Source: Zwartia hollandica (lineage in GTDB: Bacteria; Pseudomonadota; Gammaproteobacteria; Burkholderiales; Burkholderiaceae_B). From it: DNA of 64,000 bases. The notes beneath the pieces were generated by a model that ran no database searches, was not told the origin of the DNA, and saw only the letters and a list, made by a program, of their open reading frames with translations. This document shows positions 1 through 64,000 of this stretch, in pieces (within the stretch, counting starts at the first letter, position 1; every line of letters begins with the position of its first letter). The position numbers were made by a program, and so were the translations under genes. The stretch is from positions 62,001 through 126,000 of the forward strand of contig NZ_JAHXRI010000004.1 of the NCBI RefSeq assembly GCF_019923725.1, given 5' to 3'.

Positions 1-172
1 CTTGACCATGCCGTTAGCGGCAGTCGGGCTCGTGACGCCCTGGTTGGCGACCTTGCTGATGTTCATCTCTTCGATGGCCGTCATTTTCAATGCGTGGCGA
101 CTTTACCGATTACCAGAGCGCATGGTCAAGGCTCAACGTCGTGCGTTTGGCTCTACCGGGGCGACAGCGTAA
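1..172 (+). CDS. ccoI: Copper-translocating P-type ATPase CcoI, C-terminal end (partial)
   Basis: The gene enters from the left edge in the frame that starts at base 2 and ends with TAA at 170-172, leaving about 56 residues. The fragment reads as the last transmembrane hairpin of a heavy-metal P1B ATPase (MPLAAVG..TPWLATLLMFISS, then FNAWRLYRL) followed by a short basic tail. In this family CcoI/FixI supplies copper for the CuB centre of cbb3 oxidase. Its place directly before ccoS and ccoN supports that assignment over a general CopA. The catalytic DKTGT region lies outside the window, so the call rests on the C-terminal pattern and the neighbourhood. Confidence 0.8.
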   Translation, partial: LTMPLAAVGLVTPWLATLLMFISSMAVIFNAWRLYRLPERMVKAQRRAFGSTGATA

Positions 173-187
173 ACAAGACAAGGTGGG

Positions 188-364
188 ATGATGGAAATTC
201 TCTATTTACTGCTTCCTCTGTCGCTGTTTGTAGTCGCGCTCATCGGTGGCGTGTTGTGGTGGGCTGTATTTTCTGGTCAATACGATGACCCTGATGCAGC
301 GAGTTTGTCGATTTTGCGCGACAACGATTCGACTTCAACGCAAACGTCACACCTTTCCTCCTGA
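188..364 (+). CDS. ccoS: cbb3-type cytochrome oxidase assembly protein CcoS
   Basis: A 58-residue protein that begins MMEILYLLLPLSLF, continues with one transmembrane helix (VVALIGGVLWWAVFSGQYDD) and ends in a short polar tail. This is the standard CcoS pattern, including the conserved W-x3-GQ-[FY]-[DE]-D motif after the helix. CcoS is needed to insert haem and copper into the CcoN subunit. The gene lies 15 bp after ccoI. Two consecutive ATGs (188 and 191) are both possible starts, with AGGTGGG just upstream. Its stop is 3 bp before the FNR box of the next operon. Confidence 0.85.
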   Translation: MMEILYLLLPLSLFVVALIGGVLWWAVFSGQYDDPDAASLSILRDNDSTSTQTSHLSS

Positions 365-367
365 GGC

Positions 368-416
368 TTGATCCAGATCAAAGCTTTAGCGAAGTCGATT
401 AGGCATGATTCGGTTA
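368..416 (+). promoter_or_regulatory. FNR box and class II promoter of ccoNOQP
   Basis: Positions 368-381 read TTGAT-CCAG-ATCAA, a perfect FNR consensus palindrome centred at 374.5. A class II FNR promoter would start transcription about 41.5 bp downstream, near 416. A -10-like hexamer CATGAT sits at 404-409, exactly where that geometry needs it. The operon should therefore be switched on when oxygen falls, which fits a high-affinity oxidase. The inferred transcription start also decides the ccoN start, because an upstream in-frame ATG at 405 would precede the transcript. Confidence 0.85.
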
Positions 417-446
417 CGAAGAAAGTTTTCTAAAGGAACGCAGAAA

Positions 447-1919
447 ATGGCTAGTTTGAGTGCGACGAAGGCAGAGACCTTTAATTACGGTGTGGTCAGG
501 CAGTTTGCAATCATGACCGTCGTGTGGGGCATTGTCGGTATGCTGGTGGGTGTCATCATCGCAGCCCAGCTATTGTGGCCGCAGCTCAACTTTGATATTG
601 CTTGGCTGACGTACGGGCGCCTCAGGCCTCTGCATACCAACGCCGTGATTTTTGCATTTGGTGGCAGTGCGCTCTTTGCCGCTTCGTATTATGTTGTTCA
701 ACGGACATGCCAGGCACGCTTATTTTGTGGTCCCCTAGCGGCTTTCACCTTTTGGGGTTGGCAGCTGATTATTGTGGGTGCTGCAATTACTCTGCCTCTG
801 GGGATTACCACTTCAAAAGAATACGCCGAGCTCGAGTGGCCAATCGACATTCTGATCACGTTGGTCTGGGTAGCGTATGCGATTGTTTTTTTTGGCACGA
901 TCATTAAGCGTAAAGCAAAGCATATCTATGTAGCGAACTGGTTTTTTGGTTCATACATACTTACGATCGCGGTGCTGCATATTGTGAATAACATCGAGCT
1001 CCCGGTGTCGATGTGGAAGTCGTACTCCGCCTACGCCGGCGTGCAAGATGCAATGGTGCAATGGTGGTACGGCCATAACGCTGTTGGATTTTTCCTGACC
1101 ACTAGTTTTCTTGGCATGATGTATTACTTCATTCCAAAGCAAGCACAGCGTCCGATCTACTCGTACCGCCTGTCGATTGTTCACTTTTGGGCGTTAGCTT
1201 TCACCTACATGTGGGCAGGGCCACACCACCTGCTCTATACCTCGTTGCCTGACTGGACCCAATCTCTGGGTATGGTGTTTTCGTTGATTCTGCTCGCACC
1301 GTCTTGGGGTGGAATGATCAACGGCATCATGACGCTCTCAGGCGCTTGGCACAAGTTGCGTACCGATCCGATTTTGAAGTTTATGGTTGTGTCGCTGTCG
1401 TTCTATGGCATGTCAACTTTTGAAGGTTCGATGATGTCAATTCGCACGGTCAATGCGCTTTCACACTACACCGATTGGACCATCGGTCACGTGCACTCTG
1501 GAGCGCTCGGTTGGGTGGCGATGATTACCTTTGGCATGTTGTATTACCTCATCCCTAGGCTGTGGGGTCGCGAAAAAATGTACAGCACAAAGTTAATCGA
1601 GGTTCACTTCTGGATCGCGACAATTGGTGTGGTGCTCTATATCGCCTCCATGTGGATTGCAGGTGTGATGCAAGGTTTGATGTGGCGTGCCACTGAGCCC
1701 GATGGCTCGTTGACCTACAGCTTTGTTGAGTCCGTGAAGTCAACCTTCCCGTTTTACGCAATTCGTCTAGCGGGTGGCGCACTGTATCTGTCCGGCATGC
1801 TCTTAATGGCCTACAACGTATTTAAGACCGTGATCGGTGAGAAGGCAGTGAATCCGGAAATTCCAGCGGATAGCGCGGCCGTACGCCCCATGTTGGCAAC
1901 TGCGCCAGCCAGCGCCTAA
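447..1919 (+). CDS. ccoN: cbb3-type cytochrome c oxidase subunit I
   Basis: The catalytic haem-copper subunit of the high-affinity cbb3 oxidase, 490 residues, with about 12 transmembrane helices. Family landmarks include [13 protein letters not shown] early, the [13 protein letters not shown] histidine motif, [13 protein letters not shown], and [18 protein letters not shown] late in the protein. The start at 447 is chosen because AAGGA lies 10 bp upstream and the length fits the family. The in-frame ATG at 405 would precede the FNR-dependent transcription start. The gene is first in the ccoNOQP operon and is followed by ccoO after 10 bp. Confidence 0.95.
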
Positions 1920-1929
1920 GGAGAATTAC

Positions 1930-2604
1930 ATGGCTCAAGAAAATCACGGCTTTTTTTCACACCAGACACTTGAAAAGAACATTGGTTGGATGATTGTTTG
2001 TAGTATTTTGGTTGTGCTGTTCGCGGGGTTGGTGCAAATCGTTCCTTTGTTCTTTCAGCATTCGACAACCAAGCCGGCTGCGGGTGTGGAGCCCTATGAT
2101 GCATTGCGTCTGATGGGGCGAGATCTCTACATTCGTGAGGGGTGTGTCGGTTGCCATTCCCAACAAATTCGTATGCTACGCGCGGAGGTCCAACGCTATG
2201 GACCGTACTCGTTGGCAAGTGAATCTGTTTACGAGCGCCCATTTTTGTGGGGATCAAAACGTACCGGACCAGATTTGACCCGTGTGGGGGAGCGTTACTC
2301 TGATGAGTGGCATCGCATCCATCTGCGCAATCCCAGAGTTGTCGTCCCTGAGTCCAATATGCCTGGTTATCCGTGGTTAGCACAACAACCTCTTAAACCG
2401 GACGATATCAGTGATCGTATGCGCACCTTAAGGGTGTTGGGGGTGCCCTATACCGAGGCACAAATCGCAGCGGCGCCGGATGCGCTGAAGGGAAAGACAG
2501 AGGAGGATGCCATGGTCGCGTACCTGCAGGGGTTGGGAACTGGTGCGCGCAAGGCGGCATTGGCAGCACAAGCCGCCACTAAGTCAGCACAAGGAGTGAA
2601 ATGA
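1930..2604 (+). CDS. ccoO: cbb3 oxidase monohaem cytochrome c subunit
   Basis: A 224-residue membrane-anchored c-type cytochrome. One N-terminal transmembrane helix (residues 19-40) is followed by the haem c site [11 protein letters not shown] (C72, C75, H76). The probable axial Met is in ESNMPGYPW (M144). CcoO passes electrons from CcoP to the haem-copper core in CcoN. AAGGAG lies 5-10 bp before the ATG. The stop overlaps the ccoQ start as ATGA, so the two are translationally coupled. Confidence 0.96.
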
Positions 2605-2777
2605 TGGTTGCCGTGCTTAACGCGATTTCAACTGTCCTTGCCATGGCAACATTTTTTGGCATCATTTTCTGGGCGTTTTCTAAAGGGCGTCGGCAGGCGA
2701 ACGATGAGGCGGCCATGCTGCCTTTCGCGCTGCCCGATGAAGGAGCCAAGTCAGATACGGAGGGCGGACGGTCATGA
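2601..2777 (+). CDS. ccoQ: cbb3 oxidase small subunit CcoQ/FixQ
   Basis: A 58-residue protein with one N-terminal transmembrane helix (about residues 4-24, ending [14 protein letters not shown]) and an acidic soluble tail. This is the CcoQ/FixQ pattern, which stabilises the oxidase complex. It overlaps the ccoO stop by ATGA at 2601-2604, with a second in-frame ATG at 2604. It overlaps the ccoP start in the same way at 2774-2777. Position between ccoO and ccoP and the WAFSKGRR motif make the call firm despite its size. Confidence 0.9.
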
Positions 2778-3721
2778 GCGACTTTGTTAACGGTTTTTGG
2801 GGTTACTACATTGCAGCTGTCGTCCTGCTCGGAATCGCTTGGTGTTTGTGGCTATTGTTTTCGCAACGTAAATGGCTAGGGGCTCGCACGGGTGCAGTGC
2901 AAGACACAGGCCATGTCTGGGACGGCGATTTGCGCGAGCTCAACAACCCAGTTCCGCGCTGGTGGACCATGATGTACGTTCTCATGTGCTTTTTTGGATT
3001 AGGTTATCTGGTGTTGTACCCAGGGCTCGGCGCATTCAACGGTAGTTTGGGCTATACCTCTGCGCAGGAAGTTCGTCACGATCAGTCCGAACTGAATGCA
3101 CAGGTGAAGCCTGTCTACGAAAAGTTCGCAAAAATGGATATTCCTGCGATTGCCGCGGATGTTGAAGCGCGTGTGATTGGACAGCGTCTATTTTTGAATA
3201 ATTGCGCGCAGTGTCACGGCTCGGATGCGAAAGGTGCAACGAGCTTTCCGAATTTGGTTGAGGGTGATTCGCTGTACGGTCGAACACCAGAGGCCTTGCA
3301 GGCATCAATTACTAACGGTCGCAACGGCATCATGCCTGGCTTACAAGCGATAGTAGATGCGCGGATGGCCGGTGATATCGCCCAATATGTCCGCTCATTG
3401 TCTGGTCTCGCGCATGATCAGATTCGTGTCATTCGTGGCAAGCGCGAGTACCTCAATAACTGCGTGGCGTGTCATGGGGCTGATGGAAAAGGGAACAAAG
3501 CTTTAGGTGCCCCCAACTTAACTGATGATGTCTGGCTGTATGGCAGTTCTGAAGCAACGATTGTTCACAGCATTTTGAATGGTCGCAACAACCGTATGCC
3601 AGCGCAAGAGCATTTGTTGACGCCAGATCAAATTCGTTTGCTGACCGCATGGGTTTGGGGCCTATCCGGTGGACGCGATATAACGGGTTCTGTTGCGCAG
3701 AAAGCTGCCGCAGCCCAGTAA
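2774..3721 (+). CDS. ccoP: cbb3 oxidase dihaem cytochrome c subunit
   Basis: A 315-residue protein with two N-terminal transmembrane helices (about 10-30 and 63-82), the FixP N-terminal motif (GHVWDGDLRELNNPVPRWW), and two cytochrome c domains. The haem sites are CAQCH (C144, C147, H148) and CVACH (C230, C233, H234). CcoP takes electrons from soluble or membrane cytochrome c and hands them to CcoO. It has the usual length for the family and is the last gene of the coupled NOQP set. Confidence 0.96.
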   Translation: MSDFVNGFWGYYIAAVVLLGIAWCLWLLFSQRKWLGARTGAVQDTGHVWDGDLRELNNPVPRWWTMMYVLMCFFGLGYLVLYPGLGAFNGSLGYTSAQEVRHDQSELNAQVKPVYEKFAKMDIPAIAADVEARVIGQRLFLNNCAQCHGSDAKGATSFPNLVEGDSLYGRTPEALQASITNGRNGIMPGLQAIVDARMAGDIAQYVRSLSGLAHDQIRVIRGKREYLNNCVACHGADGKGNKALGAPNLTDDVWLYGSSEATIVHSILNGRNNRMPAQEHLLTPDQIRLLTAWVWGLSGGRDITGSVAQKAAAAQ

Positions 3722-3730
3722 GGTTTACGC

Positions 3731-5236
3731 GTGTCGATCCATCCCAAAGCAGGCAGTACCGGTGCTGATGCGGTTGAGCCACTAGCTTGGCGGCCTCTCG
3801 GTGCAACGGATCGTGTTGACGACGCTGATACGGTTGAGCAAACGCTCGTAGACATTCGCCAAAAAATTTATGCGCGTTCAGTCCTTGGTTGGTTCGCACG
3901 CTGGCGCATCGCGTTGGTGGTGCTGACTCAGGCATTGTTTTACGGGTTGCCGTGGGTAAACTGGAACGACCGGCAAGCAGTGCTGTTTGATCTGGGTGCG
4001 CGTAAGTTTTATATCTTCGGTATGGTGCTCTGGCCCCAAGATGTAATTTATTTGACCCTCTTATTGATCATTTCCGCGCTAGGTTTGTTCCTGTTCACAG
4101 CCGTAGCTGGACGACTTTTCTGCGGCTATGCTTGCCCACAGACGGTTTATACCGAAATTTTTATGTGGATAGAGCGTCGTATCGAAGGCGATCGTATTGC
4201 ACGTATTCGTCTAGACGAGTCGTCCCTATCGTTACATAAGGTACGGGTCAAGACAATCAAGCATTTGCTGTGGCTGGTAGTCGCTGTGTGGACCGGTTTC
4301 TCTTTTATTGGCTACTTTGCGCCTATTCGCGGTCTGATGGCTGATTTGATGGCCTTTGCGCTTGGACCCTGGCAATGGTTCTGGTTGTTGTTCTATAGCT
4401 TTGCCACCTGGGGCAATGCGGGATTTTTACGCGAACAAGTTTGCAAGTACATGTGCCCCTACGCACGATTCCAGAGTGTGATGGTTGATCGAGATACGCT
4501 TGTTGTCACCTACGACAAGGCGCGAGGCGACCCGCGCGGCGCGCGCTCCAAGAAAGTCGACTACAAGGCGCAGGGCTTAGGCGATTGCGTTGACTGCAGC
4601 ATTTGCGTGCAGGTTTGCCCGACTGGGATTGATATACGTGACGGTCTGCAATACATGTGTATCGGTTGCGGAGCGTGCGTCGATGCCTGTAATGAGGTGA
4701 TGAATAAGCTGGAGTACCCGACTGGGCTCATTCGCTATACCTCTGAGCGCGCTTTGCAAGAAAAGCTCACGGCCAAAGATGTTCGACGCCATTTATTGCG
4801 CCCTCGTGTATTGATTTATTCAGTTTTAATGTTGCTTCTCGTATCGGTATTTATTGCTGCACTTGCAACACGTACGACACTTAGAGTCGATGTCATTCGT
4901 GATCGGGGCATGCTTGGTCGAGAGGTTGCTGGCAGCTTGATTGAAAACGTCTATCGTTTGCAGATGCTCAATGCCTCTGAGGATGCGTTGCATTTAACGC
5001 TAAGCGTCGAGGGTGCTCCAGGCCTTGCATTGAAAATTGTTGATGGTGCTGTGTCGAGCACGACCCTCGAAATGGCGAGCGCCTCGAACCGTATCGTGGC
5101 AGTGGTGGTACGCGCTCCTGCAGGAACCATGGCGTCTGGCCCCCATTCGATCACCTTTGTCACAAAATCAACAACTCCAGACGGAAAGCTTTTGACAGAG
5201 ATTCGTGAGAAATCGAGTTTTATTGTCCCTAACTAA
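3731..5236 (+). CDS. ccoG: Cytochrome c oxidase accessory protein CcoG (RdxA/FixG)
   Basis: A 501-residue polyferredoxin membrane protein linked to cbb3 oxidase biogenesis; the family reduces copper for the CuB site. It shows several N-terminal transmembrane helices, CGYACPQTVYTEIFMW, CKYMCPYARFQ, and a two-cluster ferredoxin segment (CVDCSICVQVCPTG then CIGCGACVDACN). A further helix precedes an Ig-like periplasmic C-terminal domain. Translation starts at GTG 3731 with AAGG shortly upstream, 9 bp after ccoP, so it is probably in the same transcript. Confidence 0.95.
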   Translation: MSIHPKAGSTGADAVEPLAWRPLGATDRVDDADTVEQTLVDIRQKIYARSVLGWFARWRIALVVLTQALFYGLPWVNWNDRQAVLFDLGARKFYIFGMVLWPQDVIYLTLLLIISALGLFLFTAVAGRLFCGYACPQTVYTEIFMWIERRIEGDRIARIRLDESSLSLHKVRVKTIKHLLWLVVAVWTGFSFIGYFAPIRGLMADLMAFALGPWQWFWLLFYSFATWGNAGFLREQVCKYMCPYARFQSVMVDRDTLVVTYDKARGDPRGARSKKVDYKAQGLGDCVDCSICVQVCPTGIDIRDGLQYMCIGCGACVDACNEVMNKLEYPTGLIRYTSERALQEKLTAKDVRRHLLRPRVLIYSVLMLLLVSVFIAALATRTTLRVDVIRDRGMLGREVAGSLIENVYRLQMLNASEDALHLTLSVEGAPGLALKIVDGAVSSTTLEMASASNRIVAVVVRAPAGTMASGPHSITFVTKSTTPDGKLLTEIREKSSFIVPN

Positions 5237-5245
5237 GGAATCATC

Positions 5246-5488
5246 ATGCAACGCGCGAGTACTGTAGTGACCTTAGCCTCTACCCCGCTCTCGGTGACGC
5301 CTTGGTGGCGCGAGCGCTGGCCGTGGTTGCTGATGGCGGGACCTGCTCTGGCGATTGTTGGGTGTGTGATCACAATTACCCTTGCGTTGTCCAATTTTGG
5401 TGATCAAGCGATTACTGAAGGTGGCATGAAACGTGGACTCGTTGTTGAGCAACACGCCGGCCCACCGCCGGCAACGCAAGCCCGTTAA
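5246..5488 (+). CDS. Short FixH/CcoH-like membrane protein
   Basis: An 80-residue protein with the hallmark PWWRERWPWLLMAGPALAIVG start of FixH/CcoH proteins, then one transmembrane helix and the segment MKRGLVVEQ, which corresponds to the usual YYKxGL region. Full-length FixH carries a periplasmic domain after this point; here the protein stops. The YY residues before KRGL are replaced by GM. It lies 9 bp after ccoG with AAGGA before the ATG. It probably assists cbb3 assembly or stability. It could be a naturally short betaproteobacterial form or a truncated remnant. Confidence 0.7.
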   Translation: MQRASTVVTLASTPLSVTPWWRERWPWLLMAGPALAIVGCVITITLALSNFGDQAITEGGMKRGLVVEQHAGPPPATQAR

Positions 5489-5500
5489 CCGGAGACTGCT

Positions 5501-5740
5501 ATGAAATGGCGAGCGCTAATGTGGATTTTATGGCCGTCCTTTCTGATGGCTGGTGCAGCCAGTGCGGTAGTTTTTGCACTGGTTGATCCCTTGGATGTCG
5601 CGATTTTTGGATACATCCGACTAGAGCGTGATTTTTTATACGCGGCAGGGTTTTTCTTTTTTTGGCTTGTTGCTGCCGGGTCCAGTGCGTTAACGCTGTT
5701 TATGTCTCCGGTCAGCAACTCTGACTCGACTGACGCTTAG
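5501..5740 (+). CDS. Small two-helix membrane protein of the cco cluster
   Basis: A 79-residue hydrophobic protein with two transmembrane segments (about 5-28 and 45-67) separated by a short DPLDVAIFGYIRLERD loop. No catalytic motif is visible. Proteins of this size and look commonly follow ccoG/fixH in Burkholderiales, so a role in oxidase assembly is plausible but not shown. It starts 12 bp after the FixH-like gene with GGAG upstream. Its TAG stop overlaps the TAA of the convergent MaoC gene within the four bases TTAG. Confidence 0.6.
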   Translation: MKWRALMWILWPSFLMAGAASAVVFALVDPLDVAIFGYIRLERDFLYAAGFFFFWLVAAGSSALTLFMSPVSNSDSTDA

Positions 5741-6198
5741 TGGCGCTCGCCGGCTAGCATTCTGACTGCCGTATAGGTCATCACGTCCACATTGTTTTGA
5801 TTTTTAACATCCACACGTGAGGTGACGACGGCTCTGTTGTGCTTAGAGGTCGGACGGATCGCAGTGACCTCTACCTCGGCCCAGACTGTATCTCCGGCTA
5901 TTACCGGATGCAAGATTTTTTTATGTACTTCGAGCAGCGCTAGACCTGTTCCTTGCACCATTCCTTGCATCAACAAACCCTCAATTAGGCCGTAGGTGAG
6001 CCCACCAGGCACGGGGCGACCTTTCATTGCCCCATGGGAGAAGGTCGTATCGATAAAAATAGTCTCGAGCATTCCCGTGACACTAATGAAATTGACAATA
6101 TCCGTCTCGGTGATAGTGCGACGGTAGGTTCTAAACCTTTGTCCAACGGCCAATTCTTGCCAGATATATCCCGCACCTAATAGCTTAGTCTCACTCAT
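5737..6198 (-). CDS. MaoC-like (R)-specific enoyl-CoA hydratase family protein
   Basis: A 153-residue single hot-dog fold protein. It resembles MaoC dehydratases, with an N-terminal VGQRFRTYRRTITETDIVNF segment, a GGLTYGLIEGL helix and the VIAGDTVWAEVEVTAIRPT strand pair typical of the family. Members hydrate or dehydrate enoyl-CoA thioesters. The start at 6198 has AAGGA 8 bp upstream; a longer in-frame start at 6240 lacks one. The gene diverges from the two acyl-CoA dehydrogenases, suggesting a shared catabolic pathway. The canonical D-x5-H hydratase dyad is not clearly present, so the activity is uncertain. Confidence 0.75.
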   Translation of the reverse strand: MSETKLLGAGYIWQELAVGQRFRTYRRTITETDIVNFISVTGMLETIFIDTTFSHGAMKGRPVPGGLTYGLIEGLLMQGMVQGTGLALLEVHKKILHPVIAGDTVWAEVEVTAIRPTSKHNRAVVTSRVDVKNQNNVDVMTYTAVRMLAGERH

Positions 6199-6251
6199 GT
6201 CTTTATCCTTAGTGATTGGCCCCGGAGCACTCAAACCCATACAATCAGGGG

Positions 6252-6280
6252 TTGAATCGAGGTCTCTGTATTCCTAGTAT
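6252..6280 (+). promoter_or_regulatory. Candidate sigma-70 promoter for the acyl-CoA dehydrogenase pair
   Basis: TTGAAT at 6252-6257 and TAGTAT at 6275-6280 are separated by exactly 17 bp, about 60 bp before the ATG at 6344. TATATT overlaps the -10 region slightly downstream. The match to consensus is moderate and the site lies in the divergent gap with the MaoC gene. Confidence 0.4.
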
Positions 6281-6343
6281 ATTGCGGCCAGATGTCTAAG
6301 GCATCCTCGGTCGAAGTTCCCTAATTTCCGGATACGTACGAAT

Positions 6344-7495
6344 ATGCTCACCGCATTAGAGTTCACCCAAGTTCCTGAACAAGAAAAAGCCTTCCGCGCC
6401 GAAGTGCGCGCATTTCTAACGCAGGAAATGCGAGATATTCCCGCTCACATCAAGTCGCGATCCTGGATGGGTACCGACGATGGGTTTAGTCGTCGCCTTG
6501 CCGCGAAGGGTTGGCTGGGTCTGACGATTCCTGCTGAGTATGGTGGGTCGGGTAAAGGGTTTTTCTCGCGATTCGTGCTGTCTGAAGAGTTGTTGGCGTC
6601 TGGCGCGCCAGTTGCTTCGCATTGGATCGCGGATAGGCAGAGTGGACCTCTGATTTTGCGGTACGGAACGGATACGCAAAAAGCTTTTTACATACCTCGC
6701 ATCTGCCGTGGCGAAGCCTTTTTCTGTATCGGGATGAGCGAGCCGAGCTCGGGTTCTGATCTAGCAAGCATTCGTACGCGTGCCACGCCAACCGATGATG
6801 GGTGGTTGCTAAACGGCAGCAAGATCTGGACGACTAACGCCCACGGCTGCGATTACATGATTGCTTTGGTGCGTACATCGGGTGAGACCACCGACCGACA
6901 AAAAGGACTCTCTCAGGTCATTATTGATCTGAAGCTGCCCGGTGTCACGATAAGGCCGATTGTCGATATGGCCGGAGATGCGCATTTTTCAGAAGTGTTC
7001 TTTGATAACGTCAAGCTAGGACCTGACGCTTTAGTCGGTACGCAAGGGCAGGGATGGGAGCAGGTCAATGCTGAGCTCGCGTTTGAGCGCAGTGGCCCTG
7101 AGCGCATTTATTCGAGCATTGCTTTGCTCGACTGCTGGCTTGAGCAAGTGCGCGCACAAAACATAACCGACGGCGAGACGCAGGCCTTAGTGGGTGCACT
7201 GGCGGCTGAAATGTCTGTCCTTCGCGCGCTGTCCTTGGCTGTGACGCAAAAGCTCGTTGAAGGCGAGAGCCCTGCGATCGATGCATCCGTTGTTAAAGAT
7301 TATGGTACGGATTTTGAGCAGCGGTTGATTCGTCAAATTGCGAATTGGTTGGGAGCTCGGCCAGACTTTATCGCCTCGAGTGATTTGTTGCGTACCCTAG
7401 GATACCTCGAACAAATGGGCGCGACTTTTTCCTTGCGCGGTGGTACGCGCGAAATTCTGCGTGGCATTATTGCCCGCGGCCTTGGTTTACGGTGA
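6344..7495 (+). CDS. Acyl-CoA dehydrogenase family protein, alpha-type subunit
   Basis: A 383-residue flavoprotein-family subunit. It carries the flavin/substrate loop FCIGMSEPSSGSD (127-139), the GSKIWTTNAH segment (about 158-167) and a C-terminal GGTREILRGIIARGLG motif. The usual R-x-QFG-x-xIG-x-FQ flavin motif of single-gene enzymes is absent; the equivalent place reads AFERSGPERIYSSI. That motif is present in the next gene. I infer a heterotetramer in which each FAD site is built from both subunits, as in known alpha2-beta2 dehydrogenases acting on steroid or branched side chains. The substrate is unknown. Confidence 0.85.
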   Translation: MLTALEFTQVPEQEKAFRAEVRAFLTQEMRDIPAHIKSRSWMGTDDGFSRRLAAKGWLGLTIPAEYGGSGKGFFSRFVLSEELLASGAPVASHWIADRQSGPLILRYGTDTQKAFYIPRICRGEAFFCIGMSEPSSGSDLASIRTRATPTDDGWLLNGSKIWTTNAHGCDYMIALVRTSGETTDRQKGLSQVIIDLKLPGVTIRPIVDMAGDAHFSEVFFDNVKLGPDALVGTQGQGWEQVNAELAFERSGPERIYSSIALLDCWLEQVRAQNITDGETQALVGALAAEMSVLRALSLAVTQKLVEGESPAIDASVVKDYGTDFEQRLIRQIANWLGARPDFIASSDLLRTLGYLEQMGATFSLRGGTREILRGIIARGLGLR

Positions 7496-8523
7496 TCCTC
7501 ATGCAAAACTCCTTTTATGAATCGGCTGATCGTTTCTTCTCCCAAGAGTGCACCGGGAGTGTGATCCGCAGCGTCGAGCAGGGCAGTGCGGATCGCGCTG
7601 CTTTATGGGAAACAATGCTGTCTGCAGGTTTTGCCGATGCACTCGTTCCCGAGAGCGCGGATGGTGCCGGCTTAGCATTGGTTGATATCTGGCCCATCGT
7701 TTTTTGTATGGGTCGTCACGCAGTTCCGCTACCTTATGCCCATACGTTGTTTGCGCGTGCTTGGTTGAATCAAGCTGGTAAGTCTATCCCTGAGGGGTCA
7801 ATTACCTTTGCTCCCTATCAAGTTCAGCGATCAGCGGGGTCTTTGACTGCCCGCGCCGTGAGCTTTGGTTTCACCGCGGATTGGGTACTGGTACAGCAGG
7901 ACGATAACGTCTGGCTATGTCCCACAGCGAAAGCTGAAGTCATTCGTTCCGGCGGGCATGGTTCGCTCGATGCAGACTTGACATGGTCCGCTGAGGTGGT
8001 CAATGCATCCCACTTGGGTCGCTGGAACACGCCGCAGTTTGATCATGCACTTGCTTTGACGCTTGCCGTACTGATTGCAGGCGGAACAGACCGCGTCTTT
8101 GAGATGTCGCTGGCGCATGCCAATCAGCGTGAACAGTTTGGCAAGCCGATCGGGCGCTTCCAGGCCTTACAACAACAGATTAGTGAGGTGGCCGAGCTCG
8201 TGTTCGGTGCGCGCATGGCAGCAGAGATGGCATGTCGTAGCCAGTCTTGGGCGCCTATGCCCATGCTTGCAGCCCTCGCGAAAGCGCATACGAGTCAGGC
8301 AGTGGGTAAGATTGTTGCGGTATCGCACGCGGTGCATGGGGCGATTGGTGTCACGCATGAATACGACCTGCAACTCTATACGCGTCGTTTGAACGAGTGG
8401 GCACGCGCCGGCGGGGGAGCGACTTATTGGTCGCAGCAACTAGGTAAATCGATCTTGGACTCTAAGCAAACGACGCTAGATTTTTGTCGTGCTGAGCTAT
8501 TTCTCGAGGACGTGTGTGCTTAG
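7492..8523 (+). CDS. Acyl-CoA dehydrogenase family protein, beta-type subunit
   Basis: A 343-residue acyl-CoA dehydrogenase-like protein. It holds the C-terminal flavin motif REQFGKPIGRFQALQ (213-227) but lacks a recognisable SEPxxGSD loop and the C-terminal GG-T-x-EI motif, both of which occur in the preceding gene. The complementary losses suggest an obligate partner subunit. The GTG at 7492 overlaps the previous stop (GTGA). An ATG at 7501 is an equally possible start, and neither has a strong ribosome site. Its TAG stop overlaps the TAA of convergent fnr in TTAG at 8520-8523. Confidence 0.8.
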   Translation: MILMQNSFYESADRFFSQECTGSVIRSVEQGSADRAALWETMLSAGFADALVPESADGAGLALVDIWPIVFCMGRHAVPLPYAHTLFARAWLNQAGKSIPEGSITFAPYQVQRSAGSLTARAVSFGFTADWVLVQQDDNVWLCPTAKAEVIRSGGHGSLDADLTWSAEVVNASHLGRWNTPQFDHALALTLAVLIAGGTDRVFEMSLAHANQREQFGKPIGRFQALQQQISEVAELVFGARMAAEMACRSQSWAPMPMLAALAKAHTSQAVGKIVAVSHAVHGAIGVTHEYDLQLYTRRLNEWARAGGGATYWSQQLGKSILDSKQTTLDFCRAELFLEDVCA

Positions 8524-9245
8524 CAGGGTTTGCCGATAAGCTCGTTGAGCGCAGCCATGTCGGTAATCTTGATGTCACGCTGGTTGACAATAATGATGCC
8601 TTCTCGGGCAAATCGTGAAAAGAGACGGCTGACTGTCTCGAGGGTTAGGCCAAGATAATTGCCGAGCTCTTCGCGACTCATACGCATGATGAACTCACTC
8701 GGCGAATATCCTAATGCGGTCAGGCGTTGAGACAGATTCAGCAAAAAAGCGGCCAGTCGTTGCTCGGAGCGCATTGAACCCAAGGCCAAGAGCACTTGGT
8801 GAGAACGAGCAATTTCTCGGCTCATGAGACGTCGCACCTGGTGCTGCAAGGAGGGCACGTAGCGTGAGATCTCGTCGATATCTTGAAGCTTCACTACGCA
8901 TGCTTCTGAGTCTTCCATGGCGATGGCGGTAGAGCTATGCTCGCCCTCAATCATTCCGTCGAGCCCTACGATTTCCCCAGGCAAGAAAAAGCCGGTTATC
9001 TGATGTGCGCCATTCGCCTCGTCGAGTTGTGTCTTAATAGAACCCGTGCGCAGGCCAAAGAGTGCATCTAGTTTTTCACCGTGTTGAAAGAGCGCTTGGC
9101 CTTTTTGCAATCGAATGCGATCCTTAACAAGGTCATCGAGCTTGGCCACCTCGCTAGCAGGCATTCCAACGGGTAAACAGACACTGCCCATCATGCAGGT
9201 GGAGCAATGTGTCGACTCAGCAGCAACCGGGATGTGTTTAAGCAT
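8520..9245 (-). CDS. fnr: FNR-type oxygen-sensing transcription regulator
   Basis: A 241-residue Crp/Fnr protein. With the start at 9245, the [4Fe-4S] ligands are C14, C17, C23 and C116. This is a constant offset of six from E. coli FNR (C20, C23, C29, C122). The recognition helix keeps E203, S206 and R207, equal to E209, S212 and R213 there, which read TTGAT half-sites. FNR dimerises when its cluster is intact at low oxygen. An upstream in-frame ATG at 9293 would add an atypical hydrophobic N-terminus and lies only 11 bp from the FNR box, so I prefer 9245. It likely controls ccoNOQP and itself. Confidence 0.92.
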   Translation of the reverse strand: MLKHIPVAAESTHCSTCMMGSVCLPVGMPASEVAKLDDLVKDRIRLQKGQALFQHGEKLDALFGLRTGSIKTQLDEANGAHQITGFFLPGEIVGLDGMIEGEHSSTAIAMEDSEACVVKLQDIDEISRYVPSLQHQVRRLMSREIARSHQVLLALGSMRSEQRLAAFLLNLSQRLTALGYSPSEFIMRMSREELGNYLGLTLETVSRLFSRFAREGIIIVNQRDIKITDMAALNELIGKPC

Positions 9246-9304
9246 GTCTACCAAGTGTCGAGTAAAAAAATAATTCAATAACTTCTTGATCAATTGTAGT
9301 CCTG

Positions 9305-9318
9305 TTGATTTGGATCAA
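9305..9318 (-). promoter_or_regulatory. FNR box upstream of fnr
   Basis: TTGAT-TTGG-ATCAA is a perfect FNR consensus palindrome, 60 bp upstream of the preferred fnr start. With -41.5 geometry, transcription towards fnr would begin near 9270, inside the 9246-9293 leader. No strong -10 element is visible there, so activation versus repression cannot be settled. The other side faces clpB, whose promoter begins about 60 bp away. A second TTGATCAA palindrome lies at 9286-9293. Confidence 0.75.
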
Positions 9319-9379
9319 GTCGATTTTTCCTTAGGAGGGCTAAGCTTTTGTGAGCCTAGTGGCATTTATCAAGTAAGCC

Positions 9380-9407
9380 ATTGAAAAGTAGCGCTTTGGC
9401 CGCATCT
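9380..9407 (+). promoter_or_regulatory. Sigma-32 (heat-shock) type promoter of clpB
   Basis: ATTGAAA at 9380-9386 and CCGCATCT at 9400-9407 are separated by 13 bp. This closely follows the RpoH consensus (CTTGAAA, 11-16 bp, CCCCATNT). It ends 50 bp before the clpB ATG and fits the usual heat-shock control of this chaperone. Confidence 0.6.
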
Positions 9408-9457
9408 TGTACGCATCAACTTTTGGCCACAAGCCATACCTCGTTAGGAGCACCACC

Positions 9458-12052
9458 ATGCGTTTTGACAAACTTACGACCAAATTTCAGCAGGCGCTTG
9501 CCGATGCGCAAAGTCTGGCTGCGCGTCAGGAACATCCATACATCGAGCCGGCTCACGTATTATCTGCCTTGCTAGGCGACAGTGAGAGCGGCGCAGCAAG
9601 CCTACTCGCGCGAGCTGGCGTTGCGATCAACAAGCTGCAAACAAGCCTGGCAGCAACGCTTAAAGCCCTGCCCCAAGTCAAGGGTGGCGATGACAACATC
9701 CAAGTCAGCCGGGACTTGCAGGCCGTGTTCACGCGTGTCGATAAAGAGGCCTCAAAGCGGGGCGATACCTATATCCCGAGCGAACTGTTCTTGTTGGCCC
9801 TGGCTGACGATAAAGGCGATGTGGGCCGTGCGTTGAAAGAGGCAGGTCTGCAACGTAAAGCACTTGAGGCTGCGATTGATGCGGTACGTGGTGGCGAGAC
9901 AGTAAAAGATCAAGAAGGCGAGTCCAATCGTGAAGCCTTGGCGAAATACACGATGGATCTGACCGAACGTGCGCGTCAGGGAAAGCTCGATCCCGTGATC
10001 GGGCGCGACGATGAGATTCGGCGCGCGATTCAGATTTTGCAGCGTCGCACCAAAAACAACCCCGTACTAATCGGTGAGCCTGGCGTGGGTAAGACTGCCA
10101 TCGTCGAGGGATTGGCACAGCGTATCGTTAACGACGAGGTTCCAGAGAGCCTTCGGGGCAAGCGCGTGCTGTCCTTGGATTTGGCAAGCTTGCTTGCGGG
10201 CGCTAAATTCCGCGGTGAATTTGAGGAGCGCTTAAAGGCTGTGCTCAAAGAGCTGTCGCAGGATGACGGCAGTAGCATCATTTTTATTGATGAAATCCAC
10301 ACAATGGTGGGTGCTGGTAAAGCTGAAGGCGCAATGGATGCTGGCAACATGCTCAAGCCTGCCTTGGCGCGCGGTGAGCTGCACTGCATCGGTGCAACCA
10401 CGCTGGATGAGTATCGCAAGTACATCGAGAAAGATGCTGCGCTTGAGCGTCGTTTTCAGAAAGTTATTGTGGATGAGCCCAATGTGGAATCGACCATTGC
10501 CATTCTGCGCGGCTTGCAGGAGCGCTATGAGTTGCACCACGGCGTTGAGATCACAGATCCTGCGATTGTGGCGGCTGCTGAGTTATCGCATCGCTACATT
10601 ACCGATCGCTTTTTGCCGGATAAGGCCATCGACTTAATTGACGAAGCGGCTGCGCGTATTCGCATGGAAATCGATTCCAAGCCTGAAGTCATGGATCGAC
10701 TCGATCGGCGCATTATTCAATTGAAAATTGAACGTGAAGCCGTTAAAAAAGAAACAGACGAAGGATCAATGCGTCGTCTACAAATTATCGAGGAAGAGCT
10801 CGAGAAGTTGCAACGCGAGTACAACGATTTTGAAGTGATCTGGAAGAGCGAGAAGGCTGCTGTGCAAGGGACGCAGTCGATCAAAGAAGAGATCGAACGC
10901 GCACGTGCCGAAATGGCTGAACTGCAACGCAAGGGTCAGTTCGATAAGCTCGCCGAAATTCAATATGGCAAATTGCCAGAGTTGGAAACGCGTTTAAAAG
11001 CAGCAGAGGGTGCCGGTGCTGTTGCAGGTGCCGGAGATAAGCCTCGCTTGTTGCGCACGCAGGTTGGTGCAGAAGAGATTGCAGAAGTTGTTTCGCGCGC
11101 CACGGGTATTCCTGTGTCAAAAATGATGCAAGGCGAGCGCGATAAGCTTTTGCAAATGGAAGACCGCTTGCACCAGCGCGTCATTGGACAAGATGAGGCG
11201 GTTGGGCTGGTCGCTGATGCAATCCGACGCTCGCGCGCCGGGCTGTCTGACGCATCACGTCCTTATGGTTCGTTCTTATTCCTTGGTCCGACCGGCGTCG
11301 GTAAGACGGAACTTACCCGGGCCTTGGCAGATTTCCTCTTTGATTCTGATGAACAGTTGATTCGTATCGACATGAGCGAGTTTATGGAGAAACACTCCGT
11401 TGCTCGTTTGATTGGCGCACCGCCAGGGTATGTTGGCTACGAAGAGGGCGGCTATCTGACGGAGGCTATACGTCGCAAACCTTACAGTGTTGTGTTGCTT
11501 GACGAGGTGGAAAAGGCGCATCCGGATGTTTTTAACGTACTTTTGCAGGTGCTCGATGATGGCCGTCTGACTGATGGGCAAGGGCGTACGGTCGACTTCC
11601 GTAACACGGTGATCGTGATGACCTCGAACCTTGGCTCGCAACATATTCAAGCCATGGTGGGCCAGCCCTACGAGGCGATCAAGGCGGTTGTCTGGGATGA
11701 CCTAAAAAATCATTTTCGACCAGAGTTTTTGAATCGGATCGATGAGGTTGTCGTATTTCACGCCTTGGATAGTGCACACATCGAGAAGATCGCGGGCGTA
11801 CAACTCCAGCGCTTGGCGAAGCGGATGTTGCAGCAGGAGATGATCTTAGAGGTCTCGCCTGTGGCGCAAGCCGAGTTGGCACGCACCGGGTTCGACCCTG
11901 TCTTTGGTGCAAGACCTCTGAAGCGGGCGATCCAGCAGCAACTGGAAAACCCAATAGCCAAACTAATTCTTCAAGGCAAGTTTGGTCCTCGGGATGTTGT
12001 TCCGGTCGACTGGCGAGATGGAAAGTTCGTGTTCGAACGAACTCTCCAGTAA
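9458..12052 (+). CDS. clpB: ATP-dependent disaggregase ClpB
   Basis: An 864-residue Hsp100 chaperone that extracts proteins from aggregates together with DnaK. It has the N-terminal Clp_N repeat region, AAA+ domain 1 with Walker A GEPGVGKT near residue 206, and a middle coiled-coil domain (about 400-530, rich in E/K/R). AAA+ domain 2 has Walker A GPTGVGKT near 610 and ends in the D2-small region. Start 9458 has TAGGAG upstream and gives the family N-terminus [11 protein letters not shown]. The length is typical. It converges with the ABC-importer operon, with only 5 bp between stops. Confidence 0.97.
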
Positions 12053-12057
12053 GTTAA

Positions 12058-13050
12058 TTAGACGGGCTGTAAGGTCTGGTCCACCCTGAAACATCTGGCG
12101 CTGTGATCTTCAGTTAGCCAGATTGTTTCAGGCAAGGCTTTTCTGCAATCGTCTGTTGCCAAGCTGCAGCGTTCGGCAAAGACGCAACCCGGCGGCAGGT
12201 TGCTCAGATCGGGAGGTGCACCTGGAATGGTCTCCAAGCGTGTTCCCTTCTTGACCGAACCGTGCGCCAAGCTTTTTAGTAAGGCCCGCGTGTAGGGATG
12301 ACGAGGTGAGCGCATCAGTGTCCGCGTTGTGCCCTGCTCGACAATGCGCCCGGCATACATCACGGCAATACGATCTGCTACTTCAACTGCAGCACCAATG
12401 TCGTGCGTGACAAAAATAACAGATAGGCCAAGCTCACGCTGGAGTTCACGCAACAACAGCAGAATTTGAATCTGCACGGTTGCATCCAGAGCGGTGGTGG
12501 GTTCGTCTGCAAGAAGCAACTGCGGCTGGCTAGCAAGTGCTAGAGAAATCATGGCACGCTGACGCATGCCGCCCGACATTTCATGCGGGTAAGCATCGAG
12601 GCGTCGCTCGGGGCTCGGGATGCGGACACGTTCAAAAAGCGAAAGTGCGCGTGCGCGGGCCTGCTCCTTGCTTACATTTTCGTGACGAAGAATCGCCTCG
12701 ATAATTTGCTCACCCACGGTGTAAACCGGATCGAGTGCTAATAATGGTTCCTGGAAAATCATTGAAGCGACTTTGCCACGGAAGTCTGACAATGCGCTAG
12801 CGGAAAGCTGCACGACGTCCTGATCGCCTACCAGGATTTGTCCTTCGAGCTTTGAGCGCGATGGGTTATGCAGACGCAAAATTGAGCGAAGCGTCACGCT
12901 CTTTCCTGATCCTGATTCACCGATCAGTGCGACGACTTCGCCTCGTTTAACCTTTAAGTTAACACCGGATACGGCACGTACAGGCTTTCGACCCCCGGTA
13001 AAAGTGACCGTAAGGTCACGGATATCAACGAATGTTTTTTCGTCGCTCAT
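12058..13050 (-). CDS. Peptide/nickel-type ABC importer ATPase (DppD/OppD-like)
   Basis: A 330-residue ABC ATPase with Walker A GESGSGKS, signature SGGMRQRAM, Walker B LLLADEPTTALD and switch histidine (VTHDIGAA). The C-terminal oligopeptide/dipeptide extension contains the PxxCxFxxRC pattern (PPGCVFAERCSLA), which marks OppD/DppD-type ATPases. Start 13050 overlaps the preceding stop by ATGA and has CAGGAGG upstream; a longer reading frame to 13113 lacks support. It is the last gene of the five-gene importer operon and pairs with the DppF-like ATPase. Confidence 0.92.
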   Translation of the reverse strand: MSDEKTFVDIRDLTVTFTGGRKPVRAVSGVNLKVKRGEVVALIGESGSGKSVTLRSILRLHNPSRSKLEGQILVGDQDVVQLSASALSDFRGKVASMIFQEPLLALDPVYTVGEQIIEAILRHENVSKEQARARALSLFERVRIPSPERRLDAYPHEMSGGMRQRAMISLALASQPQLLLADEPTTALDATVQIQILLLLRELQRELGLSVIFVTHDIGAAVEVADRIAVMYAGRIVEQGTTRTLMRSPRHPYTRALLKSLAHGSVKKGTRLETIPGAPPDLSNLPPGCVFAERCSLATDDCRKALPETIWLTEDHSARCFRVDQTLQPV

Positions 13051-14096
13051 GCGACCTCCTGCTGAGCGCTTGGTGCGTCGGTGTGTCCACTTCCTGCAAC
13101 GTGCATCAGACATGCGACGCCGTGCCCTGCTTGGTCGGAAACGAGGGCAGGCATCGTTTGCGAACAGATCGCCTGCGCATGCACGCAGCGTGTATGGAAG
13201 CGGCAGCCGGACGGAGGGTTAATCGGATTGGGTGGATCACCGGATAGCGGTGGCTCTTCTGTCCGATTATCTGGATCCATCGATGGTACGGAGGAGAGCA
13301 GGGCGCGCGTATAGGGATGTTTCGGTTGCTCGAACAGGGTTTCGCAATCGCCGATTTCAACAACCTGCCCAAGGTACATCACCATCACGCGATCGGAGAT
13401 GTAGCGCACGACATTCAGATCATGGCTGATGAACACGTAGGTCAGTCCAAAATCCTCTTTTAAATCCAATAGCAAATTGAGCACTTGCGCTTCGACGGAC
13501 TTGTCCAGTGCCGACACCGCCTCATCTAAGATGATTAGGCGCGGCTGCAGAGCAAGTGCTCGCGCGATGTTGACACGCTGCCGTTGTCCGCCAGACAGCT
13601 CGTGTGGATAGCGCTCTGCGAAGCGGTTGGGATCTAGGCCAACGCGCCTTAATAGGTCGCGTGCGCGTTCGACGGCATCCTCTTTGGATACGCCATGCAC
13701 TTGCGGCGCGAAAGCCACGGAGTCTTCAATCGTGAGGCGCGGATTCAGGGACGCATAGCTATCCTGAAACACCATTTGTGCTTGCCGACGAAACTCTTTG
13801 AGAGACATGTCACGACTGCCGACGGAACGGCCATCAAAGATAATGTCGCCGTTATCGGGAGGTGTTAAGTTCATCAGGAGTCTAGCGGTCGTAGATTTGC
13901 CGCAACCGGACTCGCCGACGACTCCTAAGGTTTCGCCTTGACGCACGAGAAAGTCGATATCATCAACCGCACGCACTACGCCACCGCCTCGCCCAAACAC
14001 ATCCTTTTTTAAGGCAAAGTGCTTGATCAGATTCTTGACCATCAATAATGGTTGGGCTGAACCAGGAGCAGCTTCCTTCTTCACAGTCGTATCCAT
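13047..14096 (-). CDS. Peptide-type ABC importer ATPase (DppF/OppF-like)
   Basis: A 349-residue ABC ATPase: Walker A GESGCGKST, signature LSGGQRQRV, Walker B LIILDEAVSALD, H-loop ISHDLNVV, and the C-terminal PSGCRFHTRC motif of the oligopeptide subfamily. It contains the ALKKDVFGR insertion before the P-loop that is typical of OppF/DppF. The ATG at 14096 overlaps the stop of the permease gene (TGATG). The frame stays open to 14243 without a family match, so the shorter start is used. It forms the heterodimeric motor with the neighbouring DppD-like protein. Confidence 0.92.
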   Translation of the reverse strand: MDTTVKKEAAPGSAQPLLMVKNLIKHFALKKDVFGRGGGVVRAVDDIDFLVRQGETLGVVGESGCGKSTTARLLMNLTPPDNGDIIFDGRSVGSRDMSLKEFRRQAQMVFQDSYASLNPRLTIEDSVAFAPQVHGVSKEDAVERARDLLRRVGLDPNRFAERYPHELSGGQRQRVNIARALALQPRLIILDEAVSALDKSVEAQVLNLLLDLKEDFGLTYVFISHDLNVVRYISDRVMVMYLGQVVEIGDCETLFEQPKHPYTRALLSSVPSMDPDNRTEEPPLSGDPPNPINPPSGCRFHTRCVHAQAICSQTMPALVSDQAGHGVACLMHVAGSGHTDAPSAQQEVA

Positions 14097-14989
14097 CAGT
14101 TTTTGATCTCCATGGCGGTACGCAATCCATCGGAGAGCAGGTTGAAAGCGATAGACGTGATGAAGATCATGACGCCTGGCAGTGCAGCAATCCAGGGCTG
14201 TACGTAAATAGCTGTGCGCAACGTGTTGAGCATTAGGCCCCATTCTGGCTCAGGCGGCTTGACGCCTAGACCAAGGAAGCTCAGCCCGGAGGCAAGAATC
14301 ATCGACACTGCGATCAGACTGGTTGCATAAACAAAAATAGGTCCAAGCACGTTACCCAAAACATGCACACGCACAATCGTGAATGCGTTGGCACCTGAGG
14401 CGCGTGCGGCATCCACAAAATCGCGGCTACGAATTTGTGTGGTCACACTTTCGGCAACGCGAGCGATCGGTGGGATAAACACAATGGTCAGGGAGATCAA
14501 TGAGTTTGTAATACCCGCACCCAATACGCCCGATAACGCAATCGCCAACAGGACGGAGGGGAAGGCATAAAACACGTCGATCGTACGCATGATGACGGTA
14601 TTGACTGTACCGCCAGCATAGCCAGCGATCAGGCCAATGACTGAGCCAATACAGAAGGCAAAGATCACGGGGGTAATTCCCATAAAAAGGGAAAGCTTGG
14701 TGCCCACGATTAGACGAGTCAGCATGTCGCGACCGAGCTCATCTGTTCCCAGCAAGTGTCCAGGGAAGCCGATTGGCTTGAGCCGCTTCATGATCGACGA
14801 GGCAAAGGGATCGTAAGGTGCAAGCCAGGGCCCAAATATCGCCATGATTAGCAGTAACAAAATAACAAAACCAGCAAACATCGCTAGCTTGTCTCGCATA
14901 AAGCGCTGCCCGACATTACGCCAGTAGCCAGTGGATTTCTCCGTGACAACGGCGGGTACTTTAGAGGGGTCGACGGTAATGTTCAGCAT
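14096..14989 (-). CDS. ABC importer permease (DppC/OppC-like)
   Basis: A 297-residue inner-membrane permease with an N-terminal OppC_N helix (LAMFAGFVILLLLIMAIFG, WLAPYDP) and the BPD_transp_1 domain. The EAA loop reads VDAARASGANAFTIVRVHVLGN and contacts the ATPases. About six transmembrane helices are evident. It lies 18 bp downstream of the partner permease gene. Its substrate cannot be fixed from the permease alone: dipeptides, glutathione or other amino compounds are possible. Confidence 0.9.
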   Translation of the reverse strand: MLNITVDPSKVPAVVTEKSTGYWRNVGQRFMRDKLAMFAGFVILLLLIMAIFGPWLAPYDPFASSIMKRLKPIGFPGHLLGTDELGRDMLTRLIVGTKLSLFMGITPVIFAFCIGSVIGLIAGYAGGTVNTVIMRTIDVFYAFPSVLLAIALSGVLGAGITNSLISLTIVFIPPIARVAESVTTQIRSRDFVDAARASGANAFTIVRVHVLGNVLGPIFVYATSLIAVSMILASGLSFLGLGVKPPEPEWGLMLNTLRTAIYVQPWIAALPGVMIFITSIAFNLLSDGLRTAMEIKN

Positions 14990-15007
14990 GTCAGATTCCC
15001 TGTTCCA

Positions 15008-15961
15008 TTAGCTACGCGCGATACGAGGATCGAGCAGGGTCTGAATGATGTCAACAATCATATTCAGAACAACGAAAAACATAGCGAGTACGAGAATAGT
15101 CCCTTGGAGCAGAGGGAGGTCGCGTTGAAAAATCGCCGAGTTCAACAAAAAGCCTGTGCCAGGCCAAGAGAAGACCGTTTCAATCAGAATCGATCCGCCA
15201 AGCAAATAGCCAAGTTGTAAGCCCATCACAGCCAGAGCAGTCGGGGCCGCGTTCTTGACGACGTGAATAAAGATGCCAACGTTGGTTAAGCCCTTGGCGC
15301 GCAGCCCCACAATGAATTCTTGCGCTAGGATATCGGCGACGAGTGCTCGCACGGTCCGGGCAATAATCCCCATCGGAATCACACTCATGGTCACTGCCGG
15401 TAGGATCAGATGCTTCATATGCTCCAGGTTCCAGACCCAGTCTGCAGAACCACCAGGACCCGCGCCACTAGGCGGTAACCACATCAGCGTTGAGCTGAAG
15501 ATAATCACAAACACCATCCCCAGCCAGTAGTGCGGCACGCTCACGCCTAATACTGAAGTTAATGAGGCGGCTTTGTCGATCCAGGAATTTTGAAAGTAGC
15601 CCGCAACAAAACCAAAGAGGGATCCAAATACGAATCCGATGAGAGTCGCGAAAACGGCGAGTCGCAGTGTGTTGACGACGGCTTTCAGAACTTCGTCTGT
15701 CACTGGTCTGCTCGAGGCGATTGAGGTACCCAGATCGCCTTGTAGTGCACGCCAGACCCAGGAAAGGAATTGCTCTGGATATGAGCGGTTAAATCCGTAA
15801 AGCTCCATGAGCCGATCGCGCAAATCTTGCGAGGCATCGGGTGGGAGAATCGCCATCAAGGGGTCGCCCGGTGCGAGGTGCACCAAGGAAAAACAGACAA
15901 GCGCGACACCAAGCATGATTGGCAAGGTGTAAATCAGACGCCTCAGTAAAAAGCTAAGCAT
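15008..15961 (-). CDS. ABC importer permease (DppB/OppB-like)
   Basis: A 317-residue permease with the family N-terminus (LLRRLIYTLPIMLGVALVCFSLVHLAPGDP) and six helices. The EAA motif is EFIVGLRAKGLTNVGIFIHVVKNA. It forms the heterodimeric channel with the DppC-like protein. It is separated from the upstream binding-protein gene by 94 bp that contain a factor-independent terminator, so the permease and ATPase genes are probably read by partial read-through. Confidence 0.9.
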   Translation of the reverse strand: MLSFLLRRLIYTLPIMLGVALVCFSLVHLAPGDPLMAILPPDASQDLRDRLMELYGFNRSYPEQFLSWVWRALQGDLGTSIASSRPVTDEVLKAVVNTLRLAVFATLIGFVFGSLFGFVAGYFQNSWIDKAASLTSVLGVSVPHYWLGMVFVIIFSSTLMWLPPSGAGPGGSADWVWNLEHMKHLILPAVTMSVIPMGIIARTVRALVADILAQEFIVGLRAKGLTNVGIFIHVVKNAAPTALAVMGLQLGYLLGGSILIETVFSWPGTGFLLNSAIFQRDLPLLQGTILVLAMFFVVLNMIVDIIQTLLDPRIARS

Positions 15962-16011
15962 TAGAGGTGTGTCTCAATAAAATTGAATCGGAATAGTTAT
16001 ACGTAAACAAC

Positions 16012-16047
16012 AAAAAAGCACGCCGCACCTACTGGCGCGGCGTGCTT
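16012..16047 (-). terminator. Factor-independent terminator between the binding-protein gene and the permease genes
   Basis: On the minus strand an 11-bp perfect stem (AAGCACGCCGC / GCGGCGTGCTT, plus-strand 16016-16026 and 16037-16047) with a 10-nt loop is followed by a T run (complement of 16012-16017). It starts 9 bp after the binding-protein stop at 16056. Placed inside the operon, it should reduce transcription of the membrane genes relative to the binding protein. Confidence 0.8.
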
Positions 16048-16055
16048 CGTCTAGC

Positions 16056-17732
16056 TTACTGCACTTTCATTGTGGCAATGTCAATAAACCAGTTTTGTGG
16101 TTGTACAACACCTGTCACTTTCTTGTTCATGGCGCGTGGACCCACGTCATGTGCAATCCAGACGAACGGTGCGTCTTCAACAATGCGCGTGTGCAGCTTA
16201 GCCAAAGCTGCGTCACGTGCTTTGTCGTCAAACGTTGTGCGAGCCGTTGTTACCAAGGCTTCAACTTCTGGGCTGGCATAGTAGCCCCAGTTGTTCGACA
16301 CGGGTGGGAAGGTACCCTTGCTGCTGAAACGCACCATACCGAAGAAGGGATCCATCGACGAGAAGCTGACGTTCGTTGCACTAGCGCCATTGGCCGAAGG
16401 ATCTTTTGCACCCTTGCGCCAGTTGGTGAAGAGCGTGTTCCACTCGATCACGTCGAACTGAACGTCAAAGAAGCACTTCTTGAGCGACTGCTGAACGAAT
16501 TCGTTCATTGGCAGAGGCTGCATTTGGCCCGAACCCGAAGCCGAGATCTGGATCTTGACTTTCAATGGCTTGGCTGCAGAGAAGCCAGCTTCTGTCATCA
16601 GCTTTTGCGAGCCTGCAACGTCATACTTGATGTCAAACGATGGCGTGCCGAACCAAGGGTGTCCTGGAGCCATTGTGCCTTTTGGAATGCCCATCAGGCC
16701 ACCGAGCAATGTTTTCAAGCCCTCACGATCCACACATAGGTTCGCCGCGTGCCGTACGCGCTTGTCAAGCCATGGTGAACCTTCGGCGAAAGACAACTGC
16801 CAAGGCCAGACGTGCGGCTGTGGGTTGCTGTAAATGTTGAAGCCACGCTGTTTGATCTGGGGCAGGGCGTCCGGTGCGGGTGCCTCAATCCAGTCAACCT
16901 GACCAGAGAGCAATGCTGCTGTACGTGCATTCGCCTCAGGGATTGGCAGCAATACTACGCGGTCAATCTGTGTCTTGCGCTTGGCATCCCAGTAGTCTTT
17001 GTTCGCAACCATTTCCAGACGCTCACGTGGAACAAAACGCGCCATCTTGAAAGGACCGCTACCCGACGCATCGGCAGCGAAGGCTGCCCAGGCTTGTTTG
17101 GCGCGCTCAGCTGGAGCGGCTACCGAGGCAGGGACCGCCTTGAGCTTGGCATTCCAATGTGCTGGTGACGCGATGAACAGGTTGGTCAAGTTGATCGGCA
17201 AAAAGGCGTCTGGCTCGCTCGTGGTGAGTTCGACTGTCATGTCATCAATTTTCTTCGCGCTACGCAGCGTTGGCATACGTGAGGCAGTCACACCGACTTG
17301 TGAGGCATCAAAGTGTAGGGCGTCTTTATCAAGAACCTTTTGTACGTTCCAAACGATAGCGTCCGCGTTGACGGGTGAGCCGTCGTGAAACTTAACGCCT
17401 GGACGCAGTTTAAAAACCCACTTTGTTTTGTCGTTTGCGTCCACTGCCCACGAAGTAGCCAGGCCTGGGATGACTACGCTGGGGACGTCTGATTTGGAGA
17501 GGTCCCATTGTGTGAGGGCGTCGTACATTGGAATACCGGTAAACCGGTTTCCTTCAAAGCCTTGGTCAGGCTGACCAAGCGTACGCGGAATGTCGGCTGC
17601 AGTCATGCCAATACGCAAGACTTTTTCTTGAGCCGAGGCGGGCATCGCAGAGGCAACCGCGAGTGCGGCGGTGAGGACGGTAAGCCCTAAAGGCTTGCCC
17701 ATTAAACGGGATATCAACGCCTGTTGTTTCAT
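16056..17732 (-). CDS. Periplasmic solute-binding protein, family 5 (peptide type)
   Basis: A 558-residue precursor. The signal peptide ends at an AxA site (MPASAQEK, about residues 30-36), followed by the SBP_bac_5 fold: LRPGVKFHDGSPVNADAIVWNVQ near residue 130 and VRHAANLCVDREGL in the second lobe. It binds the substrate for the DppBCDF-like importer and is the first gene of that operon. The start at 17732 has GGAG 8 bp upstream. The sigma-54 promoter lies about 105 bp upstream. Homology cannot separate dipeptide, glutathione and other ligands here. Confidence 0.92.
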   Translation of the reverse strand: MKQQALISRLMGKPLGLTVLTAALAVASAMPASAQEKVLRIGMTAADIPRTLGQPDQGFEGNRFTGIPMYDALTQWDLSKSDVPSVVIPGLATSWAVDANDKTKWVFKLRPGVKFHDGSPVNADAIVWNVQKVLDKDALHFDASQVGVTASRMPTLRSAKKIDDMTVELTTSEPDAFLPINLTNLFIASPAHWNAKLKAVPASVAAPAERAKQAWAAFAADASGSGPFKMARFVPRERLEMVANKDYWDAKRKTQIDRVVLLPIPEANARTAALLSGQVDWIEAPAPDALPQIKQRGFNIYSNPQPHVWPWQLSFAEGSPWLDKRVRHAANLCVDREGLKTLLGGLMGIPKGTMAPGHPWFGTPSFDIKYDVAGSQKLMTEAGFSAAKPLKVKIQISASGSGQMQPLPMNEFVQQSLKKCFFDVQFDVIEWNTLFTNWRKGAKDPSANGASATNVSFSSMDPFFGMVRFSSKGTFPPVSNNWGYYASPEVEALVTTARTTFDDKARDAALAKLHTRIVEDAPFVWIAHDVGPRAMNKKVTGVVQPQNWFIDIATMKVQ

Positions 17733-17836
17733 GAGTTCTCCAGAAGTACGATTGACGCGGTTAAATGTAAACATGTTGTGCAACAAAAAAACAAACCTAA
17801 AATATGTCAGTTCAAAGTGCCTTGCCTTATGAAACA

Positions 17837-17853
17837 AGCAATAATCGTGCCAA
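17837..17853 (-). promoter_or_regulatory. Sigma-54 (-24/-12) promoter of the ABC importer operon
   Basis: The minus strand reads TTGGCACG-ATTA-TTGCT (TGGCACG is the complement of 17846-17852, TTGCT of 17837-17841). This matches the RpoN consensus TGGCACG-N4-TTGCW without mismatch. The GG and GC pairs are ten bases apart as required. Transcription would begin near 17826, leaving about 93 nt of leader before the ATG at 17732. Sigma-54 promoters need an enhancer-binding protein, so the operon should respond to a specific signal, such as nitrogen supply. Confidence 0.8.
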
Positions 17854-17870
17854 ACCGAACTTAGTTCGGT
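17854..17870. promoter_or_regulatory. Perfect 17-bp palindrome, candidate operator
   Basis: ACCGAAC-TTA-GTTCGGT is a perfect 7-bp inverted repeat with a 3-bp centre, directly against the upstream edge of the sigma-54 promoter. It is not followed by a T run, so it is more likely a protein site than a terminator. The binding protein is unknown; a repressor or an auxiliary regulator are both possible. Confidence 0.45.
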
Positions 17871-17941
17871 CGGGTCTCAAAGCGTCCTAACAAAAGGTTC
17901 TAGCGAATCGAGTAAAAGGTTGCCTCAAGGTGGGTAGGCCT

Positions 17942-17996
17942 GAACTATTTTGGTGCAGCCGATCCATTTTGATGCATTTATATCCATACTGGTGCA
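17942..17996. repeat. Three spaced 16-bp direct repeats ending in TGRTGCA
   Basis: Related units end at 17957, 17976 and 17996, so they are 19 and 20 bp apart (about two helical turns). Each has the pattern ATCCATNNTGRTGCA; the first unit is more diverged in its left half. TGGTGCA equals the NtrC half-site, though NtrC sites are normally inverted pairs and these are direct. They lie about 125-170 bp upstream of the inferred sigma-54 transcription start, the usual place for enhancer sites. They are also 32-86 bp before the racemase ATG. The rest of the 17733-18027 gap holds no gene that I can support. Confidence 0.5.
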
Positions 17997-18027
17997 CGCA
18001 GTTCCACCCTCTAAGTTAAACCAATCC

Positions 18028-18786
18028 ATGACTATGAAACTACTTCTCATAAACCCTAATACCTCGTCACCAATGACCCATGCTATTGCCCAGGGCGCCA
18101 AAGCAGTTGCCGCGCCCACGACGGAGATTGTTGCGGTGCAACCGAGTTTTGGGCCACTCTCAATTGAGGGGCACTATGACGAGGCGTTTGCCGCAGCAGG
18201 CGTGGCTGAACAGCTTCGTCTGGCGCAAGAGAGCGGGGCCAATCCTGCTCCAGATGCCGTGGTGATTGCGTGCTTTGGGGATCCTGGCTTGGAAGCCGCG
18301 CGAGAAATCACGCGGGCCCCGGTGCTTGGGATCGCGGAAGCTGGGTTTCATGCCGCCAGTATGCTTGCTACGGGTTTTTCGGTGGTCACCACGATGACGC
18401 GCACCTGCATCATTGCCGAACGCTTGGTGCAACGCTATGGGTTTGAGCATCAGTGTCGAGGCGTTCACGGCACGGATATCGCAGTGCTGGATCTCGAGGA
18501 CGCGGGTAGCACGGTGATCGATCAAATCGAGCAGACTGCGCGTGAAGCGCTCAGTCGCGATCGCAGTGGAGCGATCGTTCTAGGATGTGCTGGAATGACA
18601 ACCTTGTGCCAAACGCTGACAGAGCGCTTGGGCGTTCCTGTGATTGACGGTGTGGCCGTTGCGGTAAAGTTTGCCGAGGCCTTAGCAGCGTTGGGCTTGG
18701 GGACCAGCAAGCACGGAGATTATGCGACCCCATTGCCTAAGGTTTACACCGGCTGGGCGTCGCCGTTTGGCTGGCCTAAACGCTGA
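18028..18786 (+). CDS. Asp/Glu/hydantoin racemase family protein
   Basis: A 252-residue protein beginning MKLLLINPNTSSPMT, the signature start of the hydantoin/allantoin racemase branch of the Asp/Glu racemase superfamily. The two catalytic-type cysteines appear in VIACFGDPG and VLGCAGMTTL, consistent with cofactor-independent two-base chemistry. It diverges from the ABC importer and shares its regulatory gap, so it may process imported amino-acid derivatives, hydantoins or ureides. ATG 18028 and ATG 18034 are both possible; no good ribosome site is visible. A malonate decarboxylase-like or other superfamily activity cannot be ruled out. Confidence 0.8.
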   Translation: MTMKLLLINPNTSSPMTHAIAQGAKAVAAPTTEIVAVQPSFGPLSIEGHYDEAFAAAGVAEQLRLAQESGANPAPDAVVIACFGDPGLEAAREITRAPVLGIAEAGFHAASMLATGFSVVTTMTRTCIIAERLVQRYGFEHQCRGVHGTDIAVLDLEDAGSTVIDQIEQTAREALSRDRSGAIVLGCAGMTTLCQTLTERLGVPVIDGVAVAVKFAEALAALGLGTSKHGDYATPLPKVYTGWASPFGWPKR

Positions 18787-18802
18787 GTATCGAGACAACT
18801 CT

Positions 18803-19672
18803 TTGCTTACTCGGCCTCAGTCTCTCGTTGCGATTCATGTTGTTGCAGTGCTGTTTGGCGCCACCGGAATTTTTGGTGCCGTCATTGAGGCCAACGCCGC
18901 CGTGATCACGTGGGGGCGTGCCGTCTTCGCGGTGCTGACGTTGGTGCTGGTGGGTGGTGCGCTAGGAGAGCGTGGGTTCAAACAGGTATTTGCACAGGCG
19001 CATGGTTGGGCTTTGTTTGGTTCTGGCGCAATGCTCGCCTTGCATTGGGTAAGTTTTTTTATATCCGTGAAACTGGGCGGTATTGCGGTCGCAACCCTAG
19101 GCTTTGCGAGCTTTCCTGCCTTCATTACATTAATTGAATGGGGCATACTCAGAGAGCGTATTCAGCGTGTAGAGTGGGTGCGACTTTTTGTTGTGTCGTT
19201 GGGCTTGCTCTTAATTACCCCATCTTTTGACTTGCACGATATTGCAACGGAAGGCTTGTTGTGGGGGTTGCTGTCAGGCGCTTCCTTTGGTGTGTTGGCG
19301 GTGATGAATCGCCGCGTGCTCTCGGGGGTGAATGCGTTTCACGTCGCGGGCTTGCAGAATGTCGTCGTTTGCGTCTTGCTTACCCCTTGGGTCTTTTCCG
19401 AGCTGCGTACGGTCTCTGTAAATGACTGGTATCTGATCGCGGCACTCGGAGTCATTTGCACTGGGGTTGCCCACTTACTCTTCGTTTCAAGCCTGCGGTG
19501 TTTGCCTGCACGCACGGCTGGTCTGGTTGTCGCGTCCGAACCTCTCTACGCGATTGGATTCGCGTGGATTCTATTCGCCGAGGTTCCGAGCGCGCGGACC
19601 TTGGTTGGAGCGGTTATGATGGTAGGCGCAATCTTTAGTGCCAGTTTGGCGGTGCATCGCGCAAAACACTAG
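18803..19672 (+). CDS. EamA/DMT-family transporter
   Basis: About 289 residues with roughly ten transmembrane helices in two EamA repeats; the second begins near GLLWGLLSGASFGVLAVMNRR. No ATG is suitably placed. TTG 18803, giving SLLTRPQSLVAIHVVAVLFG downstream, yields a normal family length, but the start is uncertain and may overlap the racemase stop (the frame is open from 18722). EamA proteins export or exchange metabolites. In this context it could serve the racemase, or flip a lipid-linked sugar made by the next two genes; both are inference. Confidence 0.75.
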   Translation: MLTRPQSLVAIHVVAVLFGATGIFGAVIEANAAVITWGRAVFAVLTLVLVGGALGERGFKQVFAQAHGWALFGSGAMLALHWVSFFISVKLGGIAVATLGFASFPAFITLIEWGILRERIQRVEWVRLFVVSLGLLLITPSFDLHDIATEGLLWGLLSGASFGVLAVMNRRVLSGVNAFHVAGLQNVVVCVLLTPWVFSELRTVSVNDWYLIAALGVICTGVAHLLFVSSLRCLPARTAGLVVASEPLYAIGFAWILFAEVPSARTLVGAVMMVGAIFSASLAVHRAKH

Positions 19673-19678
19673 ATCTCT

Positions 19679-20719
19679 ATGAACTCAAACGATCAGTCTG
19701 TTTCTTCCTTGTCCGCTGTGCCCAGAGAGCTACGGGTGCGTGATGTCATGTCCGCCACGATTAGTTGCGTCGTACCGGCCTTTAACGAAGCGACGAACTT
19801 AGGTGTTTTGTTGCCACGTTTGCAGTCTGTATTGGCGCAGACGGGCGCCAGCTGGGAAATTGTCGTCGTTGATGATGGAAGCCGCGACAATACTTCGCAA
19901 TTGATGGGGTCTTGGACTGCAAATCCTGGTTTCCGCTACGTTCAGCTCTCTCGTAATTTCGGGAAGGAGCCGGCAATTACCGCTGGTATTGAAGCGGCGA
20001 TCGGCGATGTGGTCGTCATTCTGGATGCAGACTTACAACACCCGCCCGAGTTGTTGTCCAAGATGATCGAGCGTTGGGCTGTCGGTGTGGATATGGTCTA
20101 CGCTGTGCGTGCAAATCGAGACGATGAAAGCTTTACCAAGCGTTTGGGTACGCGTGTGTTTTATTCGCTACTAAAAGGTGCCCGTGGCGTTCGTGTGCCT
20201 CCACACGCAGGTGATTTTCGGCTTATGGATCGCAGCGTTGTCGACGCTCTCTTGCGCTTGCCGGAGCGCAATCGATTCATGAAGGGTTTGTATGCTTGGG
20301 TCGGGTTTAATTCTGAGCCCATCGAGTATGTGCCGGACGCTCGTCAATATGGGGAGTCTCGCTTCGGTATCTTGAAGTTATTGCGTTTGGCGCTCACAGG
20401 GCTGACGGCATTTACGACTTGGCCGTTGCGCGCGGTTAGCTTGTTTGGCTTCCTCGTTTCAATGTGCTCATTTACGTATGGGCTGTACATTGTGATCGAG
20501 TACTTGTTGTTCGCCAACCCAGTGGATGGGTGGCCCACGATTGTCACAATTCTCTTGTTTTTCTCTGGTATCAATTTGATCTCTCTTGGAATCGTAGGCG
20601 AATACATTGCTGGGATTTTTGACGAGGTCAAAGGGCGTCCGCTGTATCTCGTGCGCCAAACGCAGGGCCGACCTTATACGCAGGGCGCAGAGCATGGCCG
20701 CGTCCTACCGCGCGAATGA
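19679..20719 (+). CDS. Polyprenyl-phosphate glycosyltransferase, family 2 (ArnC/LgmA/FlmF2-like)
   Basis: A 346-residue GT2 enzyme with SCVVPAFNEATNLG near residue 29, VVVDDGSRDNT, the metal-binding ILDADLQHPPE motif, and an ArnC-type acceptor region (RLMDRSVVDALLRLPERNRFMKG). Two C-terminal transmembrane helices (about 245-265 and 275-300) follow. Such enzymes load a sugar onto undecaprenyl or dolichyl phosphate. The partner deacetylase overlaps its stop by ATGA. The pair matches FlmF2-NaxD of Francisella and LgmA-LgmC of Bordetella, which prepare an amino sugar for lipid A. An ATG at 19748 is an alternative start. Confidence 0.82.
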   Translation: MNSNDQSVSSLSAVPRELRVRDVMSATISCVVPAFNEATNLGVLLPRLQSVLAQTGASWEIVVVDDGSRDNTSQLMGSWTANPGFRYVQLSRNFGKEPAITAGIEAAIGDVVVILDADLQHPPELLSKMIERWAVGVDMVYAVRANRDDESFTKRLGTRVFYSLLKGARGVRVPPHAGDFRLMDRSVVDALLRLPERNRFMKGLYAWVGFNSEPIEYVPDARQYGESRFGILKLLRLALTGLTAFTTWPLRAVSLFGFLVSMCSFTYGLYIVIEYLLFANPVDGWPTIVTILLFFSGINLISLGIVGEYIAGIFDEVKGRPLYLVRQTQGRPYTQGAEHGRVLPRE

Positions 20720-21546
20720 GCGACAACACGACACCGATCGTGGTGTGTGCTGATGACTATGGGCTAGAACCTGGAGTCGATGAAGCGATTGTTGCCTTGG
20801 CAGCGCGCAGACGTCTTAGCGCGACCGGTTGCCTTGTTACCGCGACAGGTTTCGTGCATTCTGCCCCAGCACTAAAGGCTTTACCCATCGACGTGGGTTT
20901 GCACTTGAATTTCACGGAAGATGTTGGACCACCCGGCGCCTACCGTCCCCTGAGCTCGCTCATGGCGCTCGCTTACGCAAGACGCCTCGCCGCCACGACC
21001 GTCCGTCAACAGATTGAGCAGCAGTTGGACCTGTTTCATGACCACTTAGGACGTGCGCCTGATTTTGTCGATGGACATCTGCACGTGCATCAGTTGCCCG
21101 TGATCCGAGAAGAACTTGTAAGCGCCTTGCGCGTGCGGTACGGTGCTCGCCTACCGTGGTTACGCGACACACGCCCAACGCACCTCGCGTCCGCGCTGCC
21201 GTTGATGCAGCGCATAAAAGCCCATGTGATCGGAGCGCTCGGCGCCCGCGCATTTTCCGTTCTAGCTCGAGATCTTGGCGCGGAGCAAAACAATGGATTT
21301 GTTGGCGCCTATGATTTTTCGCGTGCTCACCCAGATTACGCTTGGATGTTAGAGCAATGGTTGCTCAATGTGCGCGCTTGGACTGTATTGATGACGCATC
21401 CCGCAATTAGCGCAAGCCCTAGGCTAGCCTTCGGTCAGGACCGCCGGCGTGAATTCCAGGTGCTCGCAAGCGATGGTTTTTCAGAGCTACTAGAGCGCTT
21501 TAATTTGCGTGTAGCGCGACTTTCTACTCGGACGTCTCAGGTCTAG
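20716..21546 (+). CDS. YdjC/ChbG/HpnK-family carbohydrate deacetylase (NaxD/LgmC-like)
   Basis: A 276-residue YdjC-fold enzyme. Metal and catalytic motifs are visible as [15 protein letters not shown] (D13, D14), VGLHLNFTE and [10 protein letters not shown]. The family removes N-acetyl groups from sugars, including lipid-linked ones. Translational coupling (ATGA) to a polyprenyl-phosphate glycosyltransferase suggests it deacetylates the sugar that enzyme loads, giving undecaprenyl-phosphate-amino sugar for lipid A modification. The alternative hopanoid role (HpnK) is less likely because no hopanoid genes are nearby. The last 23 bp overlap the convergent queH. Confidence 0.82.
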
Positions 21547-22216
21547 GTTCTGAGAGCGCTTGAATCTCCTCTCGACCATAGAATTTAACGCCTAGAGCAA
21601 TGCGCTCGCGCCCTTGTGCTCGGCGATGCCGATTGGTGTCGCGCAATGAGTACACACAGCCGCAGTATTCTTGTTGATAGAACTCTTCGCGTTTGCTTAT
21701 TTCAATCATGCGGGCAGACCCGCCATGTTTGCGCCAGTTGTAGGTCCAATATGTAAGTGCGTCGTAGCGCGCGGCCGCTCTTTCACCGCAACCGTTGATC
21801 TGTTGCATGTCTTTCCAGCGGGAAATTCCCAAGGAGCTGGTGATAGTGTCGTAGCCGTGCTCGTAAGCGTATAACGCCGTTCGTTCGAAGCGCATATCAA
21901 AGCACTTGGTGCAGCGTTCGCCTCTTTCCGGCTCATTTTCTAAGCCCTTGATGCGGTCGAACCAATTGTCGACGTCGTAGTCGGCATCAATAAAGCCGAT
22001 ACCATTCTTTTCGGCAAATCGAATATTTTCGTTTTTTCGAATCTCGTATTCTCTTACCGGATGAATATTTGGGTTGTAAAAGAAAATATCGTACTGAATA
22101 CCCGCTACAAGCATGGCCTCCATCACCTCTCCTGAGCAGGGGGCGCAGCAGGAGTGCAATAAAACCTTGGATTTACCCTCAGGCAGGGTTAAGGAGGGAC
22201 GCAGGGTATCTTTCAC
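21524..22216 (-). CDS. queH: Epoxyqueuosine reductase QueH
   Basis: A 230-residue enzyme for the last step of queuosine tRNA modification, reduction of epoxyqueuosine. It is unrelated to QueG. It carries the DUF208 signature [12 protein letters not shown] (C23, C24, C27) near the N-terminus, [26 protein letters not shown] and QEYCGCVYS. These clusters of cysteines bind iron-sulfur and an adjacent iron. It lies 39 bp downstream of glnE on the same strand, so it is probably co-transcribed. Confidence 0.93.
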
Positions 22217-22255
22217 GATGAAATCTGGCGGGAATAAAGAAGATGAGTTTAATCG

Positions 22256-25048
22256 TTATTCGCCCAAAACCGCCTCCCATAGTTCTCGGACAGCCGCTCG
22301 CGCTTCTTTGAGCTCTGAGGAGGGTACGCGCGCACGGTCTGCGCCCTGAAGGCGAACCTCGTGCTGCCTTCTACGCAAATCCCGGTAGGCGTCGGCTGCG
22401 CGAGCCGCGAGATCTTGGTCTAGCAGGCCTGCGTCGGCAGCAAGCCGCAGTAAAGCGATATTGCCTAGATTGCTGATCAACTCCGGATGATTTTTACTCT
22501 GCGTTAAAACCAAGTACTGCGTAACAAATTCTAAGTCGACCATACCCCCGGCATCGTGCTTTAGATCAAAATCAGGGCTTGGGTTCGGGTGGCCAGAGGT
22601 CATTTTTTCACGCATTTTTCGCACCTCTGCGATTAATGCAACAGGATCACGCGAGGCCGCCAAGACTTCTTGGCGAATTGCTTCGAAGGCGTCCCCAACG
22701 GCACGATTGCCGGCCGCATAGCGGGCCCGTGTGAGGGCTTGATGTTCCCAAGGCCAAGCGTGTTCTAGCTGATACTTGCGAAACGCTTCAACGGATACGG
22801 CCAATAGCCCCGCATCGCCGTCAGGACGTAGACGCAGATCCACATCATAAAGGCGCCCGGAAGAGGTCATTGTTGATAGCCAGGAGGTCATCCGCCGTGC
22901 GAGCTTGGCATAGACTTCTGCAGCATCCTCCCGAGGATCATCGTATAAATAGACGAGATCTAAATCCGAGGAGTATCCCAGCTCTTTGCCGCCGAGCCTT
23001 CCGTAGGCGATGATGGCCAAACGCAGGCTTGGGCAGGCCTGGCCCTCCTGGGGTTTGCACACCAAGGGCCAGACACGCGCCAGAGTCTCATCCAGAAGCA
23101 TGTCGGCCAAGGCGGATAGTTGGTCTGCTAGGCTCTCAACCGAGAGAGCACCCTCAAGATCTTGCGCGAGCAGCTGAAAACTGAGTTGCCGTTGCATGTC
23201 TCGCATCAGGTTCATCTGCTGCTCAACATCAGGCGAGCCATCCGGCAAAACACATGCGTCAAGATCCGTGCGCATCGCCTGACCCGCTTGCTCATAGTTG
23301 ATGGGGGTCATCAACGTGTGCCATGCAATCAAGCTATCAAGGACGACAGGATTTTGTATGAGATATTGCGCAGCCCACGGACTGGCGGCCATCATTCTGG
23401 CGATACGTGCAAGGGTCTCAGGGTATTCGGCAAGTAAGGCCAGGTAGGCGCTGCGTTGCGTGACCTGTTCGATCAAGTCGAGCATACGCAAAGCTGCCGT
23501 CATGGGTTGCGCTGTTTGATTGGCAGCGTCCAGGGCGCTCGGTAAGAGGGTGTCGATTCGCGCTTTGCTGGAGGCAGAAGCCGAGCGGACCCTGCTGCCA
23601 TCTAGAAAGGCCTCCACCCGTTTGGTGAGGGCGCTTGCATCCTCACCGAAGTGGGATAAGCTCCTTTCCAATGCCGACAGGGTAGTACCGGAATCTCCGA
23701 TTTCTGACGAGGACATCGCCGTTGTTTTCTTGGGTGGCGCAGGTTCGTCGCTGAGGCCAGCGAGTCGAAACGCATCTCGGAATGTGTACGCCACAAACTC
23801 GCGATGTTGCTCCAACGTTTGGGTGAACTCAGGCAGCGACATGCGCATGGCGTGTGCCAGTTCCGCCATACGTGAGGGATCGCTTGGGAGAAGGTGAGTT
23901 TGAGCATCTTCAGCGTATTGCAATGCATGCTCGGTGCGTCTTAAAAACACATAAGCTTCCGCGAGATGTTTCACGGTCAAGGCAGGCAAAATGCCTGCGC
24001 GGCGCTGCGCTTGTAGTGCATCGAGTAGGCCCCGTTGTTGAAGGGCCGGCATTTTGCCTCCACGAATCAACTGCGAGAGCTGAACGACAAACTCGATTTC
24101 GCGAATACCGCCTTCGCCGAGCTTGATATTAAGACGTGAGTCCACGCCTGGACGCGCCAACGCTTTGCGTTGCCAGTCTTGACGAATACGTTCTCGTAGC
24201 GACCGCAGTGCTGCTAGCGCATCAAAGTCAAAGTATTTTCGATAGACAAACGGGATGCGCATACTTTCTAAGTGCTGCACATTAAGTTTTGAGTCACTAT
24301 CTGTGAACGCACGGGCTGGCATCGGCCTTGCTTTGAGCCATGCATAGCGCTCCCATTCACGGCCCTGTGTGAAGAGATACTGCTCAAACGCGTCTAGGCT
24401 CCAGGCAAGCGGACCAGAGTCGCCATCGGGTCGTAACCTCAAATCTGTCCGAAATACTTGGCCATCTGCGTCCATTTCGGAAAGAATGGGCATCATTCGT
24501 TGCGTCAATCGACTATAGAATTCGTGATAACTGATCTCTCGTGGACCGTCTGTTTCCCCTTCGTCGCCATACAACATCACAAGGTCAATGTCTGACGATA
24601 CGTTTAGTTCACAGCCCCCGAGCTTTCCCATTCCGATGATGAGCATTTCTTGTGGAAGCCCTGTAGCCAGGTCACGGGGAATCCCATGTGCAGCCACCAG
24701 ATCTGACATAACAGTCAGGTATGCCTGCTCGACGGACCAATCGGCTAGCTTTGTCATGGCAGTGACCACTTCGTCGATCGGGGCTAATCCACCCAAGTCT
24801 CTGATCATGGCGAGATAAAAAGTGCGTTGACGCAGTTGCCTGAGTACTTTGCGGCAAGTCGTCGGGTCCATTGCAACGCCCTCGGCGCCTAATCCCCGGA
24901 GTTCGGCGAACCACGTCTCAATGCGCGCGGCGGTAATTGGCTCTTGGCAAGACTGCTCCAACCATTCTGCAAAATCGGGTTTTGCTTGAGTCAGACGGCG
25001 CAGGACTCCAGACCAGGGAAGGGAGTGAGAGATCAGAGATTGGGTCAT
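22256..25048 (-). CDS. glnE: Glutamine synthetase adenylyltransferase/deadenylylase
   Basis: A 930-residue bifunctional enzyme that adds AMP to, or removes it from, glutamine synthetase according to PII status. It has two nucleotidyltransferase domains: [19 protein letters not shown] (139-157) for deadenylylation, and [22 protein letters not shown] in the C-terminal half for adenylylation. Each is followed by a PII-uridylyltransferase-like helical domain. The length matches the family. It diverges from yhdP across a 97-bp gap in which I see no clear operator. Confidence 0.95.
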
Positions 25049-25145
25049 TCTGAATTTACGTTAGGACAGCTTCTTTAGTTTGGGTTATAAGTTTGCACAA
25101 TACCGCACAGAACGTTGTGGACGAAATTTTGGCTTGTAAATAGTT

Positions 25146-28100
25146 TTGCGAATTATCAAAAATACCCTACGAATACTGGTAATAGCCATGCTGCTCGCTT
25201 ATGGCCTAGCGGCGTTGGGCATGCTGGTCGTTCGGTTTTGGGTTGTACCCCATGCCAACGATTGGCGTCCCCAGATCGAACAGCGTTTATCTGTCGCCTT
25301 GGATGCAAAGGTCACGATAGATCAAATTTCGGCAAGTTGGTCAGGACTAAATCCTACTTTGGCTGTGCAGAACCTGCGGCTGGTTAGTCCCCAAGGTGAG
25401 GAGTTTTTACGCGTACCTGATGCGTTTGCTGTGATTGGCTGGCGTAGTTTGTTTGTTTGGGATCTGCGCCTAAAGCAGTTGGAGATCAACGGCTTCGAAC
25501 TCTCCGCGGAGCGGCGCACGGATGGCTCTATCGTTATAGCGGGCCAGACGCTGAGCGAATTGCCCTCTCAACATGTTCAACTTGATGCAGAAGCCTTGGC
25601 GGTGAGGTGGCTGCTGGATCAAGGTCATATTCAGTTGCGTGACGCGCAACTGGTTTGGCATGACCGCCTGCGTGAGGCTCCCCCGCTCGAGTTGCACGGC
25701 ATAGACGTTGACATTGTCAACAGCCTATTTTCGCATCAGTTGCGCATCCGTGCCTCGCTGCCAGCGTCTCTTGGTACTCGAATTGAATTTCTTGCCAAAA
25801 CGCAAAATAAATTGAACCCGTTGGCCTCGCATGAAGCAGGGCAAGCAACACTTTTTTTTGAGTTAGATGATTTTCAACCGAGCGCGTGGGCACCTTGGCT
25901 AGATTTACCAAAAATAGAGGGGCGTATTCACGCGAGACTTTGGAGCGATGTGAGTGCGGGGCATCTGACAAATGCAACGGTTGAGCTTGCAGGCTCCTCC
26001 ATCAGCATGTTGATCCCTGAGCCTACGCAAACAGGCTTGCAATTAGATCAACTGAAGATGCGTGTCGCTGGGTTTCCAGGAGATGTGTTTATCGGTGACA
26101 CGTGGCCTATCTTTTCTCGCTCTCCCGATCGTTCTGGACTGACAATTTCTGCCTCGGGTAAGACCATACATTTACAAGGAGGGCTATTTGAGCCAGATCG
26201 CTTAACTGTTGATGACCTCGCGTTCCAGGGACAGCTTGTCCGCAATACAGAGGGCGTTCTATTGGTTACGGCCAAGCAACTAGGCGTCAAAACTGCAGGT
26301 TCCGATATCCTGTTGACGGGCACTTGGAGTCCAGGCGGCGACTCCGAGGCCGGATTGCTGGATTTAAATGGAACGCTGACCAATCTACCCGTTGCAAACT
26401 TGCACCAATACGTGACCACTGCCGTGGACACCGAGTCAAGGAAATGGTTGCGTGACGCTCTTAAGCTCGGTAGCCTGACCCAGGCTAGTGTGCGAGTGCA
26501 GGGCGACCTTACGCACTTCCCATTTAACCGCCCTGGTCAGGCCGGTGTGTTCAAGATTCAGGGTTCTGTTCAGGATCTCGTGATTGATTATGACGTCGAA
26601 AATTCTGGAAAATTAGGCTGGCCCGCTTTGATTCTTGAGCAAGGCGCGGTCACACTAGACAAGCTATCGTTAGATGTGCGTAGCAGCCGTGCCGCACTAT
26701 TTGATGCGCACGGGGGACGCATTGCTGTTCAAAACCTTGCCGCCTCGGTTCCAGACCTTGAATCATCACTTTTATTGACTGTTCAAGCACAAACCCAGAA
26801 TTTAGCCGAGGACTATTTGCGCGTGCTGCGTGGGACGCCTTTGGCTAAGGACATGCTTGGTGCTCTTGATGCAATAAAAGTGAGCGGCTCTATTGTTGTT
26901 CCTTTTTCCATGAAGGTGGATTTAATTGAACAGCAACCAACATTCGTGCAGGGCGCAGTCCAACTCCGTGAGAACGTCGTGAGTTACTCCGATGATTTTC
27001 GTTTAGACGCGGTCCAAGGCAGCATAGCTTTCACTGATGAGAGTTTCAATATTGAGGCGCTTAGAGCCCAGTTTTTAGGTGGTGCGGTGCGTCTCACTGG
27101 GGGCTGGGGTCGCGCGCAATCGGGTCTGAGTTTCGAGGGCGATTTGACGGCAGACGGGGTGCGCAAACTCAGTTCAGCCAAGACCCTGACAGTGTTTACT
27201 GGCAAGACAAAATATGCGGGCTCGATTAAGCCCCTGCCTAGGTCAGGGTTCGATGCGCAGCTCACGTCCTCTTTAGAGGGGATTGCGATTAAGTTGCCAG
27301 CTCCACTTGGTAAAGGCGCCACACAGCGGCTTGGATTGTCTGCGCGGTGGACACACACGCCTGCGCAGAAAGGTGTAGAGCATGCGCTGAGCGTATCTTT
27401 TGGCGATATTCTAAGCGGCAGGTTCGAGCGTGCAGCCGGAGCGCGTTCCACGACGTTTTTTAACCGAGCTGCGTTCGCAACAGGTGCCAAAGCGATTTTG
27501 CCGACGTCGGGCTTGGTCGTCGATCTTAAATTAGATCGGATCGACTGGGAGGACTGGAGGGTATTTTCGGAGAATCTCGGCGAGTCGACTTTCAGCAGAC
27601 CGAGCGCCAACATTGTTCCTATGTTTCAACAGTTCAAGCTAACTGCGAACCAATTCCTTTGGGGTGAAATGCGCTTGACGAACTTGTCGCTTGCTGCAAA
27701 TAAACAAGACAGGAATAAGTGGAGCGCGCAGTTAAAGTCTGAGGAGACTGAGGGCTTTGCCTCTTGGCAGGAGGCGCAAGGTGCGGTCTCTGGTCGCGCG
27801 TATGCGCGCTTCTCGAAACTTGCACTAGGTTCTGCGAGTACTAAGCAAGGGGAGCCTCCCAAGACGGACATGATCGACGAGAAGCAATGGTCCGAGATGC
27901 CTGCGGTAGACCTGACGATAGATGACTTCACTTTGTTTGGCAGTCGGCTGGGAACACTGCGACTCGTTGGCGCTACGGTGCGTCGTGGTGAAGATTGGAA
28001 AGTTGAGAACCTAGAAATAAAAAATCCCTATGCCACGTTATCGGCGAAGGGGGATTGGCGCCTGAGTGGTCCCAACCGCGGAGTGATCCTTGACGCGAAG

Positions 28101-28748
28101 GTTGATATCGTAGACCTTGGAAAGTTATCCGACATGATGGGTTACCCCGATCGAGTTAAGGGTGGACAAGGAACGCTAGCTGGGCGCGTTGATTGGGGCG
28201 ATTTTCCCTGGGTGTATCGCTATGGTGGCTTGAACGGCAAGGTGAGTATTTCACTCAAAGACGGTGTCTTTGCTCATGTGACATCGCGAAGCGCTCGACT
28301 GTTAGAGTTACTTTCCCTTCAGTCCCTACAGCGACTGTTGAGTTTGAATTTCCGAGTAGGAGATGAGTTTAAGGACGGTTTTCCTTGGAATACGATCGAT
28401 GGGAACCTGCTGATTGAGGCTGGAGTCGTTAAGTCTCAAGACCTGGTTGTCCGCAGCCCAGTTGCTTCGGTCGCCTTGACCGGTGGGTCAGACTTGGACA
28501 AGAAAGTTTGGGATATGCAGGCTGACGTCAAGCCACGCTTCGATTTAAGCGGTACTGCCGTGGCCACCGCGTTTGTCGTCAATCCGCTAGCGGGGCTTAG
28601 CGCCTTGTTAACCCAATACGTGTTGCGTAACCCGATCGAGAAGGCCATGAGCGTTCAGTATCAGGTGAGAGGACCTTGGGACGATCCTATCCTAGAGCCA
28701 ATCGAGGCGCCGGCGTTGCCGCCAGCCCCCGCGGTGCCAGGCGGCTAA
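25146..28748 (+). CDS. yhdP: YhdP-family AsmA-like intermembrane phospholipid transport protein
   Basis: A 1200-residue protein with one N-terminal transmembrane helix (residues 9-31) and a very long beta-rich periplasmic body. The pattern is the TIGR02099/YhdP family, including the early VTIDQISASWSGLNPTLAVQNLRL motif and the C-terminal AsmA-like region with FVVNPLAGLSALLTQYVLRNP. Family members carry phospholipid from inner to outer membrane. The start is TTG 25146; no ATG with equal support lies upstream of the helix. It is immediately abutted by the convergent rho stop, with no gap. Confidence 0.9.
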   Translation: MRIIKNTLRILVIAMLLAYGLAALGMLVVRFWVVPHANDWRPQIEQRLSVALDAKVTIDQISASWSGLNPTLAVQNLRLVSPQGEEFLRVPDAFAVIGWRSLFVWDLRLKQLEINGFELSAERRTDGSIVIAGQTLSELPSQHVQLDAEALAVRWLLDQGHIQLRDAQLVWHDRLREAPPLELHGIDVDIVNSLFSHQLRIRASLPASLGTRIEFLAKTQNKLNPLASHEAGQATLFFELDDFQPSAWAPWLDLPKIEGRIHARLWSDVSAGHLTNATVELAGSSISMLIPEPTQTGLQLDQLKMRVAGFPGDVFIGDTWPIFSRSPDRSGLTISASGKTIHLQGGLFEPDRLTVDDLAFQGQLVRNTEGVLLVTAKQLGVKTAGSDILLTGTWSPGGDSEAGLLDLNGTLTNLPVANLHQYVTTAVDTESRKWLRDALKLGSLTQASVRVQGDLTHFPFNRPGQAGVFKIQGSVQDLVIDYDVENSGKLGWPALILEQGAVTLDKLSLDVRSSRAALFDAHGGRIAVQNLAASVPDLESSLLLTVQAQTQNLAEDYLRVLRGTPLAKDMLGALDAIKVSGSIVVPFSMKVDLIEQQPTFVQGAVQLRENVVSYSDDFRLDAVQGSIAFTDESFNIEALRAQFLGGAVRLTGGWGRAQSGLSFEGDLTADGVRKLSSAKTLTVFTGKTKYAGSIKPLPRSGFDAQLTSSLEGIAIKLPAPLGKGATQRLGLSARWTHTPAQKGVEHALSVSFGDILSGRFERAAGARSTTFFNRAAFATGAKAILPTSGLVVDLKLDRIDWEDWRVFSENLGESTFSRPSANIVPMFQQFKLTANQFLWGEMRLTNLSLAANKQDRNKWSAQLKSEETEGFASWQEAQGAVSGRAYARFSKLALGSASTKQGEPPKTDMIDEKQWSEMPAVDLTIDDFTLFGSRLGTLRLVGATVRRGEDWKVENLEIKNPYATLSAKGDWRLSGPNRGVILDAKVDIVDLGKLSDMMGYPDRVKGGQGTLAGRVDWGDFPWVYRYGGLNGKVSISLKDGVFAHVTSRSARLLELLSLQSLQRLLSLNFRVGDEFKDGFPWNTIDGNLLIEAGVVKSQDLVVRSPVASVALTGGSDLDKKVWDMQADVKPRFDLSGTAVATAFVVNPLAGLSALLTQYVLRNPIEKAMSVQYQVRGPWDDPILEPIEAPALPPAPAVPGG

Positions 28749-30005
28749 TTATCTCTTCATCATATCGAAGAATTCAGCATTGTTTTTAGTCGAGCGCATC
28801 TTATCTAAGATGAACTCCATGGATTCGACTTCGTCCATGTCGTGAATAAATTTGCGTAACACCCAGATTTTTTGTAACAGCTCTGGTTTGATGAGCAGTT
28901 CTTCGCGACGTGTTCCCGATTTGTTCAGGTTGATCGCTGGGTAGACGCGTTTTTCGGCCAAACGGCGCTCGAGGTGAACCTCTGAGTTGCCGGTTCCTTT
29001 GAATTCTTCGTAGATGACCTCGTCCATACGGCTGCCGGTTTCGATCAGTGCCGTACCGATAATGGTGAGTGAGCCACCTTCTTCAAGGTTTCGTGCAGCA
29101 CCAAAGAAACGTTTCGGACGTTGTAGCGCGTTGGCATCCACGCCGCCTGTCAATACCTTGCCAGAAGCTGGGACGACTGTGTTGTACGCGCGTGCTAGGC
29201 GCGTAATTGAGTCAAGAAGAATCACAACATCTTTCTTCATTTCAACCAGGCGTTTGGCTCGCTCAATCACCATTTCTGCGACTTGAACGTGACGCGTGGC
29301 AGGTTCGTCAAAGGTCGAGGCTACGACTTCACCGCGCACAGTGCGCTGCATTTCCGTGACTTCCTCGGGGCGCTCATCAACAAGCATAACGATCATGACT
29401 GCATCTGGGAAGTTCGTTGTGATGGCGTGTGCAATGTGCTGCATCATCACCGTCTTACCCGACTTCGGGCTCGCCACAATCAGTCCGCGCTGGCCTTTGC
29501 CAATCGGCGCGAAGACATCGAGGATGCGACCAGTCAAATTCTCTTCACTCTTGATGTCACGCTCCAGCACCATTACTTTGTCAGGGTGCAGAGGGGTCAA
29601 GTTTTCAAACATGATGCGATGTTTGATCGCCTCGGGTGGGAAGCCGTTGACTTTATCGACCTTGACGAGTGCGAAGTAACGCTCGCCGTCTTTGGGGGTA
29701 CGCACTTCGCCTTCAATCGAGTCGCCAGTATGTAAGTTGAAGCGACGTATTTGGGATGGCGAAATATAGATGTCATCTGTACTTGCCAAGTACGAGGTGT
29801 CAGGCGAGCGCAAGAAGCCAAAACCGTCTGGTAGGACTTCTAGAACGCCGTCTCCAAATATTTGCTCGCCTTGTTTGGCTCGGCGCTTCATGATGGCAAA
29901 CATCAGTTCTTGTTTGCGGAGCCGGTTGGCGTTTTCGATTTCCAGGCCTGCGGCCATTTCGAGCAGCTGCGAAACGTGCTGCGCCTTCAATTCGTTAAGG
30001 TGCAT
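28749..30005 (-). CDS. rho: Transcription termination factor Rho
   Basis: A 418-residue hexameric RNA helicase that ends factor-dependent transcripts. It shows the N-terminal helical domain ([25 protein letters not shown]), the RNA-binding OSB fold ([30 protein letters not shown]), the P-loop [10 protein letters not shown] and the Q-loop/R-loop region ([15 protein letters not shown]). The length is typical. It lies downstream of trxA on the same strand (132-bp gap), a common gamma- and betaproteobacterial order. Confidence 0.97.
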
Positions 30006-30103
30006 TGATGTGCTTATAGAAAAGTGACTTCAGTCAAGAAGCGGGATATGAAAGAGCTCAAGGGTATTTGATGCAGAACAGCTCGCGCTAAGCAGAGTCA
30101 GTG

Positions 30104-30124
30104 GCGGGCCTCGAAGGGGCCCGC
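30104..30124 (-). terminator. GC-rich hairpin between trxA and rho (weak terminator candidate)
   Basis: GCGGGCC at 30104-30110 pairs with GGCCCGC at 30118-30124 across a 7-nt loop, 13 bp after the trxA stop on the minus strand. No T run follows on that strand, so intrinsic termination would be poor. It may instead protect the trxA mRNA 3' end or act as a pause site. Confidence 0.35.
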
Positions 30125-30137
30125 GCGTGGAAGCGAT

Positions 30138-30464
30138 TTAGATCGAGTCGTTCAGGAATGCGGTCAGTTGTGATTTTGATAAGGCGCCCACTTTTGTCGC
30201 TGCGACCTTGCCGTCTTTAAACAACATTAGTGTCGGAATACCGCGAATGCCAAACTTGGCTGCAGTTTCAGGATTTTCATCCACATTTAATTTGGCGATT
30301 GTGACTTTGCCGGCGTACTCTGCCGATACTTCTTCTAGCATTGGTGCAATCATCTTGCAGGGGCCGCACCAGGCTGCCCAGTAATCTACCAACACGGGTT
30401 GGGATGATTTAAGCACGTCCGCATCAAAGCTGACATCGCTCACGTTTTTGATGTGTTCACTCAT
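30138..30464 (-). CDS. trxA: Thioredoxin 1
   Basis: A 108-residue thioredoxin with active site WCGPC (C33, C36), the conserved cis-proline region [12 protein letters not shown], and a buried Asp in VLVDYWA. It is the general cytoplasmic disulfide reductase, recycled by thioredoxin reductase. The length is exactly the family norm. It is divergent from parE and precedes rho. Confidence 0.97.
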
Positions 30465-30596
30465 GGTTTTCTCTTGAATTTGGTCGTGTCCGGCTCACAG
30501 GCTGGGACATCGTTTTGTCATTAAAGCATAACATCTCGTCTTCGTTTTGGCATTTTCCGTAAAATGACCCTCTTTTCTACTGCAGTAGGGGATAAC

Positions 30597-32558
30597 TTGA
30601 GTAATCAGTCGTATAACGAAGCATCCATTCGGGTCTTAAAGGGACTTGAGCCCGTGCGCCAGCGTCCCGGTATGTACACCCGTACCGAAAACCCCCTACA
30701 CATCATCCAGGAAGTGATTGATAACGCCGCAGACGAAGCGTTAGCCGGTCATGGCAAGCAAATTCAGGTCACCCTTCATACCGATGGCAGCGTGACCGTC
30801 GAGGATGACGGTCGCGGTATTCCCGTTGGGCTGCACCCCGAGGAGAAGGCCCCAGTCGCCGAACTTGTTTTTACGCGGCTGCACGCTGGGGGCAAGTTCG
30901 ATAAGAAAGGAGGCGGTGCTTACGCTTTTTCTGGGGGGCTTCATGGTGTGGGTGTCTCGGTCACCAACGCACTGTCGAAACGGCTAGAGCTTGTGATTTG
31001 GCGAGACGGCGGTGCCCATCGCATGGTCTTCGGTGATGGTGCTGTGGTGGAGGCGCTCAAGCTTGCTCCGGAGCTATTGCGCAAAAAATCAGGCACACGC
31101 GTGCGAGCCTGGCCGGACGCGAGTTTCTTTGATTCCGCGACAATCCCACTGAACGAGCTCACCCATTTGCTGCGCAGCAAGGCCGTTTTGATGGCGGGTG
31201 TAAAAGTTAGCTTAACCAATGAAAAGACGGGCGATACTAAAACTTGGCAATATGAAAATGGCTTGGCCGGATATCTAACTGAGGCCCTCGATGGCACAGA
31301 GCTACGCGTGCCTCTTTTTGGCGGAGAGCAGTTCGCGGGAGCGGATCACGAGAGTTTTGCTGACGGGGAGGGTGCACAGTGGGTCGTGGCTTGGGCTGAT
31401 GAGGGTAACGTCGTTCGTGAGTCGTATGTCAATCTGATCCCAACGCCAGCGGGGGGCACGCACGAGTCCGGCTTGCGCGAAGGGTTATTTGCTTCCGTGA
31501 AGTCGTTTGCCGAGTTGCACGGCTTGTTGCCTAAAGGCGTCAAACTGCTTCCCGAGGATGTGTTTGCTCGCACGAGTTTTGTGCTGTCTGCTAAAGTGCT
31601 AGACCCACAGTTTCAGGGGCAGATTAAAGAGAGGCTCAATAGTCGAGATGCAGTTCGTCTGGTCGGCGGTTTTGTGCGCACCTCGCTGGATCTTTGGCTT
31701 AACACGCACGTTGAGTATGGGAAAAAACTTGCCGAGTTAGCGATTCGCCAGGCCCAGGCGCGAGCGCGCTCTGCTCAAAAAGTAGAGAAACGAAAGAGCT
31801 CAGGTGTAGCCGTGTTACCCGGCAAGCTGACTGATTGCGAGTCGTCCGACGTATCACGCACAGAAGTCTTTCTGGTTGAGGGCGATTCGGCAGGGGGCTC
31901 TGCCAAAATGGGTCGAGACAAGGAGTTTCAAGCCATCTTGCCCTTACGTGGCAAGGTGTTAAATGCTTGGGAAGTCGATCGCGATCGTTTATTTGCCAAC
32001 AACGAAATTCACGATATCTCTGTCGCAATCGGTGTGGATCCTCATGGCCCAACCGATTCGCCTGATCTTTCTGGCTTGCGTTACGGTCGTGTTTGTATCC
32101 TTTCGGACGCAGACGTGGATGGCTCGCACATACAAGTACTTTTGTTGACGCTGTTCTATCGCCACTTTCCGCGTTTGGTGGAGCTCGGACATGTGCACGT
32201 GGCTCGGCCGCCACTATTCCGCGTGGATGTGCCATCTTTGGGTAAGCGCCCCGCACGCAAAATCTATTGCCTGGACGCTGGTGAGCTTGACGTAGTGCAG
32301 GACAAATTACGTAAAGAAGGTGTGCGCGAAGGCTCCTGGGACATCAGTCGCTTCAAGGGGCTGGGTGAAATGAGTCCCGAGCAACTTTGGGAAACTACGA
32401 TGAATCCGGATACCCGGCGTATGTTACCTGTGGGCTATGGATCGCTGGATCCTGAGGCGACCACCCGCATGTTTGATATGTTGATGGGCAAGGGCGAATC
32501 CGGTGCACGCCGGACGTGGCTAGAAGACAAGGGTAATCTTGCAGAGGTTGATATTTAA
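30597..32558 (+). CDS. parE: DNA topoisomerase IV subunit B
   Basis: A GHKL ATPase subunit of about 653 residues that drives chromosome decatenation with ParC. It has the ATP site VIDNAADEALAG and DDGRGIPVG, the TOPRIM motif EGDSAGGSA, and DADVDGSHI. I prefer TTG 30597 because AGGGG lies 5 bp upstream and the product then begins SNQSYNEASIRVLKGLEP like its relatives. TAAAAT at 30560-30565 looks like a -10 element, which would put an ATG at 30564 before the transcript start. The parC start follows immediately after the stop. Confidence 0.95.
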   Translation: MSNQSYNEASIRVLKGLEPVRQRPGMYTRTENPLHIIQEVIDNAADEALAGHGKQIQVTLHTDGSVTVEDDGRGIPVGLHPEEKAPVAELVFTRLHAGGKFDKKGGGAYAFSGGLHGVGVSVTNALSKRLELVIWRDGGAHRMVFGDGAVVEALKLAPELLRKKSGTRVRAWPDASFFDSATIPLNELTHLLRSKAVLMAGVKVSLTNEKTGDTKTWQYENGLAGYLTEALDGTELRVPLFGGEQFAGADHESFADGEGAQWVVAWADEGNVVRESYVNLIPTPAGGTHESGLREGLFASVKSFAELHGLLPKGVKLLPEDVFARTSFVLSAKVLDPQFQGQIKERLNSRDAVRLVGGFVRTSLDLWLNTHVEYGKKLAELAIRQAQARARSAQKVEKRKSSGVAVLPGKLTDCESSDVSRTEVFLVEGDSAGGSAKMGRDKEFQAILPLRGKVLNAWEVDRDRLFANNEIHDISVAIGVDPHGPTDSPDLSGLRYGRVCILSDADVDGSHIQVLLLTLFYRHFPRLVELGHVHVARPPLFRVDVPSLGKRPARKIYCLDAGELDVVQDKLRKEGVREGSWDISRFKGLGEMSPEQLWETTMNPDTRRMLPVGYGSLDPEATTRMFDMLMGKGESGARRTWLEDKGNLAEVDI

Positions 32559-34871
32559 ATGAATGATGGTTCTCAACCCGGGTTGTTTGACCCTTCCTCC
32601 CCCGCCGAGGATTCCCTGACTCTCGGGCTATACGCCGAGCAAGCCTATTTGGATTATGCCGTATCGGTGGTGCGTGGACGCGCCTTGCCAGATGTGGGTG
32701 ACGGACAGAAGCCGGTCCAACGCAGGATTCTCTATGCGATGCAGGCCATGGGCCTGCAGTCCGGCGCCAAGCCGGTCAAGTCAGCCAGAGTGGTGGGTGA
32801 TGTGCTTGGTAAATATCACCCTCATGGTGACCAGGCTGCCTACGATGCACTGGTGCGGATGGCACAGCGGTTCTCTTTGCGTTATCCCTTGATTGATGGG
32901 CAAGGTAACTTTGGCTCGCGCGATGGAGATAATGCCGCTGCCATGCGCTATACCGAAGCGCGTCTGACGCCTTTTGCACGGTTGTTGTTGGAGGAGCTTG
33001 ACGAGGGCACGGTTGACTTCATCCCAAATTATGACGGCAGCCATCAAGAGCCTCAAATGCTGCCAGCGCGCTTACCCGTCATGTTGCTCAACGGCGCTTC
33101 GGGAATTGCCGTGGGGATGGCGACAGAAATCCCTGCGCATAACTTGCGCGAAATTGCTCAGGCCTGCGTGGCGTTGCTCAAGCAGCCGAACACGTCAGAC
33201 GAAGCGTTGTTTGAAATGGTTCCAGGTCCAGACTTTGCTGGAGGCGGGCAGATCATTACCCCTGCAGCCGAAATCGCTCAAATCTATCAGTCGGGGCGTG
33301 GCTCAATCAAGGCGCGGGCAAGGTGGCAGTTCGAGGAAATGGCGCGTGGTCAATGGCAATTGGTGGTCCACGAGTTACCCCCAGGAGCCTCTTGTCAGCG
33401 AGTCCTTGAAGAGATCGAAGACCTCACTAACCCTAAGGTAAAGGCGGGCAAAAAGAGTCTCACGCCAGAGCAGCAGCAGACCAAGTCACAGATGCTGGCA
33501 CTGCTAGATGCTGTACGTGACGAGTCGGGTAAGGACGCTGCCGTGCGTTTGGTTTTTGAACCGAAGACCTCCAAGATCGATCGCGACGAATTCGTCAACA
33601 TCCTGCTTGCACAAACGAGCATGGAAACCAGTGTGCCGATCAACTTGGTTTGCATTGGCACGGATCACAGGCCACGCCAGAAGGGCTTGCGGCAGGCACT
33701 GCTTGAATGGATAGGCTTTCGCACTGACACGGTTCTTCGCCGCACTCAATATCGGTATGACAAGGTCAGCGACCGGATTCATGTGCTTGAAGGTCGGATG
33801 TTGGTGTACCTAAATGTCGACGAGGTGATCCAGACAATCCGTGAGTCTGACGAGCCACGCGCTGCGCTAATGAAGCGTTTTAAGCTCACCGAGCGCCAGG
33901 CCGATGACATTCTCGACATGCGCTTGAGGCAACTCGCGCGCCTTGAAGGAATAAAGATAGAGCAAGAGCTCTCTGAAAAGCGCGCAGAGCAAGAAAAGCT
34001 CAAAGAATTGATTGATCAGCCGAGTGCACTGAAGCGTCTCATCGTGAAGGAAATCGAGGCAGATGCTAAGCAATATGGGGACGATCGGCGAACGCTGATT
34101 AAAGTTGCTGAACGCGCCGTGATGGAAGTGCGCGTACTTGACGAACCCGTCACTGTGATCGTCTCGCAGAAAGGTTGGTTGCGTGCACGCCAAGGTCATG
34201 GGCATGATGCGTCCCAATTCAACTTCAAAGCGAGCGACGATTGTTATGGCGTCTTTGAGTGTCGCAGCACCGATACATTGATCGCGTTAGGAAGTAATGG
34301 GCGAGCCTATTCCGTTGCGGTCTCAGGTTTGCCCTCTGCCCGTGGGGATGGCGCACCCGTCACCTCCATGATCGATTTGGCGCCAGGTAGCCAGATCGAG
34401 CATATGCTTGCCGCTAGCGCGGAGTCGCGTTTTCTATTTTCGACCGCGCAAGGTTTTGGCTTTATCGCAAAAATTGCGGATATGGTGTCGCGGCAACGTG
34501 CGGGCAAGCAGTTCATCACACTGGAAGATAAGGATGCGTTGATCCGCCCGGTCCCCGTGTTTGACGGGGCGATTAATCTGGCTCTGATGTCGAGCCGCCA
34601 GCGACTCCTTGTCATTCCCCTCGACGAGGTCAAGACGCTCGCTTCAGGCGGGCGTGGCACGATCCTGATGGGGATTGACTCGCCCGATAAGCTTGCGCAA
34701 TGTGTTCCGCTGTCCAAGGCTGGCATGCGAGTGGTCGGGCTCTACAGAAACAAGCAGGTAGAGGACATCGTTTCGGGAACTCAGTTGGGGGAGTATCTCT
34801 CTAAGCGGGCTCGTAAAGGTAAGTTATTAGACATTCGGTCAAAAAATCCGGTGCTTTCGCCTGTTCTTTGA
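32559..34871 (+). CDS. parC: DNA topoisomerase IV subunit A
   Basis: A 770-residue breakage-reunion subunit. Landmarks are the N-terminal [31 protein letters not shown] and the winged-helix segment with the catalytic tyrosine in [22 protein letters not shown], a long coiled-coil gate and a C-terminal beta-propeller-type region also fit. It directly follows parE with no gap, so subunits are made in balance. The assignment over GyrA follows from the ParC-type start and the parE partner. Confidence 0.96.
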
Positions 34872-34922
34872 AAGTAAAATGCACAGCTAGGTAATTCTGA
34901 ATCTTTTAGGGCAGCAAGACTC

Positions 34923-35966
34923 ATGACGTTTCAAGTCACTATCGCACCAAGCCAGCATCAATTTTCGGTGACTGCAGATCAGACCGTTTTGGACGCGGCG
35001 TTAGCCGCAGGAATACTCCTGCCTTACAGTTGCCGAAGCGGCGCATGCTCGACGTGCAAAGCTAAAATTGTTTCGGGTACCATCCAGCCTGTTCCGAGCG
35101 CAGAGGTGATCCTGACCCCAGAGGAGCACGAAGCGGGCTACACACTGCTGTGCCAGGCTCGTGCCACCAGCGATCTAGTAGTGGAGTCGCGCGAGATTCG
35201 CCTAGCCTCAGATATCCAGGTTCGTAAACTACCGTCACGCGTGACCTCGATTACACGTCCAGCCTCTGATGTTGCAGTCTTGCAGCTTCAATTGCCGGCG
35301 ACCGAAACGTTTAAGTTTTATGCTGGTCAGTATGTTGAGTTGATTCTGAAGGACGGAAAGCGCAGAAGCTATTCGATGGCTAATCCACCTCACGCGTCTG
35401 CTGCACTTGAATTGCACATTCGCCACTTGCCTGGTGGCTTATTTACAGATCATGTGTTTGGTGTGGGTGCCACGCAGATGAAAGAGCGAGAGATTTTGCG
35501 TATTGAAGGGCCGATGGGTTCCTTCTTTTTACGCGAAGACAGCGACTTGCCGATAGTGATGGTTGCGAGTGGCACTGGTTTTGCCCCAATCAAGGCAATC
35601 ATTGAACATATGGTGGAGCAGGGTATTAAGCGTCCGGTGACACTTTACTGGGGTGGACGACGTCCGGGCGACCTCTACATGCATGCCATGGCGCAAAACT
35701 GGGCAGCAACGATTCCGAATTTTCGCTACGTTCCTGTTGTATCAGACGCACTCCCCGAGGATGCATGGACCGGCCGCACAGGCTTTGTGCATAAAGCCGT
35801 CATGGCAGACTTCCCAGATTTGTCTGGCTATCAGGTCTATGCCTGCGGTGCCCCCATCGTGGTGGATTCCGCGCGTCGGGAATTCGTAGCGCAGTGTAAG
35901 TTGCCAGACGATGCCTTCTTTGCCGACTCGTTTACCTCTGAAGCCGATTTGGCCGCATTAAAATAG
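34923..35966 (+). CDS. 2Fe-2S ferredoxin-type NAD(P)H:flavin reductase (AscD-like)
   Basis: A 347-residue electron-transfer protein. The N-terminal plant-type ferredoxin has C37, C42, C45 (CRSGACSTC) and C77 (LLCQAR). An FAD domain with RRSYSMAN and an NAD(P)H domain with GTGFAPIKAIIEHM follow. Burkholderiales homologues are named CDP-6-deoxy-delta-3,4-glucoseen reductase, but no deoxysugar genes lie nearby, so that substrate is not supported here. It may be a general reductase for an oxygenase or other acceptor. Confidence 0.82.
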   Translation: MTFQVTIAPSQHQFSVTADQTVLDAALAAGILLPYSCRSGACSTCKAKIVSGTIQPVPSAEVILTPEEHEAGYTLLCQARATSDLVVESREIRLASDIQVRKLPSRVTSITRPASDVAVLQLQLPATETFKFYAGQYVELILKDGKRRSYSMANPPHASAALELHIRHLPGGLFTDHVFGVGATQMKEREILRIEGPMGSFFLREDSDLPIVMVASGTGFAPIKAIIEHMVEQGIKRPVTLYWGGRRPGDLYMHAMAQNWAATIPNFRYVPVVSDALPEDAWTGRTGFVHKAVMADFPDLSGYQVYACGAPIVVDSARREFVAQCKLPDDAFFADSFTSEADLAALK

Positions 35967-36009
35967 TCGTTATTTCGCAGTTCAGCCTTTTCTCAATAGG
36001 AAGTCTAGC

Positions 36010-37344
36010 GTGACGTTTCTCAAGCGTATTACAGCAGTCCTCGGTGTGAGCTGTTTGTTCAGCAGTGCCGTCCTTGCTAATCCCGTCGAAATTGAAGTTT
36101 GGCACACGCTGCGTGCGGCACATAAAACTGAGTTTGAGAAGTTGGCAAGGCAGTTCAATGGTGATCAGCGTGATGTCACTGTTGTGCTCAAAGCCTTTCC
36201 GGATCAAGCTGCTTTACGCAGTGAGGAAGCACGCGCTGCATTTGCGAAGAAAAAGCCCGCCTTAATTCAGCTCGAGGACAATCGCTCTCCCGAGATCATC
36301 GCGCAACACAAAGAAATCGTTCCTTTGTATCAGCTACTTAAGCAGTATCCGATCAAGGATTCAAAATGGTTTTTAAATCAAACCACTGGGTTTATGCGTG
36401 ATGCCAAAGGTCAGTTAACAGCCTTTCCTTTTATGGCCGAAATCCCAGTGATGTTTTACAACAGGGATGGGTACAAAAAGGCGGGTTTAAATCCGGCACA
36501 GCCTGCTAAGACCTGGCCCGCTTTACAAGATCATCTACTCGCGTTGCGGGATAAGGCGCATTACGAGTGCCCCTTCGCGATCAGTTATCAAGTCAATACG
36601 CATCTTGAAAACCTGGCGCCCATTAACGGCTCGCTCTATGTGACCCCTACAAACGGTTTGGATAATGCCCGTGCTCCGCAACTCAATTTAAATGATGCCG
36701 TGTTTATGCGACACATCTCGATCATGGTGAGTTGGAAGCGTTCTGAATTGCTCATGCACAATGGTAATAGCAATGAAGCGGACCGCTTGTTTGCTGAAAA
36801 TCGCTGTGCGGTAATTACCACAACATCTGGTGCGCTTGCACAAATGCAGAATACACGTGGTCTTAACTTTGGTGTGGCACCGATGCCTTTTTATGACCAG
36901 GTCACCCCAAAGGCAGGTAGTCCCTTTGTGAGCGGGTCTGCTCTGTGGGCAACAGCCGGTCAAAGTAAAGAGCATAACAAGGCAACAATGGCATTCCTGG
37001 CGTTTCTGTCGGAGCCCGTGATTGCGACAGCTTGGCATCAGCGCACAGGCTTCCTTCCGTTAACCGATGCGGCGTTTCGTGCGAGCGAAGGTGGTTTCTA
37101 TGATCGCATCCCTGGCGCGAAACAAGTGGTGGATAGTATGCGTGAAGTGAATGACAAAAATAGCCGAGGCTTCCGGTTGCGCAACTATCCTCGCATCGAG
37201 CCGATCTTGAGCGGAGAGTTGGATGCTGCTCTCTCTGGCAAGACGCCACCTGTTGGTGCTCTGACAATGGCACAAGAGCAGTCAGTGCGTATTTCAAATG
37301 AGGGATTGCCGCCTGCCAAGCCGGCTGCACCCGCCCGCCGATAA
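36010..37344 (+). CDS. UgpB-like periplasmic binding protein (glycerol-3-phosphate/sugar family 1)
   Basis: A 444-residue precursor with an N-terminal signal peptide (cleavage likely after AVLA, before NPVEIEVWH) and the SBP_bac_1 fold close to UgpB. Features include EVWHTLRAAHKTEFEKLARQFN, YNRDGYKKAGLNP, and SPFVSGSALWATAG. It starts at GTG 36010 with AGGAAG 6 bp upstream, 43 bp after the reductase gene. No ugpA/E/C permease or ATPase genes follow; a strong terminator closes the unit. It may serve an importer encoded elsewhere. The proline/alanine-rich C-terminus is unusual for the family. Confidence 0.82.
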   Translation: MTFLKRITAVLGVSCLFSSAVLANPVEIEVWHTLRAAHKTEFEKLARQFNGDQRDVTVVLKAFPDQAALRSEEARAAFAKKKPALIQLEDNRSPEIIAQHKEIVPLYQLLKQYPIKDSKWFLNQTTGFMRDAKGQLTAFPFMAEIPVMFYNRDGYKKAGLNPAQPAKTWPALQDHLLALRDKAHYECPFAISYQVNTHLENLAPINGSLYVTPTNGLDNARAPQLNLNDAVFMRHISIMVSWKRSELLMHNGNSNEADRLFAENRCAVITTTSGALAQMQNTRGLNFGVAPMPFYDQVTPKAGSPFVSGSALWATAGQSKEHNKATMAFLAFLSEPVIATAWHQRTGFLPLTDAAFRASEGGFYDRIPGAKQVVDSMREVNDKNSRGFRLRNYPRIEPILSGELDAALSGKTPPVGALTMAQEQSVRISNEGLPPAKPAAPARR

Positions 37345-37359
37345 GACCTTTGAAAGACT

Positions 37360-37391
37360 AAAAAAGGGAGCGCAATGTGCTCCCTTTTTTT
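37360..37391. terminator. Strong bidirectional factor-independent terminator
   Basis: A run of A (37360-37365), GGGAGC (37366-37371), a 7-nt loop, GCTCCC (37379-37384) and a run of T (37385-37391) form a symmetrical terminator 16 bp after the ugpB-like stop. It separates that unit from the type IVb pilus cluster and would also work on the minus strand. The stretch 37392-37480 holds no gene that I can support. Confidence 0.88.
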
Positions 37392-37480
37392 ATGGCACTT
37401 TAGTCCATTCGTGACCATCACAATTGTCACTTGCAGTGCCTCGCGACAAGATAGCGCTTGCTTCTTTTTCGCGACGCGCT

Positions 37481-38281
37481 ATGTGGAACATATTAGGCCG
37501 AAATCTACTTTTATTCTTATGTCTTTGCATCTATGGATGTGCACGTATCGGCATCGATCGTGTTCCAGACCCAGAGCGTAGTGCTGAACAGCCAACGGGA
37601 AAGCTCGACTTCGGATGGCGACTATCGGGCGATCGTACCGTCGCGCCATTGCAGATTTTTTCCGATTCAACACGCACTTGGTTGCAGTGGAGTCCACAGC
37701 AGACGCTTCCCGCACTAATCGGTCAGGACCAACAGGGCGAGCGCGTCTTATCCTATCGACAACAAGGACCTTATACCGTGCTCGATGGGCAATGGATGCA
37801 ACTGCAGTTTCGTGCCGGGACACGACAGGCGCGTGCTCGGCGTGTGCATGCATTGAGCTCTGCGGTCACAACACCAACCTCAAAATCAGATACTCCTCAC
37901 GCACAGACACAGGAACAGGTTCAAGGGCCCCCTGCTAACGTCAAGTCTGCTGAGAAATTGCTTGATGCGTCTGCCGCTCCCCCATCTGTCCTCTATGTTG
38001 TCACTCCAAAAGATATCCATCTGCGGCAGGCGCTTGGACGTTGGGCATCTCTCGCGGGTTGGAAGTTTCAACCGGATCACTGGGTTGTTGATGTCGATAT
38101 CCCGCTGACAGCCGGTGCGGTATTTAACGACGACTTTATTGAGTCTGTACGAGCATTGGTTGGCTCTACGGAGCTGTCTGATCGTCCTTTGCAGCCGTGC
38201 TTCTACTCGAATCAGGTGATGCGCATCGTTCCACTTTCGGAGCATTGTGACCGGACAGTTGAACAGGGAGGCTCAGCATGA
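37481..38281 (+). CDS. Pilus lipoprotein joining a VirB9/TrbG-like domain to a TcpQ-type domain
   Basis: A 266-residue protein with a lipoprotein-like signal (LFLCLCIYGC, Cys20). Residues 55-120 read like the beta domain of VirB9/TrbG/CagX: PLQIFSDSTRTWLQW, PALIGQDQQGE, LSYRQQGPYTVLDG, then a basic end. A Pro/Gln/Ser-rich linker (121-170) follows. Residues 172-253 match the TcpQ/PilL C-terminal domain (LYVVTPKDIHLRQALGRWASLAGW ... HWVVDVDIPL). TcpQ-type domains help secretin assembly in type IVb pili. ATG 37481 is chosen for the signal peptide; no good ribosome site is visible and TTG 37424 is an alternative. It couples to the secretin gene by ATGA. Confidence 0.75.
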   Translation: MWNILGRNLLLFLCLCIYGCARIGIDRVPDPERSAEQPTGKLDFGWRLSGDRTVAPLQIFSDSTRTWLQWSPQQTLPALIGQDQQGERVLSYRQQGPYTVLDGQWMQLQFRAGTRQARARRVHALSSAVTTPTSKSDTPHAQTQEQVQGPPANVKSAEKLLDASAAPPSVLYVVTPKDIHLRQALGRWASLAGWKFQPDHWVVDVDIPLTAGAVFNDDFIESVRALVGSTELSDRPLQPCFYSNQVMRIVPLSEHCDRTVEQGGSA

Positions 38282-39879
38282 AGTCAGGTCTCCGTGTTTC
38301 GGTGTGCCTAGTGCAAGTCTCGTTGCTCTGCGGTTGCGCACTGCACAAGCGGTTGCAAGACCAAGTTGATGTGGCTACGAAAGAGCAGTCCGAGATTACC
38401 CGTCAGCACCAGCAGTTTCGACGTATTGCTACCCACAAAAGTGAAAAGCATCGCTCCCAGCAAGTAAATCGTCCGTGGTTGGTGGGGCGCGCTGTCCCGC
38501 TAGCGCGGGAGTTCACCTTGCCTCCAGCATTACGTGCACGCATCGACACCACACTCATGTATCGCGATGGAAGAATCGATCTGCCCACGCTCGCTGAACG
38601 CATCACGCGCGCGACTGGAATTGCTGTCCGTATCAGACCAGAGGCCTTACTGCCCGCAGAAAACTTCTTGCCACGTTTAACAGTGACGCAAAGTAATGGT
38701 GCCGCGGCAATGCCACACACGATTACCTTATTGCAGGGGTCTTATCCATTAAGCGATGTGCTCGATACCGCCTCGCGCCGTTTGTCTGTGCATTGGCGTT
38801 ATCACGATCGCGCGATTGAGTTCTTTCGTACACAAACGAGGGTTTTTGACTTGCGCTTGCTCACGCTTTCGGCACAGGCTGATGCGCGCTTGGGCCGTAG
38901 CGTTAGCGCAAAGGGCGCAGGCTTTGATCATTCTTCCCGAACATCACTGACCACCTCCGCACAGCATGTCATGGATGCCGTGAAGAGCCGTTTAGAGCCG
39001 TTCTTGAGTCGGGCTGCCGTTGTCGCTGCCCAGCCTGGGGCATCGAGCTCGATTGTCATCACGGACCTACCCGAGGTCCTGAGTCAAATCGCAACATATT
39101 TGGATCGAGAAAATCGAATTTTGACTAAACGCGTGCGACTCGTTTTTGAAGAGATCACGATTGTGACAAATGAGGATTCCGAGCTCGGACTGGATTGGGA
39201 GACCGTATTTGCACACGGAAAATTAGCGTTGGGTCTTGCGAGTTCTGCCGGTGCGGCATCGGTAACGAGTACACAAGCCCGTCTTGCAGCGAGTACTTCA
39301 GCCGCGCGTAGCCAAGCGGTCTTGAGTGCCTTGTCCAAGTATGGAACGATTTTGCGACACGTCACAATTCCTGTGCTGACGCTCAATCGGAGACCTGTGA
39401 CACATGCAGTGCGTACGACCTTTACCTATATCGATCAAGTTAAGGCGTCTGCCCATGCAGCTTCTGGGCAGATAGCCAATCACTCCTCCAATCCCTCAGT
39501 TTCCGTTACACAAAAGGAAGAGACGGTTGGGGCTTTTTTAACGCTGCTGCCAGACGTGCAAGAGGACGACCAGATATTGTTATCGGTCGCGTACGACAAC
39601 ACGGTCGCGCAACCGTTGAAATCTATCGTAGTAGGTCAGGAAAGTAATCGCCTACAGATACAGCAAATCACGATTGATGGACATGGCACAGTGCAACAAG
39701 TTGCGCTGAAAGCAGGGCAACCCATGCTGATCTCTGGATTTGATTCTCAAAACGAAGCGACGGATCGCTCGCGCGTCGCAGCGCCAGCTCCGCTCGCATT
39801 TGGGGGCGGCGATCGCCTCAAGAAGGGACGTACCGTTACCTTGATCATGTTGACGGCCCACGTTGAGGAGGGCTTCTGA
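38278..39879 (+). CDS. pilN: Type IVb pilus secretin, PilN-like lipoprotein
   Basis: A 533-residue outer-membrane channel protein. The signal ends in a clean lipobox LCGC (Cys20). Residues about 90-200 form the N0/N1-type region (LPTLAERITRATGIAVRI, YPLSDVLDTASRRLSVHWRY). The C-terminal secretin domain contains IVITDLPEVLSQIATYLDREN, VFEEITIVTNEDSELGLDW, and a final GRTVTLIMLTAHVEEGF strand. R64 PilN and TcpC/BfpB are its relatives. It overlaps the upstream TcpQ-type gene by four bases and is followed one base later by the PilO-like gene. Confidence 0.88.
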   Translation: MKSGLRVSVCLVQVSLLCGCALHKRLQDQVDVATKEQSEITRQHQQFRRIATHKSEKHRSQQVNRPWLVGRAVPLAREFTLPPALRARIDTTLMYRDGRIDLPTLAERITRATGIAVRIRPEALLPAENFLPRLTVTQSNGAAAMPHTITLLQGSYPLSDVLDTASRRLSVHWRYHDRAIEFFRTQTRVFDLRLLTLSAQADARLGRSVSAKGAGFDHSSRTSLTTSAQHVMDAVKSRLEPFLSRAAVVAAQPGASSSIVITDLPEVLSQIATYLDRENRILTKRVRLVFEEITIVTNEDSELGLDWETVFAHGKLALGLASSAGAASVTSTQARLAASTSAARSQAVLSALSKYGTILRHVTIPVLTLNRRPVTHAVRTTFTYIDQVKASAHAASGQIANHSSNPSVSVTQKEETVGAFLTLLPDVQEDDQILLSVAYDNTVAQPLKSIVVGQESNRLQIQQITIDGHGTVQQVALKAGQPMLISGFDSQNEATDRSRVAAPAPLAFGGGDRLKKGRTVTLIMLTAHVEEGF

Positions 39880-39880
39880 G

Positions 39881-41188
39881 ATGCGTGACTTACAGCATCC
39901 ACGCACTGCGGTAGCGCAAGCGCAGTCCCAGCTTATTATGACAAGCGAAGGCTCTCGTTTTCTTTTTGGTTTGCAATGGACGCCTCTCGTGGGGGGGAGG
40001 CCGTCGCAAATAGGCAGGGAGAGGGCGCGGGTACTAAATGCCTCGCACTACCTCATTAGAGGCGAGCCTGGAGCTGTCCTCGGCTACGCAAGTATGGCCG
40101 CCGCAAAGAAGCAAATAATCTATCCCTTGTACTCCGCAGCGATGCACTACGTCTGCACACAGCCGACAGGGACGGTCGCGTGCGTATTGCCACATAGGGA
40201 ATATGGCTTCTGGGTCGTGGCGGCGCATGAGGGTACGGTGCTCGTGCAATCGGATAAATGGTTTCAGAGCTTGGAGCAAGCACAAGAGCTCATAAATGTG
40301 CTTACGGCTCGTTTTCCACAACTAACTGTTTGCTGGTTACCAACCTTTGAGCCGACGACCCCGCCGGACTGGCTGTGCGTGAGGCCCGACTCCCAAAGCC
40401 GCCTGTCCGCACTTGAACGTCCAGCACCATTCAAGCTTTCGTTTGCCCTAGGCTTGCTCACGCTGCTGATTGGATCGATTTATTACAGCACAAAGGATTC
40501 CGTGAATGACGCATTTGAGTCTGGACCGAACGCGTCTGCTCTCTGGAGTGAAGCAATGCAGCGTGTGGCATCCACCTATCCCCTTCACAGCTCAACGCAT
40601 CTAGGTCGGGTAGTCGAGTATTGGCGTCAAGCCCCTTTGCGTGTTGCAGGCTGGAAGCTTAAACGAATCCAGTGCGAGCCAAAGGCATTGGAATGGCGTT
40701 GTATGGCACGTTATCAACGTGAGCATCGTCTTGCACTCAATAAAGGTCTGGAAGCAAACACACCTATTGGTTGGTCGTTTTTGCCGTTTGACCTAGACCA
40801 TGCCTTGCTGACATGGACTGTCCAGGATGCCGCAAGCCACTTCGACTTGACTCTCGTGCATGAGCGTGAAGACTGGATGAGCTACTTACAGCAGATCACC
40901 CCAATTTTCGAGACTGTGCAAGTCGGCGTGGCAGCTAGGTTGGCGGTTGCTGCACCCCTGAGCGGGCAGGGTGCTCCTCTTGATCGACCTTCAACGATTC
41001 CTATTTGGCAGAAGCGGAGCTTTTCCCTGAAGGGGCCTCTGCGTTCAGTTGCCGCTCTGAGCGGATTACGCGTTCCGCTGCACTGGAAAAATCTTAGCCT
41101 AAGTGTTGATGCGGCGTCAGGGCATGGAATCGCACGTAGTCAGTTGGTTGTGCAGTTTGAGGGGGATCTATTTGAAACGAGTCATTAA
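39881..41188 (+). CDS. Type IVb pilus accessory protein, PilO-like
   Basis: A 435-residue protein with an N-terminal cytoplasmic domain (residues 1-180), one transmembrane helix (about 184-202, FKLSFALGLLTLLIGSIYY) and a periplasmic C-terminal domain with two Cys (IQCEPKALEWRC). This is the bitopic layout of R64 PilO/PilO2 and BfpL-type proteins, which link the secretin to the inner-membrane platform. Sequence similarity is weak, so the call leans on topology and gene order. ATG 39881 has GAGGAGG about 10 bp upstream. The last 17 bp overlap the next gene. Confidence 0.65.
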   Translation: MRDLQHPRTAVAQAQSQLIMTSEGSRFLFGLQWTPLVGGRPSQIGRERARVLNASHYLIRGEPGAVLGYASMAAAKKQIIYPLYSAAMHYVCTQPTGTVACVLPHREYGFWVVAAHEGTVLVQSDKWFQSLEQAQELINVLTARFPQLTVCWLPTFEPTTPPDWLCVRPDSQSRLSALERPAPFKLSFALGLLTLLIGSIYYSTKDSVNDAFESGPNASALWSEAMQRVASTYPLHSSTHLGRVVEYWRQAPLRVAGWKLKRIQCEPKALEWRCMARYQREHRLALNKGLEANTPIGWSFLPFDLDHALLTWTVQDAASHFDLTLVHEREDWMSYLQQITPIFETVQVGVAARLAVAAPLSGQGAPLDRPSTIPIWQKRSFSLKGPLRSVAALSGLRVPLHWKNLSLSVDAASGHGIARSQLVVQFEGDLFETSH

Positions 41189-41609
41189 ACCGAGATGGGC
41201 CTTAGCATCGATAAAAAAATACCTATGCGTTGGTGGCTTGCTAGTTGTTGTGACTACCGCTTGCGCTAGTGATCCTAACCAATTGGTGCTTGTTGATGAA
41301 TTATTGAAAATCGATACTCAGGCTGCACTTGTTGCGGCTCGACGAAGTATCGTCGGGACGCTTGAGCGTCCTGGGCCAGCGGTTGTCAATGACGGCGAGA
41401 CAATACTGCTCGCGATTTACGGTGTAGGTAGTTCGCTTACCGCCGAGTTGTTGATCGACGCCGAACCACACGTGTTCCGTGCCACACGCGCACAGCCTGT
41501 GTTGGGGCGAACACGCAGATACACGCTAGAGCGCATAGCGCCACCCTGCATACATCTTCGAAAATCTGAGGCTTCCGAAGTTTTTTGTCTTGGGACAAAG
41601 CAACCATGA
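41172..41609 (+). CDS. Type IVb pilus biogenesis protein, PilP-like
   Basis: A 145-residue exported protein. Translation most likely starts at TTG 41172 with GGGGG 6 bp upstream, giving a signal peptide (KKYLCVGGLLVVVTTACAS). A small domain with an early helical segment (LVLVDELLKIDTQAALVAARRS) and a strand-rich end (LLAIYGVGSSLTAELLID) follows. Size, export signal and place between PilO- and PilQ-like genes match R64 PilP, a periplasmic scaffold component. The frame is open further upstream inside the previous gene, without support. Its stop overlaps the ATPase start (ATGA). Confidence 0.65.
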   Translation: MKRVIKPRWALASIKKYLCVGGLLVVVTTACASDPNQLVLVDELLKIDTQAALVAARRSIVGTLERPGPAVVNDGETILLAIYGVGSSLTAELLIDAEPHVFRATRAQPVLGRTRRYTLERIAPPCIHLRKSEASEVFCLGTKQP

Positions 41610-43321
41610 TTGGAGACAACGCGGTTTGGACCCAACGTGTTTATCAGGAGTTGTCTTCACGCAGTGCCTTGCGTGCGCTCAAGCCCTCGTTTGTTAAGAC
41701 CTTGATTGACGAGTTTGATGTGGCAGCGCTTCAGAACAGAATGTATCCAGTTTGTTTTGAGGACAACAGTGTGGGGGTCTTTGTCCTGGAGGCGTACCGA
41801 AATGAAGATCAGATACAGGCACTCTTCGATTTACTTGAGGCACGTCGACGACGCCTTATACGCCCTAGCTTGTATGTATTACCGCCCGCTCTGTTTCTCG
41901 CTGTCGCTCAAGGCGATGGATTGCAGCCCAGAGTCGTCAGGGAACCAAGCAGTCGCGAGCAGCTCAGTGGTGCTCTAAGCGCTGTAATGACCGAGATAAT
42001 TGAATGGGCGGTCTCTGTCCGCGCCAGCGATATTCATCTCAACGTACAGCGCCTTTCGAGCGAGTCCAGTATCTGGTTCACCATTGCGGGACGTTATGTG
42101 TGCCCGGATCGATATGCACATATTCCGACAGCAACGATGTTGGATATGTTGTCAGTAACTTGGATGGAAGTGCAGGGTGGAAATGGCGCGGTGTTTGATC
42201 CCTCGATCGAGCAAGAGGGGCGATTTGTGCGTGTGTGTAGCGGTCAACGCCATGTCATTCGTTGGGCTTCACTTGCCACGGACGCTGGTCCATCCGTTTG
42301 TTTGCGCTTGTTGCGCCTCGACTCGGATGCATCGACTCCTGCGTTATCCGACTTGGGTTATTTACCGACTCAGGTGAGTGCTCTTGAGCAAGCGTGCGTG
42401 ACGCAGGGGGGTGCGATTATTCTCGCGGGAACAGTTGGCTCTGGAAAATCCACAACGATCGCTTCGCTGTTGCATGCGATCCCAGCATATCGCAAGGTGA
42501 TTACGCTAGAGGATCCTGTTGAATGCACGATTTCTAACGCGTTACAGAATACGGTGACTCGCAGCGTTCATGGCGACGATAGTTCTGTATTTGATCGAAA
42601 GTTGAAGGTGATCAAGCGTGCAGCAATGAACGATCTACTTATAGGTGAAATCCGTGATCAGGCGTCTGGACGAGCATTCGTCGATTTGGCCGCGACGGGT
42701 GTCAGTCTGTATACAACAGTGCATGCAGGTTCGGCTCTTTTGATACCAGAGCGGCTGTGTTCGAGCTTCATCGGTATTCCCAGAGATTTTTTATCCGCGC
42801 CAGGAGTGTTGAAACTTTTGGTGTATCAAGTTCTTCTGCGCAAGCTGTGTACGGAATGTGCGCTCGACTTTGAGCAGTTTTTGAGTGGAGGAGGTTTGGC
42901 TTGTGCGGGGCATATGCAGAGATCTAAGTCTTGGTGGATAAGATGGTCCGGCAGTGTTGAACGGCTATTCGGGATTTCTGCATCTTCGTTGCGCTTCTGC
43001 AATGCAGCGGGGTGCCGTCAATGCCAGAGTGACGTTCCGTTCATGTCCGGCACGGTCGGCCGAACGGTCGTGGCCGAGATGCTTTCAACAACACAAGATA
43101 CCAAGCTTTTTTCTTTGCTCCATCGAGGTGATCAAACGCAGATGCATCGCTGGTTTCGAACACGACCCAAAACGTTGTTGACCGATCCGGATATGCAGGG
43201 AAAGTCAGCACTTGAATGTGCTTTGTACAAAATGAGCACTGGGCAAATCGACCCTAGAGAGGTCGAAGCAAACTTTGGTGTGTTTTTGTGCCGGGTATCT
43301 AGCGAGAGTAGTCATGCGTAA
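41606..43321 (+). CDS. pilQ: Type IVb pilus assembly ATPase, PilQ-like (GspE/VirB11 superfamily)
   Basis: A 571-residue secretion ATPase that powers pilin polymerisation. All four ATPase motifs are intact: Walker A GTVGSGKST (275-283), Asp box LEDPVE (301-306), Walker B LLIGEIRD (344-351) and His box TTVHAG (370-375). A cysteine cluster (C415, C418, C465, C470, C473) probably binds zinc, as in assembly ATPases. The N-terminal 120 residues match nothing I recognise. No second, retraction-type ATPase is present. It starts within the preceding stop (ATGA), and its end overlaps the next gene by 8 bp. Confidence 0.88.
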   Translation: MIGDNAVWTQRVYQELSSRSALRALKPSFVKTLIDEFDVAALQNRMYPVCFEDNSVGVFVLEAYRNEDQIQALFDLLEARRRRLIRPSLYVLPPALFLAVAQGDGLQPRVVREPSSREQLSGALSAVMTEIIEWAVSVRASDIHLNVQRLSSESSIWFTIAGRYVCPDRYAHIPTATMLDMLSVTWMEVQGGNGAVFDPSIEQEGRFVRVCSGQRHVIRWASLATDAGPSVCLRLLRLDSDASTPALSDLGYLPTQVSALEQACVTQGGAIILAGTVGSGKSTTIASLLHAIPAYRKVITLEDPVECTISNALQNTVTRSVHGDDSSVFDRKLKVIKRAAMNDLLIGEIRDQASGRAFVDLAATGVSLYTTVHAGSALLIPERLCSSFIGIPRDFLSAPGVLKLLVYQVLLRKLCTECALDFEQFLSGGGLACAGHMQRSKSWWIRWSGSVERLFGISASSLRFCNAAGCRQCQSDVPFMSGTVGRTVVAEMLSTTQDTKLFSLLHRGDQTQMHRWFRTRPKTLLTDPDMQGKSALECALYKMSTGQIDPREVEANFGVFLCRVSSESSHA

Positions 43322-44459
43322 GTCGATTGTGCTCGCGGTGGTCCGAAGTGATTTATTGGAAGAAGTGTTTCAAGCGTCTTGGTTGAAATATCTAGCGTGG
43401 CGATTTCGCTCCCAACGCGCCGACTATTACTTGTATCTTGCAGACCTCATCGATGGAACGGGCGGTACCAAAACGTTGTTCTCAATATTTCAGGACGATG
43501 CCCAACGAATGCGCAAGCGTAACTGCCGAGGTGCGCTCAGCGAAGTTTGGCTTGAGCGATATCCCCTGGTTGGAGGAGACTTGTTTGCGACATGGTTTGG
43601 TTCGATTCCGCTGGAAGACCTTATCGCAATACAGAATGCGCAAAGCACGGGTGCCCAGGCGCTCGTGTCAACATTGCGAAAGCTTTCAGAAATGTGCAGA
43701 CTCCTTGATCGCGCCAAAACAATATTCGTACAAACCGCTTTGGTTGGCTTTGTCGCTCTGCTGGTGGCGATAGGTGCCTTGATGTCAATTCCAATTTACA
43801 CCGCAGAACATTTGGCTCGGGTTTTTTCGGCAGTGCCTGCTGAACTGTATGGTCAATGGACGAACGCTTTGCAACTTTGCGCTACGTGGTTGCGCGCATT
43901 ATGGTTGCTCGCTCTGCTGGTGTTGTTTGGCATGATCGTTGGTGTGCTTTGGTCTTTGCCTAATGGGGTGGGTGTCTGGCGTCGCAAACTCGACCATTTT
44001 GGTGTTTGGCTCTTATATCGACGGTTGCACAGCATACGGTTCTTGTCTTTGCTTAGAGTGCTTCTTGATCGGCAGGGCAGTGCGGGAACTCGTCTACGGC
44101 ATGCGTTGACATTACAGGCGAGGCATGTGAGTCCTTGGCTCGACTGGCATTTGCAGTGCATGCTCCAGGGTATTGACCAAGGTTGCTCGGTGATTGAGGC
44201 ACTGGATACTGGCCTGATAGATTCTGACATCTGGTGGTATTTCGTGGATATGGTCTACACACTTGGACTGGATACCGCACTGGAGCGCACCGGTGAACGC
44301 TTAGCCTCAAATAGCTTACGTAGCATTCACAAGCAAGCTATTTTCTTACGGTGGACTTTGTTGTTTAGCGCGTTAGCTATCGTACTTGGCGTCTTGTTTT
44401 GGCACTTCCAAGTCTTTGATGAGCTTCGGTACGCGTTGACGATTCACTACGCGCACTGA
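43314..44459 (+). CDS. Type IVb pilus inner-membrane platform protein, PilR-like (GspF family)
   Basis: A 381-residue polytopic protein with the GspF/PilC layout. Two cytoplasmic helical domains are split by transmembrane helices near FVQTALVGFVALLVAIGALMSI and LRALWLLALLVLFGMIVGVLW, with a last helix at LRWTLLFSALAIVLGVLFW. It would anchor the ATPase and hand prepilin to the growing fibre. ATG 43314 with GCGAGAG upstream overlaps the ATPase stop by 8 bp. Sequence is divergent from well-known GspF proteins, but topology and gene order are clear. Confidence 0.78.
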   Translation: MRKSIVLAVVRSDLLEEVFQASWLKYLAWRFRSQRADYYLYLADLIDGTGGTKTLFSIFQDDAQRMRKRNCRGALSEVWLERYPLVGGDLFATWFGSIPLEDLIAIQNAQSTGAQALVSTLRKLSEMCRLLDRAKTIFVQTALVGFVALLVAIGALMSIPIYTAEHLARVFSAVPAELYGQWTNALQLCATWLRALWLLALLVLFGMIVGVLWSLPNGVGVWRRKLDHFGVWLLYRRLHSIRFLSLLRVLLDRQGSAGTRLRHALTLQARHVSPWLDWHLQCMLQGIDQGCSVIEALDTGLIDSDIWWYFVDMVYTLGLDTALERTGERLASNSLRSIHKQAIFLRWTLLFSALAIVLGVLFWHFQVFDELRYALTIHYAH

Positions 44460-44489
44460 TTTTTTCGATTATTTTAATTAGGGGTGAAG

Positions 44490-45128
44490 ATGGTTCAAAT
44501 GTCGGGGGTGCCTGAGCTCAAGTTACACGACGTGCAAAAGAAGAGAGATAGACAGAGTGGGTTCTCGCTTATTGAGATTTCGATCGTGACGACAATCGTG
44601 ATGTTGATTGCAATTTTAGGTATCCCGGCGATTCAGTCTTATGTGATTGAGAGCAAGGTGCCGCGTGTGGCCGAGGAGCTGCAGCGTTTCGTGGCGCGCA
44701 TGAAGGCGACGACTCAAGGCTTTGGGATTGCACCCTATGACGGCATCAACACCGGCGTTCTGGCCAACGCCTTACGCACGTCGAGTGTGTTGCTAGTAAG
44801 TGGGGTGGGGTCAGGTGCCCGAGTCGTGCATGGTTTGGGTTCAGGGTCCTCGGGTAAGGGTGGGATCCACCTTGAGCCACATGCCTTGCCGGGAGGGCAG
44901 TCTGGGACTGCTTTCGCGCTTACTTTGCGTGATGTTAATCAAGCGGCATGCCCTGGCTTAGCGGCCATTTTGCAGCGGATTGCTGAGCATGTGACGATAG
45001 CCGGTACTAACGGTCCCGTCGCGGTGAAGAACACAATGGCTGAGCCATTCATGCCCTACAACCCGTTGCTGGCAGACGCGCAGTGCGCGGCCGGGGACAA
45101 TAATGTATTCACGTTTGTGGTGCGCTAA
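44490..45128 (+). CDS. pilS: Major type IVb prepilin, PilS-like
   Basis: A 212-residue prepilin. The 24-residue leader ends in Gly and is followed by FSLIEISIVTTIVMLIAIL, with the required Glu at +5 of the mature protein. The leader length fits class IVb pilins. Two C-terminal cysteines (AACPG and DAQCAAG) could form the usual disulfide loop. A glycine/serine-rich surface segment lies near GSGSSGKGG. AGGGGTG precedes ATG 44490; GTG 44484 is less likely. It must be cleaved by a prepilin peptidase not encoded here. Confidence 0.87.
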   Translation: MVQMSGVPELKLHDVQKKRDRQSGFSLIEISIVTTIVMLIAILGIPAIQSYVIESKVPRVAEELQRFVARMKATTQGFGIAPYDGINTGVLANALRTSSVLLVSGVGSGARVVHGLGSGSSGKGGIHLEPHALPGGQSGTAFALTLRDVNQAACPGLAAILQRIAEHVTIAGTNGPVAVKNTMAEPFMPYNPLLADAQCAAGDNNVFTFVVR

Positions 45129-46213
45129 TGAGGCAGGCTGTTCCACGACCGGAGCTATCTGCTGTATCCCGTGCACGTCAGCGCGGCTTTAGTTTGATCG
45201 AGTTAATTGTCGTTATTGCGATCACCTCCTTGATCGGTACCTGGGCTGCGTCAACCTGGATGCAGCAAGCCGAGGATGCTGCGACGCGTGCGACAGGTGT
45301 CTGGCTGCTGAGTATCAAGCAGGCACTTGACCAGATGTTGCATCGACAGTCCGACGCCTTAGTGGGACTCGCAGAGCCTGGTGCGCGTGGCTCCGTGTAT
45401 CGCGATGTGTGGCGTCCAACGCTTGATGAGTTAATTACCGCTGGACATCTTCCTCAAGGCTTTCCTTTGAAAGCGCCGCTTGCCTATTCTGTGTGGCTAC
45501 GAGTCGATCCACCTCAGGGTGATTGTTTACGGCTTGGATGCAAAATTCTTGGTTCGCTAATTGCCGTACCGGAGGCGCTGGCAGGCAGCGACGCCGAAAA
45601 AGTAACGCGAGTCGGGCTTCTTTTATCGACGATTGGTGGCGCTGCGGCTGCGGTGACGTCGTTGTCGGAGTCGAGGGTTAGGGGGGCTACCATCGATGTG
45701 CTGAACCCGCCGTATCCGGATATGGCGCGACTGCCTCGTGGGTCGCTTCTGGTTCGGAGTTTCTATGACTCCACCCAATATGCTGTGTTTTTACGTCAAG
45801 ATGATTTACGTGACGCATCGCTTAAAGGAAGTCTAAGTGTGGCCAAGGATTTGCAAATTGGTGGCGCGACCAAGGCGCAGGGACGCGTGTCGGCCGGTGA
45901 GTATTTGCAGGTCGGCGCATCGGCCGCAGCCGACGGTGTATGTGCCGAGGAGGGTCTGATTGCGCGGGGTCACGATTTTGGGTTGCTAGTCTGCCGAAAT
46001 CGGCGGTGGGAGCGAGTGGATCGTGGAGGCGGCGGCAGCTATTTGGAGTTGTCGGGTTATCCGTGCTTCGAAAATGACGATTGGATCGTGAGAAAGCGCA
46101 ACCCCAAAACCGGAGATTGCACCTGCCCGACCGGCTATGAGCCCTTTTTGATGTCTGTCTGGAAGCATCCCGTGCTTGCTCAGCATGAGTACAGCGCTTA
46201 CCTTTGCCTGTGA
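45128..46213 (+). CDS. PilV-like minor prepilin with Cys-rich C-terminal tip domain
   Basis: A 361-residue prepilin with a 20-residue leader cut before FSLIELIVVIAITSL (Glu at +5). A long middle part follows (TWMQQAEDAATRATGVWLLSIKQALDQ, then strand-rich segments LSVAKDLQIGGATKAQGRVSAG). The C-terminus, about residues 300-361, has GYPCF, GDCTCPTGYEP and YLCL. In R64 such C-termini are swapped by a shufflon and recognise recipient lipopolysaccharide. Here one fixed C-terminus is present and no inverted sfx-like repeats are seen. The ATG overlaps the PilS stop by one base (TAATG). Confidence 0.78.
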   Translation: MRQAVPRPELSAVSRARQRGFSLIELIVVIAITSLIGTWAASTWMQQAEDAATRATGVWLLSIKQALDQMLHRQSDALVGLAEPGARGSVYRDVWRPTLDELITAGHLPQGFPLKAPLAYSVWLRVDPPQGDCLRLGCKILGSLIAVPEALAGSDAEKVTRVGLLLSTIGGAAAAVTSLSESRVRGATIDVLNPPYPDMARLPRGSLLVRSFYDSTQYAVFLRQDDLRDASLKGSLSVAKDLQIGGATKAQGRVSAGEYLQVGASAAADGVCAEEGLIARGHDFGLLVCRNRRWERVDRGGGGSYLELSGYPCFENDDWIVRKRNPKTGDCTCPTGYEPFLMSVWKHPVLAQHEYSAYLCL

Positions 46214-46231
46214 TGCCAGTCACCCTCAGGT

Positions 46232-46267
46232 TTGACTACTGCCAGAAGCGGGCCGTACCCGTATAAT
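46232..46267 (+). promoter_or_regulatory. Promoter region of alaS
   Basis: A perfect -10 TATAAT lies at 46262-46267, about 92 bp before the alaS ATG. TTGACT at 46232-46237 is a good -35 hexamer but is 24 bp away. With 17-18 bp spacing the -35 would be the weak TGCCAG region, so the exact -35 is uncertain. It also marks the end of the pilus cluster. Confidence 0.5.
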
Positions 46268-46359
46268 CGCCTCTCCACTCGCTTGCCCGTTTGAGCGGTG
46301 TTCGGTGGCCCGTTCGTTCGGTCCTTACAATTTTGAAGCCGCTTGCTGAAAATCGCACG

Positions 46360-48996
46360 ATGAAAACGTCTGAAATCCGTCAAAAATTTCTACAATTTTT
46401 CCAATCCAAAGGGCATACGATTGTCCCCTCGTCGTCGCTCGTTCCGGGAAATGACCCCACCTTGCTGTTTACCAACTCTGGAATGGTGCAGTTCAAGGAT
46501 GTATTCACAGGTAAAGACACCCGTAATTACACGCGAGCCACTTCTTCGCAGCGTAGTGTGCGTGCCGGCGGCAAGCACAACGACCTTGAAAACGTGGGTT
46601 ATACCGCCCGTCATCACACGTTTTTTGAGATGCTGGGCAATTTCAGTTTTGGCGATTACTTCAAACGTGACGCCATTGCGTTCGCTTGGGAAATGCTGAC
46701 AAAAGTATATGGTCTACCAGCAGAGAAGCTCTGGGTCACTGTTTATCAAGAGGATGATGAGGCCTACGGCATTTGGGAAAAAGAAATTGGTGTGCCCCGC
46801 GAGCGCATCGTGCGTATTGGCGATAACAAAGGTGCCCGCTATGCGTCGGATAACTTTTGGCAAATGGCTGACACGGGGCCATGCGGCCCTTGCACTGAAA
46901 TATTCTTTGACCACGGTCCAGAAATTTGGGGTGGCCCACCCGGATCTCCAGAGGAAGATGGTGATCGCTACATTGAGATCTGGAATTTGGTGTTCATGCA
47001 GTTTGAGCGTGATGCGTCCGGCACGCTAACTCCATTGCCAAAGCCCTGTGTGGATACTGGGATGGGGCTTGAGCGTATTGCAGCGGTGCTGCAGCACGTG
47101 CACTCGAACTATGAGATTGATTTATTTGCGGCCTTAATTGCGGGCGCTGCTCGAGAGACCGGATGCAAAGACCTCACGGAAAACTCACTTAAAGTGATTG
47201 CCGATCATATTCGCGCTTGTAGTTTTCTCATTGTTGACGGGGTAATCCCGAGCAATGAAGGCCGTGGTTATGTCCTGCGTCGTATCGTACGCCGAGCGTT
47301 GCGCCATGGCTATAAGCTTGGTCAAACCAAGCCGTTTTTCCATCGGTTGGTGCCTGATCTTGTCATGCAAATGGGTGATGCTTATCCCGAGCTTGCAAAG
47401 AATGCTGCGCGTGTCGAGCAGGTTTTGCGCCAAGAAGAGGAACGTTTTGGCGAGACTCTTGAGCACGGCATGAAGATTCTGGACTCTGCGCTTGCAGCTT
47501 TGCCTGCTGCGGTTAAAGGCCAGGCTGCAACGCTTGATGGAAATACGCTCTTCACGCTCTACGATACCTACGGTTTTCCAGTCGATTTGACTGCGGACAT
47601 TTGTCGCGAGCGAGGTGTTGAGATCGACCAAGCTGGGTTTGATGTCGCGATGGATCGTCAGCGTGATCAGGCTCGCGCAGCCGGTAAGTTCAAAATGGCC
47701 GAAGGTCTCGTGTACTCGGGTGCACAAACGGTGTTCGAGGGCTATGAGCATCTCGAACGTAAAGCAAAAGTGCTTGCACTTTATGTGGAAGGGACGCAGG
47801 TTCAGCGTGTCGCGGTAGGCCAAGATGCCATTGTTGTATTGGACTCCACACCGTTTTACGCCGAGTCGGGAGGGCAGGTTGGCGACGTGGGCGTCTTAAC
47901 CTCTGGGACGACAACCTTCAAGGTCCTTGATACGCAGAAAATTCAGCCTGGTGTATTTGGGCATCACGGTCGCGTGCAAACTGGCGAGCTGACGGTAGGA
48001 ATGCCTCTGCTGGCAACGGTTGATGCAGAGCAGCGTGCCCGAACGATTCGAAATCACTCTGCCACGCACTTGATGCATAAAGCGCTGCGCGAGGTGCTCG
48101 GTGGGCATGTGCAGCAGCGTGGTTCGCTCGTGGATGGGGATAAGACCCGTTTTGACTTCGCACATGACGCGCCAATGTCTGATGCAGATATTCAACGTGT
48201 TGAGCAAATTGTTAATGCTGAAATCCTGACAAACCAAGCCGCTAATGCTCAGGTCATGAGTTATGACGATGCGGTCAAGGGCGGCGCGATGGCCTTGTTT
48301 GGTGAAAAATACGGAGATACCGTTCGAGTCCTTGATATCGGGTTTTCACGCGAATTGTGCGGCGGTACACACGTCAGCCGTACGGGTGATATTGGTTTGT
48401 TCAAGGTGGTATCCGAAGGTGGGGTTGCTGCTGGCGTGCGTCGTGTTGAAGCCGTCACGGGTGCTAACGCATTGGCTTGGGTGCAAGCGTTAAATGCCAC
48501 AGTGCAAAGAGCTGCTTCCGCGCTCAAGACCCAGCCTGCTGATCTGCCCGAGCGGATCGCCTTGCTGCAAGACCAATTGAAGTCCGTTGAAAAAGAGCTG
48601 GAACAAGCGCGTGCGAAGCTAGCCTCGAGCGCTGGTAACGCGCTAAGCGACCAAGCTGTTGTGTTGTCAGCAGGTGTCAAGCTGTTGGTGACTTCGGTGC
48701 AAGGCGTCGATCCTAAGGATTTGCGCAGTATGGTGGATCAACTGAAAGACAAGTTGAAGTCAGCCGTGGTGCTTTTGGCTGCTACCTCCGCGGACGGCAA
48801 GATCAGTGTCGTCGCTGGCGTTACTGCAGACTGGTCGGGCAAGGTTAAGGCTGGTGATCTGGTTGGGTTTGTTGCTGGGCAGATTGGCGGTAAAGGTGGT
48901 GGTCGACCAGATATGGCAATGGGTGGTGGTACGGATGCGCAAGCGCTACCGGGTGCTCTGGCCGGCGTTAAAGCTTGGGTTGAAGCAAAGCTTTAA
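46360..48996 (+). CDS. alaS: Alanyl-tRNA synthetase
   Basis: An 878-residue class II synthetase charging tRNA-Ala. The start gives the family N-terminus [20 protein letters not shown]. The aminoacylation core includes [13 protein letters not shown] and [16 protein letters not shown]. The editing domain has the zinc ligands NHSATHLMH and [13 protein letters not shown], and the C-Ala region ends in [12 protein letters not shown]. Length and all domains are normal. In-frame codons upstream of 46360 lie close behind the promoter and are not needed. Confidence 0.97.
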
Positions 48997-49014
48997 TACA
49001 GAGGTTTCGAATAT

Positions 49015-49278
49015 ATGACTGAGCCTGTCGTAGGTGTTGTGCCAAGCGAAGTGCATCAAACGGTTGATGCAACAGGGTTGGCTTGTCCGCTTCCCATTTT
49101 GAGAGCAAAAAAGGCGCTCGCGACACTCGCAAGCGGTGAGGTATTAAGGGTTATTACAACGGACCGGGGTGCCGTGCGGGACTTCCAGGCATTTTGTCGC
49201 CAAACTGGCAATGAATTGGTGGCGCAGCTCGACGAGAGCGAGAGTGTCACGCATTACTTGCGCCGCAGGCTCAAATAA
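49015..49278 (+). CDS. tusA: Sulfurtransferase TusA/SirA family
   Basis: An 87-residue TusA-fold protein with the sulfur-carrying cysteine in the conserved ATGLACPLPILRAKKAL segment (C24). It ends with the usual strand-helix pattern. TusA relays sulfur from the cysteine desulfurase to tRNA 2-thiouridine and other targets. It lies 18 bp after alaS with GAGG before the ATG, so it is probably co-transcribed with alaS. Confidence 0.9.
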   Translation: MTEPVVGVVPSEVHQTVDATGLACPLPILRAKKALATLASGEVLRVITTDRGAVRDFQAFCRQTGNELVAQLDESESVTHYLRRRLK

Positions 49279-49289
49279 ATATCCCACAT

Positions 49290-49318
49290 CGGACATTTTG
49301 CTTCTTTAGTGCTATACT
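49290..49318 (+). promoter_or_regulatory. Promoter of the rpsP-rimM-trmD operon
   Basis: CGGACA at 49290-49295 and TATACT at 49313-49318 have 17-bp spacing. The inferred transcript starts near 49325, giving a 55-nt leader before rpsP. Four of six -35 bases and five of six -10 bases match consensus. Confidence 0.55.
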
Positions 49319-49329
49319 TGTGGGCTTAT

Positions 49330-49347
49330 CTCAGCAATCTAGCTGAG
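49330..49347 (+). other. Leader hairpin in the rpsP 5' untranslated region
   Basis: CTCAGC (49330-49335) pairs with GCTGAG (49342-49347) around a 6-nt loop AATCTA, followed by CATTTTTATT. It starts about five bases after the inferred transcription start. It could stabilise the mRNA end, act as a weak attenuator, or terminate read-through from tusA; the short stem argues for a weak effect. Confidence 0.45.
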
Positions 49348-49379
49348 CATTTTTATTGAACATTTTCAAGGGATTACGT

Positions 49380-49640
49380 ATGGTGGTGATTCGCCTAGCC
49401 CGTGGCGGCTCCAAGAAACGTCCTTTTTACAACCTCGTTGCGACCGATTCCCGTGATCGCCGCGATGGTCGTTTCATTGAGCGCGTTGGGTTTTACAACC
49501 CTGTTGCTAATGCAAACGAAGAGCGTCTGCGCATTGCGCTTGATCGCGTAAAACACTGGACTGGCGTTGGCGCACAACTGTCGCCTGCTGTTGCTCGTTT
49601 GGTTAAAGACTTTTCGGCCAAAGTCGCGACCGCGGCTTAA
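49380..49640 (+). CDS. rpsP: 30S ribosomal protein S16
   Basis: An 86-residue S16 protein with the standard start [20 protein letters not shown] and the [19 protein letters not shown] motif. It helps fold 16S rRNA in the small subunit. AAGGGAT precedes ATG 49380; the in-frame ATG at 49356 adds residues absent from the family. It leads the rpsP-rimM-trmD operon. Confidence 0.97.
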
Positions 49641-49659
49641 TTGAACCGGCCTGTTCGTC

Positions 49660-50316
49660 ATGGCTGATATTGGCGCAGCAAAAGCGCCAAATGACCTAGT
49701 TGAGCTAGGTCGTATCGTATCAGCCTACGGAGTGCGCGGTTGGGTTAAGGCTCAGCCGCACTCTTCGCAAAGCACGGTATTGCGCGCGGCACCGGTTTGG
49801 TGGCTTTGTCCACCTACGGGGCTGCTAAACGCGCCTCTCGACTCATCCCCAAGTACCAGTATCCCCTCGTCGCTTCTGGCTCGTTGCATCCCGCACGCTG
49901 TGAAACAGTGTCGCCCTCAAGGCTTGACTGTTGTTGCGGAGCTTGAAGGTGTGCCAGATCGCGATGCTGCGGAGTCGAAGCGGGGCTATACGATCTACGT
50001 ATCGCGCGAGTATTTCCCGCAAGCGAAATCTGATGAGTACTACTGGGTTGATCTGATGGGTTGTCAGGTGTTCAGCGAGGGCAAGTTGATGGGTCAGGTA
50101 CAAGAAGTGCTTGATAACGGTGCACATGCCATTTTGCGCGTTGAGCGCTTTGTCGATTCTGCTGGTTTGCAAGCGGACCCCAAGGAGACACCTTTACCGA
50201 TGCTTGATGCTAAAGGCCGTCCACAAGAAGTGCTGGTCCCCTTTGTTGCTGCGCACGTGCAACATGTAGACATCAAAAAACGCCGCATCGAAACTGATTG
50301 GCCATTTGATCTTTAA
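49660..50316 (+). CDS. rimM: 16S rRNA processing protein RimM
   Basis: A 218-residue 30S maturation factor. The N-terminal domain starts [23 protein letters not shown] and the PRC-barrel domain has [13 protein letters not shown] and ends [16 protein letters not shown]. It is longer than usual because of an extra loop near residues 50-85 ([20 protein letters not shown]) and another near 165-180. It follows rpsP by 19 bp and precedes trmD. Confidence 0.93.
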
Positions 50317-50332
50317 TTTCAAGGTGCTGCGT

Positions 50333-51097
50333 ATGCGAATCGACGCGATTACGTTGTTTCCGGAAATGTTTGGTGTGGTCAGAGACTCGGGGATTACCGG
50401 TCGTGCGCACAAGCAAGGGCTCTGGTCGCTGCGAACTTGGAATCCGCGTGATTCTGCGCAAGATGTTCATCGCACCGTGGATGATCGTCCTTATGGCGGC
50501 GGCCCTGGCATGGTCATGATGGTCGAGCCCCTACTCAAGAGCGTGCAAGCAGTCAGGCATGATCGCGCTAAGCAGGACGCCTTAGACGAAGACGCCCCGG
50601 TCATTTTGCTGTCACCTGCAGGCGAAAAATTTGGTCAGCAGCATGCTGCAACATTAGCCGCCTCAAAGGGAGCTATTTTTGTGTGTGGTCGGTATGAGGG
50701 TATTGACCAGCGTTTCATACACCGCACGGTTGACGCGCAATGGTCGCTCGGTGACTTCGTCTTGTCGGGCGGAGAAATTGCCGCTCTTGCAATGATCGAC
50801 GCAGCAGTGCGCTTGCTGCCAGGCGCGCTCAATCACGGTGACTCGTCGTTGCAGGATTCGTTTCAAGAGTCGCTGTCGGGTTTGCTCGATAGCCCGCACT
50901 ACACGCGACCAGATGTATTCGACGGTGAGCCCGTCCCTCCGGTGTTGATGTCGGGTAACCATGCACTCATTGCACGCTGGCGCCGCGAGCAGTCTCTAAT
51001 CCTGACACTTCAAAAGCGTCCTGACCTGATCGCTCAGGCGCGTGCGCGCGGTTTGCTCAGTGCGGCCGATGAAAAATTTCTGGCCGCACTGAGCTAA
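50333..51097 (+). CDS. trmD: tRNA (guanine-N1)-methyltransferase
   Basis: A 254-residue SPOUT methyltransferase making m1G37 in tRNA to hold the reading frame. Landmarks are [38 protein letters not shown], and [13 protein letters not shown], which forms the knotted AdoMet site. ATG 50333 gives the family start; the frame is open a few codons earlier. Unusually for this operon, rplS does not follow; valS lies convergent 25 bp away. Confidence 0.96.
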
Positions 51098-51122
51098 TCC
51101 TCACTTTGCGCAGTGCCTTGCG

Positions 51123-53993
<2,871 letters not shown>

Positions 53994-53997
53994 CAAG

Positions 53998-54006
53998 TTA
54001 TCCACA
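53998..54006 (+). promoter_or_regulatory. Single consensus DnaA box before valS
   Basis: TTATCCACA, the perfect 9-mer DnaA box, lies 5 bp upstream of the valS start codon. It stands alone, with no cluster of boxes or AT-rich unwinding region, so it is not an origin. It may be chance or a DnaA regulatory site. Confidence 0.3.
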
Positions 54007-54093
54007 AAAAATAGGGTGACGCAGGGGCGGCTCACTGAGAGAAGGTCTTAGGCCCCGGGCCAGAGTCTGGCAAAACCCCTCTATTTTAGGGCG

Positions 54094-54120
54094 TTGTGAG
54101 ACTTAGTGGCGTGCTAGAAT
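54094..54120 (+). promoter_or_regulatory. Candidate promoter of ndk
   Basis: TTGTGA at 54094-54099 and TAGAAT at 54115-54120 stand 15 bp apart, about 60 bp before ndk. The -10 is good and the spacing is short, so the -35 is tentative. Confidence 0.35.
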
Positions 54121-54181
54121 CGTGGGCTACGGTGGGCACAAGCAAAGTCCCTGTTTTTATTGAGAATTATTGGAGTTTTAC

Positions 54182-54607
54182 ATGTCTGTTGAACGTACCC
54201 TATCAATTATCAAGCCTGACGCAGTTGCAAAGAACGTCGTCGGTCAAATTGTTGCCCGTTTTGAGTCCGCTGGCCTAAAAGTGATCGCCGCTCGCATGCT
54301 GCAGTTGTCGCGTGCCGATGCTGAGCGTTTTTACGCTGTCCACAGCGCACGTCCATTCTTCAAAGACTTGGTCGACTTCATGATTTCCGGTCCGGTTTTC
54401 GTCCAGGCACTTGAGGGCGAGAACGCGATTCAAAAAAATCGTGATCTGATGGGTGCAACGGATCCTAAGAAGGCCGACAAAGGCACCATTCGCGCTGACT
54501 TTGCAGACAGCATCGATGCGAACGCCGTTCACGGTTCCGATGCGCCTGAAACCGCGCGCGTTGAAATCGCGTTCTTCTTCCCTGAAATCAATATCCACAG
54601 CCGTTAA
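54182..54607 (+). CDS. ndk: Nucleoside diphosphate kinase
   Basis: A 141-residue NDP kinase that balances nucleoside triphosphates. It starts [18 protein letters not shown] and has the [16 protein letters not shown] segment. [22 protein letters not shown] precedes the phosphohistidine motif [15 protein letters not shown] lies 5-10 bp before the ATG. Length and motifs are canonical. It leads a long plus-strand series running to hflX. Confidence 0.97.
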
Positions 54608-54637
54608 TCCGGCTGCTTGGCTCGTGGCTTACCCTGC

Positions 54638-55786
54638 ATGCACCCTGAACCGATCAATCTGCTTGGGCTCGACGCTTCGGCACTGACCCAGCTGGTCGGG
54701 CAGTGGGGGGGTAAGCCATTTCGCGCCCGCCAATTGCAAAAGTGGGTGCATCAGCGGGGCGCGAGTGATTTCGATCTGATGACCGACTTGGCACGTGACT
54801 TCCGTGCCCAGTTGTCTGAGTCTTGCATCGTCCAAGCACCTGGCGTGTTGACGCAGCACCGCTCAGCAGATGGCACCCGCAAATGGCTGTTCGATGTTGG
54901 CCAGGGCAATGCAATCGAATCTGTGTTTATTCCCGAAGATGACCGCGGCACACTGTGCATTTCGAGTCAGGCGGGGTGTAACGTTGCGTGTACGTTTTGC
55001 TCGACCGGTCACCAGGGCTTTAATCGTAACCTGACAGCCGCCGAGATCATCGGTCAGCTTTGGTGGGCCAGGCATGAGTTGATGCAAGACACGGCCTCTG
55101 CGCGTATTGGCACGCAAGAGGGCTCGGAAGACGCGCGCTTGATTAGCAACGTTGTGATGATGGGCATGGGCGAGCCTTTGCTTAATTACGAGCCGGTGCT
55201 GGCGGCGTTAAGGATGATGCTTGACGATAATGCCTATGGACTGTCGCGTCGGCGTGTGACTGTCTCTACATCGGGCGTGGTTCCGATGATGGATCGCTTG
55301 TCTCAGGACTGTCCGGTAGCGTTAGCGGTGTCCTTGCATGCGCCCAATGATGCGTTGCGTGACACGCTCGTGCCATTGAATAAAAAATATCCGCTCCAAG
55401 AGTTGCTCGCAGCCTGTGAGCGTTACCTAGAGTTTGCGCCGCGTGATTTCATCACCTTCGAGTACGTCATGTTGGATGGTGTGAATGACTTGGATCAGCA
55501 TGCGCGCGAACTGATACAGATTGCTCGGCGGATTCATTGCAAGTTTAATTTGATCCCCTTTAATCCCTTTCCTGGCTCCGGGCTTCAGCGCTCGTCCGCT
55601 TTGCGTATTCGTGAGTTCGCGCAACAATTGATGGATGCTGGGATCGTCACGACGGTGCGCAAGACGCGCGGTGATGACATTGACGCTGCCTGCGGACAAC
55701 TAGCGGGTGAAGTGAAAGATCGAACCAAACTAAGTGAAAGAATGGCGCATAAAAAAACAATTGCCATTAAGGAGAGCCGCGCATGA
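54638..55786 (+). CDS. rlmN: Dual-specificity RNA methyltransferase RlmN
   Basis: A 382-residue radical SAM enzyme that makes 2-methyladenosine at 23S rRNA A2503 and tRNA A37. The cluster site is [11 protein letters not shown] (C114, C118, C121), with [12 protein letters not shown] downstream and the resolving cysteine in [12 protein letters not shown] near the C-terminus. ATG 54638 is used; upstream codons are TTG-started and unsupported. It overlaps the next gene by four bases (ATGA). Confidence 0.96.
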
Positions 55787-56274
55787 GTGCCGAGGATTTC
55801 GGAAGTCCGCTTCGTGTCGAGTCACCCTCTGTTCCGGCAGAGCGTGCAGCGACGACTGTGTCGTTGCGAGCAGTGCGTGTGTCCAAGGGACTATCCCTTG
55901 AGGACGTCGCTGCTAGATTGAAATTCCCAGCACGCTACATCGAGGCGCTTGAATCGGAGCGCTTTGCCGAACTCCCCAAAGGGTTGGGTCTAAAGAGCCT
56001 CATCAAAAATTACACAAAGTTGTTGGGTATTGACTCCAAACCACTTGAGGACACGTTGCGTGTTTACGTCGGAGAAGTTGAGGGCGGAATAGGTAACCAC
56101 AATTCCACACGGACCTTGGAGAGCCAAACGACCCCCACACTGCGACCCTCGGCTTCTTGGTTTTGGTGGGTCCTTATCGCAGCCGTTGTACTTGTTGCCG
56201 CTGTAGTCGCTTTGAGCCACGATGTTTTGCCTGCTTCTTGGATCCCCGTTTGGCTAGAAGGGTGGTTGAAATGA
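55783..56274 (+). CDS. Short RodZ-like helix-turn-helix membrane protein
   Basis: A 163-residue protein. Residues 27-85 form the RodZ cytoplasmic helix-turn-helix domain ([30 protein letters not shown], then [22 protein letters not shown]). One transmembrane helix (126-145) and only about 18 residues beyond it follow. Full RodZ continues into a periplasmic DUF4115 domain, which is missing. RodZ links MreB to the membrane. The position between rlmN and ispG is the usual one, although pilF, often found here, is absent. Its stop overlaps the ispG start (ATGA). Confidence 0.78.
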
Positions 56275-57551
56275 GTACGTTTGACTTGGATTCTCAGCCA
56301 GGCGTTGTAAAGCGTCATCCCACCCGCACGGTAGCCGTGTCCTGGGGGGCGACTCGAACGCTAATCGGCGGGACGGCTCCTGTCTTGGTTCAGTCGATGA
56401 CCAATACAGATACTGCCGACGCGATTGCGACCGCTATTCAAGTCAAGGAACTGGCACTCGCTGGCTCAGAAATTGTCCGTATCACTGTTAACACGCCTGA
56501 GGCGGCTAAAGAAGTGCCGGCTATACGCGAGCAACTCGACCGCATGGGTATATCGGTCCCGTTATGCGGCGATTTTCACTATAACGGCCACAAGCTACTG
56601 ACACAGTTTCCAGAATGCGCGCAGGCTCTGTCGAAATACCGAATCAATCCCGGCAATATGGGGGGTGGTAAGCGCCGCGATGACAATTTTGCCCAGATGA
56701 TCGAGGTTGCATGCCGGCATCAAAAGCCTGTCCGCATCGGCGTAAACTGGGGCAGCCTCGATCACGAGTTGCTTGCGCGCATGATGGATGAAAACAGCAA
56801 GCTTGCCAAGCCCCGCGATGCACAAGCTGTGATGCGTGATGCCTTGGTTGTTTCTGCGATTAGTAACGCACAACGCGCTGAAGAACTTGGATTGCCTGGC
56901 GACGCCATCATCTTGTCTTGTAAGGTAAGCCATGTACAAGATCTGATCGCGGTCTACCGAGACCTCGCTTCGCGTTGCGATTATCCATTACATCTTGGCT
57001 TGACTGAAGCCGGAATGGGTAGCAAAGGAATTGTGGCCTCGACGGCCGCATTAAGCGTCCTGTTGCAAGAAGGGATTGGCGACACGATTCGTATTTCCCT
57101 GACTCCAGAACCCGGCGGGGATCGCACGCGCGAGGTTGTCGTCGGTCAGGAAATATTGCAGACGATGGGACTCAGGGCTTTTACCCCAATGGTGATTGCG
57201 TGCCCTGGCTGTGGCCGAACCAGCAGCACGGTGTTCCAGGAATTAGCTGATCGTATTCAAACGTACTTGCGCGACCAGATGCCAAGCTGGAGAAAGCAAT
57301 ATCCTGGCGTTGAGGCGATGAATGTCGCGGTCATGGGGTGTGTGGTGAACGGGCCCGGTGAGAGTCGTCATGCCGATATTGGTATCAGTTTGCCCGGAAC
57401 CGGCGAAGTACCTGCGGCGCCAGTCTTTGTTGATGGTGAGCGTACCGTGACCCTGAAGGGCGATCATATCGCCGAAGAATTCCAAGTGATTGTTCAAGAG
57501 TATGTCGCACGTCGTTACGGTTCAGCACGCGCGGCGACGAGTACTAACTGA
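56271..57551 (+). CDS. ispG: (E)-4-hydroxy-3-methylbut-2-enyl diphosphate synthase
   Basis: A 426-residue [4Fe-4S] enzyme of the non-mevalonate isoprenoid pathway. Motifs include [15 protein letters not shown], the [10 protein letters not shown] loop, and the cluster cysteines [10 protein letters not shown] and [11 protein letters not shown]. The longer, insert-containing proteobacterial form is seen. Start 56271 is in the rodZ-like stop; the frame runs further upstream only as an overlap with that gene. Confidence 0.96.
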
Positions 57552-57559
57552 ATTTATTT

Positions 57560-58852
57560 ATGACACAAGCGTTTACAAAAGTTACGGCCATTCGTGGCAT
57601 GAATGATGCACTGCCTGGGGTTGGTGCACGCTGGGAATCGCTCGAGGAGTATGTGCGCGCCTGGATGCGTGCCTATGGGTATCGCAACATGCGTACTCCT
57701 ATCCTTGAGCACACGCGGCTTTTCACGCGCGGCATAGGCGAAGTGACCGATATCGTCGAAAAAGAGATGTACAGCTTTACCGATGCGCTTAATGGCGAGT
57801 CGCTGACAATGCGCCCTGAATTCACCGCAGGCATGGTGCGCGCAACCATTGAACATAATCTCATCTATGACCGTCCCCAGCGTGTCTATGCGATGGGGCC
57901 TGTCTTTAGGCACGAGCGTCCTCAACGGGGGCGTTACCGTCAGTTTCATCAAATTGACGTTGAAGCGCTTGGTTTGGCTGGTCCCGATATCGACGCTGAG
58001 ATGATTGTTATGGTGGCACGCTTGTGGTCCTCGTTGGGAATACAGGATGTCAAGCTCGAACTGAACTCTTTGGGGCAAACTCAGGAACGTGCGGCCCACC
58101 GTGCAGCTTTGGTTCAGCACTTAGAGGCACACAAAGACGTACTAGACGAAGACGGCCTGCGTCGCATGTATACAAACCCTTTGCGTGTGTTGGATACAAA
58201 AAATCCTGCAATGCAGGCGATGGCAGATGCCGCGCCCAAGTTGTTTGATTTCCTTGGCGACGAGTCGCGTGCGCACTTCGAGGGCGTTTGTGCACGTTTG
58301 CAGGACGCAGGGATTGCTTACCGAATTAACCCACGCATGGTGCGAGGGTTGGATTATTACAACCTAACGGTCTTTGAGTGGGTGACAGATAAGCTGGGCG
58401 CGCAAGCTACCATATGTGGCGGTGGGCGTTACGACGGCTTGATTGAACTCGTCGGTGGTAAGCCCGCCCCAGCGGTAGGTTTTGCAATCGGCATGGAGCG
58501 TTTGTTGGACTTATGGGGGCAGTATCAACCTGAAACGTCGCAAAGTGAATGCGAGGTCTATTTTGTGCATCAAGGGGAGTCGGCACAGCGTCGCGCTGCC
58601 GTTCTGGCTGAAGCGCTGCGTGACGCTGGAATTTCAACGATCGTACACGCGGGTGCAGGGAGCTTTAAGGCGCAATTCAAGCGGGCTGATACAAGCGGTG
58701 CGGCGATTGCGGTTATTCTTGGGGATGACGAGTTGGCGGCAGGCGTGGCGTCAGTCAAGATGTTGCGCGCCCAGGGTACAAACGCACCGACAGAACAGCA
58801 ACAAGTGTCACTGGATAATTTAGTGGCTTTTTTGAAAGAGAAGGTTAAATAA
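57560..58852 (+). CDS. hisS: Histidyl-tRNA synthetase
   Basis: A 430-residue class II synthetase. It has [11 protein letters not shown], motif 2 ([26 protein letters not shown]), the histidine loops LVRGLDYYN-type ([16 protein letters not shown]) and [15 protein letters not shown], and a C-terminal anticodon-binding domain. It lies 8 bp after ispG and 2 bp before the yfgM-like gene. Confidence 0.97.
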
Positions 58853-58854
58853 GT

Positions 58855-59487
58855 ATGGCTTACGATCTTGACGAACAAGAACAACTAGACCAGCTCAAGG
58901 CTTGGTGGAACAAATATGGCACGTTGGTCGTGACCTTGCTGGTTATCGCGACTGCCGTTGCCGGAAGCTGGCGCGGATGGCAGTGGTACGAGGGCAATCA
59001 AGCCGTGCAGGCCCGAGGCTATTTCGAGGCGCTTGAAGAGGCTGGCCGCCAAAAAGGGGATGAGTCGGTTGCGCGTATCAATGCAGCGATGCAAACTTTA
59101 CGTGCGGATTATGCTGGCACTGATTATGCTGCGCGCGGCGCACTCGTTGCTGCTTCGTCACTGGCCGAGCGTAATGACTTGGTCGCGGCACGCTCACAGC
59201 TTGAATGGTTGGTGAAGTCCAAACATGCAGCGCTGGTGCCCGTGGCTAAACTACGATTGGCCGGTTTGCTGTTTGAACAAAAAGAGTTCGATGCGGCCAT
59301 GGCGCAGTTGACAGACCCCGCTGCCTCTTTTGCAGGACTTTACGCCGATAGACGTGGTGACATCCTGGCCGCACAAGGGAAAAGCGCTGAGGCGCGTAGC
59401 GCCTGGAATCAGGCGATTGAGTTGCTAGGAGCGATCAATCCTTTGACCCCGATTGTCAAGCTCAAGTTAGATGCGCTAGGAGCCTAA
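58855..59487 (+). CDS. YfgM-family tetratricopeptide membrane protein
   Basis: A 210-residue UPF0070/YfgM protein with the conserved start YDLDEQEQLDQLKAWWNKYG. One transmembrane helix (about 24-44) and a periplasmic TPR-like helical domain follow. In E. coli YfgM works with PpiD near SecYEG as a periplasmic chaperone partner. It sits between hisS and bamB, as in most proteobacteria, with 2-bp and 1-bp gaps. Confidence 0.88.
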   Translation: MAYDLDEQEQLDQLKAWWNKYGTLVVTLLVIATAVAGSWRGWQWYEGNQAVQARGYFEALEEAGRQKGDESVARINAAMQTLRADYAGTDYAARGALVAASSLAERNDLVAARSQLEWLVKSKHAALVPVAKLRLAGLLFEQKEFDAAMAQLTDPAASFAGLYADRRGDILAAQGKSAEARSAWNQAIELLGAINPLTPIVKLKLDALGA

Positions 59488-59488
59488 G

Positions 59489-60646
59489 ATGAATTTTTCG
59501 TTCACAACTCGTTTGGTTCGTTTGGGTGCCGCAGCGTGCTTTTTTGCAGCGTTGACTGGATGTGCCCTCATTACCGGCGATGATGGACGATACAAGCCCT
59601 CAGTGCTGACAACGTATCCGGCTGGGCTTGCTGTCCAGGTCGGGTGGAAGATACAAGTTGGCAGCGGTTCGGGAATTGGCTTTGCTCCAGCCATTGTTGG
59701 TTCCGCAGTGTACGGCGCTGCGAGCAATGGTGCTGTAGGCAAATATGACCTAAGTAATGGTAGCGTTCTCTGGACGACGAAGCTCGACCTGCGTCTGACT
59801 GCTGGGGTGGGTAGTGATGGAAAAACTACGGCGGTCGTCGCGCGGGATGGCACAGTGATTGCGCTGGATGACACAGGTGCTGTGAAATGGCGCTCCAAGG
59901 CCACAAGCGATGTGTCGGTGCCGCCCGTGGTTGGTTACGGTGTTGTAGTGGTACGCAGCGGTGACTATCGGATTCAGGCTTTCAATGCAGAGACGGGCGA
60001 TCGCATCTGGAATGTCCAACGTCCTGGTCCGGCACTGGCTCTGCGTGCCCCGGCGCGAATTGCTTTGTTTGATGGTTTGATTATCACTGGAATTCCCGGC
60101 GGCAAGTTGATCGCGATTAATGCCGTGTCAGGAGATGTGCAGTGGGAAGGTATTGTTGCTTCGCCTAAAGGAGCAACGGACCTAGAGCGCGTCAATGACG
60201 TCGTTGGCTTGCCCGTTATTGCACCCCCAATTTTGTGTGCCGTTGCCTTTCAAGGTCGTATTCTGTGTTTCGATTTGGCCTCTGGAGGCCGTCCCATCTG
60301 GAGCAAGAACTTTTCTAGTGCGGTCGGTCTAACAATAGACGCCAATCAGGCTTACAGCCCAAGTCAATCTGATGCGGTATCTGCTTTTGCGTTGAAAGAT
60401 GGAAAGTTGAACTGGACGCAAGATGCGTTGCGTTATCGGCAGTTAACAAGCCCCGCTGTATTCGGCAGTGCGGTGGCTGTCGGTGATTACGATGGGTATG
60501 TACATTTCATGGCTGCGGATGATGGACGTTTACTCGCCCGCATAGCCGTTGGGGGAGGCAAGATTAGCGCTCCTCTGATCGCGACACCGCAGGGTGTGCT
60601 CGTTAAGACCGGCGACGGTTCTCTTGTTTTGATTGTGTTGAAATAA
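59489..60646 (+). CDS. bamB: Outer-membrane assembly lipoprotein BamB
   Basis: A 385-residue lipoprotein of the Bam complex. The lipobox LTGC (Cys25) ends the signal. The rest is an eight-bladed PQQ-type propeller with repeated GxLYAL/ W-type strands, such as [38 protein letters not shown] and [12 protein letters not shown]. It helps deliver beta-barrel proteins to BamA. Position after yfgM and before der supports the call. Confidence 0.93.
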
Positions 60647-60651
60647 ATATT

Positions 60652-62052
60652 GTGTCTGTAAAACCTGTCGTTGCCCTTGTAGGACGCCCGAATGTTGGAA
60701 AGTCGACACTATTTAATCGGCTCACGCGTTCGCGTTCGGCGTTGGTTGCCGACTTTTCTGGTTTGACCCGCGACCGTCATTACGGGGAAGGTCGCGTTGG
60801 GGATACGCCGTTTATCGTGGTCGATACCGGTGGTTTTGAGCCAGTTGCGAAGTCAGGGATCTTGCACCAAATGGCACGCCAGACCAAGCAGGCGATTGCA
60901 GAAGCTGATGTCGTTGTGTTTTTGGTGGATGCCCGTGCCGGTTTGAATGCACACGACCACGATATTGCGCGCCTCTTGCGTAAGCTCGGACAAAAAGTTG
61001 TCCTGTGCGTCAATAAAGCGGAGGGGATGCAACATGGCAGCGCCGTAGCGGAGTTTCACGAGCTGGGGCTTGGATTGCCTTGCCCTATCTCAGCCGCCCA
61101 TGGGGATGGCATTGCAGATTTGATTGAACACGCTCTTGAGGGACTCGGCGAGAAAGTTGAGGACGAGGTTTATGAGGCTGATGAGACTGAGCCAAGTCCT
61201 GATGCGTTAGCGAGTGATACGGCTGATGCGATAGAACCTGTTATTCATCACCGCATTAAGCTAGCAATTGTGGGTAGGCCCAACGTTGGAAAGTCCACCT
61301 TGATCAACACACTGCTCGGTGAAGAGCGGGTGATTGCGTTTGACATGCCTGGAACCACACGTGATGCGATCGAGATTGAGTTCGATCGTGGTGGCAAACA
61401 GTACACGCTGATTGATACGGCCGGTCTGCGCAAGCGTGGCAAGGTCTTTGAGGCGATCGAAAAATTTTCAGTGATTAAAACACTGCAAGCAATCGAAGCG
61501 AGTAATGTCGTGCTCTTGATGATTGACGCTCAGCAGGAAGTATCTGAGCAGGATGCGCACATCGCAGGTTTTATTCTCGAGACTGGGCGTGCGCTAGTGG
61601 TTGCAATTAACAAATGGGATGGGCTCGATTCTGAGCATCGTGAACGCATCCAACGCGAGTTCGATCGTAAGTTACGATTTCTTTCTTTTGCACGCGTGCA
61701 TACCATTTCGGCCTTGCGCGGTCAGGGGATTAATACCGTTTTGCGCTCGGTGAACGCCGCGCATGCCGCCGCGTTCACCAAGTTGTCAACGCCGCGCCTG
61801 ACACGTGAGTTACAAGCTGCGATTGAGCAACAACCACCACCCCGTAGAGGTATCTTCCGCCCCAAAATGCGCTATGCGCACCAGGGTGGGCAGAATCCTC
61901 CTCTCATCATCATCCACGGTAATGCGCTTGATGCGATCTCGGATTCTTATCGGCGCTATCTTGAAGGGCGCTTTCGAGATGCCTTCGAATTAGCTGGTAC
62001 ACCTTTGCGTATTGAATTCAAGTCGTCGTACAACCCTTACGCTGATAATTAA
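60652..62052 (+). CDS. der: Ribosome biogenesis GTPase Der (EngA)
   Basis: A 466-residue tandem GTPase for 50S assembly. The first G domain has GRPNVGKST near residue 11 and VVDTGGFE; the second has GRPNVGKST near residue 208 and [12 protein letters not shown]. An acidic linker ([16 protein letters not shown]) separates them, and a KH-like C-terminal domain follows. Translation starts at GTG 60652, 5 bp after bamB. Confidence 0.96.
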
Positions 62053-62078
62053 TGTTAACGCGCTAACAGCGAGCCCTT

Positions 62079-63149
62079 ATGAGTCGTTTCTGGAATAGCC
62101 TAGTATCCAAGTTAGAGCCCTATGTGCCCGGTGAACAACCGCGCGTTCAAAATCTGATTAAGCTCAATACAAACGAGCATCCCTATGGGCCATCGCCTAA
62201 GGTATTGGCGGCTATCGCTGGGCAAACCAATGACAACCTGCGTTTGTATCCCGATCCTACGGCGCAAGAACTGCGCGAGGTTATTGCGAGACGTTTTGGT
62301 TTGACTGCCGCGCATGTGTTTGTCGGCAACGGATCGGATGAAGTGTTAGGTCATGCGTTTCATGCCCTACTCAAGCATGAAGCGCCGATTTTGTTTCCGG
62401 ACATCACCTATAGTTTTTATCCGGTGTATTGCGGACTCTATGAGATTGCTTATAAGGCCATTGCTCTGGATGAGGAATTTAAAATTCGGGTGCAAGACTA
62501 TCTACCCGATGGGCAAGCAAAAGCGGGTGGGATTATTTTTCCAAATCCTAATGCACCCACTGGGATTGCCCAGCCTCTGACCCAGATCGAACGCGTGATA
62601 GCGGGTAACCCGGATATTGTGGTGGTGGTGGACGAGGCTTACGTTGACTTCGGTGCGCAAACTGCGGCGGGACTCATCGCCCGCTACCCTAACTTGCTTG
62701 TCGTGCACACCATGTCCAAAGCCTACTCACTTGCTGGTTTGCGCGTAGGATTTGCACTTGGACATCCTGATCTGATTCAGGGTCTAGACAGAGTTAAGAA
62801 TAGCTTTAACTCATACCCACTTGATCGACTTGCGCTAGCTGGGGCACAGGCGGCAGTGGAGGATCAGATTTACTTTGAACAGGCGCGCGATGCGGTGGTA
62901 CGCAGCCGAGAAGCACTCACGCGCGATTTACAAAGCTTGGGCTTCGTGGTGTTGCCCTCGGCGGCAAACTTTATTTTTGTACGCCATCCGGCGCATACTG
63001 GTGAATCGTTGGCGAGTGCCTTGCGGGCCCGTCATATTCTCGTGAGACATTTCAAGCTTCCGCGCATCTCGAATCATCTGCGTATCACGATCGGAACAGA
63101 TGAGCAGTGCAATCAATTGGTAGCTGCTTGTCGAGAAATATTAAAGTAA
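62079..63149 (+). CDS. hisC: Histidinol-phosphate aminotransferase
   Basis: A 356-residue PLP enzyme of histidine synthesis. It has [17 protein letters not shown], the [10 protein letters not shown] cofactor loop, [22 protein letters not shown], and the PLP lysine in [16 protein letters not shown]. Its place between der and hfq is not the common Burkholderiales order, where der and hfq are usually adjacent. A near-perfect palindrome (62053-62068) lies in the 26-bp gap before it. Confidence 0.92.
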
Positions 63150-63356
63150 TTTATTAAAATATAATTATAAGTTATTGATTTAAATATATATTAATCATGT
63201 AAAGTGTAAGTGAGCTTTAGTGAGTATATTTAGTAATAATTTGTGTATGTCACTAGCATCCCGAGGGAAAACCCTGTAGAGTATTACTTAAGATTTCGTC
63301 GCACAACGCAGCTTAGGTGAGGCGTAGTCGCTAACAACAATATAAGGAGCCTGCCA
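63150..63356. other. AT-rich intergenic region upstream of hfq
   Basis: The first 90 bases (63150-63240) are almost entirely A and T, far below the base composition of neighbouring genes. A small hairpin AGGG-AAAA-CCCT lies at 63264-63275. The hfq promoter must be in this region; TATTAC and TTAAGAT stretches near 63283-63293 are possible -10 elements. A ribosome site AAGGAG precedes hfq. No coding sequence can be supported. Confidence 0.5.
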
Positions 63357-63605
63357 ATGAGCAACAAAGGGCAAACTTTGCAAGATCCCTTCTTGAACGC
63401 TTTGCGTAAAGAGCACATCCCAGTGTCTATATATCTGGTGAATGGGATCAAACTCCAGGGTCAGGTCGAGTCCTTCGACCAGTACGTTGTTCTACTGCGC
63501 AACACGGTAACCCAAATGGTGTACAAGCACGCAATCTCGACAGTAGTACCTGCACGCGCTGTCAGTCTGCCCACAGAGGGCGTTGGCGAAACTGCTGCTG
63601 AATAA
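63357..63605 (+). CDS. hfq: RNA chaperone Hfq
   Basis: An 82-residue Sm-like protein that pairs small RNAs with mRNAs. It starts [35 protein letters not shown] (Sm1) and has the Sm2 motif [13 protein letters not shown]. Phe and Tyr/Lys-His residues for poly-U binding are present. A short non-conserved tail follows. AAGGAG is 7 bp before the ATG. The hflX gene follows after 18 bp. Confidence 0.97.
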
Positions 63606-63623
63606 CTCGTCCGGAGTCAGCGC

Positions 63624-64000
63624 ATGCGTGCGTTGATTGTTAGCGTCGACCTTGGTTCGCCAGATTATCAGGCACATGCACAAGAGTTCGAAATGTTGGC
63701 GACTGGTGCCGGGGCTGTGCTCGTCGGTACGCTTAAGGCTCGGCGTCAGCGTCCTGACGCAGCCTACTTCATTGGGTCGGGCAAGGTGCAGGAAGGTGTC
63801 CTGCTTGCCGAACAGGGCGAAGCTGAAGTGGTCTTGTTTGACCAGCCTTTGTCTCCGGCCCAGCAGCGCAACCTAGAGCGGCAATTTAATTTGCGTGTGG
63901 TTGATCGCGTCGCTCTAATTTTGGATATTTTTGCACTGCGTGCCAAAAGCCATGAGGGAAAGCTTCAAGTCGAGCTTGCTCAGTTACAGCACCTGTCTAC
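63624..64000 (+). CDS. hflX: Ribosome-associated GTPase HflX, N-terminal part (partial)
   Basis: The first 125 residues are in the window and run off the right edge. The start MRALIVSVDLG and the HflX N-terminal domain pattern (FIGSGKVQEG, VVLFDQPLSPAQQRNLERQFNLRVVDRVALILDIFALRAKSHEGKLQVELAQLQ) are clear. HflX splits stalled or hibernating ribosomes. The GTPase domain lies beyond 64000. Placement after hfq is the standard hfq-hflX arrangement. Confidence 0.94.
   Translation, partial: MRALIVSVDLGSPDYQAHAQEFEMLATGAGAVLVGTLKARRQRPDAAYFIGSGKVQEGVLLAEQGEAEVVLFDQPLSPAQQRNLERQFNLRVVDRVALILDIFALRAKSHEGKLQVELAQLQHLS

Follow-up and report, generated by a model that had tools for sequence, protein, structure and literature searches.

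The closest described counterparts of the protein reported here are TcpQ, BfpG and the PilL protein of R64, which likewise carry a C-terminal TcpQ domain and are encoded close to a secretin of the PilN/TcpC/BfpB type; in R64 the pilL and pilN genes are separated by pilM. According to the available sections of PMC4971541, TcpQ is required for the stability and outer-membrane location of TcpC, whereas multimers of BfpB depend on BfpG. BfpB localises properly when BfpG is missing, BfpG itself depends on BfpB for its localisation, and mature BfpG is proposed to be a non-lipoprotein.

Related parts are found in type IV secretion systems (T4SS). VirB7 of X. citri consists of a VirB9-binding tail and an N0 domain (PMC3093366, accessible portion), and in Legionella the N0-like lipoprotein DotD acts with DotH in a T4SS, as separate proteins (PMC2951367, accessible portion). 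T4SS-type parts in pilus pores have precedent, since Tad secretins (RcpA/CpaC) carry a domain resembling the N-terminal domain of VirB9 and the Tad lipoprotein CpaD has an OmpA-like fold (as described in the available parts of PMC10499894 and PMC13170226). A literature search judged from titles and the starts of abstracts, with most subscription papers outside its scope, gave no recognisable description, among the papers listed, of a VirB9 C-terminal domain (VirB9-CTD) combined with TcpQ.

We analysed a stretch of 64,000 nucleotides from Zwartia hollandica (hereafter the window), in which a gene overlapping that of a PilN-type secretin encodes precisely this combination. We consider it likely that the product is the accessory lipoprotein at the PilL/TcpQ position in a chromosomally encoded type IVb pilus of the R64/TCP kind, with a VirB9-CTD sandwich placed ahead of the TcpQ domain.

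Domains and fold of the encoded protein

The open reading frame begins with an ATG at 37481 and closes with a TGA ending at 38281, and its translation yields 266 residues with the following parts.

37481..38281, + strand: lipoprotein gene, 266 aa, with signal peptide, VirB9-CTD domain, linker and TcpQ domain (open reading frame, Pfam, AlphaFold2, structure matches)
37481..37540, + strand: signal peptide and lipobox CIYGC, recognised by eye, in which Cys20 would be lipidated
37595..37852, + strand: VirB9/TrbG/CagX C-terminal-type beta-sandwich, residues ~39-124 (Pfam, AlphaFold2, profile and PDB structure matches, pN/pS)
37853..37987, + strand: linker, mostly of low confidence and fast-changing, residues ~125-169 (AlphaFold2, pN/pS)
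37988..38248, + strand: TcpQ/BfpG-type N0-like domain, residues ~170-256 (Pfam, AlphaFold2, profile and PDB structure matches, pN/pS)

Congruent with the original prediction, which had placed a VirB9/TrbG-like and a TcpQ domain in this frame, both domains exceed their Pfam cut-offs and both match solved structures. CagX (VirB9/TrbG) reached 40.6 bits over residues 29-118 (gathering cut-off 34.2), and because the match is limited to profile positions 100-194 of 198, it is the C-terminal domain of VirB9 only that is present. The N-terminal (I-layer) domain of VirB9 is absent from the product, about 18 residues separating Cys20 from the VirB9-type domain. TcpQ scored 60 bits against a cut-off of 27 (residues 174-251). 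The domain limits suggested earlier, 55-120 and 172-253, pointed to the right domains but are a little too tight, and we prefer 39-124 and 170-256. Two NCBIfam models, TrbG_Ti (E 2.8e-6) and VirB9 (E 1.4e-4), scored far under their whole-protein cut-offs, as expected when just one domain is matched, and a PHROGs search of the product gave no match. The lipoprotein nature proposed at the outset is likely, given the lipobox-like CIYGC recognised by eye; the cysteine column is conserved at 90% or more in our 75-row alignment (A2), with one row, L095, in which the lipobox is not clear. As judged from the sequence, the product is thus a probable outer-membrane lipoprotein with VirB9-CTD and TcpQ in one chain.

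The fold of both halves was then assessed with AlphaFold2, which returned a VirB9-CTD-like beta-sandwich and a TcpQ/BfpG N0-like domain. The model, computed from A2, has a mean pLDDT of 82.0 and a pTM of 0.47, with two confident domains (strands at 46-121 and an alpha/beta domain at 172-251) and a disordered linker; owing to the pTM of 0.47, the placing of the two domains relative to each other is not fixed by the model. A predicted model of the homologue L061 showed these two domains as well. Following realignment of Foldseek matches, the VirB9-type domain superposed on TrwF/VirB9-CTD (7o3j) with a Z of 13.4 and an rmsd of 1.8 A over 88 residues, on pKM101 TraO (3jqo) with a Z of 13.1 and on CagX (5h3v) with a Z of 12.7. 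The TcpQ domain matched the BfpG chain in the BfpBG structure 9u5s with a Z of 11.1 and an rmsd of 1.9 A over 84 residues, and to the N0 domain of X. citri VirB7 (3ov5) with a Z of 9.6 over 81 residues. Weaker matches comprised FecA (Z 7.0), the N0 domain of GspD (6.8) and a Dot T4SS chain (6.4), a range overlapped by the unrelated diffocin (6.8) and IsdH (6.7). That chain, 6x62_AD, and 7mud_AH (Z 4.9), which we take to be DotD and DotH, respectively, match only weakly, at scores that unrelated folds reach as well. In Foldseek's own ranking VirB9 chains came out on top; for the TcpQ domain VirB7 (2l4w) was found at E 0.021, and 9u5s was not among the best 50 matches listed.

A family profile recovered TrwF (E 7e-8), BfpG (E 6e-4) and X. 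citri VirB9 (E 0.0017) among PDB sequences, with VirB7 chains as a weak match (E 0.1-0.29); a single-sequence search reached TrwF only at E 0.14. In tblastn searches of plasmids, the first domain matched true VirB9/TrbG genes, down to E 9e-5 among the matches listed.

With VirB9, TrbG and CagX of T4SS the protein thus shares the C-terminal sandwich, whereas it is devoid of the N-terminal domain, has its own predicted lipid anchor and resides in a genome where neither VirB10 nor a second CagX was found. With X. citri VirB7 it shares an N0-like fold and, by prediction, a tail with a lipid site; VirB7, however, acts in a T4SS and binds a separate VirB9-CTD, whereas here the VirB9-CTD is part of the same chain. 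The PVNK-like VirB9-binding motif, as given in the accessible portion of PMC3093366, is absent from the window tail, CARIGIDRVPDPERSAEQPTGKLDF. We also considered a VirB7-like tail binding the protein's own VirB9 domain, which is not supported: the motif P-[DE]-[WFLM] follows the cysteine in 18 of 74 tails and is absent from the window protein, and in the model of a homologue carrying it the tail was of low confidence. The Tad system has VirB9-like and OmpA-like domains in its outer-membrane pilus complex too, but there, in the available parts of PMC10499894 and PMC13170226, the N-terminal VirB9-like domain lies inside the secretin, in contrast to the C-terminal domain in a lipoprotein found here.

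The pil operon and its conservation

The genes that follow make up a pil operon, with alaS downstream of the PilV-like gene.

38278..39879, + strand: PilN-type type IVb pilus secretin (ATG overlapping the lipoprotein stop as ATGA, AGGGAGG ahead)
39863..41188, + strand: PilO2-like protein (103.5 bits, E 5.9e-33, own profile built without the window)
41103..41609, + strand: small protein in the place of PilP (name taken from gene order only)
41585..43321, + strand: PilQ-type assembly ATPase, T2SSE (Pfam/NCBIfam; own profile without the window, E 2e-150)
43275..44459, + strand: PilR-type inner-membrane platform protein (own profile without the window, 3 seeds, E 6.2e-76)
44484..45128, + strand: PilS-type major pilin (Pfam)
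45128..46213, + strand: PilV-like minor pilin (shufflon N-terminal match of 22.5 against 27.5 bits, under the cut-off)

The secretin matched TIGR02520 at E 2.6e-52, its 178 bits being below the NCBI curated cut-off of 287.65, and our own PilN profile, built without the window, at E 1.2e-116. For the PilO2-like protein, Pfam and NCBIfam gave no match. A strong terminator-like palindrome with a T-run was seen by eye at 37360..37391 (+ strand), between an ugpB-like gene and the pil operon; the terminator scan did not list it.

The architecture is a well-conserved variant. A match was present in 39 of 61 genomes searched (own included), with 31 of 32 inside the genus and 8 outside, several of the latter covering the VirB9 half only. 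We further assembled 80 named loci, with titles mostly Alcaligenaceae or betaproteobacterial; six were left out of A2, either as cut or partial (L045, L083, L102, L105, L109) or for a wrong frame (L078). Two other alignments hold 17 of 27 sequences (A1) and 44 sequences (A5). At E <=0.001 both domains were detected in all 75 proteins scanned, 74 from the named loci plus the window's own. The expectation that the same architecture would stand beside PilN-type secretins in related bacteria was borne out, a PilN-like gene directly following in each of the 77 loci whose downstream DNA exceeds 1.5 kb (76 identified by script, and L078 from reading its output). Upstream, parC or a reductase gene was found in 62 of 65 loci with enough DNA, and alaS lies downstream in 50 of 64. 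Both domains are constrained, tail and linker hardly: across 28 genus sequences the median pN/pS is 0.35 for the VirB9 and 0.23 for the TcpQ domain, compared to 0.81 for the tail and 0.83 for the linker.

More widely, TcpQ was found in 21 of 200 genomes of the order (17 over the cut-off) and CagX in 49 (46 over the cut-off). In a search for the fusion beyond Burkholderiales, 321 genomes of the class were scanned and 28 matched at E <=1e-4; of these matches the window's alone spans both domains, and two more extend to profile positions 189 and 199. The scan undercounts long-linker fusions, G085 with both domains in one frame appearing with its VirB9 half only.

Turning to how the protein may work, the lipidated form would sit at the inner face of the outer membrane. 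There its TcpQ domain, by analogy to BfpG in the BfpBG complex, may dock on the PilN secretin and stabilise or place the pore. Nearer to the lipid anchor, the VirB9 sandwich could form a membrane collar, comparable to the VirB9-CTD ring of the T4SS O-layer, and the flexible linker would allow the two parts to take different heights. The parallel to a pilotin is weakened, since BfpG is dispensable for BfpB localisation and is a proposed non-lipoprotein.

We also weighed whether the protein ties two envelope machines together, a structural bridge between a T4SS and the type IVb pilus, as the original prediction had it. The window's genome holds a single CagX match, the lipoprotein gene itself, and a profile search of that genome gave no TrbI/VirB10 match; nor was a VirB10-like gene present in any of the 80 named loci within the flanking DNA examined. 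As no VirB9/VirB10 T4SS was found, the protein would belong to the pilus alone in its host, and a bridge there is not supported.

Plasmid-type loci and the probable origin of the VirB9 part

The bridging idea would appear to have more footing on plasmid-type loci, to judge by gene order, than in the host. These loci hold virB8-virB9-virB10, followed by a second, shortened VirB9-like gene, TcpQ and pilN, an order seen in Polaromonas, Hydrogenophaga, Cupriavidus, Robbsia and Paraburkholderia. In 15 of 45 loci, which were picked for TcpQ or CagX matches and are not a random sample, our own profiles detected VirB10, a frame with VirB9-CTD only and PilN; L155 and L169 are from one plasmid, leaving 14 distinct cases, and in L183 about 5 kb lie between the second VirB9-like gene and virB10. 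The second VirB9-like gene stands between virB10 and pilN in these loci, but with no second CagX and no TrbI found in the window's genome, and no VirB10-like gene in the flanking DNA examined of the named loci, we regard bridging as very improbable. The available text of PMC6232867 describes a Yersinia plasmid that bears both a pilus and a T4SS, and names neither VirB9 nor TcpQ.

Our profiles (VirB9-CTD, TcpQ, OmpA, PilN, PilO2 and others) were seeded with A2, with annotated plasmids and, for four pil genes, with the window; because of this seeding, matches to the seed sequences are by construction, and Pfam as well as the rerun without the window served as independent checks. With Pfam, CagX passes the cut-off in three of these loci (L149 of Polaromonas, L154 of Hydrogenophaga and L157 of Paraburkholderia), whereas the scores of 17.5 bits for L152 of Cupriavidus and 29.2 for L156 of Robbsia fall short of it. 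TcpQ is over the cut-off in four of these five loci and under it in Robbsia L156 (17.9); one TcpQ protein of L157 was detected by our own profile only.

In L152 and L157 the VirB9-like and TcpQ parts are adjacent genes, whereas in L149 and L154 they are fused. These loci look like a gene-fusion pair, with the direction of descent as we infer it, and the VirB9 part of the window protein probably derives from loci of this plasmid type. If so, a type IVb pilus would have taken up a domain of the T4SS outer-membrane core, and plasmid-type loci and chromosomes still display it both as a separate gene and in fused form. It would also represent another crossing point between T4SS core complexes and pilus secretins, which share N0 and VirB9-type parts.

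An OmpA-like domain of the peptidoglycan-binding type follows the VirB9-CTD in L149:7944-9218, L154:6929-8632 and L157:5265-6776, over the Pfam cut-off in L149 and L157 and under it in L154; in L149 and L154 it precedes the TcpQ domain. Three further loci, L285 and L287 (genus g31) and L286, have TcpQ in the first pil-operon gene, and a VirB9-type domain was not found there.

R64 PilL differs from the window protein in having a TcpQ match only, its N-terminal part lying where ours has the VirB9-CTD; with Pfam, the TcpQ proteins of R64 and of Pseudomonas FeN3W gave no CagX match. The idea that R64 PilL hides a VirB9-like N-terminus was dropped for want of this match, and by eye its N-terminal part resembles a second N0-like repeat.

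Stand-alone VirB9-domain lipoproteins

Of all these findings, the stand-alone VirB9 lipoprotein most deserves further study. Among 250 genomes sampled from the family, 211 held the VirB9-type domain and 193 held TcpQ; 181 had both, 30 the VirB9 domain only, 12 TcpQ only and 27 neither, a split that describes presence in the genome and not fusion in one frame. Among the 30 VirB9-only genomes, G033 and G294 gave weak matches that may be true VirB9, G340 was left uninspected and in G375 the gene is cut by the contig end. In G281, G249 and G282 the VirB9-type domain was not found, and G377 has a stop.

Nineteen inspected genomes encode a VirB9-domain lipoprotein devoid of a TcpQ domain, with alaS nearby and no PilN in the flanking DNA examined (L188, L189, L255, L257-L259, L262-L269, L271, L273 and L288-L290). 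In 16 of them alaS is within ~160 bases of the stand-alone gene, and in 11 the upstream neighbour fdr is present as well; in genus g33 and in G256 the alaS side alone is shared. One of the nineteen, G429, has a TcpQ match elsewhere in the genome. Four more stand-alone copies (G089, G329, G325 and G242) lack alaS in the flanking DNA examined. Stand-alone forms occur in seven of eight g33 genomes and five of seven g128 genomes (one g128 with a stop). Moreover, as genera g2, g4, g5 and g121 each hold fused and stand-alone states, at least four losses are implied, provided that fusion was the ancestral state and that the genus labels denote monophyletic groups.

We then searched 18 genomes with a VirB9-type match and without TcpQ for PilN and VirB10. 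No PilN match in any of them exceeded 40 bits, compared to 165.6 for the secretin of the window in the same search, and VirB10 was absent in 15, being present in G032, G307 and G346. Weak secretin matches appeared in 16 of the 18, which we took as other secretins.

These data bear on the strongest rival, which overlaps with the pilus reading rather than excluding it: the VirB9 part may have its own role at the outer membrane, independent of pilus and T4SS, with TcpQ as an adaptor to the secretin where a pilus exists and the VirB9 domain kept after pilus loss. The spread of stand-alone forms through g33 and g128, the nineteen loci beside alaS and the missing PilN and, mostly, VirB10 speak for it. 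So does the constraint at the protein level: pN/pS of the stand-alone gene is 0.11-0.28 in 21 pairs of g33, although with pS of 0.58-0.85 its synonymous sites are near saturation, and 0.28-0.46 in six pairs of g128. In five g33 genomes the mean pN/pS is 0.24 for the stand-alone gene, 0.30 for rimM and 0.11 for alaS, and the TAG noted in G346 precedes the likely start codon of the gene. On the other hand, VirB10 occurs in two of the seven g33 genomes with the stand-alone gene (G307 and G346), the weak secretin matches are frequent, some genomes lack the domain or have interrupted or cut copies, and certain g4 stubs resemble recent truncations. Taking both sides together, we regard this role as a real, if somewhat doubtful, possibility. 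Protein-level selection in g33, in genomes with no PilN-type secretin found, suggests a putative pilus-independent role.

The g4 stubs (G320, G423, G429, G434 and G437) differ in their tails, which terminate at alaS or shortly ahead of it, and they resemble products of recent deletion or truncation. Together with the stop in G377, they would fit stubs that are decaying remnants of pilus loss, kept only through adjacency to alaS. However, the protein-level constraint in g33 is close to that of rimM, and four copies have no alaS in the flanking DNA examined, so we find this unlikely. The stand-alone set comprises long-kept forms plus probable remnants.

Returning to the accessory lipoprotein of the pilus, its VirB9 part may perhaps not have been a pilus part originally, as a VirB9-domain lipoprotein persists without a pilus in many relatives. 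Extending this, we tentatively propose, with somewhat less than even confidence, that the C-terminal domain of VirB9 was freed from secretion systems to become a stand-alone outer-membrane lipoprotein with a conserved job of its own in Alcaligenaceae. Added TcpQ would couple it to the secretin in pilus lineages, and in pilus-free ones, where no type IVb pilus secretin was found and mostly no VirB10-type T4SS, it would be kept under selection. The stand-alone forms pose a testable question, namely what the VirB9 domain does without a secretion system and without a pilus.

A conserved tail after the cysteine was observed in stand-alone forms of g33 (L188, L255, L264, L266, L268, L263 and L267) and g128 (L257, L259 and L262), all from genomes in which no PilN-type secretin was found. 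It is mostly of the type P-[DE]-W-L-x-[RK]-[RK], with T-D-W or A-D-W in some g128 members.
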